Assembly (NCBI RefSeq): GCF_018131015.1
Contig: NZ_JAFCJJ010000011.1
Location: 62,001-126,000, forward strand
Source of the DNA: Bradyrhizobium diazoefficiens
GTDB lineage: Bacteria; Pseudomonadota; Alphaproteobacteria; Rhizobiales; Xanthobacteraceae
Length of the DNA: 64,000 nucleotides
Direction of reading: 5' to 3'
A program made the translations under genes and the position numbers. Position 1 is the first letter of the stretch; each line of letters begins with the position of its first letter. The notes under the pieces were generated by a model. It did not search any database and had not been told where the DNA came from. It saw only the letters and a list, made by a program, of their open reading frames with translations. Positions 1-64,000 of the stretch are shown here, piece by piece.

Positions 1-697
1 CCGGCAGGTCGAAGCGCTCGGCAAAGCGCGCAATGCTCCGGGTGGCCTCATCGGTCCAGCGCGAGCCGCCGAGGATGACGAGCGGCGCCCTGGCGCTCGC
101 CAGCATCGCACCGACGCGCTCGATGTCGGAAGGCGCCGGCCAGCTCACCGCCGGCTCGATGCGCATGGCGTCCGCGACCGCGGCGGTCTCGGTCAGCATG
201 TTCTCGGGCAGCGCGATCACCACGGGCCCGGGACGGCCCTGCATGGCGACACGGAAGGCGCGCGCCACCAGCTCCGGAATGCGATCCGGGCGATCGATCT
301 CGACCGCCCATTTCGCCATGGTGCCGAACACTGCCTTGTAGTCGAGCTCCTGGAACGCCTCGCGCTCGCGCATGCCGGTGTCGACCTGGCCGACGAACAG
401 GATCATCGGGGTGGAGTCCTGCATCGCGATGTGGACGCCGTGGCTGGCATTGGTCGCGCCGGGACCGCGGGTGACGAAGCAGACGCCTGGCCGCCCCGTG
501 AGCTTGCCATAGGCTTCGGCCATCATCGCAGCGCCGCCTTCGGCCCGGCAGATCATGACGTCGATCGGGCTGTCATGCAGTGCATCGAGAGCCGCCAGAT
601 AGCTCTCGCCCGGCACGCAGGTGACGCGCTCGACGCCTTGGGCGACGAGCTGATCGATCAGGATCTGGCCCCCGGTGCGGGTATTGCGAATGGTCAT
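1..697 (-). CDS. Thiamine-diphosphate-binding enzyme (acetolactate synthase/decarboxylase-like), 5' part only
   Basis: The N-terminal 232 codons of a ThDP-dependent enzyme; the rest lies outside the window. The ATG at 697 follows a GGGAG ribosome site about 8 bases upstream. The pyrimidine-binding domain is clear: a cofactor-activating Glu near residue 53 in the context RAEGGAAMMAEAYGK, then a TRGPGATN segment typical of the acetolactate synthase / benzoylformate decarboxylase / oxalyl-CoA decarboxylase superfamily, and the start of the central domain after about residue 190. Family knowledge gives carboligation or decarboxylation of 2-oxo acids as the general reaction; the substrate cannot be told from this half. 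No small regulatory subunit is visible next to it, which argues against the biosynthetic acetolactate synthase. Confidence is high for the superfamily and low for the reaction. Confidence 0.85.
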   Translation of the reverse strand, partial: MTIRNTRTGGQILIDQLVAQGVERVTCVPGESYLAALDALHDSPIDVMICRAEGGAAMMAEAYGKLTGRPGVCFVTRGPGATNASHGVHIAMQDSTPMILFVGQVDTGMREREAFQELDYKAVFGTMAKWAVEIDRPDRIPELVARAFRVAMQGRPGPVVIALPENMLTETAAVADAMRIEPAVSWPAPSDIERVGAMLASARAPLVILGGSRWTDEATRSIARFAERFDLP

Positions 698-1008
698 GAC
701 GGCTCCCTGCAGGCTTTGGCGACGCGCTTCTCGGGCTCGCGCGAGTTCGTTCGGACGTGGCGTAGGACAGGCGGAAATCAGGAGCAAGGCCGAAACGGCT
801 ACCCGGTACCTCGGCCTGGTCATGCCTGGAGAGGTCCCGCCGGTGCTGCAATGCGGCGGGCACCCGGGTCCGCGTCCGGCGAGGGGACGTGATCATCCCG
901 ACAAGCATTGTAAAATGGTGATTTCGAATTGATGTAGATCAAGGGTGGAAGGTGCCCTCGCCGCTCCACTCTCACGACCCGTCCTGAAGATCGTGAGGGA
1001 GCGACTCA
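698..1008. other. Intergenic region, divergent promoters
   Basis: No convincing gene lies in these 311 bases between the ThDP enzyme (leftward) and the small stress protein (rightward). Short open frames occur on both strands but lack family features and ribosome sites. The useful content is an FNR/FixK-type palindrome near the right end. Confidence 0.5.
929..942 (+). promoter_or_regulatory. FNR/FixK-type binding site
   Basis: TTGATGTAGATCAA is a perfect TTGAT-N4-ATCAA palindrome, the consensus of the CRP/FNR family regulators FNR, Anr and FixK. Its centre is 73 bases before the ATG of the GlsB-like gene; a class II activation geometry (centre at -41.5) would place the transcript start near 977, leaving a leader of about 32 bases. 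Functional role is inferred. Confidence 0.65.
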
Positions 1009-1266
1009 ATGAGCATTATTTGGACGATTATCATTGGATTTGTTGTCGGCGTGATCGCCAAGTTCCTCATGCCCGGCAAGAACGAGCCCCAAGGGTTTAT
1101 CCTGACGGCCGTTCTGGGAATTGTCGGCGCGTTTGTCGCAACCTATCTCGGCCAAGCCGTGGGATGGTACAGATCCGGCGAGAGCGCCGGCTTCATCGGC
1201 GGCATCGTCGGCTCGATCATCCTGCTGTTCCTGTACGGCCTTGTGACCAGCCGAGGCCGCGCCTGA
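1009..1266 (+). CDS. GlsB/YeaQ/YmgE family stress membrane protein
   Basis: An 85-residue, highly hydrophobic protein with three predicted membrane segments (about residues 3-19, 30-47 and 59-80) separated by Gly-rich turns (KNEPQGF, GESAGFIGGIVGS). This is the pattern of the transglycosylase-associated GlsB/YeaQ/YmgE family, small inner-membrane proteins induced by acid, osmotic or envelope stress; their biochemical role is unknown. The ATG is preceded by GAGGGAGCG. It is monocistronic and follows an FNR/FixK-type palindrome, so induction under low oxygen is a reasonable inference. Confidence 0.85.
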   Translation: MSIIWTIIIGFVVGVIAKFLMPGKNEPQGFILTAVLGIVGAFVATYLGQAVGWYRSGESAGFIGGIVGSIILLFLYGLVTSRGRA

Positions 1267-1371
1267 TCTTCTTCGTGGACCTCGCATCGAGCATGGAATT
1301 GCCGGCCTAACCGAGGCACCTTGTCGCGCACCGACGAGGGGCCTCGGCCGTTGCGCGGCGCCGTTCCGGCT

Positions 1372-2277
1372 CTATCCTTCGGAAGGATCGCGGAATTCAC
1401 CGAGCTTGCGGACGGCGACATCGACCGTCATTCCCAGGTAATCTCCGGCATCCCCGAACCATGATCCGGCCAACGGAATGGCTTGGCCCGGATGGCGGGC
1501 GATCGCCACCGGGATGAGGTCATGCCCGCTGCTGATGCTGTTGGTCGGGTCGTAGTCGAGCCAGCCGGCACCGGGTAGAAACACCTGCACCCAGGCATGC
1601 GTCGCGCCGGAGCCCGTCGCACCGACGGCGGCGCCGTCGAGGGCGGCGTCGTACAGATAGCCGCTGATGAAGCGCGCCGCAAAGCCGAGCCGCCGCAACG
1701 TCTCGATCATCAGCCAGGCAAAATCCCGGCACGTGCCGGATTTGCTGCGGAGCGTTTCACCGGGCGATTGCGTTCCTTCGGCGCTTCTCGCTTGATAACT
1801 GAAGGAATTGCGGAAGGAGCCGAGCATGCGTTGCAGCACGTCGGTTGTCCGGTCCTGATCACCGGCGACGAAGCTCTTCGTCCATGCGGCCACGCTGCCG
1901 TCGGGATCCTCGGCGTGAGGACGCAAGTAGCCGGCGAGATCGGTCCACTCGTCCGGGGAATATTGCACAGGGACTTCCTCGGCCCGAGCCTCGAGTGGAA
2001 ACGCCTCGATCCCCTTGATCCCGAAGTAGACCCCGCGCACCTGAAAGGAAATCTTCAGTTCGGTCCCGGGCTCGTTGAAGTCCATGACGGTTACGGCATT
2101 GCTGCGCGAGTCGGTCGTCCAGCGGACCGTCGAGGCCAGGTTCGTCTTGACCGACCAGCTCACCAGCCGCGCCGACGCACCGCGTCTCGGCAGGAACATG
2201 GCGCGATGGGTGCCGAAGGTGACGGGCTTCGCGTACCGGTAAGTGGTCGTATGCTTGACCTCGCCGACGATCGCCAT
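1372..2277 (-). CDS. Transglutaminase-like domain protein
   Basis: A 301-residue protein with the N-terminal beta domain seen in bacterial transglutaminase-like proteins (residues about 4-85, starting with VKHTTTYRYAKPV) followed by the papain-like transglutaminase core. The catalytic triad is visible as Cys in KSGTCRDFAW (near residue 183), His in GATHAWVQVFLPG (near 227) and Asp in WLDYDPTNS (near 242). Such proteins act as cysteine proteases, amidases or cross-linkers; the substrate is unknown. The ATG has GGAGGG 5 bases upstream. An FNR/FixK-like palindrome is centred 58 bases before the start, so oxygen control is possible. It is not co-transcribed with an alpha-E or circularly permuted ATP-grasp gene, the usual partners of this family. 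Confidence 0.88.
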   Translation of the reverse strand: MAIVGEVKHTTTYRYAKPVTFGTHRAMFLPRRGASARLVSWSVKTNLASTVRWTTDSRSNAVTVMDFNEPGTELKISFQVRGVYFGIKGIEAFPLEARAEEVPVQYSPDEWTDLAGYLRPHAEDPDGSVAAWTKSFVAGDQDRTTDVLQRMLGSFRNSFSYQARSAEGTQSPGETLRSKSGTCRDFAWLMIETLRRLGFAARFISGYLYDAALDGAAVGATGSGATHAWVQVFLPGAGWLDYDPTNSISSGHDLIPVAIARHPGQAIPLAGSWFGDAGDYLGMTVDVAVRKLGEFRDPSEG

Positions 2278-2328
2278 ACCTGCCCTCCATCGGAGGAGGA
2301 GAGAATCGAAGAAGGGCGGACGCCGATA

Positions 2329-2342
2329 TTGATCTAGGTCAA
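2329..2342 (-). promoter_or_regulatory. FNR/FixK-type site, one mismatch
   Basis: TTGATCTAGGTCAA matches TTGA-N6-TCAA and deviates from the perfect FixK palindrome at one inner base. It lies between the transglutaminase start (2277) and the end of the sulfotransferase gene (2344). The centre is 58 bases before the ATG, so a class II site would put the transcript start about 17 bases before the ATG, just ahead of the GGAGGG ribosome site. Confidence 0.5.
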
Positions 2343-2343
2343 C

Positions 2344-3237
2344 CTAGCTCTCGTTCCGAAGCCGGGCGCATTCCGCCGCCAATTGCTCGATCAGCTCCAG
2401 GCGTTCCGAGCACACATCCCGAAGCGAATCGCACTCCGACGTCAATCGGCCGATCAATTCCAGGCGCTCGGAGCAGGCTCGTTCGAGCTGCATGTTCTCG
2501 CCACCGAGCTGCCTCGCCGTGCGAACCAGCCCTGTCAGCTCATCGGGGAATCGGGCCATCTCGGCGCCGCGCGCATAACCGAGCTGGACCATCAGGTCCT
2601 GATGCAGATGAAAGAACAGTGCATCGATCACTGGAGTCCACTCCGGAGCGCCCTCCCATCGGACGCGCCCTTCGCGGAAGAAGAACCGGTCATACGCATG
2701 AAGACTGTCGAATGGATTTCGCCACGGTGCGATCGGGCCGCGATAGGCAGCGACATCTGCGATGGCGGACAGAGTTGCTGCAGAGGGCTCGACGAGGTCT
2801 TCGAACCGTACGATGAATGTGTTCCTGCGCCCGGCCCATGCGTGGTAGTGGCTGGACCAGTCGCCGTAACGATCGATGCCAACGACGATCTCGGCGAGAG
2901 ATCCGGTCCCGCTGCGAAACCGCCGGTCAAAATGCAGGTACGACAGGCACGCCTTGCGGCCGTCCCGAACGACATAGATGGCGGGTTGATCGTCGACGGG
3001 CGGCCGATGCGTCTTGACGAGAAAAACCTCATCCGCCTCGCTTGCCTGCCGGTAGAACGCGTTCCAGTCGGTCAGGATGCCCTCGACGCCGACGTCGATG
3101 GCCCAGACATCTCCGTCCCTCACGTGATCATTCTCATCCATGGAGTCCGATCGGGAGGACAGCCCCATGGACTGCTTCAGGACGGTCCGCAGCAGGGTAT
3201 TTCCCGAGCGCGGAAACGAAGCGAGCCAGACGATCAT
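2344..3237 (-). CDS. Sulfotransferase domain protein with coiled-coil tail
   Basis: A 297-residue protein starting MIVWLASFPRSGNTLLR, the 5'-phosphosulfate-binding loop of PAPS-dependent sulfotransferases at the very N terminus. The 3'-phosphate region is consistent with IYVVRDGRKACLSYLHF (near residues 96-112). These enzymes transfer sulfate from PAPS to a hydroxyl or amino group; the acceptor is unknown. The start at 3237 is preferred over an upstream in-frame ATG at 3300 because GGAG precedes it and the P-loop always lies near the N terminus. The last 50 or so residues hold two near-copies of a 20-residue unit (CSERLELIGRLTSECDSLRD and CSERLELIEQLAAECARLRN) predicted to form a coiled coil. 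No glycan or sulfate-activation genes adjoin it. Confidence 0.8.
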   Translation of the reverse strand: MIVWLASFPRSGNTLLRTVLKQSMGLSSRSDSMDENDHVRDGDVWAIDVGVEGILTDWNAFYRQASEADEVFLVKTHRPPVDDQPAIYVVRDGRKACLSYLHFDRRFRSGTGSLAEIVVGIDRYGDWSSHYHAWAGRRNTFIVRFEDLVEPSAATLSAIADVAAYRGPIAPWRNPFDSLHAYDRFFFREGRVRWEGAPEWTPVIDALFFHLHQDLMVQLGYARGAEMARFPDELTGLVRTARQLGGENMQLERACSERLELIGRLTSECDSLRDVCSERLELIEQLAAECARLRNES

Positions 3238-3309
3238 CGATCGGTCACTCCAATACGACGCTGCAGGGACGCATCGCAATGGAGGGCATATCACTGTCAT
3301 CCGGGCTGG

Positions 3310-4806
3310 TTAAGCTCGGATATCCTCGTGAACGCGGGTCTTCTGCGCCAGAAGCTCTCCCCACACACGGAACCGCGCGCCTTCGTTGAGCGGCGCGACC
3401 TGGAACGGCCGGTCAAAAATCGCAAACGGCTCCTTGCCGGCCCCGAATCGCGGCCAGGCGTCCGCGACGTCGGGCACGCCGGTCGTTACGAAGCGAAGCA
3501 GGCTCTCCTGAAACCTCCCCGCCACCTCGATGTCATCCGGCGTCATCGGCCCGCCCTTGCGCTTCAGGATCGGACGATCGATAAAATCGGGCAGGTGCGC
3601 CCAGAGGCAGGCGTTGTCGGCGCCATGGGTCGGCCCCAGCGACAGGAACGGCTCCAGCGCCGGCCGATGGTCGAACCGGCTGAGCCACACCGCACCGCCC
3701 GCGGCGGCGTGATCCCGCGCGAGATCGGCCATCGGGCGATGCCAGAACGCGTCCGACAGCAGCGCCTCGTAGGGATCCTCGTCGAGCCGCGCGGTGGCGC
3801 GGTAATAGGCAAGCAGGCGCTCCCAGCCGGCATCGCCGAAGCTTGCGCGCACGCCCCGCTCGGTGGTGCGGATCATCGCGGCCGGCGGCGTGCTCTTCAG
3901 GAACATCACCATCTCGTCGCGGCAGGAGCCGAGCCAGAGCGGAATGTCGCGCAAGGCCCCTTCGGCGAAGACGTCGCGCGGCTCGCGCGGGATCACGGTG
4001 CCGTCGAGCACCGGGCCGAACAGCGAGCCCGAGGCGGTCTCGTCGGCGAGCCTGCGGCCGACCCGCTCGACGCCTGCGAAGAGCTTTGGCAACGGCACGG
4101 AAGCGATCGCGTTCGCCTCGCGCGCGAGCCCAAGCTCGGCGAGCACTCTTGCCGCGACCTCCGCCGCATGATCGGCGCCCATGATGTTGCGCCCGGGGGC
4201 GCTCAGCGCCAGGGCGCGAACGAACTTGCCCCTGGCCTGCGGCAGGGTTGCGAGCGCGATCACCAGGGAGGCGCCGGCCGACTGGCCCGACAGCGTCACC
4301 GCGCCGGGATCGCCGCCAAAGTTTTCGATGTTGGCGCGCACCCAGTCGAGCGCCATCAGCGTATCCGAGACGGCGAGATTGTTGGCCTCGGTCAATCCGT
4401 GTGAAGCGAGCTGCAGGAAGCCGAGCGGCCCGAGCCGGTAGTTGATGGTGACGATGACGGCGGGGCCGTGCGCGGCGAGGAAAGAGCCGTCATAGTCGGC
4501 GCCGCCGCCCGTGACGAAGGCGCCGCCATGGATGAAGAACATCACCGGCAGGGGACGATCGACCCCGGCCGGCGTCCAGATGTTCAGGCTGAGACAGGAT
4601 GCTTCGTCCGCGTGGTCGAGATGCCCGGGCTGCGGCGCGTAGGCGCCGTAGTCCGTGCATTGGCGGGCGTCCTGCCACGCAAGCGGCGGTGTCGCCCTGG
4701 CGAAGCGCCGCGCGATCGCGAACGGCACCCCCTTGAAGGCGTGGACGCCGTCCTGTGCGGCGCCAACCACCGGGCCGCTCGTGGTCAAGACTGCATCGGT
4801 CAGCAT
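3310..4806 (-). CDS. Type B carboxylesterase/lipase
   Basis: A 498-residue alpha/beta-hydrolase of the carboxylesterase B family. Visible landmarks are the substrate-entry motif AFKGVPFA near residue 22, CLSLNIWTPA near 71, the oxyanion hole HGGAF (about 93-97), the nucleophile Ser near 176 in SGQSAGASL (Gln instead of the usual Glu before Ser) and a late His in THGADNACLW. Members hydrolyse carboxylic esters, sometimes amides. The ATG at 4806 follows GAGG; an upstream in-frame ATG would overlap the transporter gene and adds a basic, non-homologous leader. It sits 19 bases downstream of the MFS gene on the same strand, so uptake and hydrolysis of one ester compound by a two-gene operon is the likely job. 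Confidence 0.9.
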   Translation of the reverse strand: MLTDAVLTTSGPVVGAAQDGVHAFKGVPFAIARRFARATPPLAWQDARQCTDYGAYAPQPGHLDHADEASCLSLNIWTPAGVDRPLPVMFFIHGGAFVTGGGADYDGSFLAAHGPAVIVTINYRLGPLGFLQLASHGLTEANNLAVSDTLMALDWVRANIENFGGDPGAVTLSGQSAGASLVIALATLPQARGKFVRALALSAPGRNIMGADHAAEVAARVLAELGLAREANAIASVPLPKLFAGVERVGRRLADETASGSLFGPVLDGTVIPREPRDVFAEGALRDIPLWLGSCRDEMVMFLKSTPPAAMIRTTERGVRASFGDAGWERLLAYYRATARLDEDPYEALLSDAFWHRPMADLARDHAAAGGAVWLSRFDHRPALEPFLSLGPTHGADNACLWAHLPDFIDRPILKRKGGPMTPDDIEVAGRFQESLLRFVTTGVPDVADAWPRFGAGKEPFAIFDRPFQVAPLNEGARFRVWGELLAQKTRVHEDIRA

Positions 4807-4825
4807 GCGAAGCCTCGTCTTTGGT

Positions 4826-6163
4826 TCAAGCGCGCCGCTTGCCGAGATCGGCGATGTCGACCTTGTGGGTTTCGCGCGCGGTCGTTGCCGATATCGCCGA
4901 AACCACGCAGCAGCTGGCGACGAAGATCGCAACGGGAATCCAGCCGTTCGGCCCCTCGCCGACCAGGCTCGCGCTCACCAGCGGCGTGAAACCGGCGGCG
5001 AGGAAGCCGAGCTGGGTGCCGATCGCCGTGCCGGAATAGCGCACGCGCGCCTCGAACATTTCCGCATAGAACGACGGCCAGATCGCGTTCGGCGCCGAGT
5101 AAACGACGGACAGGGTCATCGCGGCGGCGAAGATGGCGACCGTGCTGCCCGACGTCACCAGCATGAAATAGGGAAAAAGCAGCACGGCACAGCCGAGCAC
5201 GCCGCCGATGAACACCGGCTTGCGGCCGATCCTGTCGGCGAGCAAAGCCCACAGCGGCTGGGCGATCAGGGCGGTGACGTTGCCGAGCACGCCGGCCCAC
5301 AGCATGGTCGGACGCGCGACGCCGAACTTGCTGGTGGCATAGCCGAGCGCGAACACGGCGGTCATGGTGCTCACGGTCGCGATCAGCGCGCAGACGATCA
5401 CGCGCAGCACATCGGGCCAGTAGTCGCGCAGCAGCGCGATGACGGGAAAACGCGCGACCTGCGCCTTGTCCTTGATGTCCTCGAACACCGGCGTCTCCGG
5501 CATGGTCCGCCGCACCAGATAGGCGACGACCAGCACGAAGAACGAGAGCAGGAAGGGAATGCGCCAGCCCCAGCTCAGGAGCTGCTCCTCCGGCAGGCTC
5601 GACACCGGGATGAACACCAGCGTCGCCAGGATCGCGCCGGCCTGGGTGCCGCTCAGGGTCCAGCTCGTGAAGAAGGCGCGGTTGGAGTTGGCGGAGTGCT
5701 CCAGCGTCAGCGAGTTCGCCCCACTCTGCTCGCCGGCTGCCGACAGGCCCTGCAGCAGGCGCAGCAGTGTGAGGATGATCGGCGCGGCGCTGCCGATCGT
5801 CTTGGCGTCCGGCAGCAGCCCGATCGCGAGCGTCGAGCCGCCCATCAGCACCAGCGTGAACAGCAGCACCGTCTTGCGGCCGATGCGATCACCGAAATGA
5901 CCGAGGATGACGGCGCCGACGGGACGGGCGATATAACCGATGCCGAAGGTGAGCAGCGCGAGCAGCGTCGCGGTCGAGGGGTCGACATTGGCAAAGAACA
6001 CTTTTGGGAAGATCAACGCGGCGGCGGTGCCGTAGATGAAGAAGTCATAGTATTCGAGCATGCTGCCGACAAAGCTGACGAGCGCGGCGCGCTTCGGCAG
6101 CTTGGTCGGCGCAGCTTCAGCGGTGGACGGCGCGTGCAGCGAAGCGATCGACGTCAGGCTCAT
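4826..6163 (-). CDS. MFS transporter, metabolite:proton symporter type
   Basis: A 445-residue membrane protein with about 12 transmembrane segments. The first helix (LEYYDFFIYGTAAAL) and the loop GHFGDRIGRKTVL are typical of the metabolite:H+ symporter branch of the major facilitator superfamily, which includes shikimate, proline/betaine and 2-oxoglutarate carriers. The repeated loop LLADRIGRKPVF marks the second half. The start at 6163 is chosen over an ATG five codons upstream because GGGAGGA lies 6 bases before it and within the longer reading. It is first gene of a transporter-esterase operon and diverges from a TetR gene, which probably represses it. The substrate is not predictable. Confidence 0.9.
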   Translation of the reverse strand: MSLTSIASLHAPSTAEAAPTKLPKRAALVSFVGSMLEYYDFFIYGTAAALIFPKVFFANVDPSTATLLALLTFGIGYIARPVGAVILGHFGDRIGRKTVLLFTLVLMGGSTLAIGLLPDAKTIGSAAPIILTLLRLLQGLSAAGEQSGANSLTLEHSANSNRAFFTSWTLSGTQAGAILATLVFIPVSSLPEEQLLSWGWRIPFLLSFFVLVVAYLVRRTMPETPVFEDIKDKAQVARFPVIALLRDYWPDVLRVIVCALIATVSTMTAVFALGYATSKFGVARPTMLWAGVLGNVTALIAQPLWALLADRIGRKPVFIGGVLGCAVLLFPYFMLVTSGSTVAIFAAAMTLSVVYSAPNAIWPSFYAEMFEARVRYSGTAIGTQLGFLAAGFTPLVSASLVGEGPNGWIPVAIFVASCCVVSAISATTARETHKVDIADLGKRRA

Positions 6164-6274
6164 GAAAATTCCTCCCATATGCGATGGCGGACCGCGGCTC
6201 GCGTCGGACCATCCGGCCCCCGCGCGCTGGTTTTTGCTTTTGATTGCCGCGTCCCAAGTTTCGATTCATAATGT

Positions 6275-6288
6275 ACGAACTAGTACGT
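6275..6288. promoter_or_regulatory. Palindromic operator candidate between MFS and TetR genes
   Basis: ACGAACTAGTACGT is a palindrome built on ACG-N-ACTAGT-N-CGT with only the N pair unmatched. It lies in the 216-base region between the divergent MFS and TetR genes, 111 bases from the MFS start and 91 from the TetR start. Position and symmetry suit a TetR dimer site that controls both directions; binding is inferred. Confidence 0.55.
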
Positions 6289-6379
6289 TTATGCAAGGTA
6301 GTGCTGGAAAAATGTCGGATTGGGCGAAATTTGCCTTCACCTTCAATGTGATCCATAGAAACTGGCGGGAGAAATCGTG

Positions 6380-7036
6380 ATGCTCAAACGCATGCCGCCC
6401 CCATCGAAGCGCACCAACGACCCCGAGCGCACCAAGCGCGACATCCTCCAGGTGGCGATGGCCGAATTCGCCTCGGAGGGCTATTCCGGCGCCCGCGTCG
6501 ATGCGATCGCGGCGCGCACGCGCACGTCGAAGCGGATGATCTACTATTATTTCGGCGGCAAGGAGCAGCTCTACCTTGCGGTACTGGAAGAGGCCTATCG
6601 CAGCATCCGCGCGCTGGAGGACCAGCTCGACATCGCAAGCTGCGACGCCCGCGAGGGCCTGCGCCGGCTGATCGAGGCGACCTTCGACCATGACGAGCGC
6701 AATCCCAACTTCATCCGCCTCGTCAGCATCGAGAACATCCACCACGGCAAGCACCTCAAGCAGAACCTGCCGCTGCGCCAGCTCAACGCCAGCGTGATCG
6801 CAACGCTCGACGGCATCCTCAGGCGCGGCCGCGCGGAAGGCGTCTTCCGCGACGACGTCGACGCCATCGACCTGCATCTGGCCATCTCCTCCTATTGCTT
6901 CTTCCGCGTCGCCAACCGTCACACCTTCGGCGCCCTGTTCGACCGCGACCTCAGCGAGCCCCAGGTGCTCGCGAAGAGCCGGAAGCAGATCGTGGAGATG
7001 ATTTTGGCGTGGCTGGCGGCGACGAAGCAGGCCTAG
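6380..7036 (+). CDS. TetR family transcriptional regulator
   Basis: A 218-residue regulator. The N-terminal helix-turn-helix is textbook: RDILQVAMAEFASEGYSGARVDAIAARTRTSKRMIYYYFGGKEQLY in pieces from about residue 21 to 66, ending in the YYYFGGKEQL signature. The C-terminal part resembles TetR_C ligand-binding domains of the RutR/AcrR-like type. ATG 6380 is preferred to the GTG one codon earlier because GGGAGA has better spacing. It is divergent from the MFS-esterase operon, which suggests local repression relieved by the transported compound. Confidence 0.92.
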   Translation: MLKRMPPPSKRTNDPERTKRDILQVAMAEFASEGYSGARVDAIAARTRTSKRMIYYYFGGKEQLYLAVLEEAYRSIRALEDQLDIASCDAREGLRRLIEATFDHDERNPNFIRLVSIENIHHGKHLKQNLPLRQLNASVIATLDGILRRGRAEGVFRDDVDAIDLHLAISSYCFFRVANRHTFGALFDRDLSEPQVLAKSRKQIVEMILAWLAATKQA

Positions 7037-7075
7037 CGCGCGCCCTCTCTTAGCCCGGCGGGCCGGTTGATGAAC

Positions 7076-7984
7076 TCAAGGCGTCAGCGCGGCACAATAG
7101 CGGTCGGGCAGATGATCGCCGATCCCGGGCGGCAGCAGCACCGAGAGATTGCCGACCGCATCGGACCGCGTGTTCTCCGAGATGCCGATGAAGAGGTTGC
7201 CGAGCTGCTGTCCCACCCCCGCATCCGCCATCGGCTCGTCCGAGCCGACAGCCAGCGGCGGCGTGTCGACGTTGAACCTGCCACCGGAGGCGCAGTGCAG
7301 ATAGCCGCCGACATGGTGGAAGCCGAGCAGCGGCGGCGGCACGGTCGGAACGATGTCGGCGCCGTGCACGAGACGGTAGGTGCTCGTCCCGAACGCGAGG
7401 TCGTAGGGCGCGACAAAATCGTCCCGACCGACGCGCGGACAGCCGTAGAGATAGATCTGGGCCGCGCCGAGGGCGAGCTCGCGGCGCGCGAAGTCCGCGG
7501 TCATCACCGCGATCGCCGCGCCGAGGCTGTGCCCGGCAATGAAGATCGGCGAGCCCCGCGCGACCGCATTCGACAGGACGCCTTTCACCTGACCCCAGAC
7601 CGCGGCGGCAGCATCGCGAAATCCCTCGTGCACTTCGTCCTTCGGCCGGCCCAGCGAGAAGTCGCTGACCCAGTTGAGGAGATGGAGCGGATCGGTGCCG
7701 GCAAAGGCAACGATGGTGGCGCCGTCCTTCCTGGCGATGATCCCCCGCGTATCGGTCAGCGGCAGCGTGGACCTCGCCGGCTTGCTCACCAACCCGAGGC
7801 CGGACAGGTGCCAGAGGTCGGAGATTTCCGTGATGGTCTCGGGCACATGGGTCTCGTAGGCGAGCTGCGACATCCACATCATCGCGCGCGCAACGCCGAG
7901 ATCGAAGCCGGTCGACGTTCCGCTGAAATTGGCGAATGCGTCCCGATCATATTGATCGGGAGGAAGCTCGACCAGGAAACTCAC
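7076..7984 (-). CDS. Class 3 (Mbeh/Rhizomucor-type) lipase-like hydrolase
   Basis: A 302-residue alpha/beta-hydrolase of the lipase_3 fold. The nucleophile is Ser near residue 153 in the elbow GHSLGAAIAV, the acid Asp near 210 in HGADIVPTVPP, and a His near 223-231 follows in GFHHVGGYLH. The stretch FAGTDPLHLLNWVSDF is the oxyanion segment. The start is a GTG at 7984 with GGGAG six bases upstream; a TTG ten codons earlier opens the frame but has no ribosome site. No signal peptide is seen, so it probably acts in the cytoplasm. Triacylglycerol or another ester may be the substrate. Confidence 0.82.
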   Translation of the reverse strand: MSFLVELPPDQYDRDAFANFSGTSTGFDLGVARAMMWMSQLAYETHVPETITEISDLWHLSGLGLVSKPARSTLPLTDTRGIIARKDGATIVAFAGTDPLHLLNWVSDFSLGRPKDEVHEGFRDAAAAVWGQVKGVLSNAVARGSPIFIAGHSLGAAIAVMTADFARRELALGAAQIYLYGCPRVGRDDFVAPYDLAFGTSTYRLVHGADIVPTVPPPLLGFHHVGGYLHCASGGRFNVDTPPLAVGSDEPMADAGVGQQLGNLFIGISENTRSDAVGNLSVLLPPGIGDHLPDRYCAALTP

Positions 7985-8094
7985 ATTCAGCTCCCAACTG
8001 GCTTGTGGCTGCAATGCGACGATCGAAATGCAAGATCATTCTGGCACGGACGGAAACCGGACACAATTCGCGCGAGCAGAGGCCCGCGGCCGCC

Positions 8095-9285
8095 TCATCC
8101 ATGCTCGATCGCGCGGATCGCACCGCGCAACTCGGCAAGACCGCGCAGGCGGCCGATCGCAGTGTAGCCGGGATTGGTGCGCTTGGTCGCGGCGAGATCG
8201 TCGAGCATGCGGTGACCGTGATCGGGACGGAAGACGATCTGCCGGTCGGACGGTCGTCGCGCGTTTTCCTTCAGCAGCGCCTTCAGCAGGGCGACCATGT
8301 CGACGTCGCCCTCGAGATGATCGGACTCGTAGAAGGACAGGCCATCGGCCTCGCGCCTGGTGGCGCGCAGATGCGCGAACGCAATACGCGGGCCGAAACG
8401 TTCGGCCATCGCCGGCAGGTCGTTGTCGGCGCGCACGCCGAGCGAGCCGCTGCACAGGCAGATGCCGTTCGCCCTTGACGGCACGGCGTCGAACAGCGCC
8501 AGGTAGTCGTCGGCGGTGGAGGCGACACGCGGCAGCCCGAACAGCGGTCGCGGCGGATCGTCCGGGTGCAGCGTCAGCGACACGCCGAGCTGCTCGGCGA
8601 CCGGCGCCACGCGGCCCAGAAATTCGGCGAGATGCCGGCGCAGGATTTGTGGCGTGATATCGCGATAGGTCTCCAGCCTGTCGCGGAACTGCGGGATTGT
8701 CATCGGCTCGGTGGTCGAGCCGGGCAGCGCGCTGGCAATGACAGTGACGAGATAGTCGATGTCGGCCTGGCCCATCCGGTCGAACAGCTTTTTCGCGCGC
8801 GCCTGCTGCTCGGCCGAATATTCCCGCACGGCAGCGGGGCGCTTGAGGATATGCAGCTCGAATGCGGCAAAGCGGTCCTGGTCGAAGCGCATGGCGCGGG
8901 CGCCGTTCGGCAGCTCCCATTCGAGATCGGTGCGGCACCAGTCGACCACCGGCATGAAATTGTAGCAGATGATCTTGATGCCGGCCGCGGCGACCGCCTC
9001 GAGGCTCGCGATCCAAGTCTCGATCGACTTCGTGGCCTTGGCCCCGAGCCGCTTGACGTCGTCGGGGATCGGAATCGATTCCACCACCGACCAGGTCAGT
9101 TGCGAGCGGCCGGGCTGGCCGTGCTCGATGAAGTTCTTGCGCTCCTCGACGCCCTTGCGCGTCCAGGCCTCCCCGATCGGCACCTGATGCAGGGCCGAGA
9201 CGATGTCGGTCGCGCCGGCCTGCCTGACATCGTCGAGCGACACCGGATCATCCGGCCCGTACCAGCGCCATCCCTGCAGCATCAT
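8095..9285 (-). CDS. uxuA: Mannonate dehydratase
   Basis: A 396-residue protein with the UxuA signature: N-terminal GWRWYGPDDPVSLDDVRQAGAT, the metal and substrate region CYNFMPVVDWCRTDL near residue 105, and the C-terminal segments FRPDHGHRMLDD. UxuA converts D-mannonate to 2-dehydro-3-deoxy-D-gluconate in hexuronate breakdown, needing Mn2+ or Fe2+. Length agrees with the family (about 390-400). GGAGAG lies ahead of the ATG. Other glucuronate genes (uxaC, uxuB, kdgK) are not seen nearby. Confidence 0.93.
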   Translation of the reverse strand: MMLQGWRWYGPDDPVSLDDVRQAGATDIVSALHQVPIGEAWTRKGVEERKNFIEHGQPGRSQLTWSVVESIPIPDDVKRLGAKATKSIETWIASLEAVAAAGIKIICYNFMPVVDWCRTDLEWELPNGARAMRFDQDRFAAFELHILKRPAAVREYSAEQQARAKKLFDRMGQADIDYLVTVIASALPGSTTEPMTIPQFRDRLETYRDITPQILRRHLAEFLGRVAPVAEQLGVSLTLHPDDPPRPLFGLPRVASTADDYLALFDAVPSRANGICLCSGSLGVRADNDLPAMAERFGPRIAFAHLRATRREADGLSFYESDHLEGDVDMVALLKALLKENARRPSDRQIVFRPDHGHRMLDDLAATKRTNPGYTAIGRLRGLAELRGAIRAIEHG

Positions 9286-9459
9286 GCGCGTTCTCTCCGA
9301 TCAAGCCTCGGGTCCATTGAGGCTCCGCGAGCGGTCGAGCGCAAGCCTGACGCGATTTTCGGCAATGATCCGCGCGCTGCGATGGCGATGCTGCACTGCG
9401 GTCGAAATCAACCGAAGTCGCCCTTGATTTTTCCGCGGCGTTGGCCCACCCGAAGAGGC

Positions 9460-9867
9460 ATGACGACGGAACGCAAGGTCATCGCCGCCAATGCGGCCTT
9501 CTACGCCGCCTTTGCAACCGGCGACTTCGCCGGCATGGAACGGATGTGGGCGGATGACGACGCCATTTCCTGCATCCATCCCGGCTGGCCGGCGATCGTC
9601 GGCCGTGCCACCGTGATCGGGAGCTGGCGCGACATCCTGCAGAATCCGGAGCGGCCGCAGATCACCTGTGCCGAGGCGCAGGCGATCGTCGATGGCGACA
9701 GCGCGCGCGTGCTCTGCATCGAGATCGTCGACGGCACGGCGCTCGCCGCCGCCAATCATTTCAGGCGGGTCGGCGATGGCTGGCGCCTGGTCCACCACCA
9801 GTCGAGCCCGATCGCGCAGATCGTCGAGCAGCCTGAGGACGATGGAGCGAGCCGGCGCTTCCACTGA
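9460..9867 (+). CDS. NTF2-like (SnoaL-type) protein
   Basis: A 135-residue single-domain protein of the NTF2 cone fold. It starts with a long helix (VIAANAAFYAAFATGDFAGMERMW), followed by the HPGWPAIVGRATVIGSWRDIL segment typical of the YybH/SnoaL-like ketosteroid-isomerase superfamily, and ends in WRLVHHQSSP. No clear catalytic residues can be assigned; such proteins are enzymes or ligand binders. The ATG has only a poorly spaced GAGG. It converges on the large patatin gene. Confidence 0.75.
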   Translation: MTTERKVIAANAAFYAAFATGDFAGMERMWADDDAISCIHPGWPAIVGRATVIGSWRDILQNPERPQITCAEAQAIVDGDSARVLCIEIVDGTALAAANHFRRVGDGWRLVHHQSSPIAQIVEQPEDDGASRRFH

Positions 9868-9896
9868 CCGCGACGCAGGCGGTACAGCGCCGCCGC

Positions 9897-12281
9897 TCAC
9901 GATTTCGGCATGAGGTTGGGAAAGCCCGCGCGCGCGCCGTCAAGTACGAAGCTGCGCGCCTCCGATGGAACGGTGACCGGATCTGTGCCGTCGCACAGCC
10001 TGCGGCCGATGTGCTCGCCGAGCGACCGGTAGGCCTCGAACTGCTCCTCGGAGAAGAGCTGCTCCATGGTGGATTCCTGCGGGAAGGCCGGGTTGCGGGC
10101 CTTGTAAGCCATGACGTAGTCGTTCTCGTCGCCGCTGAGGGAGGATTTGACATAGACCAGCACCCCGCGCTGGCGGTCACCGCCCGCTTCAAGCGGCGGA
10201 TAGTCGATCAGCCCGAGCGCAACATGCGGGCCATGCGCCGGATCGCGCTTCGCCGCGGCGACTTCCTTTGACACTTCCTTCGCGCGCGCGCCGACGGGTT
10301 CCCAGTCCATGACGATGCGTGTGCCGAGATCGATCCGGGCAAAACGCTGAAGCTGGATCAGGGAGTTGGAGGTGTAGGCCGGATCCGCCTCCGCATCGAC
10401 GGCGACAATGAGGGAGCAGCGCCGGCGCAAGAGCTCATAGATGCCGAGATTCTCGATGTGACCGCCGTCGGTGAGGAAGAGGAAGCCGGCCCAGCTGGTA
10501 TCGTCCGGCCGGCGCTCGGTGATTGCGGTGCCGGACTTGAAGAAGGCTTCGCGCAACAGATAGGTCGGTCCGGCCGACCCCCGCCACCATCGTTCGGAAA
10601 GCCCGGCGTCCGCATATCTGACGATGTCGAGCGGGTGACGGATCCACCGCCCCAGCCGCACGTTCAACAGCGCAATGGTGGCCGAGAGCGGCCGCATCGA
10701 GGCCATCCCCATGTTCGGCGCGGCCGCCGCTCCGGAAATCGCCATCGCGGTGCCGACGTTGAGGCCGTCGGTGGCCTTTTCGGCGAGTTGCGTGTCGACA
10801 TAGCCGGTCGCTTCGCTGCCGACGTAGCATTTGCTGAAGATGAAGAAGTCCGCGTTGCGGCCCCTGCGATTGGCGAAGGGCGATCCCGGCAGGTTCAGCG
10901 CTGCATTGATCAGATGATAGGGCGAGGCGCCCGGCACGATGTCCGACAGCAGGAAACGGTCCGCACTTTCGAGCGCTCCGGCGGCGTTGCGGCCGAACAG
11001 GAACGCGCTGCCGAGGCGGTCGCGATAGAGCTGGTGCAGCGAATTCGCATTTACGTTCAGGATCAGCCAGAACGCCACGAGCACGGCGGCGGCGACCAGA
11101 TAGGCAAGCACCGCGCCGCGCCGGCTTGCGAACTCGATCCCGACGAGCTGCGACGACGAGTCGAGCAGAGCCGGCGCATGCCTCCAGTTGTCGCCGCCCC
11201 AGGCGGCGCATTCTGCCTGCTCCGGCCGGATGCAGTCAGTGATTCCGATGCCCCAATAGGCCAGTTGCAGGACGCTGATCCACAGGATCAGGGGAACGAT
11301 CGCGGCCACCACGATCAGGATCACCCTGCTGACCCATTTCGCGGCCGCATCCCCAAAGGACTCGGTCGCCGCCGTCACCGCCTTCTGGGCGATCTGCCGG
11401 ACGAAAGGAAGAATGGCCAGCACGACCGGCGTCATTGCGGCCACGACACGCCCGATCGCGTCGAACCAATGCGTCTCGTCCTGGTCGGGCGGGCCGACCG
11501 GGGTCGCGATCCCCATCGCCTCCGCCCCGAACATCACCCGCAGCAGCGCGAAATGGATCTCGAACATGACCGGCACGATGCACACGACCAGCACGACCAC
11601 GGCGAACCGGGCAATCCCGGTGCGTATCCCCTTGCGCTGAATCGGGGAGACCGAGACTCCGACGGCATAGACAATCAGGAGCACGCCCAGGATCAGGAGC
11701 GCAGCGATCGAGAACGGCCAGTGGCTCGACAATCTTGCCAGCATGGCTGTCGCCCCGGCCAGCGCCTGCGTATCGGGCTTGAACAGAACCAGCAGCGCCG
11801 CCGCGACCAGCAGGAACGGCAGCACGATCAGCACGTTCATGGTGATGCCGCGCAGATAGATCACGCCCGCCGAGATCGCCGACCACATGCCCTGCTGAAG
11901 CAAATAGCGCGAATTGTCCCTGAGATGGCGTGTCTCGTCGGTCTCGCCGACCTCCTGCCCGGTCTTGCCGAATGGAAAATGCCAGCCGTCCCCGTTGGCG
12001 CGTGCGGCCGCCGACATCGCCACCGTCATCGACGAGCCGATGTAGCCGCCGCCCGAGACGGTCGAGAGATAGTCGAACGTCTTGAGAACACCCGCGGCGT
12101 TCAGGGCCTGCATCACGCCGAGGCAGAAGGAGGCCGAACGGATGCCGCCGCCCGACAGAGCCAGCCCGGTCATGCCGTCGGCCGTGCTCGGCTCGCGCGC
12201 CTCCGCCGCGCTCCCCCTGATTTCCCGATGCTCGGCCGCATAGACCTTGTGAAAATCGGTGACGACCTGACCCGCTGGCAC
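9897..12281 (-). CDS. Large membrane-embedded patatin-like phospholipase
   Basis: A 794-residue protein with a split patatin catalytic domain. The oxyanion motif GGGIRS (about residues 44-49) and the nucleophile Ser near 76 in TVSGGGYIG are at the N terminus, while the catalytic Asp motif LTDGGHIENLG lies near residue 605. Between them are five or six hydrophobic segments (about 150-167, 190-211, 225-243, 280-294, 319-342 and 390-409), so the acyl-hydrolase core is interrupted by a membrane domain. The start is a GTG at 12281 with GGGGG upstream; an open frame extends to 12440 but runs into the HAD gene. Patatins hydrolyse acyl chains from phospho- or glycolipids. Localisation in the inner membrane is inferred. 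Confidence 0.85.
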   Translation of the reverse strand: MPAGQVVTDFHKVYAAEHREIRGSAAEAREPSTADGMTGLALSGGGIRSASFCLGVMQALNAAGVLKTFDYLSTVSGGGYIGSSMTVAMSAAARANGDGWHFPFGKTGQEVGETDETRHLRDNSRYLLQQGMWSAISAGVIYLRGITMNVLIVLPFLLVAAALLVLFKPDTQALAGATAMLARLSSHWPFSIAALLILGVLLIVYAVGVSVSPIQRKGIRTGIARFAVVVLVVCIVPVMFEIHFALLRVMFGAEAMGIATPVGPPDQDETHWFDAIGRVVAAMTPVVLAILPFVRQIAQKAVTAATESFGDAAAKWVSRVILIVVAAIVPLILWISVLQLAYWGIGITDCIRPEQAECAAWGGDNWRHAPALLDSSSQLVGIEFASRRGAVLAYLVAAAVLVAFWLILNVNANSLHQLYRDRLGSAFLFGRNAAGALESADRFLLSDIVPGASPYHLINAALNLPGSPFANRRGRNADFFIFSKCYVGSEATGYVDTQLAEKATDGLNVGTAMAISGAAAAPNMGMASMRPLSATIALLNVRLGRWIRHPLDIVRYADAGLSERWWRGSAGPTYLLREAFFKSGTAITERRPDDTSWAGFLFLTDGGHIENLGIYELLRRRCSLIVAVDAEADPAYTSNSLIQLQRFARIDLGTRIVMDWEPVGARAKEVSKEVAAAKRDPAHGPHVALGLIDYPPLEAGGDRQRGVLVYVKSSLSGDENDYVMAYKARNPAFPQESTMEQLFSEEQFEAYRSLGEHIGRRLCDGTDPVTVPSEARSFVLDGARAGFPNLMPKS

Positions 12282-12378
12282 GGCAGCACCCCCAATGTTC
12301 GATCCGCCGATTATAGCGACACTGATTGCGGCTTTTCTACCGGAAGTCGAGGGCCCCTCCGCCGTGCGACGCCGCGCC

Positions 12379-13104
12379 TCAGCGCTTGCGGTCCAGTTCG
12401 GTGAGGTCCTCGACCACCCATAGCGCGCCGCTGAAATCATCGTCCCGGAAGAACAGGCTGCGCGTGATCACGACGGGAATTCCCGCAACCCTCGCCGCGA
12501 TCAGGCCGTTGACCGAATCCTCGATCGCGACGCAGCGGGAGGCCGGAAGCTTCAGCCGCGACAGCACCTCAAGATAGACGTCAGGCGCCGGCTTCTTGTG
12601 CACGACGTCCTCGCCGGCGACGATCGCCTCGAACGCCGCGGCCCAGCCCCTCCCCAGCGCGTGCGACAGCAGCGCATCGATATTGTCGCGCGAGGTGGTG
12701 GTCGCGATTGCAAGCCGCTGGCCCCGCCTGCGCGCCGCGGCGAGCAGGTCCGCCACGCCCGGCCGCAGCGGACAGTGGCCGGCCGCGACCAGCTCGGCGT
12801 AACGCGCCGTCTTGATGCGGTGCAGTTCGGCAATCTCGGCGTCCGGCAAGGGCGAGGCGATCCGCAGTCGCGCATGACAGGCGCGGATGCGTTCCTTGCC
12901 GCCGGTGACCCGCAGCAGGTCCTTGTAGACGGTGCGATCCCAGTTCCAATCGAGGCCGCGACGGGCGAAGGCATGATTGAAGGCCTGCCGATGCAGCTCC
13001 TCGGTCTCCGCCAGTGTACCATCGACGTCGAAGATCAGCGCGCGGGCGCGGCCGATCAGACCGGCGGTGCCGGCCGGGGCCATGGTCGGTACGTCCGGTT
13101 GCAT
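12379..13104 (-). CDS. HAD-superfamily phosphatase, CbbY-like
   Basis: A 241-residue haloacid dehalogenase. Motif I is FDVDGTLAETE (nucleophile Asp near residue 24), motif II is IATTTSRDNID, motif III includes the Lys in VHKKPAPDVYLEVL, and motif IV is CVAIEDSVNGLIAA. The alpha-helical cap between I and II is the CbbY / beta-phosphoglucomutase-like type. CbbY removes phosphate from xylulose-1,5-bisphosphate, but no Calvin-cycle genes adjoin, so the substrate is open. The start at 13104 follows GGAGAGA; an earlier in-frame ATG lacks this. Divergent from the epimerase-like gene. Confidence 0.88.
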   Translation of the reverse strand: MQPDVPTMAPAGTAGLIGRARALIFDVDGTLAETEELHRQAFNHAFARRGLDWNWDRTVYKDLLRVTGGKERIRACHARLRIASPLPDAEIAELHRIKTARYAELVAAGHCPLRPGVADLLAAARRRGQRLAIATTTSRDNIDALLSHALGRGWAAAFEAIVAGEDVVHKKPAPDVYLEVLSRLKLPASRCVAIEDSVNGLIAARVAGIPVVITRSLFFRDDDFSGALWVVEDLTELDRKR

Positions 13105-13270
13105 GGTCGAAGTCTCTCCGTTGACGGGGCTGTTTCGCACTCGTCCCGCGACCATCGCCCGCGCCGGAAGCCGGGTAAAATTGCAATATCTTTTGCCCGC
13201 CCCAAAAATCTCTTATGAGCGGGGCTGCGCGGCGACGCGACCGGACCTCCGAACCAAGCACGAAAGACCC

Positions 13271-14119
13271 ATGCGGCTCTTCATCCTCGGCCTTGGCTAC
13301 AGCGCCCGGCATTTCGTCGTCAGGCATGGCGGCGTCTTCACGCACATCGCCGGCACGGCACGCGATCCCGCGAAACGTGAGACGATCGCAGGCATCGAGA
13401 TGCACGCGTTCTCCGGCGACGAGGCGGATCGCGCGACGCTCGAGCGACTTCGCAACGCCGATGTCGTGCTGGTGTCGATCCCGCCCGGTCCTCTCGGCGA
13501 TCCCGCCATCGCAGCGTTCGCGGACACACAGGCGGCGCACCGCCGCCGCAAGGTGGTCTATCTGTCCACCATCGGCGTGTATGGCGATCATCGCGGCGCA
13601 TGGGTCGACGAGAGCACGCCGCCGCAGGCGGTCCTCGACCGGACGCGCCTGCGGCTCGCCGCGGAGCAGGCCTGGACGGAGACGACGCATGGCGATGCCG
13701 CGATCCTGCGTCTGGCGGGCATCTACGGCCCCGGCCGCAATGCGCTGGCGAACCTGCGCGCTGGCCTGGCGCGGCGCATCGTCAAGCCGGGACAGGTCTT
13801 CAACCGCATCCATGTCAACGACATCGCGACCGCGATCATGGCCGCGGTGCAGCGTGGTGGCGGCCTGTGGAATGTCTGCGACGACGAGCCGGCGCCGCCG
13901 CAGGACGTGATCGCTTATGCCGCGGAGCTGATGAACGTCACCCCGCCACAGGAAGAGCCGTTCGAAACCGCCGAAATGTCGGCGATGGCCCGCAGCTTCT
14001 ATGCCAGCAGCGCCCGCGTCTCCAACGCGAAGCTGAAGCACGATCTCCGCATCACGCTAGCCTGCCCGACCTACCGGCACGGGCTGGATGCGCTGTGGCG
14101 CGCGGGGGAAGGCCGATAG
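13271..14119 (+). CDS. NAD(P)-binding SDR/epimerase-like protein (YeeZ type)
   Basis: A 282-residue Rossmann protein beginning MRLFILGLGYSARHF, a degenerate GxGxxG nucleotide-binding loop (GLGYSA), with YLSTIGVYGDHRGAWVDE near residue 100 and RLAGIYGPGRN near 155. These are features of extended short-chain dehydrogenases such as the YeeZ family. The usual YxxxK catalytic pair is absent at the expected place, so catalysis is uncertain. The ATG at 13271 is the family-consistent start because it begins directly with the first beta strand. Monocistronic. Confidence 0.8.
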   Translation: MRLFILGLGYSARHFVVRHGGVFTHIAGTARDPAKRETIAGIEMHAFSGDEADRATLERLRNADVVLVSIPPGPLGDPAIAAFADTQAAHRRRKVVYLSTIGVYGDHRGAWVDESTPPQAVLDRTRLRLAAEQAWTETTHGDAAILRLAGIYGPGRNALANLRAGLARRIVKPGQVFNRIHVNDIATAIMAAVQRGGGLWNVCDDEPAPPQDVIAYAAELMNVTPPQEEPFETAEMSAMARSFYASSARVSNAKLKHDLRITLACPTYRHGLDALWRAGEGR

Positions 14120-14243
14120 GGTTCCGGTATGTCCGGCGCGTTCCAGACATGCCGTGTCCGCGCTTGACTTCGCTCCGGAGGGGTCGTGATCTCCTTACCT
14201 TGGCGGGCCACTGCACAACGAGCTCGCGCCCTGGGAGGATACA

Positions 14244-15512
14244 ATGAAGATGACGATCGCCATGATCGCGACAGCGGCTGCCGTCCTTGCGCTCGGCACG
14301 GCCAGTGCCGCACCGCTGCCCGAAGCCAGTCCCGATGCCGCCGGCTTTTCGACCCAAGGCCTCAGCCGGCTCGACGATTTCTTCGCGCGCGAGATCGCTA
14401 CCAAGCGCGTTCCCGGCGCTGTCGTTGCGGTGGCTCGCGACGGCAAACTCGTCCATTACAAGGCCTATGGCATGCTCGACCCCGACAAGGGCACGCCGAT
14501 GCCGGTGGATGCGATCTTCGCGCTGGCCTCGATGACCAAGCCGATGGCTGCGGTCGCAGGCTTGACGCTGATGGAGCAGGGCCGGCTGCCGCTGCAGGCC
14601 AAGCTGTCCGACTACTATCCGGCCTTTGCCGACATGAAGGTCGGCATTACCCAGGCCGACGGCACCCTCAAGCTCGAGCCGCAGGCGTCGCCGATTTTCA
14701 TCCACGATCTCTACCGGCACACGTCCGGCCTGATGTATGGCGGCCGCCCGGACAGTTCGAGCCCGGTGGCGCGGCAATACCCGGATGGTACCGCGCCGGC
14801 AATCGAAGGCGACACCCAGGCCTTCATCGACCGCATCACGAAGCTGCCGCTGGCGCATCATCCCTCGACCGAATTCGAGTACGGTTTTTCGATCGACGTG
14901 CTCGGCGCGGTGGTCGAGAAGGTCAGCGAGCAGCGGCTTGGCGACTACCTCGCCGCCAATGTGTGGCACCCCCTCGGCATGAAGGATGCGACCTTTCACC
15001 CGACCGACGCGCAGCGCCCTCGCCTCGCCCGTCCCTTTGCCAACGATCCGCTGACCGGCAAGCCGCAGGCGATCAAGCTCTTGGACACTCCGACCAAATT
15101 CGACTGCGGCGGCGCCTGCTCGTTTGCCACCATCGGCGATTACATCCGCTTCGGGCAGATGCTGCTCAATGGCGGCGAGCTCGATGGCCAGCGCATCCTC
15201 TCGCCGAAGACGGTGCATCACATGACCACCAACCATCTCGGCCCCGAGATCAAGAACAACGTGGCGAACATCGAGCCGCATCGCGCCGGTTTCGGCTTTG
15301 GCCTCGCGGTCGCAGTCCGGACCAGCGAAGGCCTGTCGTCGGTGCCAGGCAATCCCGGCGAGTTCACCTGGAACGGCGCCTACGGGACGCAGTTCTTCTG
15401 CGATCCGAAGGAACGTCTCGTCGTCGTCGTGGGAACGGCGGCGCCCGGCGAACTCAGGAAATACTACCGGGAGCAGGTCCAGGACATCGTCTATGGCGCA
15501 ATGGTGAAGTGA
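14244..15512 (+). CDS. Exported serine hydrolase, class C beta-lactamase fold
   Basis: A 422-residue protein with a Sec signal peptide (about residues 1-22, ending ASA) and a beta-lactamase/transpeptidase-like domain. The SxxK motif is Ser96-Met-Thr-Lys99 in FALASMTKP and the second motif is near Tyr213 (EYGFSIDVLG). The region FGFGLAVAV and the late GTAAPGEL are consistent with the EstB/penicillin-binding-protein-like esterases rather than true AmpC. GGGAGG precedes the ATG. The likely site is the periplasm; substrate may be an ester, a beta-lactam or a D-peptide. Confidence 0.87.
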   Translation: MKMTIAMIATAAAVLALGTASAAPLPEASPDAAGFSTQGLSRLDDFFAREIATKRVPGAVVAVARDGKLVHYKAYGMLDPDKGTPMPVDAIFALASMTKPMAAVAGLTLMEQGRLPLQAKLSDYYPAFADMKVGITQADGTLKLEPQASPIFIHDLYRHTSGLMYGGRPDSSSPVARQYPDGTAPAIEGDTQAFIDRITKLPLAHHPSTEFEYGFSIDVLGAVVEKVSEQRLGDYLAANVWHPLGMKDATFHPTDAQRPRLARPFANDPLTGKPQAIKLLDTPTKFDCGGACSFATIGDYIRFGQMLLNGGELDGQRILSPKTVHHMTTNHLGPEIKNNVANIEPHRAGFGFGLAVAVRTSEGLSSVPGNPGEFTWNGAYGTQFFCDPKERLVVVVGTAAPGELRKYYREQVQDIVYGAMVK

Positions 15513-15534
15513 GCCCGACGCATTCAAGATAGAG

Positions 15535-15559
15535 AGGGCGGCCCGATCGGGGCCGCCCT
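15535..15559. terminator. Bidirectional hairpin terminator
   Basis: AGGGCGGCCC and GGGCCGCCCT pair around a 5-base loop, between the ends of two convergent genes. No T-run follows, so it may be a processing or insulating hairpin rather than a strong intrinsic terminator. Confidence 0.65.
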
Positions 15560-15573
15560 GCCGAGATCCGGCG

Positions 15574-16461
15574 TCAGCTCAGCACGCCGTATTTCTTGAA
15601 CCAGGCCTGCGCCTGATTCCAGGCATCCTCTGCCGCGTCCTTGCGGTAGCTGCCGCGGTAGTCGGCATGGAAGCCGTGCGGCGCTTCGGGGTAGATCTTG
15701 AATTCCGCCGTCTTCTTGTTCTGCTCCAGCGCTGCCTTCATCTGCTCGACCTGGGCAACGGGAATGCCGGTATCAGCACCGCCATAGAGGCCGAGCACCG
15801 GCGCCTTCATCTCGGGAGCGAGTTGCAGCGGGCTCTTCGGCCAGAGCGGATTGGCCGGATCGACCGGCGGACCATAGAAGGCAACGCCGGCCTTCAGCGC
15901 GCCGCTGTGGGCGGCGTATTCCCAGACGGTGCGCCCACCGCGGCAGAAGCCGATAATGCCGAGCTTCGCGGTGTCGCCGCCCTGCGATCCGGCCCATGCC
16001 ACCGTCGCATCGAGATCGGACAGCAGCTCGGCGTCGGGCTTGGCGTTGACGATCGGCAGCAATTCCTTGATCTCTGTGAACTTGGTCAGGTCGACACCCT
16101 TGCGGAAGTAGTAGTCGGGCGCGACCGCGAAGGCGCCGAGCTTGGCGAGACGCCGTGTCACGTCCTTGATGTATTGGTGCAGACCGAAGATCTCCATCGC
16201 CACGATGATCACCGGCGCCTTGGTGTTGCCGGCAGGACGGGCGAAATAGGCCGGCATCTCTTCGGCGCCGACCTTGATCTTGGCATCGCCGGCCTGAAGG
16301 CCGGTGGTGTCCGTGGTGATGACCTCGGCGCGCACCGGTCCGGCGGCGAGCGTATAGCCGGCGGCGACCGCCGCGGTGGCACTCATGAAGCCGCGGCGCG
16401 ACACCGGCGGCGGCTTGATCAGCCCGACAACGTCCGACGTCATGGTGGTTTCGATGCTCAT
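15574..16461 (-). CDS. Tat-exported dienelactone hydrolase family protein
   Basis: A 295-residue alpha/beta-hydrolase. A twin-arginine signal (SRRGFMSATAAVAAG, residues 21-35) precedes the DLH domain. The Cys-Asp-His triad of the family is visible as Cys173 in GIIGFCRGGR, Asp230 in LYGGADTGIP and His262 in PHGFHADYR. Dienelactone hydrolases open lactone rings in chloroaromatic catabolism, but many paralogues have other ester substrates. The start at 16461 is preferred because it places the Tat motif correctly and has GGAAGGG upstream; a longer frame to 16704 adds an unlikely leader. Confidence 0.9.
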   Translation of the reverse strand: MSIETTMTSDVVGLIKPPPVSRRGFMSATAAVAAGYTLAAGPVRAEVITTDTTGLQAGDAKIKVGAEEMPAYFARPAGNTKAPVIIVAMEIFGLHQYIKDVTRRLAKLGAFAVAPDYYFRKGVDLTKFTEIKELLPIVNAKPDAELLSDLDATVAWAGSQGGDTAKLGIIGFCRGGRTVWEYAAHSGALKAGVAFYGPPVDPANPLWPKSPLQLAPEMKAPVLGLYGGADTGIPVAQVEQMKAALEQNKKTAEFKIYPEAPHGFHADYRGSYRKDAAEDAWNQAQAWFKKYGVLS

Positions 16462-17040
16462 CGGTCTATCCCTTCCTGATTTCTTGTCCTGATGCCCCGG
16501 AGCGGGACGCATTCGCCAGCAATTGCCGGCGAAACGCAAATCACCAGCCTGCGAGCGTCCTCGATTGCCGGCGACACACCCCGGCTTCGTTCGTTTGCCG
16601 GATTTAACCGTCTGGCCGGGTTGCGCCGCAACATCCGTTAACCGAGAAAACACTTCTGCCATCGCGAGCTCCGCCATCGAGCGTTGCGGGCGATCAACGC
16701 ACACCGACCATTAGAAGCGTCCCGCGACGACAAACAGGCCCGATCGCGGGCCACAACGACACATCATGTTGACCTGGTGCACGACCCACGTGGAATTCGC
16801 ACGCGAGCCCCGCTGATTTGATTGAAATTTTCGGAACAGTTGAGCGACGCGGTTTACTCGAACTTCGGGCGTGTCGCTCTAGTCCACTCCGGCAAGTTCC
16901 ATCTCCAGAACGGAGAGGCGCCTTCCAAGCGCGGGCAGGTTTTCCGCTTCGAGCCATGCTTCGCTCGACAGCCTCATCATCCGCCCGGATTGCGCTGCCG
17001 ATGGCTCAATTGAAAAAAGCTTTATCCGACCGGAAAAGAA
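16462..17040. other. Intergenic region, 579 bases
   Basis: Divergent promoter region between the dienelactone hydrolase and the MarR gene. Open frames here lack ribosome sites and recognisable domains. The last 60 bases before the MarR gene are A/T-richer than the surroundings, compatible with its promoter. No clear operator palindrome found. Confidence 0.4.
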
Positions 17041-17613
17041 ATGAATTTGGCTCGCGAAGCGATTGAATTGCTGGGACAGGTCGCCCGGATCCTGTGGTTC
17101 GAGGGCACCAAGCACGGCTTGCGTGACCGCGAATGGATGGCGCTGCGATTCCTCTCCCGCGCCAACCGGTTTTCCAGGACGCCCTCGGCCCTCGCAAGCT
17201 ATGTCGGCACCACGCGCGGCACGGCCTCCTTCATCATCGGCGAGCTGGAGCGGCTGGGTTACGTGGAGCGGAAGCGCTCGGTCACGGACAAGCGCTCGGT
17301 GATGCTGAGTGTCACGCAGACTGGCAAGAAGTTTCTGGCGCGCGATCCCGTCAACGTTCTCGTCGACGCCCTCGCCGTGCTCGAGGATGACGGCAAGATC
17401 GGCTTTCGCGACGCGCTGCGGCACCTGCTCGATCAATCCGACGCCGCCGAGCAGCGCCACCATACCGACATCTGCAGGCGCTGCATCTTCCTGCGGGAGG
17501 ATCGTGCCATCATCGACGGCAAGACCGAGTTCACCTGCCGGCTGTTCCGCGCGCCGATCGCGGAGGCGGAGGTCGACCTGCTCTGCACGAGCTTCGAGCA
17601 TCACCGCCAGTAA
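17041..17613 (+). CDS. MarR family regulator with four conserved cysteines (copy A)
   Basis: A 190-residue winged-helix protein. The DNA-binding region spans about residues 28-95, with FSRTPSALASYVGTTRGTAS as recognition helix area and DKRSVMLSVTQTG as the wing. The C-terminal part has Cys145, Cys148, Cys166 and Cys182 in a CX2C-X17-C-X15-C pattern, unusual for MarR proteins and suggestive of a metal or redox centre. A clear paralogue (copy B) lies at 56139. The ribosome site is weak (GGAAAAGAA). The target genes are unknown; no obvious partner gene follows on the same strand. Confidence 0.85.
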   Translation: MNLAREAIELLGQVARILWFEGTKHGLRDREWMALRFLSRANRFSRTPSALASYVGTTRGTASFIIGELERLGYVERKRSVTDKRSVMLSVTQTGKKFLARDPVNVLVDALAVLEDDGKIGFRDALRHLLDQSDAAEQRHHTDICRRCIFLREDRAIIDGKTEFTCRLFRAPIAEAEVDLLCTSFEHHRQ

Positions 17614-17634
17614 GGCGCGCCGCCGCCTACCTCG

Positions 17635-18576
17635 TCACTTGCGTGAGGAGTAGATGACGCCTGCGCTGGTCTCCACCACCAGGCGCCCGTTCTCGGTCTT
17701 GATCTCCTCGACACGGCCGAGGCCGGGCACCTGCTGTCCCAGCACGATCTCGACGACGCCGTTCGGGCTCTGCAGGATTGCAATTCCCTCATAGGCCTGT
17801 CGGACCGACCAGCCCTTGACCACCTTTCGCGGCGGCCCAGCGCGTTCGGCCGGAGACACCGAACCTGTCACCTCGGGCGCGGCGATCGAGGCCATCATTG
17901 GCATCCCCGCCGACGACGCCGCCGGCTGGGAGCCCGCCGCCGCGGGCACCGGCGTCTGCGCCAGCGCGAGCTTGTCGAGCTTCGCCGTCGAGGACGAGCT
18001 CACCCGTTCGATGCGATCCAGGTTCTCGGCGAACCGGCCGAAGCGATCGCTCGTCGCCTTGCTCGATTGGTCGACCGCGGTGCGCAAGCCATCGAGATTC
18101 TCCGACACGCCGGACACCTGCTTGCGCAGCTGCGCGACGGTCTCGCGCAGAGTCCTGATCTCCGTATTGGCCGCAGTGTTGGTCTGGCCCGGCTGTGTGG
18201 CGGTGAGATAGACGATCACGCCGGTGCACGCGCTCACCACGAGCCCCACGGTGACCGCCAGCGCCGCGAGCGGCATGACCCATGCCGGACGCGGCGGCGG
18301 CGGCTTGGCCACGATCACGGCCGGAGGCACGACCGTCGTCACAGGCTTCTGGATCGCCATCTTGTCGAGGCGCGCCTTGGCGCGAATGCGCTTGAGGCCC
18401 TCGAGCGCTTCCTTGGCCATGACTTCATCATTCGTCGCCGCCGCAGGACGCTTGGCTGCAGCAGGTTTGGCCGCCCGCGTGGCATCGACCTTCGCGTCAC
18501 GCGCTTCCGGCGCCGGCTTCGTGGCGGCAGACGCATCCGCGGTCTCGTTGGGACGAGCTTTGCCATCGGACGACAT
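17635..18576 (-). CDS. Membrane-anchored coiled-coil protein of unknown function
   Basis: A 313-residue protein that I do not recognise as a named family. It has an Ala/Lys/Pro-rich cytoplasmic region (1-98), one membrane segment (about 102-125, MPLAALAVTVGLVVSACTGVI), a heptad-rich stretch (about 138-205: LRETVAQLRKQVSGVSENLD), an Ala/Pro-rich linker and a compact C-terminal domain of about 65 residues (VVKGWSVRQAYEGIAILQS to the end). The C-terminal domain resembles in outline the small beta domains that follow coiled coils in envelope proteins, but no function is claimed. It converges with the MarR gene. Confidence 0.7.
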   Translation of the reverse strand: MSSDGKARPNETADASAATKPAPEARDAKVDATRAAKPAAAKRPAAATNDEVMAKEALEGLKRIRAKARLDKMAIQKPVTTVVPPAVIVAKPPPPRPAWVMPLAALAVTVGLVVSACTGVIVYLTATQPGQTNTAANTEIRTLRETVAQLRKQVSGVSENLDGLRTAVDQSSKATSDRFGRFAENLDRIERVSSSSTAKLDKLALAQTPVPAAAGSQPAASSAGMPMMASIAAPEVTGSVSPAERAGPPRKVVKGWSVRQAYEGIAILQSPNGVVEIVLGQQVPGLGRVEEIKTENGRLVVETSAGVIYSSRK

Positions 18577-19381
18577 ATGAAAATGCTCCGTTCAGTTCGA
18601 TCTTTCGAACGGAAGCTAGTTGCCGAAGCTTGCCCGAAACGTGCGCACCGAAAAGCTCTTCGTCAGGTGCGATGCAAGGCCGAATAAGTTCGAATACGGC
18701 CCTCACGCGTTGAGAGTGCGACTCGAAAGACACACACGTGCCGTGAATTCGTCAAACTGGAGACTCGCAACACTACGTGAGGCGAATTGTCGCAGGCTTA
18801 TGCACAACGTTGTGCGTCCATTCGAGGTCGAAAATCGATCGAGGCGCGCGATCGGCAATTTCGTCGAAAACAGCTGGAATTCTCGGGGGCTCAGGAACTA
18901 TAGAAACGTCACGATGCACAACTAGTTTAATTCCAAAATCAATTGATAAGGCTAAGTATATCAAGAAACGAAACGATACAAACCAACAGCATCAAGCAGA
19001 TGTAGCAACAGCTTCGCGCCCCGCGCTTGATCGGGAATCGGCAATTGTTACGGTCTTAGTCAAGTGATTCTCGCCGGTCGCGAGGAGATCTACACAGTTC
19101 AGTAGCGGCCCGGATAAACAACCTGGCGGAACTGTTCTAGGTGAGGGTCTCAGTTCGCTCCGCGGGGTGATTCGCAAAACACCCGCCGGGCCTCACGTCG
19201 TAAGCGTTTCAGTTTCGAGTCGAAGTAACAGGCCTGCGAAATGCAGGCACTGAATGCGTTGGGCTGCCCGCGAGTAGAAACAGGGGTTCGCGGGACGGAT
19301 ACGTCAATCAGCATTGTTGCGAAGCCGGGTATCACAACAACCAGCCGGCCGCAGCACATGCGAAACAGGGGCAAGAAACTG
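18577..19381. other. Long intergenic region upstream of lafR, 805 bases
   Basis: No supported gene. The part around 18,890-19,000 is distinctly A/T-rich compared with the rest of the window. A perfect TTCGAGTCGAA palindrome lies at 19214-19224. A flagellar master regulator with a long upstream region usually integrates several signals, so promoters and regulator sites are expected here, but none is certain by eye. Confidence 0.45.
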
Positions 19382-20164
19382 ATGTATATTATCGTTGATG
19401 ATCGCGAGAGCGTCACGAACAGCTACGTTTCAGGGCTGGTTCGCGAGGGCGTGTCGTCGATCGGCTTCTCCTCGGGAGAATTCTGGGACTGGCTGCAGTC
19501 AGCAAGTGAATCGGACCTCGCTGCGGTCGACGCCTTCCTTCTTGGGGATTGCGATGCCCGCGGCAGCCTGCCGCGTGCGATGCGCAAGCGGTCCGCGGCT
19601 CCCATCATCGCCATGAGCAGCCAGAAGATGCTCAAGAACACTCTCGAACTGTTCGAGTCAGGCGTGGACGACGTGGTTCACGTCCCCGTCCATCTTCGCG
19701 AGATTCTCGCCCGGACGGCCGCGATCGCGCGCCGCCGGGTGGGCGACCTGCCGAAGCCCTGCGAGACCAGGATCCAGGTCTTCTTCAACGGACGCGACCC
19801 CGAGATCGGCGGTCACGCCCTCACCCTGCCCCGCCGCGAACTGCGCATTCTCGAATACATGGTCGCCAACCACGGCAAGTGGATCACCAAGACGCAGATC
19901 TTCAACGCGGTCTACGGCATCTTCGAGTCGACGTTCGACGAGAGCGTGATCGAAAGCCACGTCAGCAAGCTTCGCAAGAAGCTCCGCGACCGCCTCGGTT
20001 TCGATGCGATCGTGGCCCGGCGCTACGTCGGATATCGTCTCAACATTCCGACCGAAGACACCATTGACCTGCCGCCGATGCAGGACCTCGGCGAAGTCGG
20101 TATCCTGATGAGCCGGGCGCATACCGCCCAGGCGGCCTACCCCGCCGGAAACTTACGCAGCTAA
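19382..20164 (+). CDS. lafR: LafR/FtcR/Rem-type flagellar master regulator
   Basis: A 260-residue OmpR-type two-domain regulator: receiver-like domain (1-118) and winged-helix domain (about 128-221, PRRELRILEYMVANHGKWITKTQ then ESHVSKLRKKLRDRLG). It begins MYIIVDDRES, like the orphan flagellar activators FtcR (Brucella), Rem (Sinorhizobium) and LafR (Bradyrhizobium). The acidic pair Asp6-Asp7 is kept, but the phospho-acceptor position is Gly55 (FLLGD) and the conserved Lys is Val101 (DDVVHVPV), so phosphorylation is unlikely. No histidine kinase is adjacent. The start at 19382 fits the receiver; an open frame extends 47 codons upstream without support. It probably activates the flagellar operons to its right. 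Confidence 0.88.
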   Translation: MYIIVDDRESVTNSYVSGLVREGVSSIGFSSGEFWDWLQSASESDLAAVDAFLLGDCDARGSLPRAMRKRSAAPIIAMSSQKMLKNTLELFESGVDDVVHVPVHLREILARTAAIARRRVGDLPKPCETRIQVFFNGRDPEIGGHALTLPRRELRILEYMVANHGKWITKTQIFNAVYGIFESTFDESVIESHVSKLRKKLRDRLGFDAIVARRYVGYRLNIPTEDTIDLPPMQDLGEVGILMSRAHTAQAAYPAGNLRS

Positions 20165-20209
20165 GCATGATCCTTTCGGAAAACCGCTTCACACTTTTCC
20201 GGATCATGC
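20165..20209. repeat. Short dispersed-type palindrome after lafR
   Basis: A 45-base imperfect inverted repeat beginning GCATGATCCTTTCGGAAAAC and ending TTTTCCGGATCATGC, directly after the lafR stop codon. I recognise it as similar to short palindromes common in Bradyrhizobium intergenic regions; copy number cannot be checked here. It can also form a hairpin in the lafR transcript. Confidence 0.65.
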
Positions 20210-20234
20210 CCTAAACGGCGATACGAAACGACAC

Positions 20235-20265
20235 GGCCTCTGCGGGAAAGATCCCCGCAGAGGCC
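20235..20265. terminator. Terminator hairpin between convergent genes
   Basis: GGCCTCTGCGGG and CCCGCAGAGGCC form a perfect 12-bp stem with a 7-base loop. It lies between the 3' ends of lafR (plus) and the long flgE operon (minus), and can serve both. The plus strand continues with GTTTTC. Confidence 0.8.
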
Positions 20266-20322
20266 GGTGCGTTTTCAGGGTACGGACAGAGCGATGCCGG
20301 CGCGGCCTTGCAGCGCGCCTCG

Positions 20323-20781
20323 TCACGGCTTCTGCTGGAATTCTTCCTTGGAGACGTAGTTGAAGTCCTCGACCAGCACGTCCTGGATGACGTCGGCCTG
20401 CATGCGCTCATTGACGCGCTGCTTGACGGCCGCAGTGAGGATGGTCAGGTCGTAACGGGCGAGCTTCCTGAAGTCGAGGCGCTCATCGGCGTAGATCCGG
20501 CGGAAGACCTCGTCCACGACGAACGGCTCCGGCGGGATCGTAAGCTGGCGCATGGTCCGCGCTTCCACGGTGTAGACGAAGCGCGCGACGATGTAACCCT
20601 GCACGCTGCCGTTCTCGACCATGGGAATGCTCAGCGGCCGCGTCTTGTGGTATTGCAGTCCGTCGAGATATTCCTCCTTTTGCGCCAGCGTGGTGCCGTT
20701 TTCCTTCCAATAGGCCACGCCATAGCTCGTGCCCGCGGTGAGAATGCACGCCCAGAGCCCGGCCAGCACGACCCTGATCAT
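20323..20781 (-). CDS. Membrane-anchored FliL-like small protein, last gene of flgE operon
   Basis: A 152-residue protein with an N-terminal membrane anchor (about residues 3-24) and an extracytoplasmic domain. The order of elements (GYIVARFVYTVEA, FVVDEVFRRIY, then a long helix RYDLTILTAAVKQRVNERM and VIQDVLVEDFNYVSKEEF) resembles the stomatin-like domain of FliL, the stator-associated protein. This is a structural resemblance judged by eye. A separate, more typical fliL is present at 41866. It overlaps the preceding gene by 4 bases, so it is translationally coupled to the flagellar operon. Confidence 0.65.
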   Translation of the reverse strand: MIRVVLAGLWACILTAGTSYGVAYWKENGTTLAQKEEYLDGLQYHKTRPLSIPMVENGSVQGYIVARFVYTVEARTMRQLTIPPEPFVVDEVFRRIYADERLDFRKLARYDLTILTAAVKQRVNERMQADVIQDVLVEDFNYVSKEEFQQKP

Positions 20782-21284
20782 TTTCCGTCCCGCGCGGCGC
20801 GGCCGCTATAGGTCCCGTCCGACTCGGCATCCCGGACCGCCTTGACGATGATCGCCGCGACCTCGCGCACCGCATCATAGTGCATCTCGAGGACGGCGCG
20901 GTTGCGCTCGAGCTTCTGGCGCAGCCGCTGGACCTGCGTGGTGACCTCGACTTCGTTGCCGAGATGCATCCGGGCGCGCATCAGGCGGACGAATTCCAGC
21001 ATGCCGCGGCTCTTGCGCGCGCTGAACTCGTCGAAGTCGACCCTGTTGCCGCTGGTGAGGGCGGCGGTCTCCTCCTCGACGATGGTCTCGAGGCGGACGA
21101 TCGCCGCCAGGAGGCCGCGCAGCTCCTCCGATCTCGTATCGCCGTCATCGGGCACAGCCTCGCTGTCGAGAACCGGCAGCAGCGCGGGCAGCAGCGTCCG
21201 CTCCGGCGCAGCGTCCATCGTCGCCCCGGTCATCATGTTCGGCTGGTCGATCGCCGCAGCCGTCATTGCTTCATTTGCCTGCAT
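20778..21284 (-). CDS. FlgN-like flagellar export chaperone candidate
   Basis: A 168-residue soluble protein, mostly helical. The central stretch LETIVEEETAALTSGNRVDFDEFSARKSRGMLEFVRLMR (given in pieces, residues about 67-105) has the helix-turn-helix outline of FlgN-type chaperones, which escort FlgK and FlgL to the export gate. FlgK and FlgL are encoded upstream in the same operon. Sequence identity to FlgN is low, so the call rests on pattern and context. It overlaps the next gene by 4 bases. Confidence 0.6.
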   Translation of the reverse strand: MQANEAMTAAAIDQPNMMTGATMDAAPERTLLPALLPVLDSEAVPDDGDTRSEELRGLLAAIVRLETIVEEETAALTSGNRVDFDEFSARKSRGMLEFVRLMRARMHLGNEVEVTTQVQRLRQKLERNRAVLEMHYDAVREVAAIIVKAVRDAESDGTYSGRAARDGK

Positions 21285-21326
21285 AGGAAATTTGACCCCT
21301 CAATCTCTGTCACCGTTTTCCGGCCG

Positions 21327-21779
21327 TTATCCGGCCTTGTCCGAAATATCGCGAACTTCCGATCGGCCAGCCGCAAGCTGCCTGGCAATGCCGATCCCCT
21401 TACCTTGCGCAAGCTGATTGCCGAGCTGTTCCGCCAGCATCGACTTCCAGACGCTGCCGGCGGTCCCCTTGCCGAACACCTCCGAATCCTTCGGCAGCAT
21501 GGTGTCGACGAAGCTCTGCAGGATGAACGCCTCGAACTTGCGGTACACCTCGCCGGGTCCCGGCGCCTTGATGATCTTCACCGGCGCCGCATTCGGCGTG
21601 GCTGATTGCGCCTCGCTCGTCCTTGCCGCCGCCCTGTTGAATTCGGCCTCCATGGTGGCGGCAAAGTCGGCACTCGGCGACTTCAGGGCATCGAGCTTCG
21701 CCGTCGCCGTGCGCTGGGCCACGGGATCGGCGGCATCCAGGACGTCGAGAACGAGGTCGGGTGTCGCGGTCACGATCAT
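21327..21779 (-). CDS. flgJ: FlgJ-like rod-binding protein
   Basis: A 150-residue protein matching only the N-terminal rod-binding domain of FlgJ (YRKFEAFILQSFVDTMLP and VWKSMLAEQLGNQLAQG, residues about 80-135). The peptidoglycan hydrolase domain found in enterobacterial FlgJ is absent, as usual in alphaproteobacteria. The muramidase activity may come from the transglycosylase encoded at 30524. The protein acts in the periplasm as a scaffold for rod assembly. It overlaps the upstream gene by 4 bases. Confidence 0.85.
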   Translation of the reverse strand: MIVTATPDLVLDVLDAADPVAQRTATAKLDALKSPSADFAATMEAEFNRAAARTSEAQSATPNAAPVKIIKAPGPGEVYRKFEAFILQSFVDTMLPKDSEVFGKGTAGSVWKSMLAEQLGNQLAQGKGIGIARQLAAGRSEVRDISDKAG

Positions 21780-22195
21780 GGTTTGGTCCCGCTGGCTGGC
21801 CGTGGCGTCCAGTTGCGCACGGCAGGGCTTATTCCCGTCATCTCCTCGAGCGTACGCTTCTCGGCGTCACGAAGCTTGTCGGCGAGCGCCGCCTTCGCCA
21901 CCTCCTCGAACTGCTTCACGCGCCTGCTTTCGGAGCGAACCTGCTCGAACTGCTGCAGGGCCTGCGCCTTCAGGGCACGCGCCCCGACGCTCGTCGTGGC
22001 CAGGCGGCGCGCGATCGACGCGCTCGACGAACCGGCCGGCAACTCGGTGCCGTTCAGGGCGCCGACCAGATAGACCTGCTCATCTTCCAAGGCCTGCTCC
22101 CGCTGCCGCAAATGTGCGAGCTGCCATTCGGACAGCCGAAGCTGCAGCTTCACCAGCGAGACCATTCGAGCAAGCTTGTCCGCGCGCGACATCAT
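21776..22195 (-). CDS. Coiled-coil protein, FliJ-like candidate
   Basis: A 139-residue, charged, almost entirely helical protein (RMVSLVKLQLRLSEWQLAHL, then QVRSESRRVKQFEEVAKAAL). FliJ, the general chaperone that activates the FlhA export gate through the FliI ATPase, has exactly this size and composition, and no other FliJ is seen in the cluster. The gene sits 6 bases after fliR and is coupled to flgJ. Function is inferred from size, coiled coil and position only. Confidence 0.6.
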   Translation of the reverse strand: MMSRADKLARMVSLVKLQLRLSEWQLAHLRQREQALEDEQVYLVGALNGTELPAGSSSASIARRLATTSVGARALKAQALQQFEQVRSESRRVKQFEEVAKAALADKLRDAEKRTLEEMTGISPAVRNWTPRPASGTKP

Positions 22196-22201
22196 GACCC
22201 G

Positions 22202-22954
22202 TCACCCCGCCAGAAAGGACGACACGCCGAGCATGAACTGCGTCAGCAGCTCGTCGCTGGTGAGGTACAGCAGCAGGAACCCGCCGAACAGAACGAAGGG
22301 CGTCGAGATGAAATAGACCGGAATCGCCGGCGTCAGCTTGTTGACGAGGCCGATCGCGAAGTTGACGATGACGGAATAGACGATGAAGGGGCTGGTGATG
22401 CGCAGCGTCAGCACGAAAGCCTCCGACAGCCGGCTCGCGACCTGGTTCAGCGCCATCTCGCCGCTCAGCCGCTGGCCGGGCTGCCAGACGTCGTAGGAGT
22501 TCATCAGGCCGCGCAGCACCTGCCAGTGCTGGTCGGTCAGGAAGAACAGCGTGGTGACGGAAGCCATGATCAGCGGCACCAGGGCCGGCGCCGGATCGGT
22601 GTCGCCGACCGGCGTTCCGGGGATGCTGGACAGCCCGGCCGCGCTCGCCATCATGGTTGCCATGGTCTGCAGCGCGAGGAAGAACACGCGACCGCCGAGG
22701 CCGATGACGCTGCCGACCACGAGCTCGGAGCAGATCAGGAGCGCGAGCGTCATCGGCGCCGCGTTCTGCGTCAGGGGTTGCAGGATTGCGATCAGAATCG
22801 GCGTCAGCGCGAATGTCGTGACCAACGCCACGAAGAGGCGGACCTGCGGCGGCAGGATGACGCTGGAAAAGCCGGGCACCAGCATCAGGCAGGCGCCGAT
22901 ACGGCAGAACACGATGAACGTGACAAGCACGCTGTCGGTGAGGCCGTTGATCAC
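22202..22954 (-). CDS. fliR: Flagellar export gate protein FliR
   Basis: A 250-residue inner-membrane protein with about six hydrophobic segments ([17 protein letters not shown] near 12-28 is the FliR signature) and the conserved [14 protein letters not shown]. FliR forms the export-gate core with FliP and FliQ. The start is GTG at 22954, sharing bases with the TGA of flhA (GTGA overlap) and preceded by GGAG 7 bases upstream; longer open frames in this phase are shadows of flhA. Confidence 0.95.
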
Positions 22955-25032
22955 GATATGGCTCCGAGCGCCTTGATCTCGGCGCTGCGCGCGACCTCGA
23001 CATGCGACAGGATCGGCAGCGTCGGGAACACCCGTTCCAGGATCATGCGGACATAGGGACGCGCTTCCGGCGTCACCGCGAGCACCACGCTGGTGCCGTC
23101 CTCGGTGAATTTCCGGATCGCGGCACTGGCTTCGGTCGCGAACTGCTCGATCAGCCGCGGGTCGGCGTCGAACTCGACGACGTCGCCCTTGGAGTCGCGC
23201 TTCAGGCTCTGATGGAAGGCGAGATCCCAGCGGTTGCCGAGACGAAGGACGTTGAGCAAGCCGTTGTCGGAGAGGTCGCCGCAGATCTGCTGCGCAAGAC
23301 GCATCCGCACGTGCTCGGCGACCTGCTCGGAGCGCCGGACGTGGGGCGCGATCTCGGCGATCGCTTCGAGGATCAAATGGAGATTCCGGATCGACACCCG
23401 CTCCGCCAGAAGGATCTTCAGGATGGCGAGCAGGCCCGAATAGGAGATCTGCGAGGGGCAGAGGTCCTCCACGAGGCGCTTGTATTCGGGTTCGAGCCGA
23501 TCGATCAGCGCGCGCATGTCCTTGTAGGACAGGAGCTGGGAGAGGTTGGCCCGGAGCACCTCGCTCAGATGCGTGAGCAGCACCGAGAGGTTGTCGACCG
23601 GCTTGCAGCCCTGCCGCTTGACCTCCTCGGTAAAGGCCTCCGTCACCCAAAGCGCCTTCATGCCGAAGGCGGGTTCGATCACCTCGTCGCCGGGCACGTC
23701 GGGCTTGCCGTCCTTGTCCACCAGCACCAGCACCTCGCCGAGCCGCAGCTCGCCGTGGGCGACGCGGGTGTCGTGGATACGGAACTGGTAGCTCTTGGGG
23801 TCGATCGACAGATTGTCGGTCAGCTTGATCTCGGGAATCACGAAGCCGTACTGCTTGGCGAACTTCTTCCGGATCCTTGCCACGCGGTGGGCGAGCTCGT
23901 TGCGCGAGCCCAGCAGATGCACCGAGAGGTGGCCGCCGAGCGACAGCTCGATCTCGGCGGTCTTGAGCGATTCCTTGACGGATTCCTTGGCCTCGGCCTG
24001 GGCGCGCTCTTCGGCCTTGCGCACGTCTTCCTTCTGCTTCAAGGCCGCCTCCCGCTTCGGCAGCGAGTAGCCGACGAAAGCCATGACGCCGCCGAGCAGC
24101 ACGAACGGCGCCATCGGCAGCCCCGGCATCAGGGCGAGCACGCCCATCATCAGCGCCGCGGCCGACACCGCGCGCGGATAGCCGCCGAGCTGGCGCAGCA
24201 CCGCCTGCTCCGCCGAGCCGCGGGTGCCGCCCTTGGAGACCAGCAGGCCCGCCGACAGCGACACGATCAGCGCCGGCATCTGCGACACCAGACCGTCGCC
24301 CACGGAGAGCTTGGTGTAGACGTCGGCGGCGCGCGACAGGGTCAGGCCGTGATGGGTGACGCCGATGATGATGCCGCCGAAAATATTGATGGCGGTGATG
24401 ATCAGGCCGGCGATGGCGTCGCCGCGGACGAATTTCGAGGCACCGTCCATCGCGCCGAAGAACGCGCTTTCTTCCTCGAGCTCGCGGCGCCGGCGCTGCG
24501 CTTCCTTGTCGTCGATCAGGCCGGCCGACAGGTCGGCGTCGATCGCCATCTGCTTGCCGGGGATGGCGTCCAGGGTGAAGCGGGCGCCGACTTCGGCGAT
24601 ACGCGTCGCACCCTTGGTGATCACGACGAAATTCACCGTGACGAGGATCGCGAAGATGATCAGGCCGATGACGAAGTCGCCGCCCATCACGAACTTGGAG
24701 AATCCGGCGACCACGTGGCCGGCAGCCTGCTCGCCCTCGCCGCCGCGCGACAGGATCAGACGCGTGGTCGCGATGTTCAGCGCCAGGCGCAGGATCGTCG
24801 CGATCAGCAGCACGGTCGGGAAGGCGGAGAAATCGAGCGGCCGCTGGATCCACAGCGCGACCATCAGGATCAGCGCCGACAGCGCGATCGAGAAGGCGAG
24901 ACCGAGATCGATCAGGATCGGCGGTATCGGCAGGAACAGGATCGTGAGCATGGCCACGATACCGCCCGCGAAAAAGGCGTCGGCCCCCAGGCGTCGGGGG
25001 GTCGGCAGGCTAGCAGTTAAGGTATCGGCCAT
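22951..25032 (-). CDS. flhA: Flagellar export gate protein FlhA
   Basis: A 693-residue protein: eight hydrophobic segments in the first 330 residues, including [14 protein letters not shown]-like helices and the FHIPEP-family signature around [17 protein letters not shown], a charged linker ([18 protein letters not shown]) and a large cytoplasmic domain (from about residue 355). FlhA forms the nonameric ring that docks substrates and couples proton flow to export. Length agrees with the family (about 690). It is coupled to fliR and follows fliQ after 77 bases. Confidence 0.97.
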
Positions 25033-25109
25033 TGGTCACCGGCAGCAGGGTCCGTCCTGGAGTTTGCCGCGGAAAGCTTACGTGGGGGTGGTGGCCGGAG
25101 CTTCGCGGA

Positions 25110-25376
25110 TCAGAAGCCGTGCTCGATCCGCGAATAGACCAGTTCGGTGAAGGTCGAGATATGGGCGCCGATGAAGGAACCCGAAACCGCCACGACCAGC
25201 AGAATGACGATGATCTTCGGAACGAAGGTCAGCGTGACCTCCTGGATCTGGGTCAGGGCCTGGAACAGTGCGATGATGGTACCGACCAGCATCGCCGCGG
25301 CGACCGCGGGGCCGGAGGCTACGATGATGGTCCAGATCGCCGCCTGGACGATGTCGAGGGCGTCACGCTCGTTCAT
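25110..25376 (-). CDS. fliQ: Flagellar export gate protein FliQ
   Basis: An 88-residue protein with two hydrophobic hairpin segments (about 13-38 and 50-73) and the family features ALDIVQAAIWTIIVASGP and FQALTQIQEVTLTFVPKI. It packs around FliP/FliR in the export gate. The gene lies 2 bases after flgD. Confidence 0.95.
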   Translation of the reverse strand: MNERDALDIVQAAIWTIIVASGPAVAAAMLVGTIIALFQALTQIQEVTLTFVPKIIVILLVVAVSGSFIGAHISTFTELVYSRIEHGF

Positions 25377-25378
25377 GG

Positions 25379-25792
25379 CTAGCTCAGCGTGAGGCCGGGT
25401 CCGACCGCGACCTTGGTGCCGTCCTCGAGGGTCGCGATGGAGCCGTCATTGTTGATGGAGACCGACGCGATCTTGCCGCTGAAGGTCGCCCCGGTCGCGT
25501 CGGTGAAGCTGACGGTGCGCCCGATCAGCCCGTCGGCCTGCGTCAGCGACTGCGAGGAGAGCAGCGCATCGAGCTTCTTGTTCGTGTTCGTGGCCTGCTC
25601 CACCGTGGAGAGCTGGGCGAACTGGCTCATATACTGCGACGTGTCCATCGGATTGGTCGGATCCTGGTTCTTCATCTCGGCGATGAGGAGCTGCAGGAAC
25701 ATGTTGTAATCGACGCCGCTGCTCGAGCTGCTCGAGGTGGTCGTGGTCGAATTGACCGTGCTGTTGGCGTTGGTCACGCTGTTGACGTTCAT
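25379..25792 (-). CDS. flgD: Hook-capping protein FlgD (short form)
   Basis: A 137-residue protein with a Ser/Thr-rich secretion N terminus, the FlgD core YNMFLQLLIAEMKNQDPTNP and MSQFAQLSTVEQA (residues about 28-68), and a C-terminal domain ending in DGTKVAVGPGLTLS. It caps the growing hook so that FlgE can polymerise. It is shorter than enterobacterial FlgD (about 230) because the Tudor/FnIII-like part is reduced, as in other Rhizobiales. Confidence 0.92.
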   Translation of the reverse strand: MNVNSVTNANSTVNSTTTTSSSSSSGVDYNMFLQLLIAEMKNQDPTNPMDTSQYMSQFAQLSTVEQATNTNKKLDALLSSQSLTQADGLIGRTVSFTDATGATFSGKIASVSINNDGSIATLEDGTKVAVGPGLTLS

Positions 25793-25806
25793 GTATCTCT
25801 CCGCTG

Positions 25807-26214
25807 TCAGGCAGCCTCGGGGGAAGCGGCGGTGGCGCCAGCCAGGATCGCCTCCTCCACTGGAAACAGCGCCCGGATCCGCTTGAGCGCCTCGAAATAG
25901 CGGGTCGCGCCGACCATTTCGTCGATCGCCGCGAGCCCCGCCAGCATCTCGTGACTTTCGCAGACCGATTGCAGCGCGGCGAAATGCTGCGCGTAAACCG
26001 CTGCAGCCGCGTCCACGTCGGTGGGATTCATCAGCATGAGCTGGACGATGAAGTAGAGCTGACGCATAGCCGTGTTGGCGTCCGCCGCCTGCATGACCTG
26101 CGCTTCGAGCAGGAACATCACGTCGTTGACGAGCTCCAGCGAGACCTTGCGGTCCACGCGCAGCACCGCGCCGTTGATCCAGACCCGTTCTCCCGCCCGC
26201 AAGGATATCTTCAT
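25807..26214 (-). CDS. flbT: Flagellar post-transcriptional regulator FlbT
   Basis: A 135-residue protein starting MKISLRAGERVWINGAVLRV and continuing RKVSLELVNDVMFLLEAQVM, clear FlbT features. In Caulobacter FlbT binds the 5' untranslated region of flagellin mRNA and promotes its decay; in Brucella and Bradyrhizobium its homologues affect flagellin production positively. The ATG at 26214 overlaps the flaF stop by 4 bases; a longer frame to 26394 is a shadow of flaF. The conserved flagellin leaders at 38474, 39715 and 40921 are candidate targets. Confidence 0.94.
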   Translation of the reverse strand: MKISLRAGERVWINGAVLRVDRKVSLELVNDVMFLLEAQVMQAADANTAMRQLYFIVQLMLMNPTDVDAAAAVYAQHFAALQSVCESHEMLAGLAAIDEMVGATRYFEALKRIRALFPVEEAILAGATAASPEAA

Positions 26215-26558
26215 TGCAGCGAGTCCCGGATCATGCGGTTGATTTCGATGAGTTGCGTCACGTCGTTCGATTTCTCCTCGCGAAGGCGGTCGGCCTCCTT
26301 GATGACCCACAGGCCGATCGAGATGATGTCGGCGCGCAGCTGCTCGGGCAGCCCGTTGTCCGGATGCGAGAGATCCTCGATGAAGATCGCCCACAGCCGC
26401 CGGATGTAGAGCAGGCTCTTGACCAGCTCCTCCATGCTGAAGGCGCCCTTCTGGAGCCGCTCCAGCCGGTCGATGCCGAGGCTGAGAGCCTGGCGCTCGC
26501 GCCCTCGCGCTTCTTGACCGCTGTCTTCAACGACGGCTTCGTAGGCTTCAAAAGTCAT
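26211..26558 (-). CDS. flaF: Flagellin-associated regulator FlaF
   Basis: A 115-residue soluble protein (MTFEAYEAVVEDSGQEARGR, then RRLWAIFIEDLSHPDNGLP and LRADIISIGLWVIKEADRL), the FlaF signature. In alphaproteobacteria FlaF is needed for flagellin synthesis or secretion, acting together with FlbT, and probably binds flagellin as a chaperone. A GTG three codons upstream (26567) is an alternative start. It is coupled to flbT. Confidence 0.93.
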   Translation of the reverse strand: MTFEAYEAVVEDSGQEARGRERQALSLGIDRLERLQKGAFSMEELVKSLLYIRRLWAIFIEDLSHPDNGLPEQLRADIISIGLWVIKEADRLREEKSNDVTQLIEINRMIRDSLQ

Positions 26559-26610
26559 CAGGACCACTCTGCGCAGGAAACTAAAATGAGGAGAACGATT
26601 GCCGCCGGGA

Positions 26611-27657
26611 TCAGAGATAATTCAGGAGACTGATCTTCTGGAGCTGCGAGGTCAGCGCGAGCGCCGTCTGGATCTGGGTCTGCAAGGTATTGACGCGCAC
26701 CGCCGCTTCAGCCGGATCGACCTTCTCCATGCCGGTGACCTGGCTGGTCAGAACGTCCTTCTGGGCGTTGAGCTTGTCGGTCGCGGTGTTGACCCGCGCC
26801 TGGATCGCGCCGACCGAGCCGCCGAGAATGCCGAGATCGTTGATGCCGCCGCTGACGAGGCTGATGGCCTTGTCGACGACCGTCCGGAACGTATTCTGGT
26901 CGAGGTTCATGTTCCCGAGATCGGTCATCATGGTGTAGGCCTCGGCGAGCTTTTGGAAGCCGGGCTGGTTGGCGCTGACCGAGCTGTCGACGATCTCGGT
27001 CGTCGAGATGCGGCTCGACATCGGCTGGTTCGTGGCGGACGACCAGTTGGCGTTCCAGGCCGGGCTCGCGAACTCCGCGTCGAAGGTGGTATTGAGGAAG
27101 CTCTGCATCGCCGCAGGCGTGATGGTGCTGACGAGGGGCGAGGACTGCGGGAAGCCGAAGGTCGCGAGGAAGTCCGCATCGACCTGGTTCTTGTTGGCCG
27201 ATCCGGCCGCGTAGGTCGTCATCGGCGCGTTCTGCGTGTTGATTCCGCCGAACAGATACGAGCCATTGTAGGAGACATTGAGCGAGCTGGTCAGGTCATC
27301 GAGATTGGCGGTCGCGCTCGGCAGGATGATGCGCGCGCCGCCGTCGGTGTCGCGCGCGGCAATCAGGCTCTGAAGAAAGTCCTGCGCGGTCGAGGTGATC
27401 TGGGTGATCCGGTTCTGGGTCACATCAAGGCGGCCCTTGACCAGCGCGTTGGTATCGATGAGCTGATCGGCAAAGTCGAGGTCGGCACGCAGGCTGACGT
27501 CGCGGCCCGTGCCAATGCCGAGCACGAGGCCGACGTCGGCGAAGCGGCCGGTGGTCGCCTCGGTCGTGGCCTTGCTCAGCGCGCTCTGGCCGTTCGTGAT
27601 CGAGGACCGCAAATGCGAAGACAGCATCAGGGTCGAGATGTAGTTGGCGGTCATCAT
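26611..27657 (-). CDS. flgL: Hook-filament junction protein FlgL
   Basis: A 348-residue flagellin-like protein: N-terminal helical D0/D1 region (YISTLMLSSHLRSSITNGQSAL) and C-terminal helix (LNAQKDVLTSQVTGMEKVDPAEAAVRV, in pieces), with a variable centre. FlgL forms the distal junction ring between FlgK and the filament. The ATG follows the flgK stop after 3 bases. Confidence 0.93.
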   Translation of the reverse strand: MMTANYISTLMLSSHLRSSITNGQSALSKATTEATTGRFADVGLVLGIGTGRDVSLRADLDFADQLIDTNALVKGRLDVTQNRITQITSTAQDFLQSLIAARDTDGGARIILPSATANLDDLTSSLNVSYNGSYLFGGINTQNAPMTTYAAGSANKNQVDADFLATFGFPQSSPLVSTITPAAMQSFLNTTFDAEFASPAWNANWSSATNQPMSSRISTTEIVDSSVSANQPGFQKLAEAYTMMTDLGNMNLDQNTFRTVVDKAISLVSGGINDLGILGGSVGAIQARVNTATDKLNAQKDVLTSQVTGMEKVDPAEAAVRVNTLQTQIQTALALTSQLQKISLLNYL

Positions 27658-27660
27658 GAC

Positions 27661-29136
27661 TTATTTCCCCACGGCAGCCAGCAGGCTCTGCAACATCTCG
27701 TCGACGGTGGAAATGATCTTCGACGACGCCGAATAGGTGCGCTCGACCTGGAGCATCAACGACATCTCGTCGTCCATGTTGACGCCGCTGACGTTGGACA
27801 GCGCCGCATTGCTGCGCTCGAGCAGCGTGTTCTGGTACTGCGAGCTGTCGTCGGCGACCTTGCGCTGGTTCTCGATCCAGCTCGCCGACGACGAGGCGAA
27901 ATCGAGCACGCTGCCGGTGGGCTTGCCCTGCGCGGCCGGGTCCCACGACTGCGGCGTATCCATGCTGTCGACCAGCTGGTGCAGCCGGGTCGAGTAGCCG
28001 GCGGTACCGGTCGTGTTGTACTGATAGGCGGCGCTGCCGCTGATCGCGCCGTCGCGGAGCAGGTCGGGATTGCCGCCGAGAGCCGGATCGACCGAGGCCG
28101 CGACCGAGATCAGGCCGGCAAGGCCGACGGAGATGGTGGCGCCCGCAGGCATCGTCGGCGCGCCGGGATAGGTGAAGAGGCCGGGAACGTCGGGCAGCGC
28201 GGAGGCGGTCTGATCGCTTTCCTTGAAGGCTTCGATCAGGCCGCGCGCGACTTCGTCGAGCTGGCTCTGGTAGGTGACCGTGGCGTTGTCGCGCAGCTGG
28301 GCGAGGCCGGCGAGCTTGCCGGACTTGAGCGGCATCACCGAGTTGGCGCCGGTGACCGGCACGCCGTCGATGTAGACCGCGTTGCCCGTGGTGCCCGCCG
28401 TATAGGCGTTGGTCGCTACGAAGGTCACCGGCCGCGCGATCTTGTCGAACAGCACGACGCCGCTGTCGGTGTAGAGCGCGGCATCGCCATTGGCGCGGAT
28501 CGTCATGGTGACGCCAAGCTCTTCCGACAGCTTCGAGACGATGCTGTCCCGCTGGTCGAGGTAGTCCGTCACGTCGTCACCGGCGATCGTGCCCTTCACG
28601 ATCGCGGTGTTGGTGGTCTGGAACTGGGTGAGCAGGCGGTTGATGTTGGCGACCGAGGACGCCATGTCGGCATCCGCGGTGGCTCGCGCCGACTGCACGG
28701 TCTGGGTCGCCTGGTTGAGCGCGGCCGCCATGTCCTTGGCGGACGCGACCGCCGCCTGTGCCAGCGTGGCGTTGTCGGGGGCGTTCGCGTATTGCTGCAG
28801 CGCCGATTTCAGCGCGTTGAGCTGGGCGGTCGGCGACTGGTTGAGCTCCGGATCGTCGACCGTGGCGGCTGCGATCTTCTGCAAGCCGTCATAGAGCGCG
28901 GTCTGCTTGGCAGCCCCCGAGGTCGCGGTCAGGACGTTGGCGTACAGGCCCGAGCTGGCGGCACGCTGGATCGCAGCCACGTAAACGCCGACTCCGGGCA
29001 AATTGTCCAGCACGGCAGTCTTGCGGGAATAGCCGGTCGCATTCGCGCCGGCGATGTTGCGCGAGATGACCGAGGACTGAACGCCCGACGCCCCAAGCGA
29101 GGAGCGGGCGGAGTCGAGAGCGGTGGTAAGGGACAT
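27661..29136 (-). CDS. flgK: Hook-filament junction protein FlgK
   Basis: A 491-residue protein with the N-terminal motif SSLGASGVQSSVISRNIAGANATGYSR (in pieces; the Flg_bb_rod-like stretch) and the C-terminal signature SGVNMDDEMSLMLQVERTYSASSKIISTVDEM. FlgK is the first hook-filament junction protein. The length is typical for Rhizobiales. It lies 34 bases downstream of flgE in one operon. Confidence 0.95.
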   Translation of the reverse strand: MSLTTALDSARSSLGASGVQSSVISRNIAGANATGYSRKTAVLDNLPGVGVYVAAIQRAASSGLYANVLTATSGAAKQTALYDGLQKIAAATVDDPELNQSPTAQLNALKSALQQYANAPDNATLAQAAVASAKDMAAALNQATQTVQSARATADADMASSVANINRLLTQFQTTNTAIVKGTIAGDDVTDYLDQRDSIVSKLSEELGVTMTIRANGDAALYTDSGVVLFDKIARPVTFVATNAYTAGTTGNAVYIDGVPVTGANSVMPLKSGKLAGLAQLRDNATVTYQSQLDEVARGLIEAFKESDQTASALPDVPGLFTYPGAPTMPAGATISVGLAGLISVAASVDPALGGNPDLLRDGAISGSAAYQYNTTGTAGYSTRLHQLVDSMDTPQSWDPAAQGKPTGSVLDFASSSASWIENQRKVADDSSQYQNTLLERSNAALSNVSGVNMDDEMSLMLQVERTYSASSKIISTVDEMLQSLLAAVGK

Positions 29137-29170
29137 GACTTGCTATTGCCCGGGATCGGCGCCGAAGAAT

Positions 29171-30406
29171 TCAGCGCTTCAGGTTGACGACGATGTCGAG
29201 CAGATCGGCACCGGTCTGGAACGATTTCGAGTTCGCGGTGAAGCTGCGCTGCGACGAGATCATGTCGGTCAGCTCGCTCGCGAGATCGACGTCGGATTGT
29301 TCCAGCGCGCTCGACTGAATGGTCCCGAGGCCGCCCTGGCCGGCCAGGCCAACCTGCACGTTTCCGGATTCCAGGTTCGGCGAATAGACGTTGCCGACCT
29401 CCGGCGTCATATGGTCCGGGCTCGGCACGGTGGCGAGCGCAATCTGGAAGCTGGGCAGCTGGGTACCGTTCTGCAGGACCGCGGTGACGATGCCCTTGCT
29501 GTCGATGTCCACCTTCTCGACGGCGGACGGGGCATTGCCGTCGACGTTCGCCTTGAAGTCGAAGGCGGAAGCGACCTGCGTCATCGCCGAAAGGTCCATC
29601 GTGAAGGGATAGGTCGAACCGCCGGCGCTGGGAACGTTGTACGAAAGCGTCGTCGGGCTCGCGGCAGCCAGCGCGCCCTTGCCGGCGGCCGTCGTGTCAA
29701 AGGTGAACGTGGTGCTGCCGCCGGGCGCAAGCAGTGTGCCGTTCTGGTAGGTCTGGATATCCCAGGTGTCCGTCGCGGTCTGGGCCATATAGACGTCGAG
29801 CGTCACGGCATTGCCGATGTTGTCGTAGGTCACCATCGACGTCTTCGACGTATAGTTCGCCGGGCCGGCCGGGGCGACAAGGTTGGTCGCGCTCGGAGCT
29901 AAATTGGCGGCAACGGTCGCCTTGGTCGAGGGCGATGCCTGGAGCGCCATCTGGTTGACGTTGATGACCTGCAGATTGCCGAAGCCGTTGGCGGAGACGT
30001 TGGGCACGGCGCCGTTCTGGATGTTGTAACCCATCAGCTGGAAGCCGGCCGTGTTGACCAGATTGCCCTGGCTGTCGGGCACGAACGAGCCTGCGCGCGT
30101 CAGGAAATTGCTGCCATTCGCATCCTGCACGACGAAGAAGCCGTTGCCCTGGACCGCGAGGTCAGTCGTCGAGGTCGTGAACTGGAGACTGCCCTGGTCG
30201 CTGATCGCGTAGCGCACGGTCGTTTCGACCGCGCCGGAGTCGTAATTTCCGGAGCCGCTCTTCAGGATCAGCGACGAGAACTCGGTCGACGCCTTCTTGT
30301 AACCCGTCGTGTTGACGTTGGCGATGTTGTCCGAGACCGTCGACAGCTTGTTGGACTGCGCGGCCATTCCAGAGACGCCGGTCCGCATGACAGAATACAG
30401 GCTCAT
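29171..30406 (-). CDS. flgE: Hook protein FlgE
   Basis: A 411-residue hook subunit: N-terminal rod signature AAQSNKLSTVSDNIANVNTTGYKK (split, about residues 15-38), central D1/D2 beta domains and C-terminal ELTDMISSQRSFTANSKSFQTG. FlgE polymerises into the universal joint outside the cell. It heads the operon flgE-flgK-flgL-flaF-flbT-flgD-fliQ-flhA-fliR and four small genes. An 11-bp direct-repeat pair lies 38 bases upstream. Confidence 0.96.
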   Translation of the reverse strand: MSLYSVMRTGVSGMAAQSNKLSTVSDNIANVNTTGYKKASTEFSSLILKSGSGNYDSGAVETTVRYAISDQGSLQFTTSTTDLAVQGNGFFVVQDANGSNFLTRAGSFVPDSQGNLVNTAGFQLMGYNIQNGAVPNVSANGFGNLQVINVNQMALQASPSTKATVAANLAPSATNLVAPAGPANYTSKTSMVTYDNIGNAVTLDVYMAQTATDTWDIQTYQNGTLLAPGGSTTFTFDTTAAGKGALAAASPTTLSYNVPSAGGSTYPFTMDLSAMTQVASAFDFKANVDGNAPSAVEKVDIDSKGIVTAVLQNGTQLPSFQIALATVPSPDHMTPEVGNVYSPNLESGNVQVGLAGQGGLGTIQSSALEQSDVDLASELTDMISSQRSFTANSKSFQTGADLLDIVVNLKR

Positions 30407-30443
30407 GAATGGGCTCCTTACGTGGTTGTATTGACAATGAGGG

Positions 30444-30465
30444 TTTTAGCTTGCGCGGGGCTGAT
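30444..30465 (-). promoter_or_regulatory. Candidate LafR box of the flgE operon
   Basis: Minus-strand direct repeat ATCAGCCCCGC followed at once by GCAAGCTAAAA. The core TCAGCCCCGCGCAAGC (16 bases) is identical to the box before the DUF1217 operon at 52343. It ends 38 bases before the flgE ATG, consistent with an activator site at the -35 region. Confidence 0.55.
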
Positions 30466-30523
30466 TAGGTGGCGTTGCACAATCCGGCAGCGCCGCCCCG
30501 CGTGATTGAGTTATATCGCCACC

Positions 30524-31117
30524 TCAGGTTGTCCCTTCGGGTGGCTTGGGCTGACAAAACGAGCGCGCCTTGTCCGTCCAGGCGCCGAAGCCGCTGGAGA
30601 CGAGGTGCGCGACGATGTGGCAGACGTATTTTTTCTGGGCCGGGTCGTTGTTGGGGCCCGCATTGTAACGGGCCACCGCCATGGTCCAGCTTCCCTCGCG
30701 CTGCTTCAGCTCCTTCAGGAAACGCGCGGCGTAGTCGACATTCCTGGCCGGATCGAACATCGCCCGCGCCGAGGCGAACTTGTCGCCGTGATAATAGTGG
30801 TTGATCTGCATGCAGCCGAGATCGATCAGCTTGATGCCCTTGCTGCGCATCGCCTCGAAATTGGCCATCGCGTCGTTGATATCCTTGGCGAATACGGTCT
30901 TCCCCTCGGCGCCGAGCGCGAAGGGATAGAGTGCGCCGCGCCGACCGGTCTCGGTCAGCCCGACGGCATAGAGAATGCCGAGCGGAATCCCGTGCTGCTG
31001 AGCCGCGCGCGCCATCTCGCGCTCGCAGGGGCGCGCAACATCGGCAGCAGCCTCGGCAGCGCCGGCGCTACAGATAAACAGGGCCGCGACGAAGCTGCGG
31101 CGCCACGTCGTTATCAT
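30524..31117 (-). CDS. Lytic transglycosylase of the flagellar cluster
   Basis: A 197-residue exported protein with signal peptide (about 1-24, ending AEA) and a lysozyme-like SLT domain. The catalytic Glu is near residue 56 in VGLTETGRRG; LGCMQINHYYH and VARYNAGPNN are the other SLT motifs. Such enzymes open the peptidoglycan so that the rod can pass, the role taken by the C-terminal half of FlgJ in enterobacteria. AGGAG lies 8 bases before the ATG. It overlaps the end of motD by 50 bases in another frame and ends the fliF operon. Confidence 0.9.
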   Translation of the reverse strand: MITTWRRSFVAALFICSAGAAEAAADVARPCEREMARAAQQHGIPLGILYAVGLTETGRRGALYPFALGAEGKTVFAKDINDAMANFEAMRSKGIKLIDLGCMQINHYYHGDKFASARAMFDPARNVDYAARFLKELKQREGSWTMAVARYNAGPNNDPAQKKYVCHIVAHLVSSGFGAWTDKARSFCQPKPPEGTT

Positions 31118-32408
31118 GACGGGTCTCCTGACTGGGTTGCTGATCCTGCCGGGTCTGCCGGGCGTCGCCTTGCGATTGACCGGACGACGTGCTCGCGCCG
31201 TCGAACGACGCTTGCGACTGCGGCGATTGCTGATGCTGGCCCGCGAACTGGGGTTGCTGCTGGCCCGAGCCGGCCTGGAATCCGTCCAGCGAGCCGTGCT
31301 GCACCGGCGCGACGTCGGCGACGTAGCCCGCCGACTGCATCAGCTCGCGGATCGAGTCGCGCTGCTGATCCAGCATCTGGCTGGTATCCTTGCGTTCGGC
31401 GGCAAGGTGGACGGAAACTTCCGTCCCGACGAGACGAAGCCGTACGGTGACGTTGCCAAGCGCCGGCGGCTCGAGATTGATGGTGAGGATCCTGAGCGGC
31501 TGGTCCGGCGCATTGCTCTGGGACGCAGGATCGGGCGCCGCGGTGGAGGCCGACGCGGAGGTAGTCTGCAACTCCGTCACGACCGCATCGGCGATCTGCT
31601 GGGGCGGGCTGAATTGCGCCACGGGAGGCAGGTGGGTCTCCTGCTGGACCACATTGACCTTGATGGTTCCGGGCAGGGCCTCGCGCGCCGCCGCCTTCGC
31701 GGCGTGCTCGACATTCGCCGCGACGGCTTCGAAGCCCGGTGTGACAGGCATTGCTTTCGACGCGGCCTCGCCGCCCTCCGGCGACGCCGACATCGCCTGG
31801 GAGACATCGCCCTGCGGGCGCGCGACGGTCGGCGTGAGACTGGAAACGGTCGCCGGAGCCGCGCCGGAGCGAGCTCCGTCCGCCGTCGCCGCCTTCGTCT
31901 GGCTGGCGCCCCGCAGCTCGGAGGATCGCTCGTCCCGGGCCGCCGTGTCTTTCCTGTCGCCGGCCTGCAGTTGCAACTGCGGCCTCGCGGCCGGGACGGC
32001 AGCGAGCTCCTGCCCGACGATCGTCGCGATGTTCGACGCCTTCAGGACGTCCACCTTCGCGGCGAGGTCGATCGGAGCTTGCTTGTCCGGCGCCTCGTCA
32101 TCCGGCTTGGAGTCGTCGGCGGCGTCAGTGCGCGCGTGCACCGCTTCGTCCCTCGGCTTGTCGTGCCCGGTCAGCGCTGCCGGGCGCGGATGCAGCGAAG
32201 CCGGCTTTGCCGTCGCCTCGGTACCATCGTCGTTCAGCGCCCGCTTCGCCATGTGAGAGACGGTGTGCAGCAGATCATGGAACGAGGAATCGTTGGCCGC
32301 TTTCGCGCCGGCGGCTCCCGCACCCTTGCCGGAGCGGGATATCCCGCGCGCAAGGCTTTCGGCGAGACCAGCGAAAACCTGTCCGGAGGTTCCGTTGAGC
32401 TTGGTCAT
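31068..32408 (-). CDS. motD: Hook-length control protein (MotD/FliK type)
   Basis: A 446-residue protein rich in Ala, Gln, Ser and Asp, with low-complexity N-terminal and central parts and the conserved C-terminal FliK domain (about 300-370: PLRILTINLEPPALGNVTVRL, then EVSVHLAAERKDTSQMLDQ). FliK measures hook length and switches the export gate; in Rhizobiales the gene was first called motD. The last 50 bases overlap the transglycosylase gene. It is coupled to motC by 4 bases. Confidence 0.92.
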   Translation of the reverse strand: MTKLNGTSGQVFAGLAESLARGISRSGKGAGAAGAKAANDSSFHDLLHTVSHMAKRALNDDGTEATAKPASLHPRPAALTGHDKPRDEAVHARTDAADDSKPDDEAPDKQAPIDLAAKVDVLKASNIATIVGQELAAVPAARPQLQLQAGDRKDTAARDERSSELRGASQTKAATADGARSGAAPATVSSLTPTVARPQGDVSQAMSASPEGGEAASKAMPVTPGFEAVAANVEHAAKAAAREALPGTIKVNVVQQETHLPPVAQFSPPQQIADAVVTELQTTSASASTAAPDPASQSNAPDQPLRILTINLEPPALGNVTVRLRLVGTEVSVHLAAERKDTSQMLDQQRDSIRELMQSAGYVADVAPVQHGSLDGFQAGSGQQQPQFAGQHQQSPQSQASFDGASTSSGQSQGDARQTRQDQQPSQETRHDNDVAPQLRRGPVYL

Positions 32409-33589
32409 GGGCGGCGTTCCTTGGTGAGGAGCTCCAGTTCTTCGAGGTTCTTCCGGGCGCGCAGAAGGGTTGCGTTCGACGACGCGAGGTCGATACGCGC
32501 CGGCGTGGGCGGAGGCTTGTCGGTCGCGGCGTCCGTCGACGGCCCGGCGATCGGCTTGCGGATGTCGAGTGCAAGCTGAACGGTCGCATTCAGGAGCAGG
32601 ATGTCACGCTCCGCCAGCTTCGACCTGTCGATCGCCTTCAGCTCGGCGAGACCGCCGTCATATTCGTCCGCAAGGACCCGCGAGGTGCCCCGAAAGACAT
32701 GCGCGCGCTCGCGCTCCGCGGTGGCGTCGCCGCTGAGCGACAACGCCCGCTCGCCCGCGAGCCGCGTCACCGCGATCCGCCCGCGCAGCATCGCGGCGCG
32801 CGCGATGACCAGATAAAGCTTGAGGCGGCTCGCGCCGTCGATCTGTTCGAGCAGCGCGGCGATCCTCGGAAAGCGGCGATCGTCGAGAGCGAGGCCCGAT
32901 TGCGTCAAGCCGGAGGAGAAGCGCTGCCAGAAATCGGCGGCATAGACCGAGTTCTTGTAGTGACGGACATAGGACTGCGCCAGGAACTCGAACTTGTCGA
33001 AATCCTCCGCCTGCCCGACCAGCAAGATCTCGCGCCGCAGGGCTGCTTCCTCCACCAGCGTACCCGGCAGCAGCAGGCGCGCATCGTCGAGACGCTCGAT
33101 GGCGAGCGACGCTTCGGCGCGGGCGAGCAGCGCGCCCTGGACCAGCGCGACCTGTCCACCCAGGCCCGAGGGAAGGTTGCGCGGTTTGACGTCCTTGAGC
33201 AGATCCCGCGCTTCGTCCTGGCGGCCCTCGACATAGGCGAGCGCGCCATCGAACAGGCGTCCTTCGACGTTGAGCTTGTCGCGCGGCAGCTTACGGACGA
33301 TCTGAGGCGGGCCGCCGCTCAGCAAATAGATGACGACGGCCTGGCCGTTCTGCGGATTGCTCCATACGGCCGGGTCGGCTGCGAGAAATCTCTCGCCAAT
33401 CTGGCGGATCAGTGTGCCGTGGCTGCTGTGCGCTGCGGTGTCACCATGGGCGATGGCGTCCTGCACCGCCTGCAACGACCGCACGTATTCATACGGCTCG
33501 TGGGACGGCGGCGCCGGCTCGGCACCGGCGCCTGCGGCGGCGAAAGGCAGCACCAGCAGCAGCGCGGATCGAAGCAGCGGCCTGATCAA
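32405..33589 (-). CDS. motC: Periplasmic motility protein MotC
   Basis: A 394-residue exported protein (signal peptide about 1-23, ending AGAE) with the MotC family opening EPYEYVRSLQAVQDAIAHGD and a helical repeat-like body. In Sinorhizobium MotC sits in the periplasm and binds MotB, stabilising the stator; its chaperone MotE is encoded at 43048. The gene overlaps motB and motD by 4 bases each. Confidence 0.94.
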   Translation of the reverse strand: MIRPLLRSALLLVLPFAAAGAGAEPAPPSHEPYEYVRSLQAVQDAIAHGDTAAHSSHGTLIRQIGERFLAADPAVWSNPQNGQAVVIYLLSGGPPQIVRKLPRDKLNVEGRLFDGALAYVEGRQDEARDLLKDVKPRNLPSGLGGQVALVQGALLARAEASLAIERLDDARLLLPGTLVEEAALRREILLVGQAEDFDKFEFLAQSYVRHYKNSVYAADFWQRFSSGLTQSGLALDDRRFPRIAALLEQIDGASRLKLYLVIARAAMLRGRIAVTRLAGERALSLSGDATAERERAHVFRGTSRVLADEYDGGLAELKAIDRSKLAERDILLLNATVQLALDIRKPIAGPSTDAATDKPPPTPARIDLASSNATLLRARKNLEELELLTKERRP

Positions 33590-34908
33590 GGGCGCTTCTC
33601 CCGGATCAGGATCTCGATCCGGCGGTTCTGCGCCGCGGCCGGATCGTCCTGAAGTTTTGGACGCCGGTCGGCATAGCCTGCGACATGCTCGATCCGCTGC
33701 GCGTCGACGCCGGCGCGCACCAGCATATAATACGCCATCTGCGCGCGGGCCGTGGACAGCCGCCAGTTGTCGTAGGTATCCGACCGGTACGGCCGATTGT
33801 CGGTGTGGCCGCGGACGATGATCGTGCCGGCACGCTTGTTGAGCAGCGGACCGATCTTGTCGATCACCCGGATAACCTCGGGCTTCGGCTCCGCTGAGCC
33901 GACCGCGAACATGCCGAAATTGGCATCGTCGGTCAGGCTGATCAGAAGACCCTCCTCGACCTGGCGAACCTCGGCCGCCGGTCCGGCGCCGGCCTTGATG
34001 TCGGACAGCGCCTCGGCGATCGCGGATTGAAGCTGCTTGAGAGCCTGCTGCTGCGCCTGGGCCGCGTCGCGCTGCTCGGCCTCCTTCGCAGCATCGGCTG
34101 GACGCGCCTGTGCGGCGGCGTTGACCTGAACACTGGCCTTGGCATTGGCTTGCCCGCTACCCTCGCGCGCAGACGGCGCCGGCCCTGGCGGCAGCAGCGC
34201 CGACTGGCTCGCGGACGAGGCCCCTGCCGCGGAATTGCTTCCGCCGGCATCGTCGGTCTTGCCGCGGCGCGGCTCACCGCGATTGGCGCCGGGCGGCACA
34301 TCCTGCGCCGCCGCCTTCGGCTTCGGCTCGCTCTCGGCGATCCGGTCGGTGTCGGTGGGAGCGTCGGGGGCGAGTTTCCAGTAACCCGGATCGAACGGAT
34401 CGCGATAGGCGTCGCCGCCCTTGAGACCGTCCTCTTCCAGGGAGGTCAACGCACCGGCGCGGCGCTGGCCGCTTTCCTGGTTCGGGCTGGCCGCGATCTC
34501 GGCGAGCGTCGCATAGGGATCGCGGAACAACAGCTTCTCTTCGAAATAGGGCGGCTTCTCCTCCGTCGGCGAATCGCCGCGGCGCTCCTCGCTCGGCCCG
34601 GCCGGCTTGTTCTTGCCCTCCTGCCCTTCGAGCGACGATGGCTCCCTCTTGGTGAGGTCCTTGAGGCCCTTGGGCGCGGGCGCGTTCTCCGCGAGCTTGA
34701 TCGGATTGAAATAGCTCGCCACGACCTGCTTCTGGTCCTGGTTCAGCGCATTGATGAGCCACATCACCAGGAAGAACGCCATCATCGCGGTCATGAAGTC
34801 CGCATAGGCGATCTTCCAGACGCCGCCCTTGTGCACGCCTTCCTCGAAGGGCCCGCGGCGGCGGATGATGACGAGTTCGGCCTTGGTATCGGATTTGACT
34901 TCGTTCAT
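33586..34908 (-). CDS. motB: Stator protein MotB
   Basis: A 440-residue protein with one membrane helix carrying the proton-accepting Asp37 (WKIAYADFMTAMMAFFLVMW), a long Ala/Pro/Gln-rich periplasmic linker (about 75-300) and a C-terminal OmpA-like peptidoglycan-binding domain (IIVRGHTDNRPY near 380). The linker is much longer than in enterobacterial MotB (308 residues), as usual with MotC systems. The partner motA is located apart, at 51374. Confidence 0.95.
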   Translation of the reverse strand: MNEVKSDTKAELVIIRRRGPFEEGVHKGGVWKIAYADFMTAMMAFFLVMWLINALNQDQKQVVASYFNPIKLAENAPAPKGLKDLTKREPSSLEGQEGKNKPAGPSEERRGDSPTEEKPPYFEEKLLFRDPYATLAEIAASPNQESGQRRAGALTSLEEDGLKGGDAYRDPFDPGYWKLAPDAPTDTDRIAESEPKPKAAAQDVPPGANRGEPRRGKTDDAGGSNSAAGASSASQSALLPPGPAPSAREGSGQANAKASVQVNAAAQARPADAAKEAEQRDAAQAQQQALKQLQSAIAEALSDIKAGAGPAAEVRQVEEGLLISLTDDANFGMFAVGSAEPKPEVIRVIDKIGPLLNKRAGTIIVRGHTDNRPYRSDTYDNWRLSTARAQMAYYMLVRAGVDAQRIEHVAGYADRRPKLQDDPAAAQNRRIEILIREKRP

Positions 34909-34914
34909 GGCCGA

Positions 34915-35592
34915 CTACCGACGGGCCTCTTTCAGTCGCTCGATCCAGGTCGAGAGCTGCGTTTCGATGGTGGTCTGGTCGGCCAGGACGCGAACCTCGG
35001 CGGTCTCGGCAGCCTGGTATTCGATCCCCGAGCGGCCGGCCGCGTCGAGCTGAACCTTGACGAGATCGATCAGCTCGCTCGGTCCGGTGACGCGGAACGC
35101 CGGCGCGGGCGAATTGGAGGTCAGCGATGCGATCTGCTCGACCAGGGTCCCGATCGCCTTGTCGCGGACCGCCTCGGCGAGGAACGGCAGCAATATCCGC
35201 GCAACGGAGCTCGCGATGTTGGTCTCGATCTCACGGCAGGCCGCGGTAAAGCCGTTGACGATCGCAACCGCCTGCTGGTCGGACCATTTCGACCGCTCTT
35301 CGCCGAGCCGGATCGCGCTGCGGACGCGCTCTTCGGCGAGCTTGGCTTCGCCCTCGGCAACACCGGCGGCATGGCCACGGCGGTAGGCGTCGTCCAGGAG
35401 ATTGACCGGCGAGGCCTCGGACTGCGGCGGCTGAGGCTCGGGCTGGCGCTGAAACTGAGGTTGGGCGTCCTGGGGCTGCGGCCGGACGTCCTTCGGCCTC
35501 GCCATCGGCTCCTGGCCCTTCGGCGACTCGGCCGGCTTGACCCGCCCGTTCGCGTCGAATTGCGTCAGGAGCTTTCCGATTGCTGCATTCAT
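34915..35592 (-). CDS. fliH: FliH-like flagellar export ATPase regulator
   Basis: A 225-residue protein: Pro/Gln-rich segment (about 28-60), a charged helix (YRRGHAAGVAEGEAKLAEERV) and a C-terminal domain with SVARILLPFLAEAVRDKAI. The helix with Gly-spaced repeats and the C-terminal fold are typical of FliH/YscL proteins, which bind the FliI ATPase. It occupies the fliF-fliG-fliH position and is coupled to fliF by 4 bases. Sequence conservation in this family is low. Confidence 0.78.
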   Translation of the reverse strand: MNAAIGKLLTQFDANGRVKPAESPKGQEPMARPKDVRPQPQDAQPQFQRQPEPQPPQSEASPVNLLDDAYRRGHAAGVAEGEAKLAEERVRSAIRLGEERSKWSDQQAVAIVNGFTAACREIETNIASSVARILLPFLAEAVRDKAIGTLVEQIASLTSNSPAPAFRVTGPSELIDLVKVQLDAAGRSGIEYQAAETAEVRVLADQTTIETQLSTWIERLKEARR

Positions 35593-37217
35593 GCCGCCTC
35601 CTCCCGCCGCATCCAGTCTTTAAGGATGGCGGCTGCCTGCGCCTGGTCGAGGCGCACGATCTGCTCCAGCCGCTTCTGCGGCGTGCGCTGCATCTTGCCT
35701 TCGAGGTCTTCGACCAGGTTGAGCTCGGCCTCTTCGCCGTCGGGCAGAAGCCCGGCCGCGGCCGCGGCCTCGAGCTGGGCAGCCTCTGCTGCCTCAACCT
35801 GCTCCTGATGCGCACGGTGGGTGAGGATGCTGTTGACCGCGGGCCGAAGCCCGAACCAGACCAGCATCGAGGCAACCGCCAGGATCGTCACGGCGTTGAT
35901 GACGCTGCCCAGCTGCTTGTTGATCATCTCGACGAAGCTGATCGGCGGCACCGGCGCCAGGTCGCGCGAACCTTCCACGAAGTCGACTGCGGTCACCTGG
36001 ATCTGGTCGCCACGCGTCTTGTCCAGTCCGCCGGCGGTCGCCGCGAGTTGGCTGATCTCGGCGAGCTTGCTGTCGACGATGGCCTGGTTGCTCTTGTCGC
36101 CGAGATCGGAGACGAGGCGCGCGCGGTTGACCAGCACGGCGATGAACAGTTTCTTGACCGCATAGCCGTCGCTCACCGTCGTCGTGGTCTTGGACGACAC
36201 CTCGTAGTTGGTGACGTCCTCGCGGCGGGTCTTGTCCTCGTTGGAGCTCTTGCCGCCGCCGGAATTCACCTTCTCTTCAGGAAGATTCTGCTGCACCGTG
36301 GTCGGCGTCGAGCGGTCGGCGTTCTGCGAGGATTCCTTCTCGCGCACGTTCCGGACGGAACGCTCGGCGCGGCTCTCCGGATCGTAGACCGTCTCGTTGA
36401 TCTGCCGCTTGTCGGTGGAGAGCTGCGGGGCGACGCTCACCTCGAAATTGTCCAGGCCGAGATAAGGCGTCAGTGCCTTGCGGATGTTCTCCTGCACCAT
36501 TCCGCCGACCGTCTTCTGCAGGCTCGCCATCTTGGTCGGCGCGGCGCTGGCTTCATCCTCCTCGGCAAGCAGCATCGAACCGTCGGCGTCGAGCACCGTC
36601 ACCTTGTCGCGCGTCATGCCGGGAATGGCGGCGGCGACGAGATGGCGGATCGATTGCGCCGTGCGCGCCTCGATCGCACCATCGGTGCGCAGCACGACGG
36701 AGGCCGATGGCGGCTGCTGGGTGGCGCGGAACGAGCCGCGCACCGGCATGACGATGTGCACCCGCGCCGCCTTGACGCCCTTCATGAGCTGGACGGTGCG
36801 CGCGATCTCGCCTTCGAGCGCGCGGAGCTTGGTGACCTCCTGCATGAACGAGGTCAGGCCGAGCGAGCCGATCTTGTCGAACAGCTCGTAGCCGGAATTG
36901 GCGCTGGTCGGCAGCCCCTTCTCGGCCAGCAGCATCCGCGCCTGCATGGTCTGGCTCGGGCGCACCGAGACGGCGTCGCCGGCCGCGTTGACGTCGAAAT
37001 TGATGTTCTGCTCGCGCAGCGCCGCGCCGATGCGCGTCACGTCTTCCCGGGTGAGGCCGGTATAGAGCGTCTCGAACTCCGGGCGGCTCAGATAATAGGC
37101 CCCTCCGACCACGGTGACGAGGACGGCAAAGCCGATCAAGCCCAAGGCCATCAGGCGTCGCGGACCAAGTTCCAGCAGATTGTTGAGCAGCTGCTGTAGC
37201 TGCGCGCGACTGAGCAT
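35589..37217 (-). CDS. fliF: MS-ring protein FliF
   Basis: A 542-residue protein with two membrane segments (about 22-43 and 432-452) flanking the periplasmic ring domains (YSRPEFETLYTGLTREDVTRI-like opening, SANSGYELFDKIGSLGLTSF and KAARVHIVMP are family landmarks). The C-terminal cytoplasmic tail (RLEQIVRLDQAQAAAILKDWM) binds FliG. The start at 37217 has GAGG upstream; an ATG 11 codons earlier is less likely. First gene of fliF-fliH-motB-motC-motD-transglycosylase. Confidence 0.96.
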   Translation of the reverse strand: MLSRAQLQQLLNNLLELGPRRLMALGLIGFAVLVTVVGGAYYLSRPEFETLYTGLTREDVTRIGAALREQNINFDVNAAGDAVSVRPSQTMQARMLLAEKGLPTSANSGYELFDKIGSLGLTSFMQEVTKLRALEGEIARTVQLMKGVKAARVHIVMPVRGSFRATQQPPSASVVLRTDGAIEARTAQSIRHLVAAAIPGMTRDKVTVLDADGSMLLAEEDEASAAPTKMASLQKTVGGMVQENIRKALTPYLGLDNFEVSVAPQLSTDKRQINETVYDPESRAERSVRNVREKESSQNADRSTPTTVQQNLPEEKVNSGGGKSSNEDKTRREDVTNYEVSSKTTTTVSDGYAVKKLFIAVLVNRARLVSDLGDKSNQAIVDSKLAEISQLAATAGGLDKTRGDQIQVTAVDFVEGSRDLAPVPPISFVEMINKQLGSVINAVTILAVASMLVWFGLRPAVNSILTHRAHQEQVEAAEAAQLEAAAAAGLLPDGEEAELNLVEDLEGKMQRTPQKRLEQIVRLDQAQAAAILKDWMRREEAA

Positions 37218-37267
37218 GTGACCTCGTACCAATGCGAACGTGATGGACACTCCGCTGCGAACCTTGC

Positions 37268-37289
37268 CTGAAGGTTGCGCGGATACACA
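37268..37289 (-). promoter_or_regulatory. Weak LafR-box-like sequence before fliF
   Basis: The minus strand reads TGTGTATCCGC then GCAACCTTCAG. Only the second half fits the RCAAGCTTNGC pattern of the other boxes, and an AACCTT-N5-AAGGTT inverted repeat (37260-37276) overlaps it. It is 51 bases before the fliF start. Confidence 0.25.
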
Positions 37290-37463
37290 AAACCCTCAGT
37301 CCGCGTGCGGGACGTTGCCGTTTTGCATGAGATCGGAAACGGCCAGGCAAGCTGCGGCTCGAGCCGACGACGGCAGCCGGCGATACCCCCGCAGCGGCCC
37401 GTCAGGGCCGGACAACAGCAGATGGCGACGTCCGGAGACGCCACCCTGGGCCGGTCACGCCAG

Positions 37464-37492
37464 GACCGTGCTCCCCCCGGGGAAGCACGGTC
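37464..37492 (-). terminator. Hairpin after flagellin gene 1
   Basis: GACCGTGC and GCACGGTC pair, with further C/G pairs inside, just downstream of the first flagellin stop codon (37511, minus strand). A T-run does not follow on the minus strand, so it may act as a 3' stabiliser as much as a terminator. Confidence 0.65.
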
Positions 37493-37510
37493 TTTGTCGA
37501 TGCGTCAGGC

Positions 37511-38434
37511 TTACTTGAACAGCGACAGGATGCTCTGACTGTTCTGGTTCGCGATCGAGAGCGCCTGGATGCCGAGCTGCTGCTGGGTCTGGAGCGCCGA
37601 CAGGCGGGTCGATTCCGCGTTCATGTCGGCGTCGACGAGTTGGCTGACGCCGCGGGTCACCGAGTCCATCAGGGTCTTGACGAAGTCGGAGTTGTTCGAG
37701 ATGCGGTTCTTGATGGCGCCGAGGTCGGCGGCGGACTGGCTGACCGTGTTGAGCGCGCTGGTGACCTGGCCGATCAGCTTGTCGAGCGTGGTCTGGTCGG
37801 TCGTCGAGTCGGTCAGCGCGCTGATGTCGATGGTGTCGACCGATACGCTGGTCGCCGCGCTGACCTGGTCGAGGAAGCCGGTGGGGGTCGCGCCGCCGGT
37901 GTAGAGCGAGTAGTTGGCGACCGTCACCTGGATATAGTTGATCGTCGGCGTGCCGCCGATGCGCGAAAATGACGAGATCAGGTTGACGGTGCTCGGCGTG
38001 GCCGTATTCGTGCTCAGCCAGTTGACGCCGTTGAAGGTCGCCGACTTGGCGGTATTCTTCATGTCCTGCTGGATCTGGGTGATTTCGGCCTGGATCTTGT
38101 TGCGATCGATGCCGGCGGTCTTGGCTTCGACCAGCAGCGCCTGGAGCTTGGTCAGGCCGGAATTGCCGTCGCTGCCGACGGTCGCGGTCAGCGCGGTATA
38201 TTCGGTGTCGACGGTCGCGGCCGACAGGCCGAGCGAGTCGGAGACGGCGGAGAGCGCGGCGTTGTCGGCGCGCATCGAGGTCGCGATCGACCAGTAGGCC
38301 GAGTTGTCCGAAGCGGTCGCGACGCGGAAGCCGCTCGAGATGCGGTTTTCGGTCGTCTGCAGGCTGTTGCTGACGGACCGCAGCGTCTGGAGCGCGGTCA
38401 TGGCCGCGGTATTGGTGAGCAGGCTGGAAGACAT
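37511..38434 (-). CDS. lafA: Flagellin 1 (lateral type)
   Basis: A 307-residue flagellin. The N-terminal D0/D1 (MSSSLLTNTAAMTALQTLRS, then NRISSGFRVATASDNSAYWS) and the C-terminal D0 (STRLSALQTQQQLGIQALSI, ending QSILSLFK) are conserved; the middle (about 165-225) differs from its two neighbours. The size of about 300 residues fits the thin lateral flagellins of Bradyrhizobium. The symbol is given by analogy. The start at 38434 is 21 codons inside a longer frame, chosen because flagellins begin this way. The gene has its own leader, promoter region and 3' hairpin. Confidence 0.95.
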   Translation of the reverse strand: MSSSLLTNTAAMTALQTLRSVSNSLQTTENRISSGFRVATASDNSAYWSIATSMRADNAALSAVSDSLGLSAATVDTEYTALTATVGSDGNSGLTKLQALLVEAKTAGIDRNKIQAEITQIQQDMKNTAKSATFNGVNWLSTNTATPSTVNLISSFSRIGGTPTINYIQVTVANYSLYTGGATPTGFLDQVSAATSVSVDTIDISALTDSTTDQTTLDKLIGQVTSALNTVSQSAADLGAIKNRISNNSDFVKTLMDSVTRGVSQLVDADMNAESTRLSALQTQQQLGIQALSIANQNSQSILSLFK

Positions 38435-38473
38435 ATGTGACGTCCCTGTGAAAGCCGATTGAGTTCTTATTTC

Positions 38474-38525
38474 GGGGACATACCGGGTTTGCACCGGTAC
38501 GGCAGGGCGGCATCATGCCTTTGGG
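38474..38525 (-). promoter_or_regulatory. Conserved flagellin leader element, copy 1
   Basis: A 52-base block in the 5' untranslated region, 40-91 bases upstream of the ATG, nearly identical in all three flagellin genes. In the mRNA it holds TACCGG-N7-CCGGTA (6-bp stem, 7-base loop) and GGCA-TGA-TGCC upstream of it. A second conserved block, read as YACGRCRGGTTGG in the mRNA, is at 38547-38562. Confidence 0.7.
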
Positions 38526-38577
38526 CAGCCGGAAAAGCGGCGAAGGGCCCAACCCGTCGTGACGGCGACCCTAGTGC

Positions 38578-38599
38578 GCGAAGTTTGTGCGAGGCTTGT
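38578..38599 (-). promoter_or_regulatory. Candidate LafR box of flagellin 1
   Basis: Minus-strand tandem 11-mers ACAAGCCTCGC and ACAAACTTCGC, followed after 3 bases by CTAGGGTC. It lies 144 bases before the ATG, so a leader of about 110-130 nt follows. Confidence 0.6.
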
Positions 38600-38700
38600 G
38601 GCTGTGTGACCGGGCTGCGACAGGCGCAAGCCGAGTCGAGGCCCCTGATCGAGGCGTCAGGAGCCGGTCAAGGCGCGCGCGGCGCACGCCGAAATGGAAA

Positions 38701-38730
38701 GGGGCCGCGATTCTCGCGAAGCGCGGCCCC
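38701..38730 (-). terminator. Intrinsic terminator after flagellin gene 2
   Basis: GGGGCCGCG and CGCGGCCCC form a 9-bp stem; on the minus strand it is followed by TTTCC. It is 22 bases after the flagellin 2 stop codon. Confidence 0.8.
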
Positions 38731-38751
38731 TCCCCGGTCGTGATTCGAGGC

Positions 38752-39681
38752 TTAGCGGAACAGCGACAGGATGGACTGGCTGTTCTGGTTCGCGATCGAG
38801 AGCGCCTGGACGCCGAGCTGCTGCTGCGTCTGGAGCGCCGACAGGCGGGTCGATTCCGCGTTCATGTCGGCGTCGACGAGCTGGCCGATACCGCGGGTCA
38901 CCGAATCGATCAGAGTCTTGACGAACTCCGAGTTGTTCGAGATGCGGTTCTTGATGGCGCCGAGGTTGGCGGCGGCCTGGCTGACCGAGTTGAGCGCGCC
39001 GGTCACCTGCGTGATGTAGGTGTCGAGCGTGGCCATGTCCGTCGTGCCGTCGGTCAGCGCGGCGATGGTCATGTTGTTGACCGACACGCTGGTGGTGGCG
39101 CTGACAGTGTCGAGGTAGCCGCTGGGCGTGGCTGCGACCGTGTTGTTGTAGAGCGAGAAGCTGGTCGGCACCACCGTGATCGCGCTGATGGTGGGCGTGC
39201 CACCGACGCGCGAGAAAGCCGACACCAGTTGAGTCGACGTCGGCGTGGAGCTGGTGGCGCTGATCCAGTTCACACCGTTGAAGGTCGCCGCGTTGGCGGT
39301 GTTCTTCATGTCCTGCTGGATCTGGGTGATTTCCGACTGGATCTTGTTGCGGTCGATGCCGGCGGTCTTGGCTTCGACCAGCAGCGCCTGCAGCTTGGTC
39401 AGGCCGGAATTGCCGTCGCTGCCGATCACGGCGGTCAGCGCGGTGTATTCGGTGTCGACGGTCGCGGCCGACAGACCGAGCGAATCGGAGACGGCGGAGA
39501 GCGCGGCGTTGTCGGCGCGCATCGAGGTCGCGATCGACCAGTAGGCGGCGTTGTCCGAAGCGGTCGCGACACGCATGCCGGTCGAGATCCGGTTCTGCGT
39601 GACGGAGAGGCTGCTGCTGACAGACCGGAGGGTCTGCAGGGCGGTCATGGCGGCGGAGTTGGTCAGAAGGCTGGAAGCCAT
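38752..39681 (-). CDS. lafA: Flagellin 2 (lateral type)
   Basis: A 309-residue flagellin, very similar to flagellins 1 and 3 at both ends (MASSLLTNSAAMTALQTLRS; end QSILSLFR) but different in the middle, where NGVNWISATSSTPTSTQLVS replaces the corresponding stretch. Start 39681 has a GGGACATC segment upstream in the GGGAC position. It carries its own leader block, LafR-type box and terminator, so each flagellin appears to be transcribed separately. Confidence 0.95.
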   Translation of the reverse strand: MASSLLTNSAAMTALQTLRSVSSSLSVTQNRISTGMRVATASDNAAYWSIATSMRADNAALSAVSDSLGLSAATVDTEYTALTAVIGSDGNSGLTKLQALLVEAKTAGIDRNKIQSEITQIQQDMKNTANAATFNGVNWISATSSTPTSTQLVSAFSRVGGTPTISAITVVPTSFSLYNNTVAATPSGYLDTVSATTSVSVNNMTIAALTDGTTDMATLDTYITQVTGALNSVSQAAANLGAIKNRISNNSEFVKTLIDSVTRGIGQLVDADMNAESTRLSALQTQQQLGVQALSIANQNSQSILSLFR

Positions 39682-39714
39682 TTTTGATGTCCCATTGGAA
39701 GATTGAGTTTTGTG

Positions 39715-39766
39715 GGGGACATACCGGACTTGCACCGGCACGGCAGGGCGGCGTCATGCCTTTGGG
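39715..39766 (-). promoter_or_regulatory. Conserved flagellin leader element, copy 2
   Basis: Copy of the 52-base leader block, 34-85 bases before the ATG. In the mRNA the stem reads TGCCGG-N7-CCGGTA: one A-U pair of copies 1 and 3 has become G-U, which keeps pairing in RNA but not in DNA. The short GGCA-TGA-TGCC stem is weakened here. Confidence 0.7.
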
Positions 39767-39831
39767 CCGCGGAAAAACCGCTCACGGGCCTAAACCTGCA
39801 GCCCAACCTGTCGTAGCGGAGACCCTAGCGG

Positions 39832-39853
39832 GCTAAGCTTGTGCGAGGCTTGT
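39832..39853 (-). promoter_or_regulatory. Candidate LafR box of flagellin 2
   Basis: Minus-strand tandem 11-mers ACAAGCCTCGC and ACAAGCTTAGC (9 of 11 identical to each other), followed after 3 bases by CTAGGGTC. It is the clearest box in the window, 151 bases before the ATG. Confidence 0.62.
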
Positions 39854-39918
39854 GGCTCTGTGTCCTGGCTGCAACAGTCAGCCGGGATCGTGGCGTGCGG
39901 CCAGCGTCACGCCAAAGA

Positions 39919-39954
39919 CAAAAAAAGGCCGCGCTTCGCGAGAAGCGCGGCCCC
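39919..39954 (-). terminator. Intrinsic terminator after flagellin gene 3
   Basis: GGCCGCGCTT and AAGCGCGGCC form a 10-bp stem with a 6-base loop; the minus strand continues with seven T residues. This is a textbook Rho-independent terminator 16 bases after the stop codon. Confidence 0.92.
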
Positions 39955-39969
39955 TTGGATGTTCGAAGC

Positions 39970-40881
39970 TTAGCGGAACAGCGACAGGATCGACTGGCTG
40001 TTGTTGTTGGCGATCGAGAGCGCCTGGATGCCGAGCTGCTGCTGGGTCTGGAGAGCCGACAGGCGGGTCGATTCCGCGTTCATGTCGGCGTCGACCAGCT
40101 GACCGATACCGCGGGTCACCGAGTCCATCAGCGTCTTCACGAACTCAGTGTTGTTCGAGATACGGTTCTTGACGGCGCCGAGGTCGGCGGCGGCGGACGA
40201 CACCGAGTTGATCGCGGCGGTGACCGCCGAGATGTAGGTGTCGAGCGTGGCCATGTCCGTCGTGGAGTCGGTCAGCGAGCTGATGTCCATGTTGTCGACC
40301 GACACGCCCGAGGTCGCCGTGTCCAGGAAGCCGCCCTGGGAGCTGGTGTACAGCGAGTAGTTGGACATGGTCAGGGTGATCGACGCGGTGGTCGGCGTGG
40401 AGCCGACGCGCGAATACGACGACACGAGGTCGAAGGTCGCCGGCGTCGCCGTGGTCGTGCTCAGCCAGTTGACGCCGTTGAAGGTCGCCGAGCTGGCGGT
40501 GTTCTTCATGTCGGCCTGGATCTGGGTGACTTCCGACTGGATCTTGGAGCGGTCGATACCGGCGGTCTTGGCTTCGACCAGCAGCGACTGCAGCTTGGTC
40601 AGGCCGGAGTTGCCGTCGCTGCCCAGAACCGAGGTGAGCGCGGTGTATTCGGTGTCGACGGTCGCGGCCGACAGACCGAGCGAGTCGGAGACGGCGGAGA
40701 GCGCGGCGTTATCGGCGCGCATCGAGGTCGCGATCGACCAGTAAGCGGCGTTATCGGAAGCGGTAGCCACGCGCATGCCGGTCGAGATCCGGTTCTGCGT
40801 GGTGGAGAGGGCCGCGCTCGTGGTACGGAGCGTCTGGAGCGCGGTCATAGCGGTAGAGTTCGTAAGCAGGCTGCTCGACAT
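39970..40881 (-). CDS. lafA: Flagellin 3 (lateral type)
   Basis: A 303-residue flagellin with the same conserved ends (MSSSLLTNSTAMTALQTLRT; QSILSLFR) and a distinct centre (SSYSRVGSTPTTASITLTMS). It is first of the three in the direction of transcription. Upstream lie the conserved leader and a degenerate version of the 11-mer repeat pair. The clean terminator isolates it from flagellin 2. Confidence 0.95.
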   Translation of the reverse strand: MSSSLLTNSTAMTALQTLRTTSAALSTTQNRISTGMRVATASDNAAYWSIATSMRADNAALSAVSDSLGLSAATVDTEYTALTSVLGSDGNSGLTKLQSLLVEAKTAGIDRSKIQSEVTQIQADMKNTASSATFNGVNWLSTTTATPATFDLVSSYSRVGSTPTTASITLTMSNYSLYTSSQGGFLDTATSGVSVDNMDISSLTDSTTDMATLDTYISAVTAAINSVSSAAADLGAVKNRISNNTEFVKTLMDSVTRGIGQLVDADMNAESTRLSALQTQQQLGIQALSIANNNSQSILSLFR

Positions 40882-40920
40882 TGGGATGTCCCTTTTTGTG
40901 TACGCGATACATTTTCACTT

Positions 40921-40972
40921 GGGGACATACCGGGCTTTCACCGGTACGGAGGGGCGGCATCATGCCTTTGGA
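40921..40972 (-). promoter_or_regulatory. Conserved flagellin leader element, copy 3
   Basis: Copy of the 52-base block, 40-91 bases before the ATG. The stem is TACCGG-N7-CCGGTA with loop TGAAAGC, and GGCA-TGA-TGCC is intact. The second conserved block (ACGGCGGGTTGGAC in the mRNA) lies at about 40988-41002. Confidence 0.7.
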
Positions 40973-41018
40973 CTGATATGGGTGGGGTCCAACCCGCCGT
41001 GGACGCTTACGTAACACG

Positions 41019-41051
41019 GCAAATCTTGCTTGCAGATTAAGGCAGGCTTGA
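41019..41051 (-). promoter_or_regulatory. Degenerate LafR-box candidate of flagellin 3
   Basis: On the minus strand TCAAGCCTGCC and GCAAGATTTGC each match the 11-mer pattern at about 8 positions, but they are separated by one further 11-base unit instead of being adjacent. Spacing of whole 11-mers keeps them on the same helix face. Confidence 0.35.
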
Positions 41052-41128
41052 ATTTCGTCGAAATAGATGGAGGTCCCCGGTTACGCTTCGGTAACCAAGA
41101 CAGCGCCCCCCGGATCGCTCCAGCTTCG

Positions 41129-41869
41129 CTAGGAGAACGACCGGACCAGTCCCGAGGCCAGCAGATTCCAGCCGTCGATCAGGACGAAAAACAGCATCTT
41201 GAACGGCAGCGCCAGAATCGTCGGCGGCATCATCATCATGCCCATCGACATGGTGAGCGTCGCGACGATCATGTCGATGACCAGGAACGGCAGGATGATG
41301 AGGAAGCCGATCTCGAACGAGCGCCTGAGCTCCGAGATCATGAAGGCCGGGATGATGACACGCATGTCGATGCGCTTGTCGTCGAACTTCTTGCGGAAGC
41401 TCTCCGCGGCGAGCGCCTCGAAGGTCTGCAGATCCTTGTCGCGGACATGGGCCAGCATGAACTCGCGGAACGGATCGGTGATCCGCAGATAGGCCTCGCC
41501 CTCCGAGATCTCGTTCTTCATCAGCGGCTCCACGCCGGTTTCCCAGGCGCGGTCGAAGGTCGGGGCCATGACGTAGAATGTCATGAACAGCGCCAGGCTG
41601 ATCAGCACGAGGTTTGCCGGCGTGGTCTGGAGGCCGAGGCCTGAGCGCAGGAACGACAGCGCGACGGCGAAGCGCGTGAAGCTCGTCACCATGATGAGCA
41701 GCCCCGGCGCCACCGACAGCACCGTGATCAGCGCCATCAGCTGGATGATGCGGCCGCTGGTCGAGCCGTTTCCGGGCGGCAGCAGCGAGTTCAGGTCCGG
41801 AATCTGGGCGAACGCGATCTCGGGCAGCACCGCCAGCAGCAGCGCCAGGAGCAGGACTTTCACTCTCAC
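41129..41869 (-). CDS. fliP: Flagellar export gate protein FliP
   Basis: A 246-residue protein with a cleavable-type signal (residues 1-21, ending AFA) and four membrane segments; RIIQLMALITVLSVAPGLL, LSFLRSGLGLQTTPANLVL and MGMMMMPPTILALPFKMLFF are the family hallmarks. It forms the pentameric pore of the export gate. The start is GTG at 41869, overlapping the fliL stop; a second GTG two codons later is possible. Last gene of the flgB operon. Confidence 0.97.
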   Translation of the reverse strand: MRVKVLLLALLLAVLPEIAFAQIPDLNSLLPPGNGSTSGRIIQLMALITVLSVAPGLLIMVTSFTRFAVALSFLRSGLGLQTTPANLVLISLALFMTFYVMAPTFDRAWETGVEPLMKNEISEGEAYLRITDPFREFMLAHVRDKDLQTFEALAAESFRKKFDDKRIDMRVIIPAFMISELRRSFEIGFLIILPFLVIDMIVATLTMSMGMMMMPPTILALPFKMLFFVLIDGWNLLASGLVRSFS

Positions 41870-42309
41870 TGGATCACCAACGTCTCAATGATCAATTCAC
41901 GAACCTTTCCCGAGGAGCGAACGCTGGCGCGTTCGGACAGGTCGTCGCGCAGATGCTGTAGCCCGCGCGCGCCCTCGAACTGCGCGGCCGTGGCCGACCG
42001 CAGATAGATGACGATGTCCTCGCTGATATGCGCAGCCAGGATGCCGGCGTCCTCTTCGCTGATGCCGTCGAACACCATGGAGGCTTCGACACGGGCCCAG
42101 TTGTTGGCGGGTGCCGCGAGATTGGTCACGATCGGGGACAGCTTCCTGAGCCGCGCGCTGCCCGCATAGCTCGACGCGATCGGCGGCGCGGGGGCGTTCT
42201 TCTTCGCGTCGGCGATGCGCTCGGCGCTCGCGAACAGCTGCAGGCCCGCGAGGGCGCCGACGCCGATCGCAACCAGCGTCAAGGCCAGCAGGGCGGCGAT
42301 CAGGCGCAT
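41866..42309 (-). CDS. fliL: Stator-associated protein FliL
   Basis: A 147-residue protein with an N-terminal membrane anchor (about 5-27) and a periplasmic FliL domain (VEASMVFDGISEEDAGILAA and a C-terminal LRDDLSERASVRSSGKVRELI). FliL encircles the stator in other bacteria. Overlaps fliP by 4 bases. The Gly-rich linker typical of FliL is short. Confidence 0.9.
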   Translation of the reverse strand: MRLIAALLALTLVAIGVGALAGLQLFASAERIADAKKNAPAPPIASSYAGSARLRKLSPIVTNLAAPANNWARVEASMVFDGISEEDAGILAAHISEDIVIYLRSATAAQFEGARGLQHLRDDLSERASVRSSGKVRELIIETLVIQ

Positions 42310-42351
42310 GGTGCTCCCCTCTCCCGCGACACGGCCAGATATGTGCGAGCC

Positions 42352-43047
42352 TTAGAACGGCGCCACGGCGTCATAGACCCGATGCCCCCATCCTGGCTGC
42401 TGTACGTCCGACAGATTTCCGCGACCACCATAGGACACGCGCGCCTCGGCGATCTTTTCGTAGGAGATGGTATTGCCGCGCGAGATGTCGCGCGGACGCA
42501 CGATGCCCCCGACGTTGAGGACGCGCATCTCGGTGTTGACCTTGAATTCCTGCGAGCCGCTGATCATCATGTTGCCGTTCGGCAGCACGTCGGTCACGAT
42601 GGCCGCGATCGAGAGCTTGATGTCCTCGGTGCGGTCGATCTGGCCATTGCCCTTCACCTGGGTGTTGGCGCTGAGGTTGGCGGTGGTGCTGCCCTTGTCG
42701 CTCCAGCCGGCGACGTCCATCAGCCAGTCGAGACCGAACTTGATCTGGGAATCGCGCGAGCGGTCGGTCTTGTTGTCGAGCTTCGCCTTGTCCTGCATCG
42801 AGATGATCACGGTGACGACGTCGCCGACGCGACGGGCGCGCGGGTCGCGGTAGAGATCGGTGCCGTCGTCCCAGGTCGAGCGATAGCTGACGGGCGTACG
42901 CATGCGCGGCGTCACCGGAATGGGATCGGCCTGCGTCCTCACGCCGCTGCCGACGGGCGACATTTGCGGGCCGGTCAGGATCTCGGCCGGATCGTGGCCG
43001 CATCCGGTGAGGACGAGGAGCGACAGGATGAGGATCGACTTCTTCAT
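42352..43047 (-). CDS. flgH: L-ring protein FlgH
   Basis: A 231-residue lipoprotein with lipobox LVLTGCG (Cys16). The DLYRDPRARRVGDVVTVIIS and GNGQIDRTEDIKLSIAAIVT segments are FlgH signatures. It forms the outer-membrane L ring around the rod. It starts directly next to the motE stop codon with no spacer. Confidence 0.96.
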   Translation of the reverse strand: MKKSILILSLLVLTGCGHDPAEILTGPQMSPVGSGVRTQADPIPVTPRMRTPVSYRSTWDDGTDLYRDPRARRVGDVVTVIISMQDKAKLDNKTDRSRDSQIKFGLDWLMDVAGWSDKGSTTANLSANTQVKGNGQIDRTEDIKLSIAAIVTDVLPNGNMMISGSQEFKVNTEMRVLNVGGIVRPRDISRGNTISYEKIAEARVSYGGRGNLSDVQQPGWGHRVYDAVAPF

Positions 43048-43800
43048 CTACTTGGTCTTTCCATCACGCATTCCGCCGAGCAGGTCGGCGAGGCGCGATG
43101 CGCGCGCTGTATCCATCTCGTTGAAGATCGCGCTCGAACTGCGCGGGCTGAGCTTTGCCAGCACGGCGGCGGCGGTTTCGTCCGACATTCCGGCGATCTG
43201 GACGGCGGCCGCTTCCGGCTTCATGCGCGAATAGATTTCGACCATGCTCGCCTCGGCCTTCTTCAGGAACTCGTCGCGCAGCGCCATCCACTTCTCGTAT
43301 TCGGCGCGCTTGGCCTCGACCTCCGCGATCCGCTCGCGGAGCTCGTTTTCGGCCTTTGCCAACTCCTTGAGCTGCCAGGCCAGCCTGGCGTCGACGGCCG
43401 GGTCGGTCACGCTGCTGCAGAACAGGGCGACCTCGTTCTCCACGGGCGCGACCGCCTGGGGCGGCACGGGCTTTGGCGGAGCCGTAGTACTACCGGGCTT
43501 TGCCGGACGGCTGGCTGCCGGCGCCGGCGGAGGCGTCTCGGATGCCGGAACCGCACCAGTGATCCCGGTACCGGCCTCCTCGGCCGCCCACGCGGTCGTG
43601 CCGGCGGCCTGAGCGACGGGAACCGGCATCGCCGGCGTGCGCGGCTTCTGAGGTCCGGCCGCGCGGTCGCGGGCGAAGGAGAGAAGGTTGAGCGGCTTCG
43701 ATGACTTCGCCTGCTCGAGCGCAAGCGCCGGCGCGCGGCTCGTCAGCACGAGCATCGCGAGCAGGAGGAAGAGTTGCGCTTTGTGATTCAGCTTCAGCAT
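43048..43800 (-). CDS. motE: MotC chaperone MotE
   Basis: A 250-residue exported protein: signal peptide (about 1-27), a Pro/Ala-rich region (60-110), a coiled coil (WQLKELAKAENELRERIAEV) and a C-terminal MgtE-N-like domain (ARMKPEAAAVQIAGMSDETA in part). MotE of Sinorhizobium is the periplasmic chaperone that folds and stabilises MotC. The motC gene is in the fliF operon. Confidence 0.88.
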   Translation of the reverse strand: MLKLNHKAQLFLLLAMLVLTSRAPALALEQAKSSKPLNLLSFARDRAAGPQKPRTPAMPVPVAQAAGTTAWAAEEAGTGITGAVPASETPPPAPAASRPAKPGSTTAPPKPVPPQAVAPVENEVALFCSSVTDPAVDARLAWQLKELAKAENELRERIAEVEAKRAEYEKWMALRDEFLKKAEASMVEIYSRMKPEAAAVQIAGMSDETAAAVLAKLSPRSSSAIFNEMDTARASRLADLLGGMRDGKTK

Positions 43801-43867
43801 CGGGCCGTGTTCGAACCTCAGTCGAGATCACAGCAATGCGCGAACAAGCTTGCACGACGCTTGTGCG

Positions 43868-45001
43868 TCATTGGACGATGACGTCGGCCTGCAATGCGCC
43901 GGCGGTCTTGATCGCCTGGAGAATCGCGATAATGCCGGACGGTTTGAGGCCGATCTGGTTCAGTCCGTGCACCAGGCGCTGCAGGTCGACGCCACCGATG
44001 ATCGCGACCGTCGATCCGGCTTCGTTGGCCTCGACCACCGTCTGGGGAACGACCACGGTCTTCCCCTGCGAGAACGGCGACGGCTGCGAGACCACGGGGA
44101 GTTCCGTGACGCGGACGGTCAGATTGCCGTGCGTCACCGCAACGGTCGAAATCTTCACGTCGCGTCCGATTACCACCGTACCGGTACGTTCGTTGATCAC
44201 CACCCTCGCCGGCGTGTCCGGCTCGACCGTCAATTCGCCGATTTCGGCCATGAAACGCACCGGACCTATATTGCGCGGCTTGGACAGCACCACGGTCCGG
44301 TAGTCGCGTTCGAAGGCGACCTGCGCACGGTAGCGGCCGCCGGCGTAACGGTTGACGGCATCGAGGATCCGCGTCGCGGTAACGAAGTCCGGATTCTTGA
44401 GCTGCAGTACCAGGAACTCCATCTCGTGGAGGCTTCCCTGGATCTCGCGCTCGATGAGCCCGCCGTTCGGGATGCGTCCCGAGGTGGGCGTGCCCTGGCT
44501 CACATTCTGTGCCTGGCCGCCGACGCTGTAGCCGGCAACCGTGATGGCGCCCTGGGCCACCGCATAAACGGCGCCATCGGCCGCGCGCAGCGAGGTCATC
44601 ACCAGCGTACCGCCAAGCAACGAGGTGGCGTCGCCGAGCGAGGACACCGTGACATCCATCCGTTCACCCGGCGCGATCGAGGGCGGCAGGTCCGCCGTCA
44701 CCATCACCGCGGCGACGTTGCGCGTGCGCAGCGTCGTCGGGCGCGCGGTGTTGTTCGTGCTGGTCTGCTCGTTCCGGACGTTGATGCCCATGTTCTCGAG
44801 CATCGACTGCAGCGACTGTTCGGTGAACGGCGCGTTGCGCAAGGTATCGCCGGTGCCGTTCAGGCCGATGACGAGACCGTAACCCACGATCTGGTTCTCG
44901 CGCAGACCCTTGATGTCGGCGATATCCTTGATGCGGACCGCAGCCTCGGCGCCGGCCGCCGAGACGACGAGGATGAGAGCAAGCAGGAATCTGATGATCA
45001 T
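43868..45001 (-). CDS. flgI: P-ring protein FlgI
   Basis: A 377-residue exported protein (signal about 1-20) with the FlgI opening RIKDIADIKGLRENQIVGYG and LNGTGDTLRNAPFTEQSLQS. It forms the periplasmic P ring. Length is standard. The ATG overlaps the flgA stop by 4 bases. Confidence 0.97.
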   Translation of the reverse strand: MIIRFLLALILVVSAAGAEAAVRIKDIADIKGLRENQIVGYGLVIGLNGTGDTLRNAPFTEQSLQSMLENMGINVRNEQTSTNNTARPTTLRTRNVAAVMVTADLPPSIAPGERMDVTVSSLGDATSLLGGTLVMTSLRAADGAVYAVAQGAITVAGYSVGGQAQNVSQGTPTSGRIPNGGLIEREIQGSLHEMEFLVLQLKNPDFVTATRILDAVNRYAGGRYRAQVAFERDYRTVVLSKPRNIGPVRFMAEIGELTVEPDTPARVVINERTGTVVIGRDVKISTVAVTHGNLTVRVTELPVVSQPSPFSQGKTVVVPQTVVEANEAGSTVAIIGGVDLQRLVHGLNQIGLKPSGIIAILQAIKTAGALQADVIVQ

Positions 45002-45474
45002 GATCCGTCCACGACCTTGACGGTGCCGTCCGGCTGGACGATGCCCCTGATGATCACGCCGGTGTCGCTGTTGCGCACCGGGATGAGCGCGCCTGCCGCG
45101 CCCGGCTGCATCGCCGAGCCGTAGGTCACGATCGACAGGCCGCGGTCCTCGACCACGACCTTGACCTGTGCGCCGCGGGCGATGGTCCAGGGCTCCTCCA
45201 CCGAGTTGGTTGGGATCGGCTGGCCCGGCAGCAAGGCGCGCCTTGCCATCCGTCCGACCAGGGCCTGGCGTCCCTCGATGAACGCGGCGACGCCGAGCAG
45301 GTTCGGCGCGAAGGAGCGCTCGGTGATCATGTCGTCCTTGATCAGCTCGCCGGCGCGGATCGACACGGCCGGCACCGGAAGCCGCCGTTCCTCCGCCGCC
45401 GCGAATTGCGCGGAGACGAGAAGCAGCAGCGCCGCGGCCAGGCCGCGCGCGATCAGTCCAACCCTGTTCAACAT
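44998..45474 (-). CDS. flgA: P-ring chaperone FlgA
   Basis: A 158-residue exported protein (signal peptide about 1-25, ending AAAE), with the SAF domain VPAVSIRAGELIKDDMITER and the C-terminal VKVVVEDRGLSIVTYGSAMQ and IIRGIVQPDGTVKVV. FlgA helps FlgI polymerise into the P ring. The start at 45474, 13 bases after flgG, is chosen over a longer frame that overlaps flgG by 38 bases and opens with an Arg-rich stretch. Confidence 0.92.
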   Translation of the reverse strand: MLNRVGLIARGLAAALLLLVSAQFAAAEERRLPVPAVSIRAGELIKDDMITERSFAPNLLGVAAFIEGRQALVGRMARRALLPGQPIPTNSVEEPWTIARGAQVKVVVEDRGLSIVTYGSAMQPGAAGALIPVRNSDTGVIIRGIVQPDGTVKVVDGS

Positions 45475-45487
45475 GGATTCACCGGAA

Positions 45488-46276
45488 CTAGCGAAGACCC
45501 TTCGACACCGTCGACGCCATCTCATCCGACGCCTGGATGACCTTGGCGTTCATTTCATAGGCACGCTGCGCCGAGATCAATTCGGTGATTTCCTTGACCG
45601 GATCGACGTTCGAGGCTTCCAGATATTGCTGGAAGATCTTGCCGTAGCCGGCATCGCCCGGCAGTCCGACGACCGGCGTACCCGACGCGGTGGTCTCCTT
45701 GTAGAGATTGCTGCCGAGCGGCTCGAGGCCTGCTTCGTTGGCGAAGTTGGCGAGGTTGAGCTGGCCGATCTGCCGCGGGTTCACTTCCGTGTCCAGCTTT
45801 GCGAAGACCTGCCCGGTCTGGTTGACCGTGACCTGGACCGTGCCCTGCGGCACGGTGATGGAGGGATCGAGCAGGTAGCCGTCGATCGTGACGAGCTGGC
45901 CGTTGGCATTGGTGTTGAACGAACCGGCGCGGGTGTACTGCACCTCGTTGTTCGGGCCAAGGATCTGGAACCAGCCACGTCCGTTGATGGCCATGTCGTA
46001 GGGATTGCCGGTCTGGGTCAGCGCGCCCTGGATATGCAGCTTGCGGATCGCCGCCGACTTGACGCCGAGGCCGAGATTGGCGCCTTCCGGAATCGGCGAG
46101 GCGCCGTTGACGTTCGAGACGCCCTGCATGCGATCCATCTGGTAGAACAGATCGGTGAATTCCGCCCGCGCCCGCTTGTACGACGTCGAGTTGATGTTGG
46201 CGATGTTGTTCGCGATGACTTCGATGTTGGTCTGCTGGGCATTCATGCCCGTTGCCGCGATGGCAAGCGATTTCAC
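45488..46276 (-). CDS. flgG: Distal rod protein FlgG
   Basis: A 262-residue rod protein: N-terminal [20 protein letters not shown], the central [18 protein letters not shown] and C-terminal [20 protein letters not shown]. It builds the distal rod through the P and L rings. The start is a GTG at 46276 with GGAG 7 bases upstream. Confidence 0.96.
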
Positions 46277-46293
46277 AGCGTCACTCCTTCAGA

Positions 46294-46623
46294 TCAGATC
46301 GACATACGAACGACTTCTTGGTAGGCCTGCACGACCTTGTCGCGGACCGCGACCGCCGTCTGCAGGGCCTGCTCGGCCGACATCAGGGCTTCGACGACGC
46401 GCCGCGTCGATTCCTTGCCCTGTATGGCCGAGATCGACGCCGCTTCGCCGGCCTTCAGCGTGCCGATCGCGTCCGTCGTCACCTGCTTCATCACCGAGTC
46501 GAAACCGACCTCGCCGGTGGACTGCGCCGCGGGTGGCGCTGCAGGTGTGGCGATCTGGGTTTCGGTGGCGCGGATCGCCGCCTGCGCGGCGGAAATCGCC
46601 TTGGAGGAAATTGCCTCGATCAT
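46294..46623 (-). CDS. fliE: MS-ring-rod junction protein FliE
   Basis: A 109-residue protein, standard length. C-terminal ALMSAEQALQTAVAVRDKVV and AYQEVVRMSI are diagnostic for FliE, which links the MS ring to the proximal rod. It lies 2 bases after flgC. Confidence 0.95.
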   Translation of the reverse strand: MIEAISSKAISAAQAAIRATETQIATPAAPPAAQSTGEVGFDSVMKQVTTDAIGTLKAGEAASISAIQGKESTRRVVEALMSAEQALQTAVAVRDKVVQAYQEVVRMSI

Positions 46624-46625
46624 TG

Positions 46626-47042
46626 TCAGCTCCTCAGGAGATCGATGGTCATGCCCACCATTGATCTCACCTGCTTCACGACCTGGAGATTGGCCTCGTA
46701 GGACCGGTTGACCTCGCGCATGTCGGCCATCTCGATCATCATGTTGACGTTGGGCATCTTGACGTAGCCGGACTTGTCGGCGGCGGGATGGCCCGGATCG
46801 TACTCCACGCGGTAGGGCGTGGTGTCGACCCCGATCTCCTTGATCTTCGCAAGCTGCGCGCCCGAGGCGCGGTCCATCGCGGCGTCGAAGGTGATGGTCT
46901 TGCGCTGATACGGGTCGGCGCCGGCGGTGCGCCCGGTCGAGGTGGCGTTGGCGAGATTTTCCGAGACGATGCGCATGCGCGTCGACTGCGCCTCGAGCCC
47001 CGAGCTTGCCACCGTCAAGGAGGCTTGGAGAGAATCCAGCAT
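46626..47042 (-). CDS. flgC: Proximal rod protein FlgC
   Basis: A 138-residue rod protein with SSGLEAQSTRMRIVSENLAN at the N terminus and MIEMADMREVNRSYEANLQV at the C terminus. It forms the proximal rod with FlgB and FlgF. The gene follows flgB after 11 bases. Confidence 0.97.
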   Translation of the reverse strand: MLDSLQASLTVASSGLEAQSTRMRIVSENLANATSTGRTAGADPYQRKTITFDAAMDRASGAQLAKIKEIGVDTTPYRVEYDPGHPAADKSGYVKMPNVNMMIEMADMREVNRSYEANLQVVKQVRSMVGMTIDLLRS

Positions 47043-47053
47043 GTCAGTTCACC

Positions 47054-47446
47054 TCAGGCTTTCAATCCGGACAGGACCATGCGGTGAAACGACCGCACGA
47101 TTGCCGAGTTCATCGAGTAGTCGCGATTGACGTCGCTGCCCTTGATCATTTCCTGCTCAAGGCTGACGGAGTTGCCGGAGTGGACCACGTCCCAGCTGTC
47201 CTTCTTCGCGGTCGCGCGCGTGTCGGTCTCCGCCGCGGAGAGCTGCAGGTGCGACGGCGACGTCGTTGCAAGCCTGACCGGCATGCCGTCGAGCACCTTG
47301 TTGAACGGTTCGACGTCACGCGCCTTGAACCCCGGCGTGTTGGCGTTGGCGACGTTGGTGGCGATGGTCGACTGGCGAAGCTCCAGCCAGCGCGCCTGCG
47401 ACGATGCGAGTTCGAAGAGATAAAGCGGTCCCACGGGCAGTCCCAT
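47054..47446 (-). CDS. flgB: Proximal rod protein FlgB
   Basis: A 130-residue rod protein (LFELASSQARWLELRQSTIA, then NVANANTPGFKARDVEPF). It begins the operon flgB-flgC-fliE-flgG-flgA-flgI-motE-flgH-fliL-fliP. The ATG at 47446 lacks a clear ribosome site; a GTG four codons later has GGGAC upstream and is a possible alternative start. Confidence 0.95.
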   Translation of the reverse strand: MGLPVGPLYLFELASSQARWLELRQSTIATNVANANTPGFKARDVEPFNKVLDGMPVRLATTSPSHLQLSAAETDTRATAKKDSWDVVHSGNSVSLEQEMIKGSDVNRDYSMNSAIVRSFHRMVLSGLKA

Positions 47447-47474
47447 TCTGGTCCAGACGGAAAGACCTTAGGGC

Positions 47475-47496
47475 TGCAAGCTTTCCCCAGGCTGAT
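47475..47496 (-). promoter_or_regulatory. Candidate LafR box of the flgB operon
   Basis: Minus-strand 11-mers ATCAGCCTGGG and GAAAGCTTGCA, followed after 3 bases by CTAAGGTC, closely like CTAGGGTC behind the flagellin boxes. It lies 29 bases before the flgB ATG and overlaps a CCCCAG/CTGGGG hairpin (47485-47503) that may end the flhB transcript. Confidence 0.45.
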
Positions 47497-47518
47497 GCTG
47501 GGGCACCCTCGGGGGAAT

Positions 47519-48601
47519 CTACTGCACCTTCTCGGAACGCGGCGCCTGCTTCGACTGCAGGAAGTAGATGATCTCGGCGACCGGACGGAAGAACTCGGCC
47601 GGAATCACCTGATCGACCTGGACAGCTTCGTAAAGCGCGCGCGCCAGCGGTTTGTTCTCGATCACCGGAATCCGGTTCTGCTCGGCGACCGCGCGGATCT
47701 TGAGCGCGATCGCGTCCATGCCCTTGGCGACCACGAGCGGCGCCGGGTTTTCCTCGCGGTTGTAGCGCAGCGCGATCGCAAAGTGCGTCGGGTTCGCGAT
47801 CACAAGCGTGGCGCGCGCCGCCGAGGCGATCATGCGCTGGCGCGAGCGGTCGCGCGCCAGCGAACGCAGGCGGGCCTTGACCAGCGGATCGCCTTCCGAC
47901 TGCTTGTGCTCGTCCTTGATCTCCTGCTTGGTCATGCGCAGCTCGCGCCGCCAGCTGAAGCGCGCCCAGGCGAGATCGATTGCGACCAGCACGATCGTCG
48001 CGATGCAGATCGCCGAGACGATGCGCATCGCGATGGTGAGGATCATCTCCGGCAGCGCCACCGGGTCGGTGTACATCGCCTCGAACGCCCTCGCCTCGGA
48101 CGAGCGCAGCACGAAGACGACGACGGCGCTCACCGCGGTCAGCTTGAAGACCGATTTGCCGAACTCCACGAATCCCTTCATTCCAAACATGCGGCCCCAG
48201 CCCGCTACCGGTGAAATGCGCGAAAGGTCGGGCGTGATGCGTTGGAGCACCAGGCGCGGCACGTTCTGGAGCAGCGAGGAGGCGAGACTGAACACCACCA
48301 TGACGACGACCAGCGGCACCAGGAACCGCAGCGCCTCGAGACCCACGACGGTCACGAGATTCGTGGCGTCCGCGGCGGTGCCGATCGGGTAGCCCGCGGG
48401 ATCGTCGAGCAGGTTCTTCAGGGTCGGCGTGAGCCCCTGGACGCCCTGGCCGATCAGGAACGCCTGGATCACCATCAGCGCCGCCATCGAGGCGAACACG
48501 GACGCCTCCCGAGAGACCGGAATCTTGCCCTGATCGAGCGAGTCGCGGACTTTCTTCTCGGTCGGCTCTTCTGTTTTGCTCTCCTGGTCGTGTTCTGCCA
48601 T
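47519..48601 (-). CDS. flhB: Export-switch protein FlhB
   Basis: A 360-residue protein: cytoplasmic N-terminal stretch (EEPTEKKVRDSLDQGKIPVS), four membrane segments, and a cytoplasmic autocleavage domain with Asn-Pro-Thr-His in VIANPTHFAIALRYN (near residue 270). Cleavage at NPTH changes export specificity from hook to filament. Length is normal. It follows fliG after 13 bases, last gene of the motA operon. Confidence 0.97.
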   Translation of the reverse strand: MAEHDQESKTEEPTEKKVRDSLDQGKIPVSREASVFASMAALMVIQAFLIGQGVQGLTPTLKNLLDDPAGYPIGTAADATNLVTVVGLEALRFLVPLVVVMVVFSLASSLLQNVPRLVLQRITPDLSRISPVAGWGRMFGMKGFVEFGKSVFKLTAVSAVVVFVLRSSEARAFEAMYTDPVALPEMILTIAMRIVSAICIATIVLVAIDLAWARFSWRRELRMTKQEIKDEHKQSEGDPLVKARLRSLARDRSRQRMIASAARATLVIANPTHFAIALRYNREENPAPLVVAKGMDAIALKIRAVAEQNRIPVIENKPLARALYEAVQVDQVIPAEFFRPVAEIIYFLQSKQAPRSEKVQ

Positions 48602-48614
48602 GCGCGGTCAGCGG

Positions 48615-49655
48615 TCAGCGGAAGACCAGCTCGTCCTCTTGCTCGGGGTTGAGCTCGATTTCACCCTTTTCCGCAAGGTCAAGCGCAAGATCGGTGATGA
48701 CGCGCCGCGCCTCTAGCACATCGCGCTGATTCGACGGCTCGCCGAGGGCGAGCTCGGCCTCGGCGACGCGACGGACGCGCGAAGCCAGCGAGGACAGGAT
48801 CACGTCGCGGAAGTGCTTGTCGGTTCCCTTCAGCGCGACGACGATGCGGTCCGGCGGCACCTGGTCGAAGATCATGGTGCGCGCCTTCGGCGTCAGGTTG
48901 ATGACGTCGTCGAAAGTGAACAGCAGTTCCTTCAGCACTTCGGCCGACTTCGGTCGCTTCTCCGACAGGCTCTTCAGCATGTCCTCGATGTGACCACGCT
49001 CCATCTTGTTGATGATGTCGGCCACGCGGGCGTAGGTATCGGCGCCGAGGTTGCGGGCGAAGTTCAGCGTCAGGTCCTCGTGCAGCGTCTTCTCGAGGAC
49101 TCTCATGGCGTCGTCGACGATCGGCTTGAGACTGAGAACGCGCCGCATCAATTCGTTGCGCAGGCTCGACGGCAACTGGCTCATGACCTTGGCAGCGCAA
49201 CTCGGCTTGACCTTGGACAGGATCAGCGCCGCGGTCTGCGGATGCTCCTTGGAGAGATAGCTCGCAAGCGAATTTTCCGACACCGACGAGAAGCGGTCCC
49301 ACACCGACCGGTGCGAATTGCCGAGCAGGTCCGACATGATCGCCGAGACCTGGTCCGCCGGAAGCACGTCGTTGAGCACGGTCTCCAGGCCGCCGATCGT
49401 GCCGAGGATGTTCGCGCCCGCCGAGAATTGCTGCGCGAACTCCTCGACGATTGCTTCGAGCTCCTGCGCCGTGATCGGCCGCAGCTCGGCTGCAGCCTTG
49501 GTGACGACGCGGATCTCCTGCGGCTCGAACTGCTGAAGCACGCTCGCGGCCGCTTGCCGGCCCATGGCCAGCAGCAGCGCCGCGACCTTGTCCGTTCCCC
49601 CCAGCGGGGCGATGCCTCGCTGCTTGACGGGAGCGATGCCCACCTGTGCCGCCAT
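48615..49655 (-). CDS. fliG: Motor switch protein FliG
   Basis: A 346-residue protein with FliG N, M and C domains. SKEHPQTAALILSKVKPSCA (middle, near 130) is the hallmark; the C-terminal domain carries the charged face (VINLTPKARTMIFDQVPPDR and MSSLASRVRR-like end) that meets MotA. FliG binds FliF and transmits torque. Length is typical (about 340). Confidence 0.96.
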   Translation of the reverse strand: MAAQVGIAPVKQRGIAPLGGTDKVAALLLAMGRQAAASVLQQFEPQEIRVVTKAAAELRPITAQELEAIVEEFAQQFSAGANILGTIGGLETVLNDVLPADQVSAIMSDLLGNSHRSVWDRFSSVSENSLASYLSKEHPQTAALILSKVKPSCAAKVMSQLPSSLRNELMRRVLSLKPIVDDAMRVLEKTLHEDLTLNFARNLGADTYARVADIINKMERGHIEDMLKSLSEKRPKSAEVLKELLFTFDDVINLTPKARTMIFDQVPPDRIVVALKGTDKHFRDVILSSLASRVRRVAEAELALGEPSNQRDVLEARRVITDLALDLAEKGEIELNPEQEDELVFR

Positions 49656-49657
49656 GG

Positions 49658-50032
49658 TCAGGTATCACCCTGCCCCAGCGGGCCAACGATCTCGGTGAGC
49701 GAGACACCGAAGCGGGAATTGTCCTCCTCGACGACCACCACCTCGCCGCGGGCGACGACGCGGCCGTTGACCACGACATCGACGGGTTCGCCGACCTTGT
49801 GGTCGAGCGGCACCACGGCGCCGCGGCCGAGCTTCATCAGGTTCGCCACCGGAATGGTCGCGGATCCCAGCACCACCTGCATGGTGACGGGGATGCGCAT
49901 GATCGCGTCCATATTGGCGAACTTGCCGGTTTCCTCCGCCGTGCGCGCGGCGATCTCCGCCAGCCGCTCCAGCGGAGACGTTTCGGTCTCTCCCGATGCA
50001 GATGCAGTCTCAAAGTCGTAGGATTGCGCCAT
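49658..50032 (-). CDS. fliN: Motor switch protein FliN
   Basis: A 124-residue protein with the SpoA domain at the C terminus (IPVTMQVVLGSATIPVANLM, then GAVVPLDHKVGEPVDVVVNG and RVVARGEVVVVEEDNSRFGV). FliN builds the bottom of the C ring. It is coupled to fliG by a 2-base gap. A 108-base spacer separates it from the small ORF upstream. Confidence 0.96.
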   Translation of the reverse strand: MAQSYDFETASASGETETSPLERLAEIAARTAEETGKFANMDAIMRIPVTMQVVLGSATIPVANLMKLGRGAVVPLDHKVGEPVDVVVNGRVVARGEVVVVEEDNSRFGVSLTEIVGPLGQGDT

Positions 50033-50140
50033 TTGCTATCGCCTCTTGGTATTTTCGTTCCGGGTCACCGCGGGAATGACCGCTTGCGGGCCGCCGTCAG
50101 ATGACGTTTCGATCGTGAAGGCTTCCGGGAGTTCCCCGGC

Positions 50141-50455
50141 TCAATTCCTGGTCGCTTCAGGGCCGCCCGGGGTCGCCGCGGATACGAAGCCGCGCCGCGC
50201 GTCCAGCGCTGCAATGGCTTCGTGCGCCTGATCGATCTTGGCGCTCAGCACGTTGGCGAGCCGTCCCAGATTGGCGGTGGAGTCATGCGCGGCGTTGATG
50301 ACGTTGTCGAAGGCGCCGGCCGTCTCATGGACGGCGGTCGAGAATTCGCCCTGATAGCTGCGCAGCCGCGCCAGTTCGCGGTGCATCCGGGTCACCCGCA
50401 AGCTGGTGAAGGCAAGCGCGATCAACAGCACGGCATCAACGAGATAGGATATCAT
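50141..50455 (-). CDS. Small membrane-anchored helical protein between fliM and fliN (DUF6468-like)
   Basis: A 104-residue protein with one N-terminal hydrophobic segment (MISYLVDAVLLIALAFTSLR) followed by a long amphipathic helix (LARLRSYQGEFSTAVHETAG, then LAKLRN-like end). It matches in size and place a conserved hypothetical found in alphaproteobacterial flagellar operons; I believe it corresponds to DUF6468. The start overlaps the end of fliM by 20 bases and has GGGAG 7 bases upstream. Function unknown; position suggests C-ring or switch association. Confidence 0.7.
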   Translation of the reverse strand: MISYLVDAVLLIALAFTSLRVTRMHRELARLRSYQGEFSTAVHETAGAFDNVINAAHDSTANLGRLANVLSAKIDQAHEAIAALDARRGFVSAATPGGPEATRN

Positions 50456-51377
50456 CGACGAACTCCCGCTTCTGATCAACCGGATCCGCCACCTGCATGG
50501 CGTAATAACCGTCAAGCTGCCCGATCTGACACCAGAACAGCACCTGATTGTTGTTCTCGAGCCGCGCCAGCGTGCGCGGCGTGGCCTCGAGCTCAAGCAC
50601 CTGCCCGACCTTGAACTTGACGACGTCGTCGAGGGTCACCATTCGCTCGTCGAGCACCGCGCTCAGCGTCACCTCGGTGCGCTGGACCTCGCTCTCCATC
50701 TGCTCGCGCCAGCGTGGATCGGTCGCGCGGCCGTCGCTGACGACGACGTGGGCGAGCTTCTGCCGCAACGGATTGAGCGCGGAGTGCGGAATGATCAGGA
50801 ACATCTGGCCGCCGCGGTAGAGCGCCTGCAGCATGATGTTGGCACAAATCGACATGTTGCCGCTGCGCCCGATCGCCAGCGAAGCCATCGCGGTCTCCAC
50901 CCGCTCCAGGCGGAAGGTGACGTTGGAGGTCCCGGCGAAGGCCGATTGCAGCGACTTGGCGAAGCGCTCGAACAGCGCCTGGACTAGGCGGATCTCGATG
51001 TTCGAGAAGGAGCGCTCGACGTCGAGCGGCGGTTCGGCGCCGTCGGAGCCGAACATCGCCTCGACCATCGTGAACACGAAGTCGCGGTCGAGCATGATGA
51101 TGACGCGGGAGTCCCACTGCTCGGCATGGAGCACGGCGGCAACCGCGTTGCCCTCGTAATCCTTGACGATATCGCCGACGCGGTCGTTGGTGATGCCGTT
51201 GACCGAGAAGTAGCAGGGAGTTCCGGCCATCGGCTGCAGGCTGTCCGTGCACGATGCCGCCATGCGATCGAAGATCACATTGAGCATCGGCATGCGTTCG
51301 ATCGAGATACCCGCGGCGTCGAGCAGGTAGTTCGGCAGCTGCTTCTTCTGGCTGGCGTCGACCTCTTCCATCATCAT
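50436..51377 (-). CDS. fliM: Motor switch protein FliM
   Basis: A 313-residue switch protein with the CheC-like middle (LQPMAGTPCYFSVNGITNDR and FDRDFVFTMVEAMFGSDG-like region) and the C-terminal SpoA domain (LDDVVKFKVGQVLELEATPR). The N terminus lacks a clear LSQxEIDALL CheY-P-binding motif, as often in Rhizobiales. It overlaps motA by 4 bases. Confidence 0.92.
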   Translation of the reverse strand: MMMEEVDASQKKQLPNYLLDAAGISIERMPMLNVIFDRMAASCTDSLQPMAGTPCYFSVNGITNDRVGDIVKDYEGNAVAAVLHAEQWDSRVIIMLDRDFVFTMVEAMFGSDGAEPPLDVERSFSNIEIRLVQALFERFAKSLQSAFAGTSNVTFRLERVETAMASLAIGRSGNMSICANIMLQALYRGGQMFLIIPHSALNPLRQKLAHVVVSDGRATDPRWREQMESEVQRTEVTLSAVLDERMVTLDDVVKFKVGQVLELEATPRTLARLENNNQVLFWCQIGQLDGYYAMQVADPVDQKREFVDDILSR

Positions 51378-52270
51378 GCGCGTGCCGCCTTCGGTTCGGC
51401 CTCGGCAGCGGCCGGCTTCGGACCGGCGATCGTCTCGTTCTCGACCACGTCGATCGACGGCCGCTCATTGCTGGCGATCATCTTGCGGCCGTGCTCGACG
51501 GCGATCTGCGGCATGGCGCCGTTCATGAAGGCGAGCAGGGTCTGTTTGATGATGATGTAGGGCCGGCAACGCTTCTCGCGGGTCATTTTGACCTTGAGCG
51601 CGAAGGGCGAAATGACGCCGTAGGACAGGAAGATACCGGCGAAGGTGCCGACCAGCGCCGCGCCGATGAATCCGCCGAGGAGCTTCGGCGACTGGTCGAG
51701 CGCGCCCATGGCCTTGATGACGCCGAGCACCGCGGCGACGATGCCGAGCGCAGGCAGTGCCTCGGAAACCGTCACCAGCGAATGGTAGGGCGTCAGCTTG
51801 CCCTTCACGATGGTGTGGATCTCCTCGTCCATCAGCGCTTCGATCTCGTGCGTGCGCGCGTTGCCCATGATCATGAGGCGCACATAGTCGCAGATGAACT
51901 GGAGCACCGGCGGATCCCCGAGCACGTGCGGGAACGCCTTGAAGATCTCGGAGGACGACGGATCGTCGATATGCGCCTCGACCTCGTTGCGGCCCTTGCC
52001 GCGCAGCTCGCGCATCAGGGCATGCAGCGCGCCGAGCAGGTCGAGATAATAGCGCTCGCCGGGAACCGCACCGGTGACCGCCTGCATGCAGGCAACGCCG
52101 GTGTCAACGACCGTCTTCCACGGATTGGCCATGATGAAGGTGCCGACCGCGGTGCCCACGATGATCACGTACTCCCAAGGCTGCATCAGCACGCCCACGT
52201 GACCGCCCATGGCGGCAAAGCCGCCCAGCAGCGCCACGACCGTGATGACTACCCCAATAAGACTGCCCAA
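51374..52270 (-). CDS. motA: Stator protein MotA
   Basis: A 298-residue protein with four membrane segments (about 2-20, 31-50, 165-187 and 198-220) and the cytoplasmic loop that contacts FliG. The segment LVTVSEALPALGIVAAVLGV carries the conserved Pro of helix 3. The start is TTG at 52270: GAGGAG lies 7 bases upstream and the protein then begins MGSLIGVV, as MotA homologues do; the longer frame to 52399 has no support. First gene of motA-fliM-(small ORF)-fliN-fliG-flhB. Confidence 0.94.
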   Translation of the reverse strand: MGSLIGVVITVVALLGGFAAMGGHVGVLMQPWEYVIIVGTAVGTFIMANPWKTVVDTGVACMQAVTGAVPGERYYLDLLGALHALMRELRGKGRNEVEAHIDDPSSSEIFKAFPHVLGDPPVLQFICDYVRLMIMGNARTHEIEALMDEEIHTIVKGKLTPYHSLVTVSEALPALGIVAAVLGVIKAMGALDQSPKLLGGFIGAALVGTFAGIFLSYGVISPFALKVKMTREKRCRPYIIIKQTLLAFMNGAMPQIAVEHGRKMIASNERPSIDVVENETIAGPKPAAAEAEPKAARA

Positions 52271-52311
52271 TGCACCGCTCCTCGGCCGATCCCACCGGGA
52301 ATTCGTAGTCG

Positions 52312-52333
52312 GCCACGCTTGCGCGAAGCTGGT
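52312..52333 (-). promoter_or_regulatory. Candidate LafR box of the motA operon
   Basis: Minus-strand tandem 11-mers ACCAGCTTCGC and GCAAGCGTGGC, followed after 3 bases by CTACGA. It is 42 bases before the motA start and 9 bases from the mirrored box for the divergent operon. Confidence 0.55.
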
Positions 52334-52342
52334 TTCGCCGCC

Positions 52343-52364
52343 GTCAGCCCCGCGCAAGCAATTC
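52343..52364 (+). promoter_or_regulatory. Candidate LafR box of the DUF1217-flgF-fliI operon
   Basis: Plus-strand 11-mers GTCAGCCCCGC and GCAAGCAATTC; the 16 bases TCAGCCCCGCGCAAGC are identical to the flgE box. It lies 47 bases before the ATG at 52412. Confidence 0.55.
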
Positions 52365-52411
52365 GCGGCAGCTTGCGGCAAAAGTCGCAAAGGCGGCAAA
52401 CAGGGCGCGTC

Positions 52412-53191
52412 ATGCTATCCACCATCGCCGACTACACCAGGCTGACCAAGGACATGGGCAAGTCGCTGACGCAGGTCGCGAAGCAGCCCGACGTCAGCCG
52501 CGAGACGGATTATTACCTCGGCCATATCGGCAAGGTGAAAACCATCGACGAGTTCTTCAAGGACTACCGCCTCTACTCCTACGCGATGAAAGCCTACGGC
52601 CTCAGCGACATGACCTACGCCAAGGCGTTCATGCGCAAGGTGCTGACCGAGGGCGTCGGGGACAAGAACACCTTCGCCAACAAGCTGACCGACACCCGCT
52701 ACCGGGAATTCGCCGCCGCCTTCAATTTCGCTGCCCTCGGCCAGAATGCGACCCAGACCACCCAGGCCACGACCGGCACGGCCACGCAATACGTCACGCA
52801 GACACTCGAGCAGAACGCCGGCGACCAGAACGAGGGCCTCCGGCTGGCGCTCTATTTCACCCGCAAGGCCTCCACGGTCACGACGGCCTACCAGATCCTC
52901 GCCGACCCGGCGCTGACGAAGGTCGTCCAGACCGCGCTCGGCCTGCCCGCGACCGTCAGTGCGGGCGACATCGACGGCCAGGCCCACATGATCGACAAGG
53001 CGATCAAGATCGCCGACTTCAAGGATCCGGCCAAGCTCACCAGATTCGTGCAGCGTTTTGCCGCGATGTGGGATGCGAGCCAGGCGCAGGGCTCCAACGC
53101 AGCCAACCCCTTGCTGATCGGCGGCGCGGCGACGGCCAGCATGGACGTCGACGTGCTCTCGAAACTTCAGTCCATCAAGTTCGGAAAGTAA
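52412..53191 (+). CDS. DUF1217-type flagellar cluster protein
   Basis: A 259-residue protein, largely helical, with ETDYYLGHIGKVKTIDEFFK and LYSYAMKAYGLSDMTYAKAF near the N terminus and NPLLIGGAATASMDVDVLSK at the end. It belongs to the DUF1217 family seen in rhizobial flagellar clusters; its function is not established. The ATG at 52412 begins the family-like sequence; a longer open frame running back to 51491 is antisense to motA. First gene of a three-gene plus-strand operon. Confidence 0.82.
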   Translation: MLSTIADYTRLTKDMGKSLTQVAKQPDVSRETDYYLGHIGKVKTIDEFFKDYRLYSYAMKAYGLSDMTYAKAFMRKVLTEGVGDKNTFANKLTDTRYREFAAAFNFAALGQNATQTTQATTGTATQYVTQTLEQNAGDQNEGLRLALYFTRKASTVTTAYQILADPALTKVVQTALGLPATVSAGDIDGQAHMIDKAIKIADFKDPAKLTRFVQRFAAMWDASQAQGSNAANPLLIGGAATASMDVDVLSKLQSIKFGK

Positions 53192-53194
53192 GTC

Positions 53195-53923
53195 ATGCAA
53201 TCGGCACTTTATGTCGGCTTGTCGGCCCAGGTCGCGCTGGAACGGCGGCTCCAGACCATCGCCAACAACGTCGCCAACGTCAACACGGCGGCGTTCCGCA
53301 CCGATGTCGTGAAGTTCGAGACCGTGCTGTCCAAGGCCGGCGCTGTTGCCGTCGCCTTCTCCTCGACCGGCAACAACATCATCTCGCGCGCACAAGGCAG
53401 CATCACCGAGAGCGGCAACCCGCTCGACGTCGCCGTGGTCGGACAGGGCTGGATCGCCTTCGCCGGCCCCAACGGCACGGTCTATACCCGCGACGGAAGG
53501 CTCCAGATCGCCCCGAACGGCGACCTCCAGACCGTGAGCGGCTTCCCCGTCGTCGATGCCGGTGGCGCCCAGATCATGCTCGACCCGAACGGCGGCCCGG
53601 TCTCGATCTCGCGCAGCGGCGCCATCACCCAGGACAACAACGAGGTCGGCACCATCGGCCTGTTCAACATCCCGGCCGATGCCAATCTCGAGCGCTACGG
53701 CAATTCCGGGGTAGTTCCCGACCGACCCGCGACCGCCATCTCCGATTTCAACCGGGACGGCTTCAAGCAGGGCTATGTGGAAGGCTCCGGCGCCAATCCG
53801 ATGATGGAATTGACCAAGTTGATGGCCGCCTCGCGCGCCTTCGAGGGCACCAATTCGATGATCGAGGGCACCGAGGGCTCGCTCCAGAACGCGATCCGGA
53901 CGCTGGGCGAACCCGGCAAATAG
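53195..53923 (+). CDS. flgF: Proximal rod protein FlgF
   Basis: A 242-residue rod protein: SAQVALERRLQTIANNVANV at the N terminus, AFAGPNGTVYTRDGRLQIAP in the centre and MMELTKLMAASRAFEGTNSM at the C terminus. It follows the DUF1217 gene after 3 bases and precedes fliI by 35 bases. Confidence 0.95.
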   Translation: MQSALYVGLSAQVALERRLQTIANNVANVNTAAFRTDVVKFETVLSKAGAVAVAFSSTGNNIISRAQGSITESGNPLDVAVVGQGWIAFAGPNGTVYTRDGRLQIAPNGDLQTVSGFPVVDAGGAQIMLDPNGGPVSISRSGAITQDNNEVGTIGLFNIPADANLERYGNSGVVPDRPATAISDFNRDGFKQGYVEGSGANPMMELTKLMAASRAFEGTNSMIEGTEGSLQNAIRTLGEPGK

Positions 53924-53958
53924 GCTGTGTCCCTGCGTCATAATGGTGGACGGATTCA

Positions 53959-55284
53959 TTGAACGCTCTTCGGCAACTTGAATGGGCGCTGCTGGATCTC
54001 CAGCAGAGCACCCCCCTTGCAAGCGTCAGCGGCGCGATTTCCGAGATCGCGCCGACGCATTTCCGCGTCTCCGGCCTGTCGCGCTTCGTCAGGCTCGGCG
54101 AGCTGATCGGCGTCAACACGGCCGGCAGGCCCCAGATCGGCGAGGTGGTCCGGATCGACGGAGAGGGCATCATCGCCAAGCCGTTCGACCGGCAATTCCT
54201 CGGCGGCCTCGGCTCGACCGCCTACCGGATGCCGGCCATGTCCCTCGCGCCGGATCCGAGCTGGAAAGGCCGGGTCATCAACGCGCTCGGCGCGCCGCTG
54301 GACGGACAGGGCCCGCTCACGCCTGGATCGGTGGCGGTCTCGACCGAGGCGGAGGCGCCGCCGGCCATGAAGCGCGCGCGCGTCCACAAGCCGCTGCGCA
54401 CCGGCGTTCGCGTCATCGATCTGTTCGCACCGATCTGCGCCGGCCAGCGCGTCGGCATCTTCGCCGGCTCCGGCGTCGGCAAGTCGACGCTGCTTGCAAT
54501 GCTGGCCCGCAGCCAGGGCTTCGATACCGTCGTGCTGGCGCTGGTCGGCGAGCGCGGCCGCGAAGTGCGCGAGTTCATCGAGGACGTGCTGGGCAACGAC
54601 CGCCATCGCGCAGTCACCATCGTGTCGACGGGCGACGAAAGCCCGATGATGCGGCGGCTGGCGCCGAAGACGGCCATGGCGGTAGCGGAATATTTTCGCG
54701 ATCGGGGCGAATCCGTGCTGCTCGTGGTCGATTCGATCACCCGCTTCGCTCACGCCGCGCGCGAGGTCGCGCTCGCCGCTGGCGAGCCCGCGGTCGCACG
54801 CGGCTATGCGCCGACCGTGTTCACCGATCTGCCGCGCCTTTTGGAGCGCGCGGGGCCCGGCGAGGAGGGTTCGGGGACGATCACCGGCATTTTCTCCGTG
54901 CTGGTCGATGGCGACGATCACAACGAGCCGATCGCCGATACCATCCGCAGCACGCTCGACGGTCACATCGTGCTCTCCCGGCACATCGCCGACCAGGCGC
55001 GCTATCCGGCCGTGGACGTGCTCGCCTCGGTCTCCCGTCTCGCCCACAACGTCTGGGACCCCGAGGAGCGCGAACTGGTCAGCAAGCTGCGCACCCTGAT
55101 CGCCAAATACGAGGATACCCGCGACCTGCGCCTGATGGGCGGTTATCAGTCCGGGCGCGATGCGTCGCTCGACCAGGCGGTGGACATCGTCCCGCGAATC
55201 TACGGAGCGATGCGGCAGGATGCTTCGGCGCCGCCGAGCGCCGATCCATTCCGCGAGCTGAGAGACACGCTCAAGGGCCAGTAA
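53959..55284 (+). CDS. fliI: Flagellar export ATPase FliI
   Basis: A 441-residue F1-beta-like ATPase. Walker A is GSGVGKST (about 170-177), followed by LVGERGREVREF (near 195), Walker B LLVVDSITRFA (near 254-264) and the arginine-rich C-terminal helices. FliI unfolds or delivers export substrates with FliH. The start is a TTG at 53959, giving MNALRQLEW; no upstream ATG or GTG exists in frame. Its FliH partner is encoded in the fliF operon. Confidence 0.96.
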   Translation: MNALRQLEWALLDLQQSTPLASVSGAISEIAPTHFRVSGLSRFVRLGELIGVNTAGRPQIGEVVRIDGEGIIAKPFDRQFLGGLGSTAYRMPAMSLAPDPSWKGRVINALGAPLDGQGPLTPGSVAVSTEAEAPPAMKRARVHKPLRTGVRVIDLFAPICAGQRVGIFAGSGVGKSTLLAMLARSQGFDTVVLALVGERGREVREFIEDVLGNDRHRAVTIVSTGDESPMMRRLAPKTAMAVAEYFRDRGESVLLVVDSITRFAHAAREVALAAGEPAVARGYAPTVFTDLPRLLERAGPGEEGSGTITGIFSVLVDGDDHNEPIADTIRSTLDGHIVLSRHIADQARYPAVDVLASVSRLAHNVWDPEERELVSKLRTLIAKYEDTRDLRLMGGYQSGRDASLDQAVDIVPRIYGAMRQDASAPPSADPFRELRDTLKGQ

Positions 55285-56138
55285 TCCAAGGCCGGTAACG
55301 AACAGCCTGGCGCGCGATGCGCGCCTCGCCGTCCAATCATCCGCGACAAGGCATGCCCGTATAATCCCGGGGCCAAGCCCTGGCTTGGTCTGCCACCGGA
55401 TTTCGTCGCACGCGCCTTTGCCGTTCGAACGAACCGCCGGACCGCGGCGGAAGCGACCATCCCACCATACTACGGACACCGGGGCTTAACAACCGCCGCG
55501 TGCAATTCCTGATTTTTCTCCCGACGTTTCCCGGAGCCGGTCGCGCAAGCTGTGGATGACCGGCGGACTCCCATCGGTGGTCCGGCACAAACTTCGGGCC
55601 GCGGCAAGCCGCCGAACATGGCCCTGCGCGCAATCAAACCGTCACGGAGTGGTGCGGACCTCGCTTGATGGAGACGTATTGTGCTCACCATCATGTGTCC
55701 CCGAAGCGCAAGATTGTCTTGAACGTGACATTCGCCTGCAGCGACATCCAATCTCCGAGAGCGTCTCTACTTGATTTTGTTGAGAAGCTCATTCATCGTT
55801 TCAAATGGAACAAAAGAAACGTCTGCGTGTGACTTGCACTTGAGGGGCTGCGGTTGAACCAACCCGATCCATCGTCCGGTCGTGACGGCAAGTTGGGCTG
55901 GTGTTCGGCTGCGCCGCGATTGGGCAACCATCAGCGACATTGCCGTGCGCGCACCATGCTGCGGCACTCGTCGGACCGCCCTGGGGGCGTCGCAGCACGT
56001 AGTTTTGCGAGGACGCCGGGCGCGACGCACCTACCGGACATGGTGGGCCGCCCAGCTTCCCGTAAAAGACTCGTGCGCCATGGCGGAAAGCGGCTCCGGG
56101 ACGCCGCGGATGTGATACCCGGGGCGAGGTAGGAATTC
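55285..56138. other. Intergenic region, 854 bases
   Basis: No gene is supported between fliI and the second MarR gene. Several short open frames (for example 55767-56030 minus) lack ribosome sites and family features. Base composition is mixed, with an A/T-richer stretch near 55,760-55,830. No tRNA or large inverted repeat was seen. Confidence 0.45.
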
Positions 56139-56774
56139 ATGCCGTTGGCACGCGAAGCGGTCGAGCTGCTGGTTCAGGCAGCGAGGGCCTGGTATTTCGA
56201 GGGCGATCAGCACGGGCTGCGCGACCGCGAATGGATGGCGCTGCGCTTTCTCGGGCGCGCCAACCGCTTCTCCCGCACGCCGTCCGCGCTCGCCGGCTAC
56301 ATCGGCGCCACCCGTGCGACCGCCTCGCAGATCGTGAAGACGCTGGAGAGCAAGGGCTACCTGGTGCGAAAGCCCTCGCACGAGGACAAGCGCTCCGTCG
56401 CGCTCCACGTCACCCCGCAGGGTCAGAAATGCCTGAGCCAGCAGGACCCGATCAATCACGTGGTGAACGCGGTGTCCTCGCTCGGCGACGAGGAGTGCGC
56501 CCGGCTGCGCGACTCGCTGCGGGAGATTCTCAATCATCTCGATGCGGCCCATCAGCGGCTCGATGCCAGCATCTGCCGCGACTGCATGTTCCTGGCCGAA
56601 CGCAGCCCGAGCGCGGTCAAGGGGCGCGCCACGGCCGAATTCATGTGCCGGCTGTACCGCGCCCCGGTCTCGCTGGAAGAGACGGAGCTGCTCTGCATCA
56701 GCTTCGAGCGCACCCGCGACCGCCCGAAGATCGAGGAGCACCTCGATCGCGCCCGCGTTGCCAGCCAGGGCTGA
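56139..56774 (+). CDS. MarR family regulator with four conserved cysteines (copy B)
   Basis: A 211-residue paralogue of the regulator at 17041. Both begin with AREA(V/I)ELL, share LRDREWMALRFL and RANRFSRTPSALA in the DNA-binding region, and end with Cys146, Cys149, Cys170 and Cys186 (CX2C-X20-C-X15-C). The four Cys positions are thus kept in both, while the rest diverges. A GGGGCGAGGTAGG stretch precedes the ATG. It is 24 bases upstream of an 80-base palindrome that may end its transcript. Confidence 0.85.
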   Translation: MPLAREAVELLVQAARAWYFEGDQHGLRDREWMALRFLGRANRFSRTPSALAGYIGATRATASQIVKTLESKGYLVRKPSHEDKRSVALHVTPQGQKCLSQQDPINHVVNAVSSLGDEECARLRDSLREILNHLDAAHQRLDASICRDCMFLAERSPSAVKGRATAEFMCRLYRAPVSLEETELLCISFERTRDRPKIEEHLDRARVASQG

Positions 56775-56797
56775 GGCGGACACAACAACTTCCACAA

Positions 56798-56877
56798 CGT
56801 CATTGCGAGCGCAGCGAAGCAACCCAGAGTCCTTCCGCGAAGGGATTCTGGATTGCTTCGCTGCGCTCGCAGTGACG
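56798..56877. repeat. 80-base palindromic repeat, dispersed type
   Basis: The arms GTCATTGCGAGCGCAGCGAA... at 56799-56822 and its complement at 56853-56876 pair over 24 bases with one mismatch; a smaller TCCTTC-cgc-GAAGGGA hairpin fills the centre. It resembles the CGTCATTGCGAGCG-type palindromes abundant between Bradyrhizobium and Rhodopseudomonas genes. It may also terminate the MarR transcript. Confidence 0.8.
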
Positions 56878-56990
56878 GAGCAAGGGGCACAGGCTTCTTT
56901 CGCCAAATTCCACCGTCATTCGCCGCGAAGGCGGGGAATCCAGTACGCCGCAGCTTCTCTGTTCAATCACAGCCGTCTCTGGAATGCTGG

Positions 56991-57014
56991 ATCGCCCGGT
57001 CAAGGCCGGGCGAT
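56991..57014. repeat. Hairpin repeat unit
   Basis: ATCGCCCGG and CCGGGCGAT form a perfect 9-bp stem around six bases, embedded in a context (TGGAATGCTGG before, GATGACAGTGAG after) that recalls another common Bradyrhizobium intergenic repeat. Confidence 0.65.
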
Positions 57015-57039
57015 GACAGTGAGCGCAGACGCGCCTCCG

Positions 57040-57650
57040 CGTGCTCGCGGCCCAATTCGCCCGAGGCTTGCTTGATTTCCTCACCCTCCAAACCAAGAGG
57101 GTGCAGGGAAGGCCGGGTGCTGACCTCGCACCCGCGGTCCGCTGCGCGAAATCCAGCGCAAAAGAACCGCACAGCAGCATACAGGTGGTGCCAAATCACT
57201 CGGCCTTCCCTGCGCAATGGCTGGACGGCTTATGCCGTGCTCTCCCGGGAGCCGAGTTCCTTCTGGCCTCCCTCGCGCCTCGCGAAAGTCGCCGGCACCG
57301 CGCCGGTTGACGCGCATGCCGCATCCGCAAGAGCTTGACCGTAGCGACGACGGCCAGGACCACACGGTTTTGCCGTACGCGCGGTTCGCCATGTTCGCCG
57401 CAGCATCTCCAGCCCTGTCGACGAAGCCGGAAACCTGCTGGCGAGACGAACCTTTCAGCGCCGCTCGTCCGCGCGCGGCCCTTGGGCTCACGGAGAGCAA
57501 TCCGCCCTGCCCCGGACCTTTCGCGCTACGGCGCTGCCGCGTCCACCGCAAGCCCGGCTCGCGATACGTGACGACCACAAGATCGCCCCTCAAGATTGAG
57601 CCGGGATGGGCGACACATACGTCATTTCCGAATTTCGGTAAAGGAGAATA
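57040..57650. repeat. GC-rich element of unknown nature with nested inverted repeats
   Basis: A block of about 600 bases. GCAGGGAAGGCCG (57103-57115) is exactly complementary to CGGCCTTCCCTGC (57201-57213), and GGGTGC/GCACCC (57115-57120, 57128-57133) forms a hairpin inside. Further on are CTCCCGGGAG and ACGG-TTTTG-CCGT. I recall similar blocks in Bradyrhizobium genomes, so a dispersed element or structured RNA is possible. Boundaries are approximate; coding is doubtful because overlapping open frames exist on both strands without domains. Confidence 0.45.
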
Positions 57651-57862
57651 TTTTTGCGACGCCGGCTTGACAACCAGCGCAGGTGTTTCGCCCGTCGGGC
57701 CGATCCGGCGCCGACAGGCGAACGAACCGGGATCATCGGCGTCGTCTTGTATGCATTATCCCAGTTGCCATCATGGGGGACTTCGCTTTACATGCCGCCA
57801 AATCCGCCTGCCGGCCGTGGCCGGGGCCGAAAAATCGCACCATTTTGTCAGAGGGAAGAAGC

Positions 57863-58927
57863 ATGGCGCGCAACGTTCTGATCCTGGGAGCTTCCTACGG
57901 CTCCCTGCTGGGCACCAAGCTGCTGATGGCCGGGCACAACGTCACCCTGGTCTGTCGCGCCAAGACCGCAGAGCTCATCAATCGCGACGGTACCGAGGTG
58001 CGCATCAAGCTGCGCGACGAGGCGGTGCACCGGGCGATCTTCTCGCGCGACCTGCCCGGCAAGCTCGACGCGGTGACGCCGCAGAATGTCGACGTCTCCC
58101 GCTACGACATGGTCGGTCTCGCGATGCAGGAGCCGCAATACACCAATCACACGGTCCGCATGCTCATGGTCAAGATCGCCGCGGCGAAGCTGCCGTGCCT
58201 GTCGATCATGAACATGCCGCCGCTACCGTATCTGAAGCGGATTCCCGCGCTCGCCGACATGGACCTCGAGGAGGCCTACACCAATGCGCAGGTGTGGGAG
58301 CGCTTCGAGCCGGGCCTGGTGACGCTGTGCTCGCCCGACCCGCAGGCATTCCGCCCGCCGGAAGAAGCCGCGAATGTGCTCCATGTCGGCCTGCCCACCA
58401 ACTTCAAGGCTTCGGTCTTCGCCGACGAGAAGCACAACAAGGTGCTGCGCGAGCTCGAAGCCGATATCGACGCGGTCACGCTCGACGGCAAGGACGTGCC
58501 GGTAAAGCTGAAAGTGTTCGATTCTCTGTTCGTGCCGCTGGCGAAATGGTCGATGCTGCTCACCGGCAACTACCGCTGCATCACGCCGCACGAGCCGCAG
58601 TCGATCCGCGACGCCGTGCATGGCGATCTGAAGCGCTCGCAGACGATCTACGACCATGTCGACGCGATCGCGCGGCGTCTCGGCGCCGACCCGCAGGACC
58701 AGGTGCCGTTCGCGAAATACGCCAAGGCCGCCGAAAGCCTGCTCAAGCCATCGTCGGCCGCGCGTGCGGTCGCGAGCGGCGCGCCCTTCATCGAGCGGGT
58801 CGACCTCCTGGTGAAGCTGATCTCGCATCAGCTAGGCGTGCCCAACCCCGAGATCGACCGCACGGTCGAGACCGTGGACCAGAAGCTCAACGAGAAGATC
58901 GTGCAGGGCGGATCCGGCGCGCAGTGA
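57863..58927 (+). CDS. Ketopantoate-reductase-like dehydrogenase
   Basis: A 354-residue protein with an N-terminal nucleotide-binding fold (RNVLILGASYGSLLGTKLLM; GAS-Y-GSLLG instead of strict GxGxxG) and a helical C-terminal domain (WSMLLTGNYRCITPHEPQSI), in the outline of ApbA/PanE or opine-dehydrogenase-like enzymes. The true substrate is unknown; ketopantoate to pantoate is only one option. The ATG at 57863 has GAGGGAAG upstream; an open frame starting at 57683 is unlikely. It stands alone. Confidence 0.78.
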   Translation: MARNVLILGASYGSLLGTKLLMAGHNVTLVCRAKTAELINRDGTEVRIKLRDEAVHRAIFSRDLPGKLDAVTPQNVDVSRYDMVGLAMQEPQYTNHTVRMLMVKIAAAKLPCLSIMNMPPLPYLKRIPALADMDLEEAYTNAQVWERFEPGLVTLCSPDPQAFRPPEEAANVLHVGLPTNFKASVFADEKHNKVLRELEADIDAVTLDGKDVPVKLKVFDSLFVPLAKWSMLLTGNYRCITPHEPQSIRDAVHGDLKRSQTIYDHVDAIARRLGADPQDQVPFAKYAKAAESLLKPSSAARAVASGAPFIERVDLLVKLISHQLGVPNPEIDRTVETVDQKLNEKIVQGGSGAQ

Positions 58928-59428
58928 CGCGCCGATTCAGTCGCCTTCGTTCACGCACTCGGAGTTGACTGCAACGGGTCTGCGGGGACGCCGCACCCAG
59001 CCAGTTCTCGTGCCACGTCGTCGAGCTTCGCGGCAGCGGCAATACATACAGTTCCCGGTGTGACGCGCGAGCAACTCAACGCGAGAGTTCGCGCCGTCAC
59101 GTTGCGCCCGCGTGAACGTGGCGTCGATGCGCGAGCATCACGATCACGTGACGAGCCGCCGGTCGCCCACCTGGCTGTGAAATCAAAATAGCACGGGAAA
59201 TAAGGCTTTTCAGGCTGCCGGCTGACACCGGACGAAGATCGCGATCCTTCATTTGCGCAATCGCTGCATGCGTGCGCGTCGGGCTCGACTTCTTGTCACG
59301 TGGAGACACACGCGCAACATGCGCCTGCCGAATTCTCCCTTGTCGCGATGAGCCTTGGCGCCGGTTCCATCGATCGGTTCCGGAGTTCCGCTGCTCGATA
59401 GCGATAAAAACAAGACTAAGAAAAGAAG
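58928..59428. other. Intergenic region, 501 bases
   Basis: No gene is supported. A short open frame on the minus strand (59097-59309) has no family features. The last 80 bases before the next gene, with AAGACTAAGAAAAGAAG, are A-rich and may hold the promoter and ribosome site. Confidence 0.4.
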
Positions 59429-60265
59429 ATGGACCAGGCGATGCAGAGCGTCGCCCGCGCGGTAGAGGCGGGTGCGACGACGATGAAGGGTGTGATCGAC
59501 GCCACCGGACTGTCGCGTCTCAGGATCGAACGTGCGCTGAACGCGCTGGAGAAGCAGAAGCTGCTGGTCCGCGACGGCCAGGGCTTTCGCGCGACCGGCC
59601 TGCCGAAGGCGGCGCCGCTGAGCCGGCAATGCGGAACGTGCAACGCCTGCTGCGACATTCTCGAGGTGGCCGCCGTCGACAAGCCGGTGAACCAGCTCTG
59701 CAGGCACTGGCAGACGGGCACCGGATGCACGATCTACGCGCGCCGCCCGCAGATGTGCCGCTCCTTCGTCTGCGCCTGGCTGCAAGGGCACCTCGACGAG
59801 GAATGGTTTCCCGCGAAGTCGGGCATCATCGTGCATTTCAGCCAGGACGCCGTGAACGTGACGGTCGATGACCACTGTCCCGATCGCTGGCGCGAGGAGC
59901 CGTATTTCAGCAAGCTCGCCGAATGGTCGCTGAACGGGATCAGGCGGATCGGCAACCGCGGCTATGCGACCCTCGTCGTCTCCGGCAAGAACCGCTATCT
60001 GCTGCTTGGGCGCACCATCGTCCCCGACCCGACGCTGTTTGGAACGGCATTCCTGCCGCTCACCGCCGACACCTTCCGGTTCTGGCGCGCGACATCGGCC
60101 GAGCATTTGCAGCGCCTGCACGAGCGCATCGCCGAAATCGAGCGGATCAGGCAGGAATTCGGCGCCTGCGCGATCCCCGAGAACGAGGACGACGATCCGC
60201 ATCCGCCGTACCGGCCCGCGCTGCTCCGGTCGTCGAACGTTGCGAAGACTCCATCCAGGAGCTGA
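59429..60265 (+). CDS. YkgJ-type cysteine-cluster protein with winged-helix-like head
   Basis: A 278-residue protein. Residues about 8-58 (RAVEAGATTMKGVIDATGLS and RIERALNALEKQKLLVRDGQ) look like a small winged helix. The following domain has Cys68, Cys71, Cys74, Cys75, Cys91, Cys100, Cys110 and Cys115 in the CX2CX2CC...C...C order of YkgJ zinc or iron chelating proteins. The C-terminal half (about 125-250) is an uncharacterised globular part. Function is unknown; metal binding is likely. Confidence 0.78.
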   Translation: MDQAMQSVARAVEAGATTMKGVIDATGLSRLRIERALNALEKQKLLVRDGQGFRATGLPKAAPLSRQCGTCNACCDILEVAAVDKPVNQLCRHWQTGTGCTIYARRPQMCRSFVCAWLQGHLDEEWFPAKSGIIVHFSQDAVNVTVDDHCPDRWREEPYFSKLAEWSLNGIRRIGNRGYATLVVSGKNRYLLLGRTIVPDPTLFGTAFLPLTADTFRFWRATSAEHLQRLHERIAEIERIRQEFGACAIPENEDDDPHPPYRPALLRSSNVAKTPSRS

Positions 60266-60306
60266 GGACGCCCGAACGCGAGCGCGCTATCGCGCGCTCC
60301 GAGCCG

Positions 60307-60612
60307 TCAATGCGAGTGGCCGCCAACGTGATCACTGCTGCCGTGATCGGCGCTGCCGCCGTGGCCGCCTGACGGGACTTCGGCGGGGAAGAAGCCCAAA
60401 CGCTCGGCATCCACGACCATCGAGGTGTAGAGCGCCCTCACCGCGCCGTATTGGGGATCGGAGGGCTTGAGCTCATCGAGCTTCTGTCTCAGGGCGGCGA
60501 TATCGCGCAACCGTGTCCGCCTGTTGAACAACCAGTAGGTTGCCATTCCAAGCGTAACCAGGGCCACGATGCCGAACAGGGTGACTGTCATCGTTGCGGG
60601 ACTGGCGAGCAT
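60307..60612 (-). CDS. Small membrane protein with His-rich tail
   Basis: A 101-residue protein: one membrane segment (about 7-28, TVTLFGIVALVTLGMATYWL), a charged helix (RLRDIAALRQKLDELKPSDP) and a tail GGHGGSADHGSSDHVGGHSH rich in His, Gly and Ser. The tail could bind Ni, Zn or Co, but no metal genes adjoin. The start at 60612 is chosen because GGAGG lies six bases upstream; another ATG two codons earlier touches this ribosome site. It converges with the cysteine-cluster gene. Confidence 0.6.
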   Translation of the reverse strand: MLASPATMTVTLFGIVALVTLGMATYWLFNRRTRLRDIAALRQKLDELKPSDPQYGAVRALYTSMVVDAERLGFFPAEVPSGGHGGSADHGSSDHVGGHSH

Positions 60613-60867
60613 GCTCATCCTCCGCGTCTCCTGGCGTCCTGCCGAGCTGGCAGCACACATAACGACTACCGCACACCCGTGAAAACATCGACAATTTTCG
60701 GGTGAAATTTTAATCAAAGCAGCCTGAACGCGACCGGCCTCCGATGTTTCACGGGAACGGCGACGTCCATCGTGGGCAACGGCGCCTGATTCGCCCTCTT
60801 CCGCTCGACGCGATCCTTCCGGATTGATAAGCCGCTGTCCGCGAATGATGGGACTTGAGTCGGGGAC

Positions 60868-62379
60868 ATGACGGTTGCGATCGAGATGGGGCAGACCACG
60901 GCAGGCGCCGCGGCCGCCATGGACCTCGAGGAATTACTGGCGACCCGTCTCCTGGTGCAGGGCAATTCGGGCTCCGGCAAATCGCATCTGCTGCGCCGGC
61001 TGCTGGAGCAGAGCGCGCCCTGGGTGCAGCAGGCCATCATCGATCCCGAAGGCGATTTCGTCACGCTGGCCGAGCGCTTCGGCCATCTCGTGATCGAGGC
61101 CGAGGACCACACCGAGCGCGGCCTGCAGGTCGCCGGCGAGCGCGCGCGGCTGCACCGCGTCTCCACCGTGCTCAATCTCGAAGGCCTCGACGCCGAGAAC
61201 CAGATGCGGCGTGCCGCGGCGTTCCTCGGCGGCCTGTTCGACGTCGATCGCGATCATTGGTACCCGATGCTCGTGGTCGTGGACGAGGCGCAGCTGTTTG
61301 CGCCGGCGGTCGCGGGCGAAGTGTCGGACGAAGCGCGAAAGCTCTCGCTCGGGGCCATGACCAATTTGATGTGCCGCGGCCGCAAGCGCGGCCTTGCCGG
61401 CATCATCGCGACCCAGCGGCTGGCCAAGCTCGCCAAGAACGTCGCGGCGGAAGCCTCCAACTTCCTGATGGGCCGGACCTTCCTCGACATCGACATGGCG
61501 CGCGCCGCCGACCTGCTCGGCATGGAACGGCGGCAGGCCGAAGCCTTTCGCGATCTCGAGCGCGGACAGTTCATGGCGCTTGGGCCTGCGCTATCGCGCC
61601 GTCCGCTGCGCCTCAACATCGGCCCGACCGCGACCTCCCCGCGCAACTCCACGCCGCGGCTGATGCCGCTGCCGGAAGCAACGCTCGAAGATGCGCGCGC
61701 GGTGATCCTGGCGGCGCCTCCGCCGGATGCCAGCCGGCCGCAGCGCCGGCCGGCGCCGGATCTTCTGGAGCAGCTCAGGGCGGCGAAATCCGCCGTGCCC
61801 GAGAGCCGCCCCGAGCCGATCGAGGTGCCGGTCAGCGCCGAGGAGCTGGCGGAGCGGCGCGAGCGCGTCGACCGCACTTTGCGCGCCGTGCTTGCCGCGC
61901 CCGATGCCGGTTTTCGCGCCGTCGGCGTACTCTACCAGGAGTTCGTGGTCCGCTGCCGCATCGAGGGGCTCGGCGCCGCCGTGCCCGACCTCACCGAATT
62001 CCGCCGCATGCTGACGCATGCGCGCGCCGGGCTCGGCACGGACATCTCGGGCGACGATGCCTGGCAGGAGGTGATGCTGCGCGCCTCGATCCTGCCCGAC
62101 GACATGCAGGGCGTATTCATGATGATCGCGCGCGCAGCCAAGGAAGGCTGGCCCTGCCCTGGCGACGCCGCGATCGCGCGCGCCTATGGCTCGCATTCGC
62201 TGCGCCGGGCGCAGCGGCTGCTCGGCTACATGGAGGAGCAGGGCCTGATCGTCTGCCAGTTCGACGGCGGCGGCCGCCGCTTCGTGACGCTGGTCGAGCT
62301 CGCCTGGGCCACCGCACCGGGCGATCCCAATGCGGACGATCTGCCGGCCGAGCCGGTTCAGAGCGCGGCGCCGGCCTGA
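60868..62379 (+). CDS. HerA-like ATP-binding protein
   Basis: A 503-residue ATPase. Walker A GNSGSGKSH (about 32-40) and Walker B MLVVVDEAQLF (Asp139, Glu140) are followed by GRKRGLAGIIATQRLAKLAK, the sensor area typical of HerA/FtsK-type DNA translocases. The C-terminal half (320-490) has no clear domain; RAQRLLGYMEEQGLIVCQFD may be a winged helix. No NurA nuclease or defence gene is near. Role unknown, possibly DNA pumping or conformational ATPase. Confidence 0.8.
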   Translation: MTVAIEMGQTTAGAAAAMDLEELLATRLLVQGNSGSGKSHLLRRLLEQSAPWVQQAIIDPEGDFVTLAERFGHLVIEAEDHTERGLQVAGERARLHRVSTVLNLEGLDAENQMRRAAAFLGGLFDVDRDHWYPMLVVVDEAQLFAPAVAGEVSDEARKLSLGAMTNLMCRGRKRGLAGIIATQRLAKLAKNVAAEASNFLMGRTFLDIDMARAADLLGMERRQAEAFRDLERGQFMALGPALSRRPLRLNIGPTATSPRNSTPRLMPLPEATLEDARAVILAAPPPDASRPQRRPAPDLLEQLRAAKSAVPESRPEPIEVPVSAEELAERRERVDRTLRAVLAAPDAGFRAVGVLYQEFVVRCRIEGLGAAVPDLTEFRRMLTHARAGLGTDISGDDAWQEVMLRASILPDDMQGVFMMIARAAKEGWPCPGDAAIARAYGSHSLRRAQRLLGYMEEQGLIVCQFDGGGRRFVTLVELAWATAPGDPNADDLPAEPVQSAAPA

Positions 62380-62382
62380 TCT

Positions 62383-64000
62383 TCAGAACTTTCCGGCCAG
62401 CGTCAGCCGCAGTGCGCGAGGCTCGGCCGGATGAACATGACGATCGGCAACACCGCCGATCGGCTCACCCGGCAGGCGCGATAGATAGTAATATTCGATC
62501 TGGTTGGTCTGCGCGTTGAAGAGATTGAGCACGTCGAACTGCAGCCTCAGTCCGCTGTCGAAGCGGTACCCTGCCCGCGCATTGAAGATCAGCGACGACA
62601 GCGACTGGGCGCTGTTGTCCTCGATCAGGGGCCGCGGGCCGAAATAGCGCGCCTTCAGTGCACCGAACCAGCCGGTTTCGCCGCCAAAGGTTATCGACGC
62701 GCTCCCGACCCATGCCGGCGCACCGGGGATGCGATCACCCGCGGGATCGAAATCGGTGAAGCGAGCGCGGCTATAGGCAATGTCGAGATCGAACGCCAAC
62801 CACGGCAGCGGCTTGTACTGGTTGACCCACTCCACTCCAAAGCGACGGCTTGGCCGGCTGGCTTCGGTGGTGCCGGCGTCGCCGACAAAGAGCAACTCCG
62901 AATCGAAATCCAGCACGAACACCGCGACCGAGCTGGTGAGACCACCGACCGCCTTGCTGCGGATGCCGAGCTCGGCGCCTTTCGACCGCACCAGCAGAGG
63001 GACGCGATCCTGCGGTGTCACCTTGTCGATGGGGTCGACCGTGATCGTCGCGCCGCGCAAATCATTGCTGTGCAGGCCGTAGCCGGCATTGCCGTACAAC
63101 TCGGTCCTGTACCAGGGACCGAGCACGATGCCGGCCTTCGGGCTTGCCATCGTGGCCTGGGCGTTGCCGGAATTTTCCGGCGTGTCGCTGCGGACGCGGC
63201 CGGCGAAGATGTCTTCGCGGACGCCGACGGTGGTGCGTAGCCAGTCGGTCCAGCGTGTCGTCGTGTCGGTCCAAAAGCCGACATTGCCTTCCTGCACGCG
63301 GTCATCGCGCGTAGTCGACAGCCGTACGCGCTGTTCGGTCGTGAACAGGCCGACGTGGATATCGTCGTAGCGGCTTTGTATGCCGGCGCGGGTTTGCGTC
63401 TCGAAGCCGCCGAACCGCCAGTCGAAGGCGTGCCGGGCGTCGAAGCCACCAAGGGTGCGACGATCGAGCTGGTTGAACTGGTCGCCATTGACCGGGTTGT
63501 CGAGCACGTAGGTGAAATTGTTGAAGAGCTGCAGGTCGGAGCGCACGACATAGGCGGTGACCCTGCTCTGGCCGTAGTCGCTCGAATGCGCCCAATTGCC
63601 GGACAGGCTGAAGCGGCTGGAGGTGCCCCCGTCGGTCGGATCCAGCGTACCGAAGCGACCGATGACTCCCTTCTCGACGGCGCGTTGCGCCACCTGGTCG
63701 GTCGCGTTCCAGCCGTTGGCATAGGCCATCGCAGCCAGCGCAAGTCCATCGGTCGGGGTACCCTGGCTGTAGTGCAGCATGCTGTTGATCTTGCGCACAT
63801 TGTCCGGCACGTCCCACGGGCCGTTATATCCGGCGCCTTCGATCGCCGTGAGCAGTGTGCCGTCGCCGACTGCAGTCGTTGCCGCTGCGAGACCCCGCCG
63901 GTAACCAAAACTGCCGAAGGTGACCTCCGCAAAATTCTTCGGCAGCTTGTCGACATAGTTGATTGCGACCGAACCCACGGAGCTGAAGTCACCCAAATCG
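62383..64000 (-). CDS. TonB-dependent outer-membrane receptor, 3' part
   Basis: The last 539 codons of a receptor whose start lies beyond the window. The fragment begins in the plug domain (GSVAINYVDKLPKNFAEVTF) and continues as an amphipathic beta barrel, ending in the terminal Phe (LRLTLAGKF) required by the BAM complex. The sequence RAGYRFDSGLRLQFDVLNLF is a typical last-strand motif. These channels import siderophores, cobalamin or other large solutes with energy from TonB; the ligand is unknown. The gene converges with the HerA-like ATPase after 3 bases. Confidence 0.9.
   Translation of the reverse strand, partial: DLGDFSSVGSVAINYVDKLPKNFAEVTFGSFGYRRGLAAATTAVGDGTLLTAIEGAGYNGPWDVPDNVRKINSMLHYSQGTPTDGLALAAMAYANGWNATDQVAQRAVEKGVIGRFGTLDPTDGGTSSRFSLSGNWAHSSDYGQSRVTAYVVRSDLQLFNNFTYVLDNPVNGDQFNQLDRRTLGGFDARHAFDWRFGGFETQTRAGIQSRYDDIHVGLFTTEQRVRLSTTRDDRVQEGNVGFWTDTTTRWTDWLRTTVGVREDIFAGRVRSDTPENSGNAQATMASPKAGIVLGPWYRTELYGNAGYGLHSNDLRGATITVDPIDKVTPQDRVPLLVRSKGAELGIRSKAVGGLTSSVAVFVLDFDSELLFVGDAGTTEASRPSRRFGVEWVNQYKPLPWLAFDLDIAYSRARFTDFDPAGDRIPGAPAWVGSASITFGGETGWFGALKARYFGPRPLIEDNSAQSLSSLIFNARAGYRFDSGLRLQFDVLNLFNAQTNQIEYYYLSRLPGEPIGGVADRHVHPAEPRALRLTLAGKF

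Follow-up and report, generated by a model that had tools for sequence, protein, structure and literature searches.

Few classes of RNA are known that combine a length of several hundred nucleotides with an elaborate fold, and we know of none that occurs in dozens of co-oriented chromosomal copies. Ribosomal RNA operons are present in several copies, run co-directionally with replication and undergo concerted evolution. The classes OLE, ROOL and GOLLD, as presented in PMC12286853, measure hundreds of nucleotides and have elaborate, covariation-backed folds with poorly understood functions, ROOL and GOLLD being encoded in phages or prophages, often near tRNA islands. For Bradyrhizobium japonicum, PMC5082802 gives the consensus palindromes of Br-REP1 and Br-REP2 as 20 and 40 nt and calls Br-REP2 part of a larger repeat (data not shown there), while RmInt1 is described in PMC8914252 as inserting mainly into the lagging-strand template.

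Here we describe a block in a 64,000-nt stretch of B. diazoefficiens DNA (the window, to which positions refer) that probably belongs to a multicopy family, typical of Bradyrhizobium, of genes for large structured noncoding RNAs. In the literature searched, mainly its openly accessible part, no description of such an element was found, and an RNA gene family of ~600 letters, dispersed in Bradyrhizobium, is apparently without an existing name.

Extent and Edges of the Element

An earlier note on this DNA had reported a GC-rich, non-coding block of about 600 bases next to two repeat units. A block of that size is real; alignment of copies from the same genome and from other genomes of the genus showed that the true unit is somewhat longer, 677 bp with sharp homology limits at 57025 and ~57701 (Table 1). 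The left edge falls at 57020–57027 and the right edge mostly at 57698–57702, or at 57671 or beyond 57702 in some copies. The composition was misjudged, since G+C is 65.1% in 57025–57701 vs 65.2% in the window. The repeat units beside the block are indeed there, as REP-type repeats upstream (56798–56877; 56915–57019), and so is the perfect 13-bp inverted repeat (57103–57115 with 57201–57213), which is part of the conserved helices 13–14 and sits in a 17-nt, 94% pair (57103–57119 with 57197–57213).

Table 1. Features of the repeated element and its immediate neighbours, in window positions.
Feature	Position	Strand	Basis
Whole repeated element	57025..57701	minus (RNA sense)	homology edges across copies with otherwise unrelated flanks
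Predicted structured RNA, ~610 nt, 5' end near 57638	57025..57640	minus	consensus structure with covariation, fold z, promoter-like site
Promoter-like site, TTGTCA - 17 nt - TATTCT	57645..57673	minus	shuffle scan; spacer kept across copies
Most conserved core, GCGUACGGCAAAACCGUGUGGUCCUGGC ... AUAAGCCGU ... CCAUUGC	57214..57380	minus	source of covariance model R1
Long hairpin domain around the 13-bp inverted repeat	57101..57215	minus	helices 13-16
Peripheral hairpin domain, lost as a block in some copies	57383..57452	minus	30 aligned copies
Palindrome GCCCGTCGGGC, REP-like, edge on the RNA 5' side	57690..57700		motif counts vs control flank
REP inverted repeat, neighbour outside the element	56798..56877		inverted pair
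REP unit repeated at many other places, neighbour outside the element	56915..57019		

REP-like motifs are enriched at both edges. At the end on the RNA 5' side, the motif TGTTTYGCC/GGCRAAACA was found in 65 of 150 copies vs 1 of 148 control flanks, and the strict palindrome pattern in 35/150 vs 2/148; on the RNA 3' side, a CATTGCGAGCG-type motif was found in 25/147 copies vs 2/144 control flanks. The motifs at the edges may be a trace of how copies spread; alternatively, element and REP may both have gone into permissive sites. The element itself is not a REP/BIME unit of 20–40 nt palindromes, being a 677-bp unit with a complex fold that REPs only abut, and no terminal inverted repeat of at least 12 nt, a feature of MITEs, joins 57025 and 57701.

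A Conserved Fold on the Minus Strand

Folded as a single sequence, the window copy gave z values of -4.9 (minus strand) and -3.2 (plus strand), with 20 shuffles per strand. RNAalifold prediction on 30 copies reached -394.7 kcal/mol on the minus strand vs -256.2 ± 8.4 in column shuffles (n = 15), and -316.6 vs -231.6 ± 7.2 (n = 15) on the plus strand, the latter being expected for the complement of a folded strand.

The strand is indicated by the G-U and A-C cells. Near-full-length profile matches (171 of 397 rows, 150 distinct) were used for the pair counts, for alignment A1 and for the reading-frame test. Among 140 copies below 95% identity, the minus-strand structure contains 3119 G-U vs 288 A-C cells. 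The plus-strand prediction holds, overall, nearly as many A-C as G-U cells (1206 vs 1270), and A-C leads G-U (1073 vs 496) at pairs that are mostly Watson-Crick. Since A-C on the plus strand is G-U on the minus strand, the asymmetry points to an RNA of the minus strand.

Alignment A1 comprises 43 diverse copies (60 chosen, 17 of them removed by hand to keep the alignment small), and its consensus holds 94 pairs in 17 helices, with changes on both sides in 36 pairs. The fraction of cells paired was 96.6% vs 88.4% in shuffles and 38–47% when the structure was slid by 1–3 columns, a control that partly favours the structure, which was derived from the same alignment. Cells with double changes numbered 342 vs 105 in shuffles, covariation was 0.291 vs 0.144, and none of 500 shuffles reached the observed value on any of the five measures. 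The guess of the earlier note that the block might be a structured RNA is supported in that a conserved RNA fold exists, with comparative evidence beyond chance. Its suggestion of a decayed mobile element finds no support in the near-complete copies, which keep 96.6% of their paired cells, a figure on which the selection of A1 copies for near full length bears. The peripheral domain at 57383–57452 is lacking as a block in 9 of the 30 aligned copies, and a further copy, L006, lacks most of it. As a separate observation, the copy at the marR-ApbA locus L163 (G474) has, inside the hairpin domain, ~390 bases (about 1112–1500) between matched parts where ~40 were expected.

The overlapping open frames without domains noticed on both strands do exist, and none of the four tested had a Pfam match. 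A conserved reading frame was looked for among the 150 copies and none was found, in line with the claim that the block is non-coding: whichever frame is read, stops interrupt it in all but 5 or fewer of the 150 copies, and indels are mostly not multiples of three. A protein-coding reading was rejected on these grounds.

Promoter-Like Site and Predicted Transcript

Scanning 56900–57950 gave a single promoter-like site, TTGTCA-17-TATTCT on the minus strand (57673–57645), with a mean of 0.1 in shuffles. Both hexamers occur in 42 of 43 copies, with a spacer of 17 nt in 36, 16 nt in five and 18 nt in one; the GTC of the -35 and most of the TATT recur from copy to copy. Conservation does not extend to the opening two letters of the -35, and TATTCT/TATTCC matches a -10 hexamer weakly. 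The first hairpin, CCGAAAUUCGG, begins 7 nt downstream of the site, so we place the RNA start near 57638. The conserved promoter-like pair suggests, from sequence, a predicted transcript of ~610 nt from 57638 to 57025. No terminator was found at the RNA 3' edge, the single match lying inside the RNA at chance level.

The window copy was also compared with known RNAs. Rfam 15 scans (E up to 1 and up to 10) returned nothing above chance (best E 1.8), and membership of a known RNA family was rejected accordingly. For the coordinates of the BjsR sRNAs, we took genome G403 to be USDA 110. None of BjsR1–10, as tabulated in Table 1 of PMC5082802, coincides with the 19 motif sites of this genome; the nearest, BjsR5b, lies by our own reckoning ~1 kb from the element. 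PMC4842269 presents strand-specific RNA-seq and TSS data for B. diazoefficiens USDA 110.

Copies and Host Range

The element was proposed to be dispersed in Bradyrhizobium, and both blastn and motif searches found further copies in its own genome and across the genus. Elsewhere in the window's genome, blastn detected four near-complete copies at 71–87% identity, plus shorter or more diverged ones; matches were obtained in 24/24 other genomes of the genus and in 0/16 genomes of other families. A 24-base core motif (up to 3 mismatches, 391 genomes in all) was found in 107/107 genomes of the genus, with 1 to 84 sites each, and in 14/284 genomes from the rest of the family, where several hits are lone sites that could have arisen by chance; the reversed pattern had four sites in total in the 391 genomes.

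The covariance model R1, built on the conserved core (57214..57380), counted 15 copies in the window's draft genome, 44 in G005, 83 in G259, two in G103 and a single one each in G347 and G382. Copies were also detected in three other genera of the family (11 in G228; 3–4 in G246, G195 and G270; two in G208; four in G114). In an order-wide draw of 297 genomes under stricter filters, R1 matched 9/9 genomes of the genus and 1/288 others, this lone match being borderline (E 8.6e-4). Among the matches listed are strains of B. liaoningense, B. yuanmingense, B. japonicum, B. elkanii and B. diazoefficiens. Housekeeping RNAs do not usually range from 1 to ~84 copies.

Several copies are located at the ends of contigs. 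Distant blastn against 50,697 phage and 72,556 plasmid records gave no match, and plasmid or phage cargo was rejected on that basis. On a viral metagenome contig (L440), the exact core motif was seen at 9328–9351, within 91 bases of the contig end.

Shared Loci and Likeness among Copies

In the window, the element lies between a marR-type and an ApbA-type gene, and the only R1-detected copy of G347 is likewise between marR and ApbA. In G021, G008 and G403 the element has the marR-type gene on one side and, on the other, a gene of 523–527 aa, presumably a porin as judged from how it reads, with the ApbA-type gene ~4.5 kb further. All or part of the element is present at this locus in 27 of the best 30 of 233 matching genomes, a sample that favours presence because the best-scoring loci were taken first. 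At the marR loci L167, L169 and L172 no element was found within the DNA fetched; L169 (G403) has the element ~4.8 kb from the ApbA-type gene. Altogether, both flanks are common across genomes in 17 locus groups (146 copies). Target duplication was looked for at three loci, and no clean empty site or insertion junction was found; the empty-site test at L032 was uninformative, as the left gene seems to belong to a large paralogous family. At L125 (G005; 2567–3243), the element sits at a rearrangement scar; in G418 and G390 its flanking genes are separated by ~66 and 85 kb. The truncated gene start beside it reads, in our judgement, like a hydrogenase small subunit.

Copies sit at shared loci and yet often resemble others of their own genome more closely than those of other genomes. 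In the tree, grouping by genome was seen at 11/13 loci for G005 and 6/7 for G021 and in 4/4 of the G000 copies used and 2/2 of those of G002. Copies of G011, G013 and G022, in contrast, are split or do not form sister groups. For 117 of 158 ortholog pairs, one of the two genomes holds a paralog closer than the ortholog; for the other 41, no paralog found was closer than the ortholog. The pairs are not independent: some copies entered twice with different names, and a genome listed by organism name may reappear with a G handle. This pattern is best explained by recombination among the copies, as happens in rRNA operons; repeated insertion at the same places would be a less simple account.

Frames in nine neighbourhoods of 17–20 kb were judged by inspection, and no partner gene was noticed beside the copies. 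In a set of 39 contexts, with one copy in twice, neighbours were compared by strand, length and distance only.

Orientation Relative to Replication

Orientation was counted in five single-contig genomes (G005, G021, G354, G357 and G403), the terminus being bracketed by GC skew and KOPS counts; they are not blind tests, since the pattern was first noticed in listings with copies of all or some of them. Copies carrying the exact motif (the main subfamily, class A) were co-directional with the fork in 48 cases and opposite in two (p 2e-12). Diverged copies (class B) showed a mild bias, 40 co-directional vs 21 opposite, with 21/24 co-directional far from the terminus and a mixed 19/37 near it. The classes were defined after viewing the site listings; sites inside the terminus bracket (four class A, 16 class B) were uncounted, and G327, which has no exact-motif copy and for which 19 of 31 sites were listed, was left out. 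REP sites counted likewise as a control in three of the five genomes were 23 co-directional vs 26 opposite, 37 of 50 control sites coming from G357. In G228, of another genus, 9/11 copies are co-directional if the origin is near coordinate 0. Class B was commoner around the terminus, with 53/77 sites in the bracket or within 12% of genome length of it vs 13/54 for exact-motif sites.

Discussion

Taken together, the sequence comparisons make it very likely that the element belongs to a multicopy family of large structured RNA genes, be it a host RNA or a selfish RNA element. A complete copy would consist of the promoter-like site and an RNA of ~610 nt with a many-branched fold of 17 consensus helices. 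Its own sigma-70-like promoter would drive transcription, the RNA would act in trans as a folded RNA or ribonucleoprotein, and recombination between copies would keep them alike. The orientation bias could reflect strong transcription, selection then acting against head-on copies, or else insertion into DNA that is template for the lagging strand. As to its cellular task, our guess is an RNA, or an assembly of RNA, that depends on dosage, comparable to OLE, ROOL and GOLLD.

That the element is mobile, selfish and non-autonomous, with a folded RNA or folded single-stranded DNA that serves only its own spread and a transposase or reverse transcriptase supplied in trans, we consider possible though less likely than not. 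Its orientation would then be set by insertion into the lagging-strand template, as for RmInt1 or IS200/IS605-type transposition. The copy number of 1–84, the clusters of copies peculiar to one genome (as at the 11/13 loci of G005 and 6/7 of G021) and both ends abutting REP palindromes far above the control flank agree with such an element, as does the lagging-strand preference of RmInt1 in the account of PMC8914252, which by our reasoning gives the same sense as here. It is less easily reconciled with 17 locus groups shared between genomes with intact folds, with ends that no terminal inverted repeat of at least 12 nt joins, and with neighbourhoods in which inspection noticed no partner gene; moreover, the conserved unit holds the promoter-like site upstream of the predicted start, which RNA-only copying would lose.

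A more specific host role can be offered tentatively, and we regard it as rather unlikely in its full form: an unrecognised trans-acting class of structured RNA, ~610 nt long, with up to ~84 gene copies homogenised by gene conversion and co-directional with replication, forming an rRNA-like, high-dosage RNA machine or an RNA-only assembly.

An element acting at the DNA level in replication or chromosome architecture, for which polarity matters and the RNA fold is incidental, appears improbable: the fork orientation in five single-contig genomes, and the 9/11 in G228, of another genus, provided that its origin lies close to coordinate 0, would suit it, whereas neither the strand asymmetry of G-U vs A-C, not expected for DNA, nor the double compensatory changes in 36 pairs would. 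A short protein gene or a decayed gene is extremely improbable: the overlapping open frames of the window copy would suit it, whereas no frame is open across copies, indels fall out of frame and the four frames tested lack a Pfam match.

The element is present in every genome searched of an agriculturally central genus. It lends itself to direct tests on RNA-seq data that already exist and by simple deletions, some species having a single R1-detectable copy. The element may also explain some Bradyrhizobium assembly breaks, given the copies at contig ends, and may account for spurious hypothetical proteins in these genomes.

Comparison with Known Systems

Group II intron RNA is of a similar order of length and starts with the motif GUGYG. 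RmInt1, as a group II intron, shares with the element a structured RNA and a one-sided orientation relative to the fork; the element differs in having no GUGYG at its edge or predicted start. A group II intron was rejected, no group II model of Rfam matching even at E 10. No reverse transcriptase frame was found either (Pfam on four window frames; at most 5/150 copies open per frame), a result that ORF-less degenerate introns would also fit.

Br-REP1 and Br-REP2 are, like the element, dispersed intergenic repeats of the same genus, but their sequences are different and they are palindromes of 20 and 40 nt; the comparison covers these palindromes and not the larger repeat of Br-REP2. The likeness to OLE, ROOL and GOLLD lies in a length of hundreds of nucleotides and in an elaborate fold supported by covariation. 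The element fails the Rfam covariance models of all three and, unlike ROOL and GOLLD, matches no phage or plasmid record searched and is dispersed in many copies oriented with replication. From ribosomal RNA operons it differs in having no Rfam match and a far more variable copy number, and it resembles them in being multicopy, co-directional and concertedly evolving.
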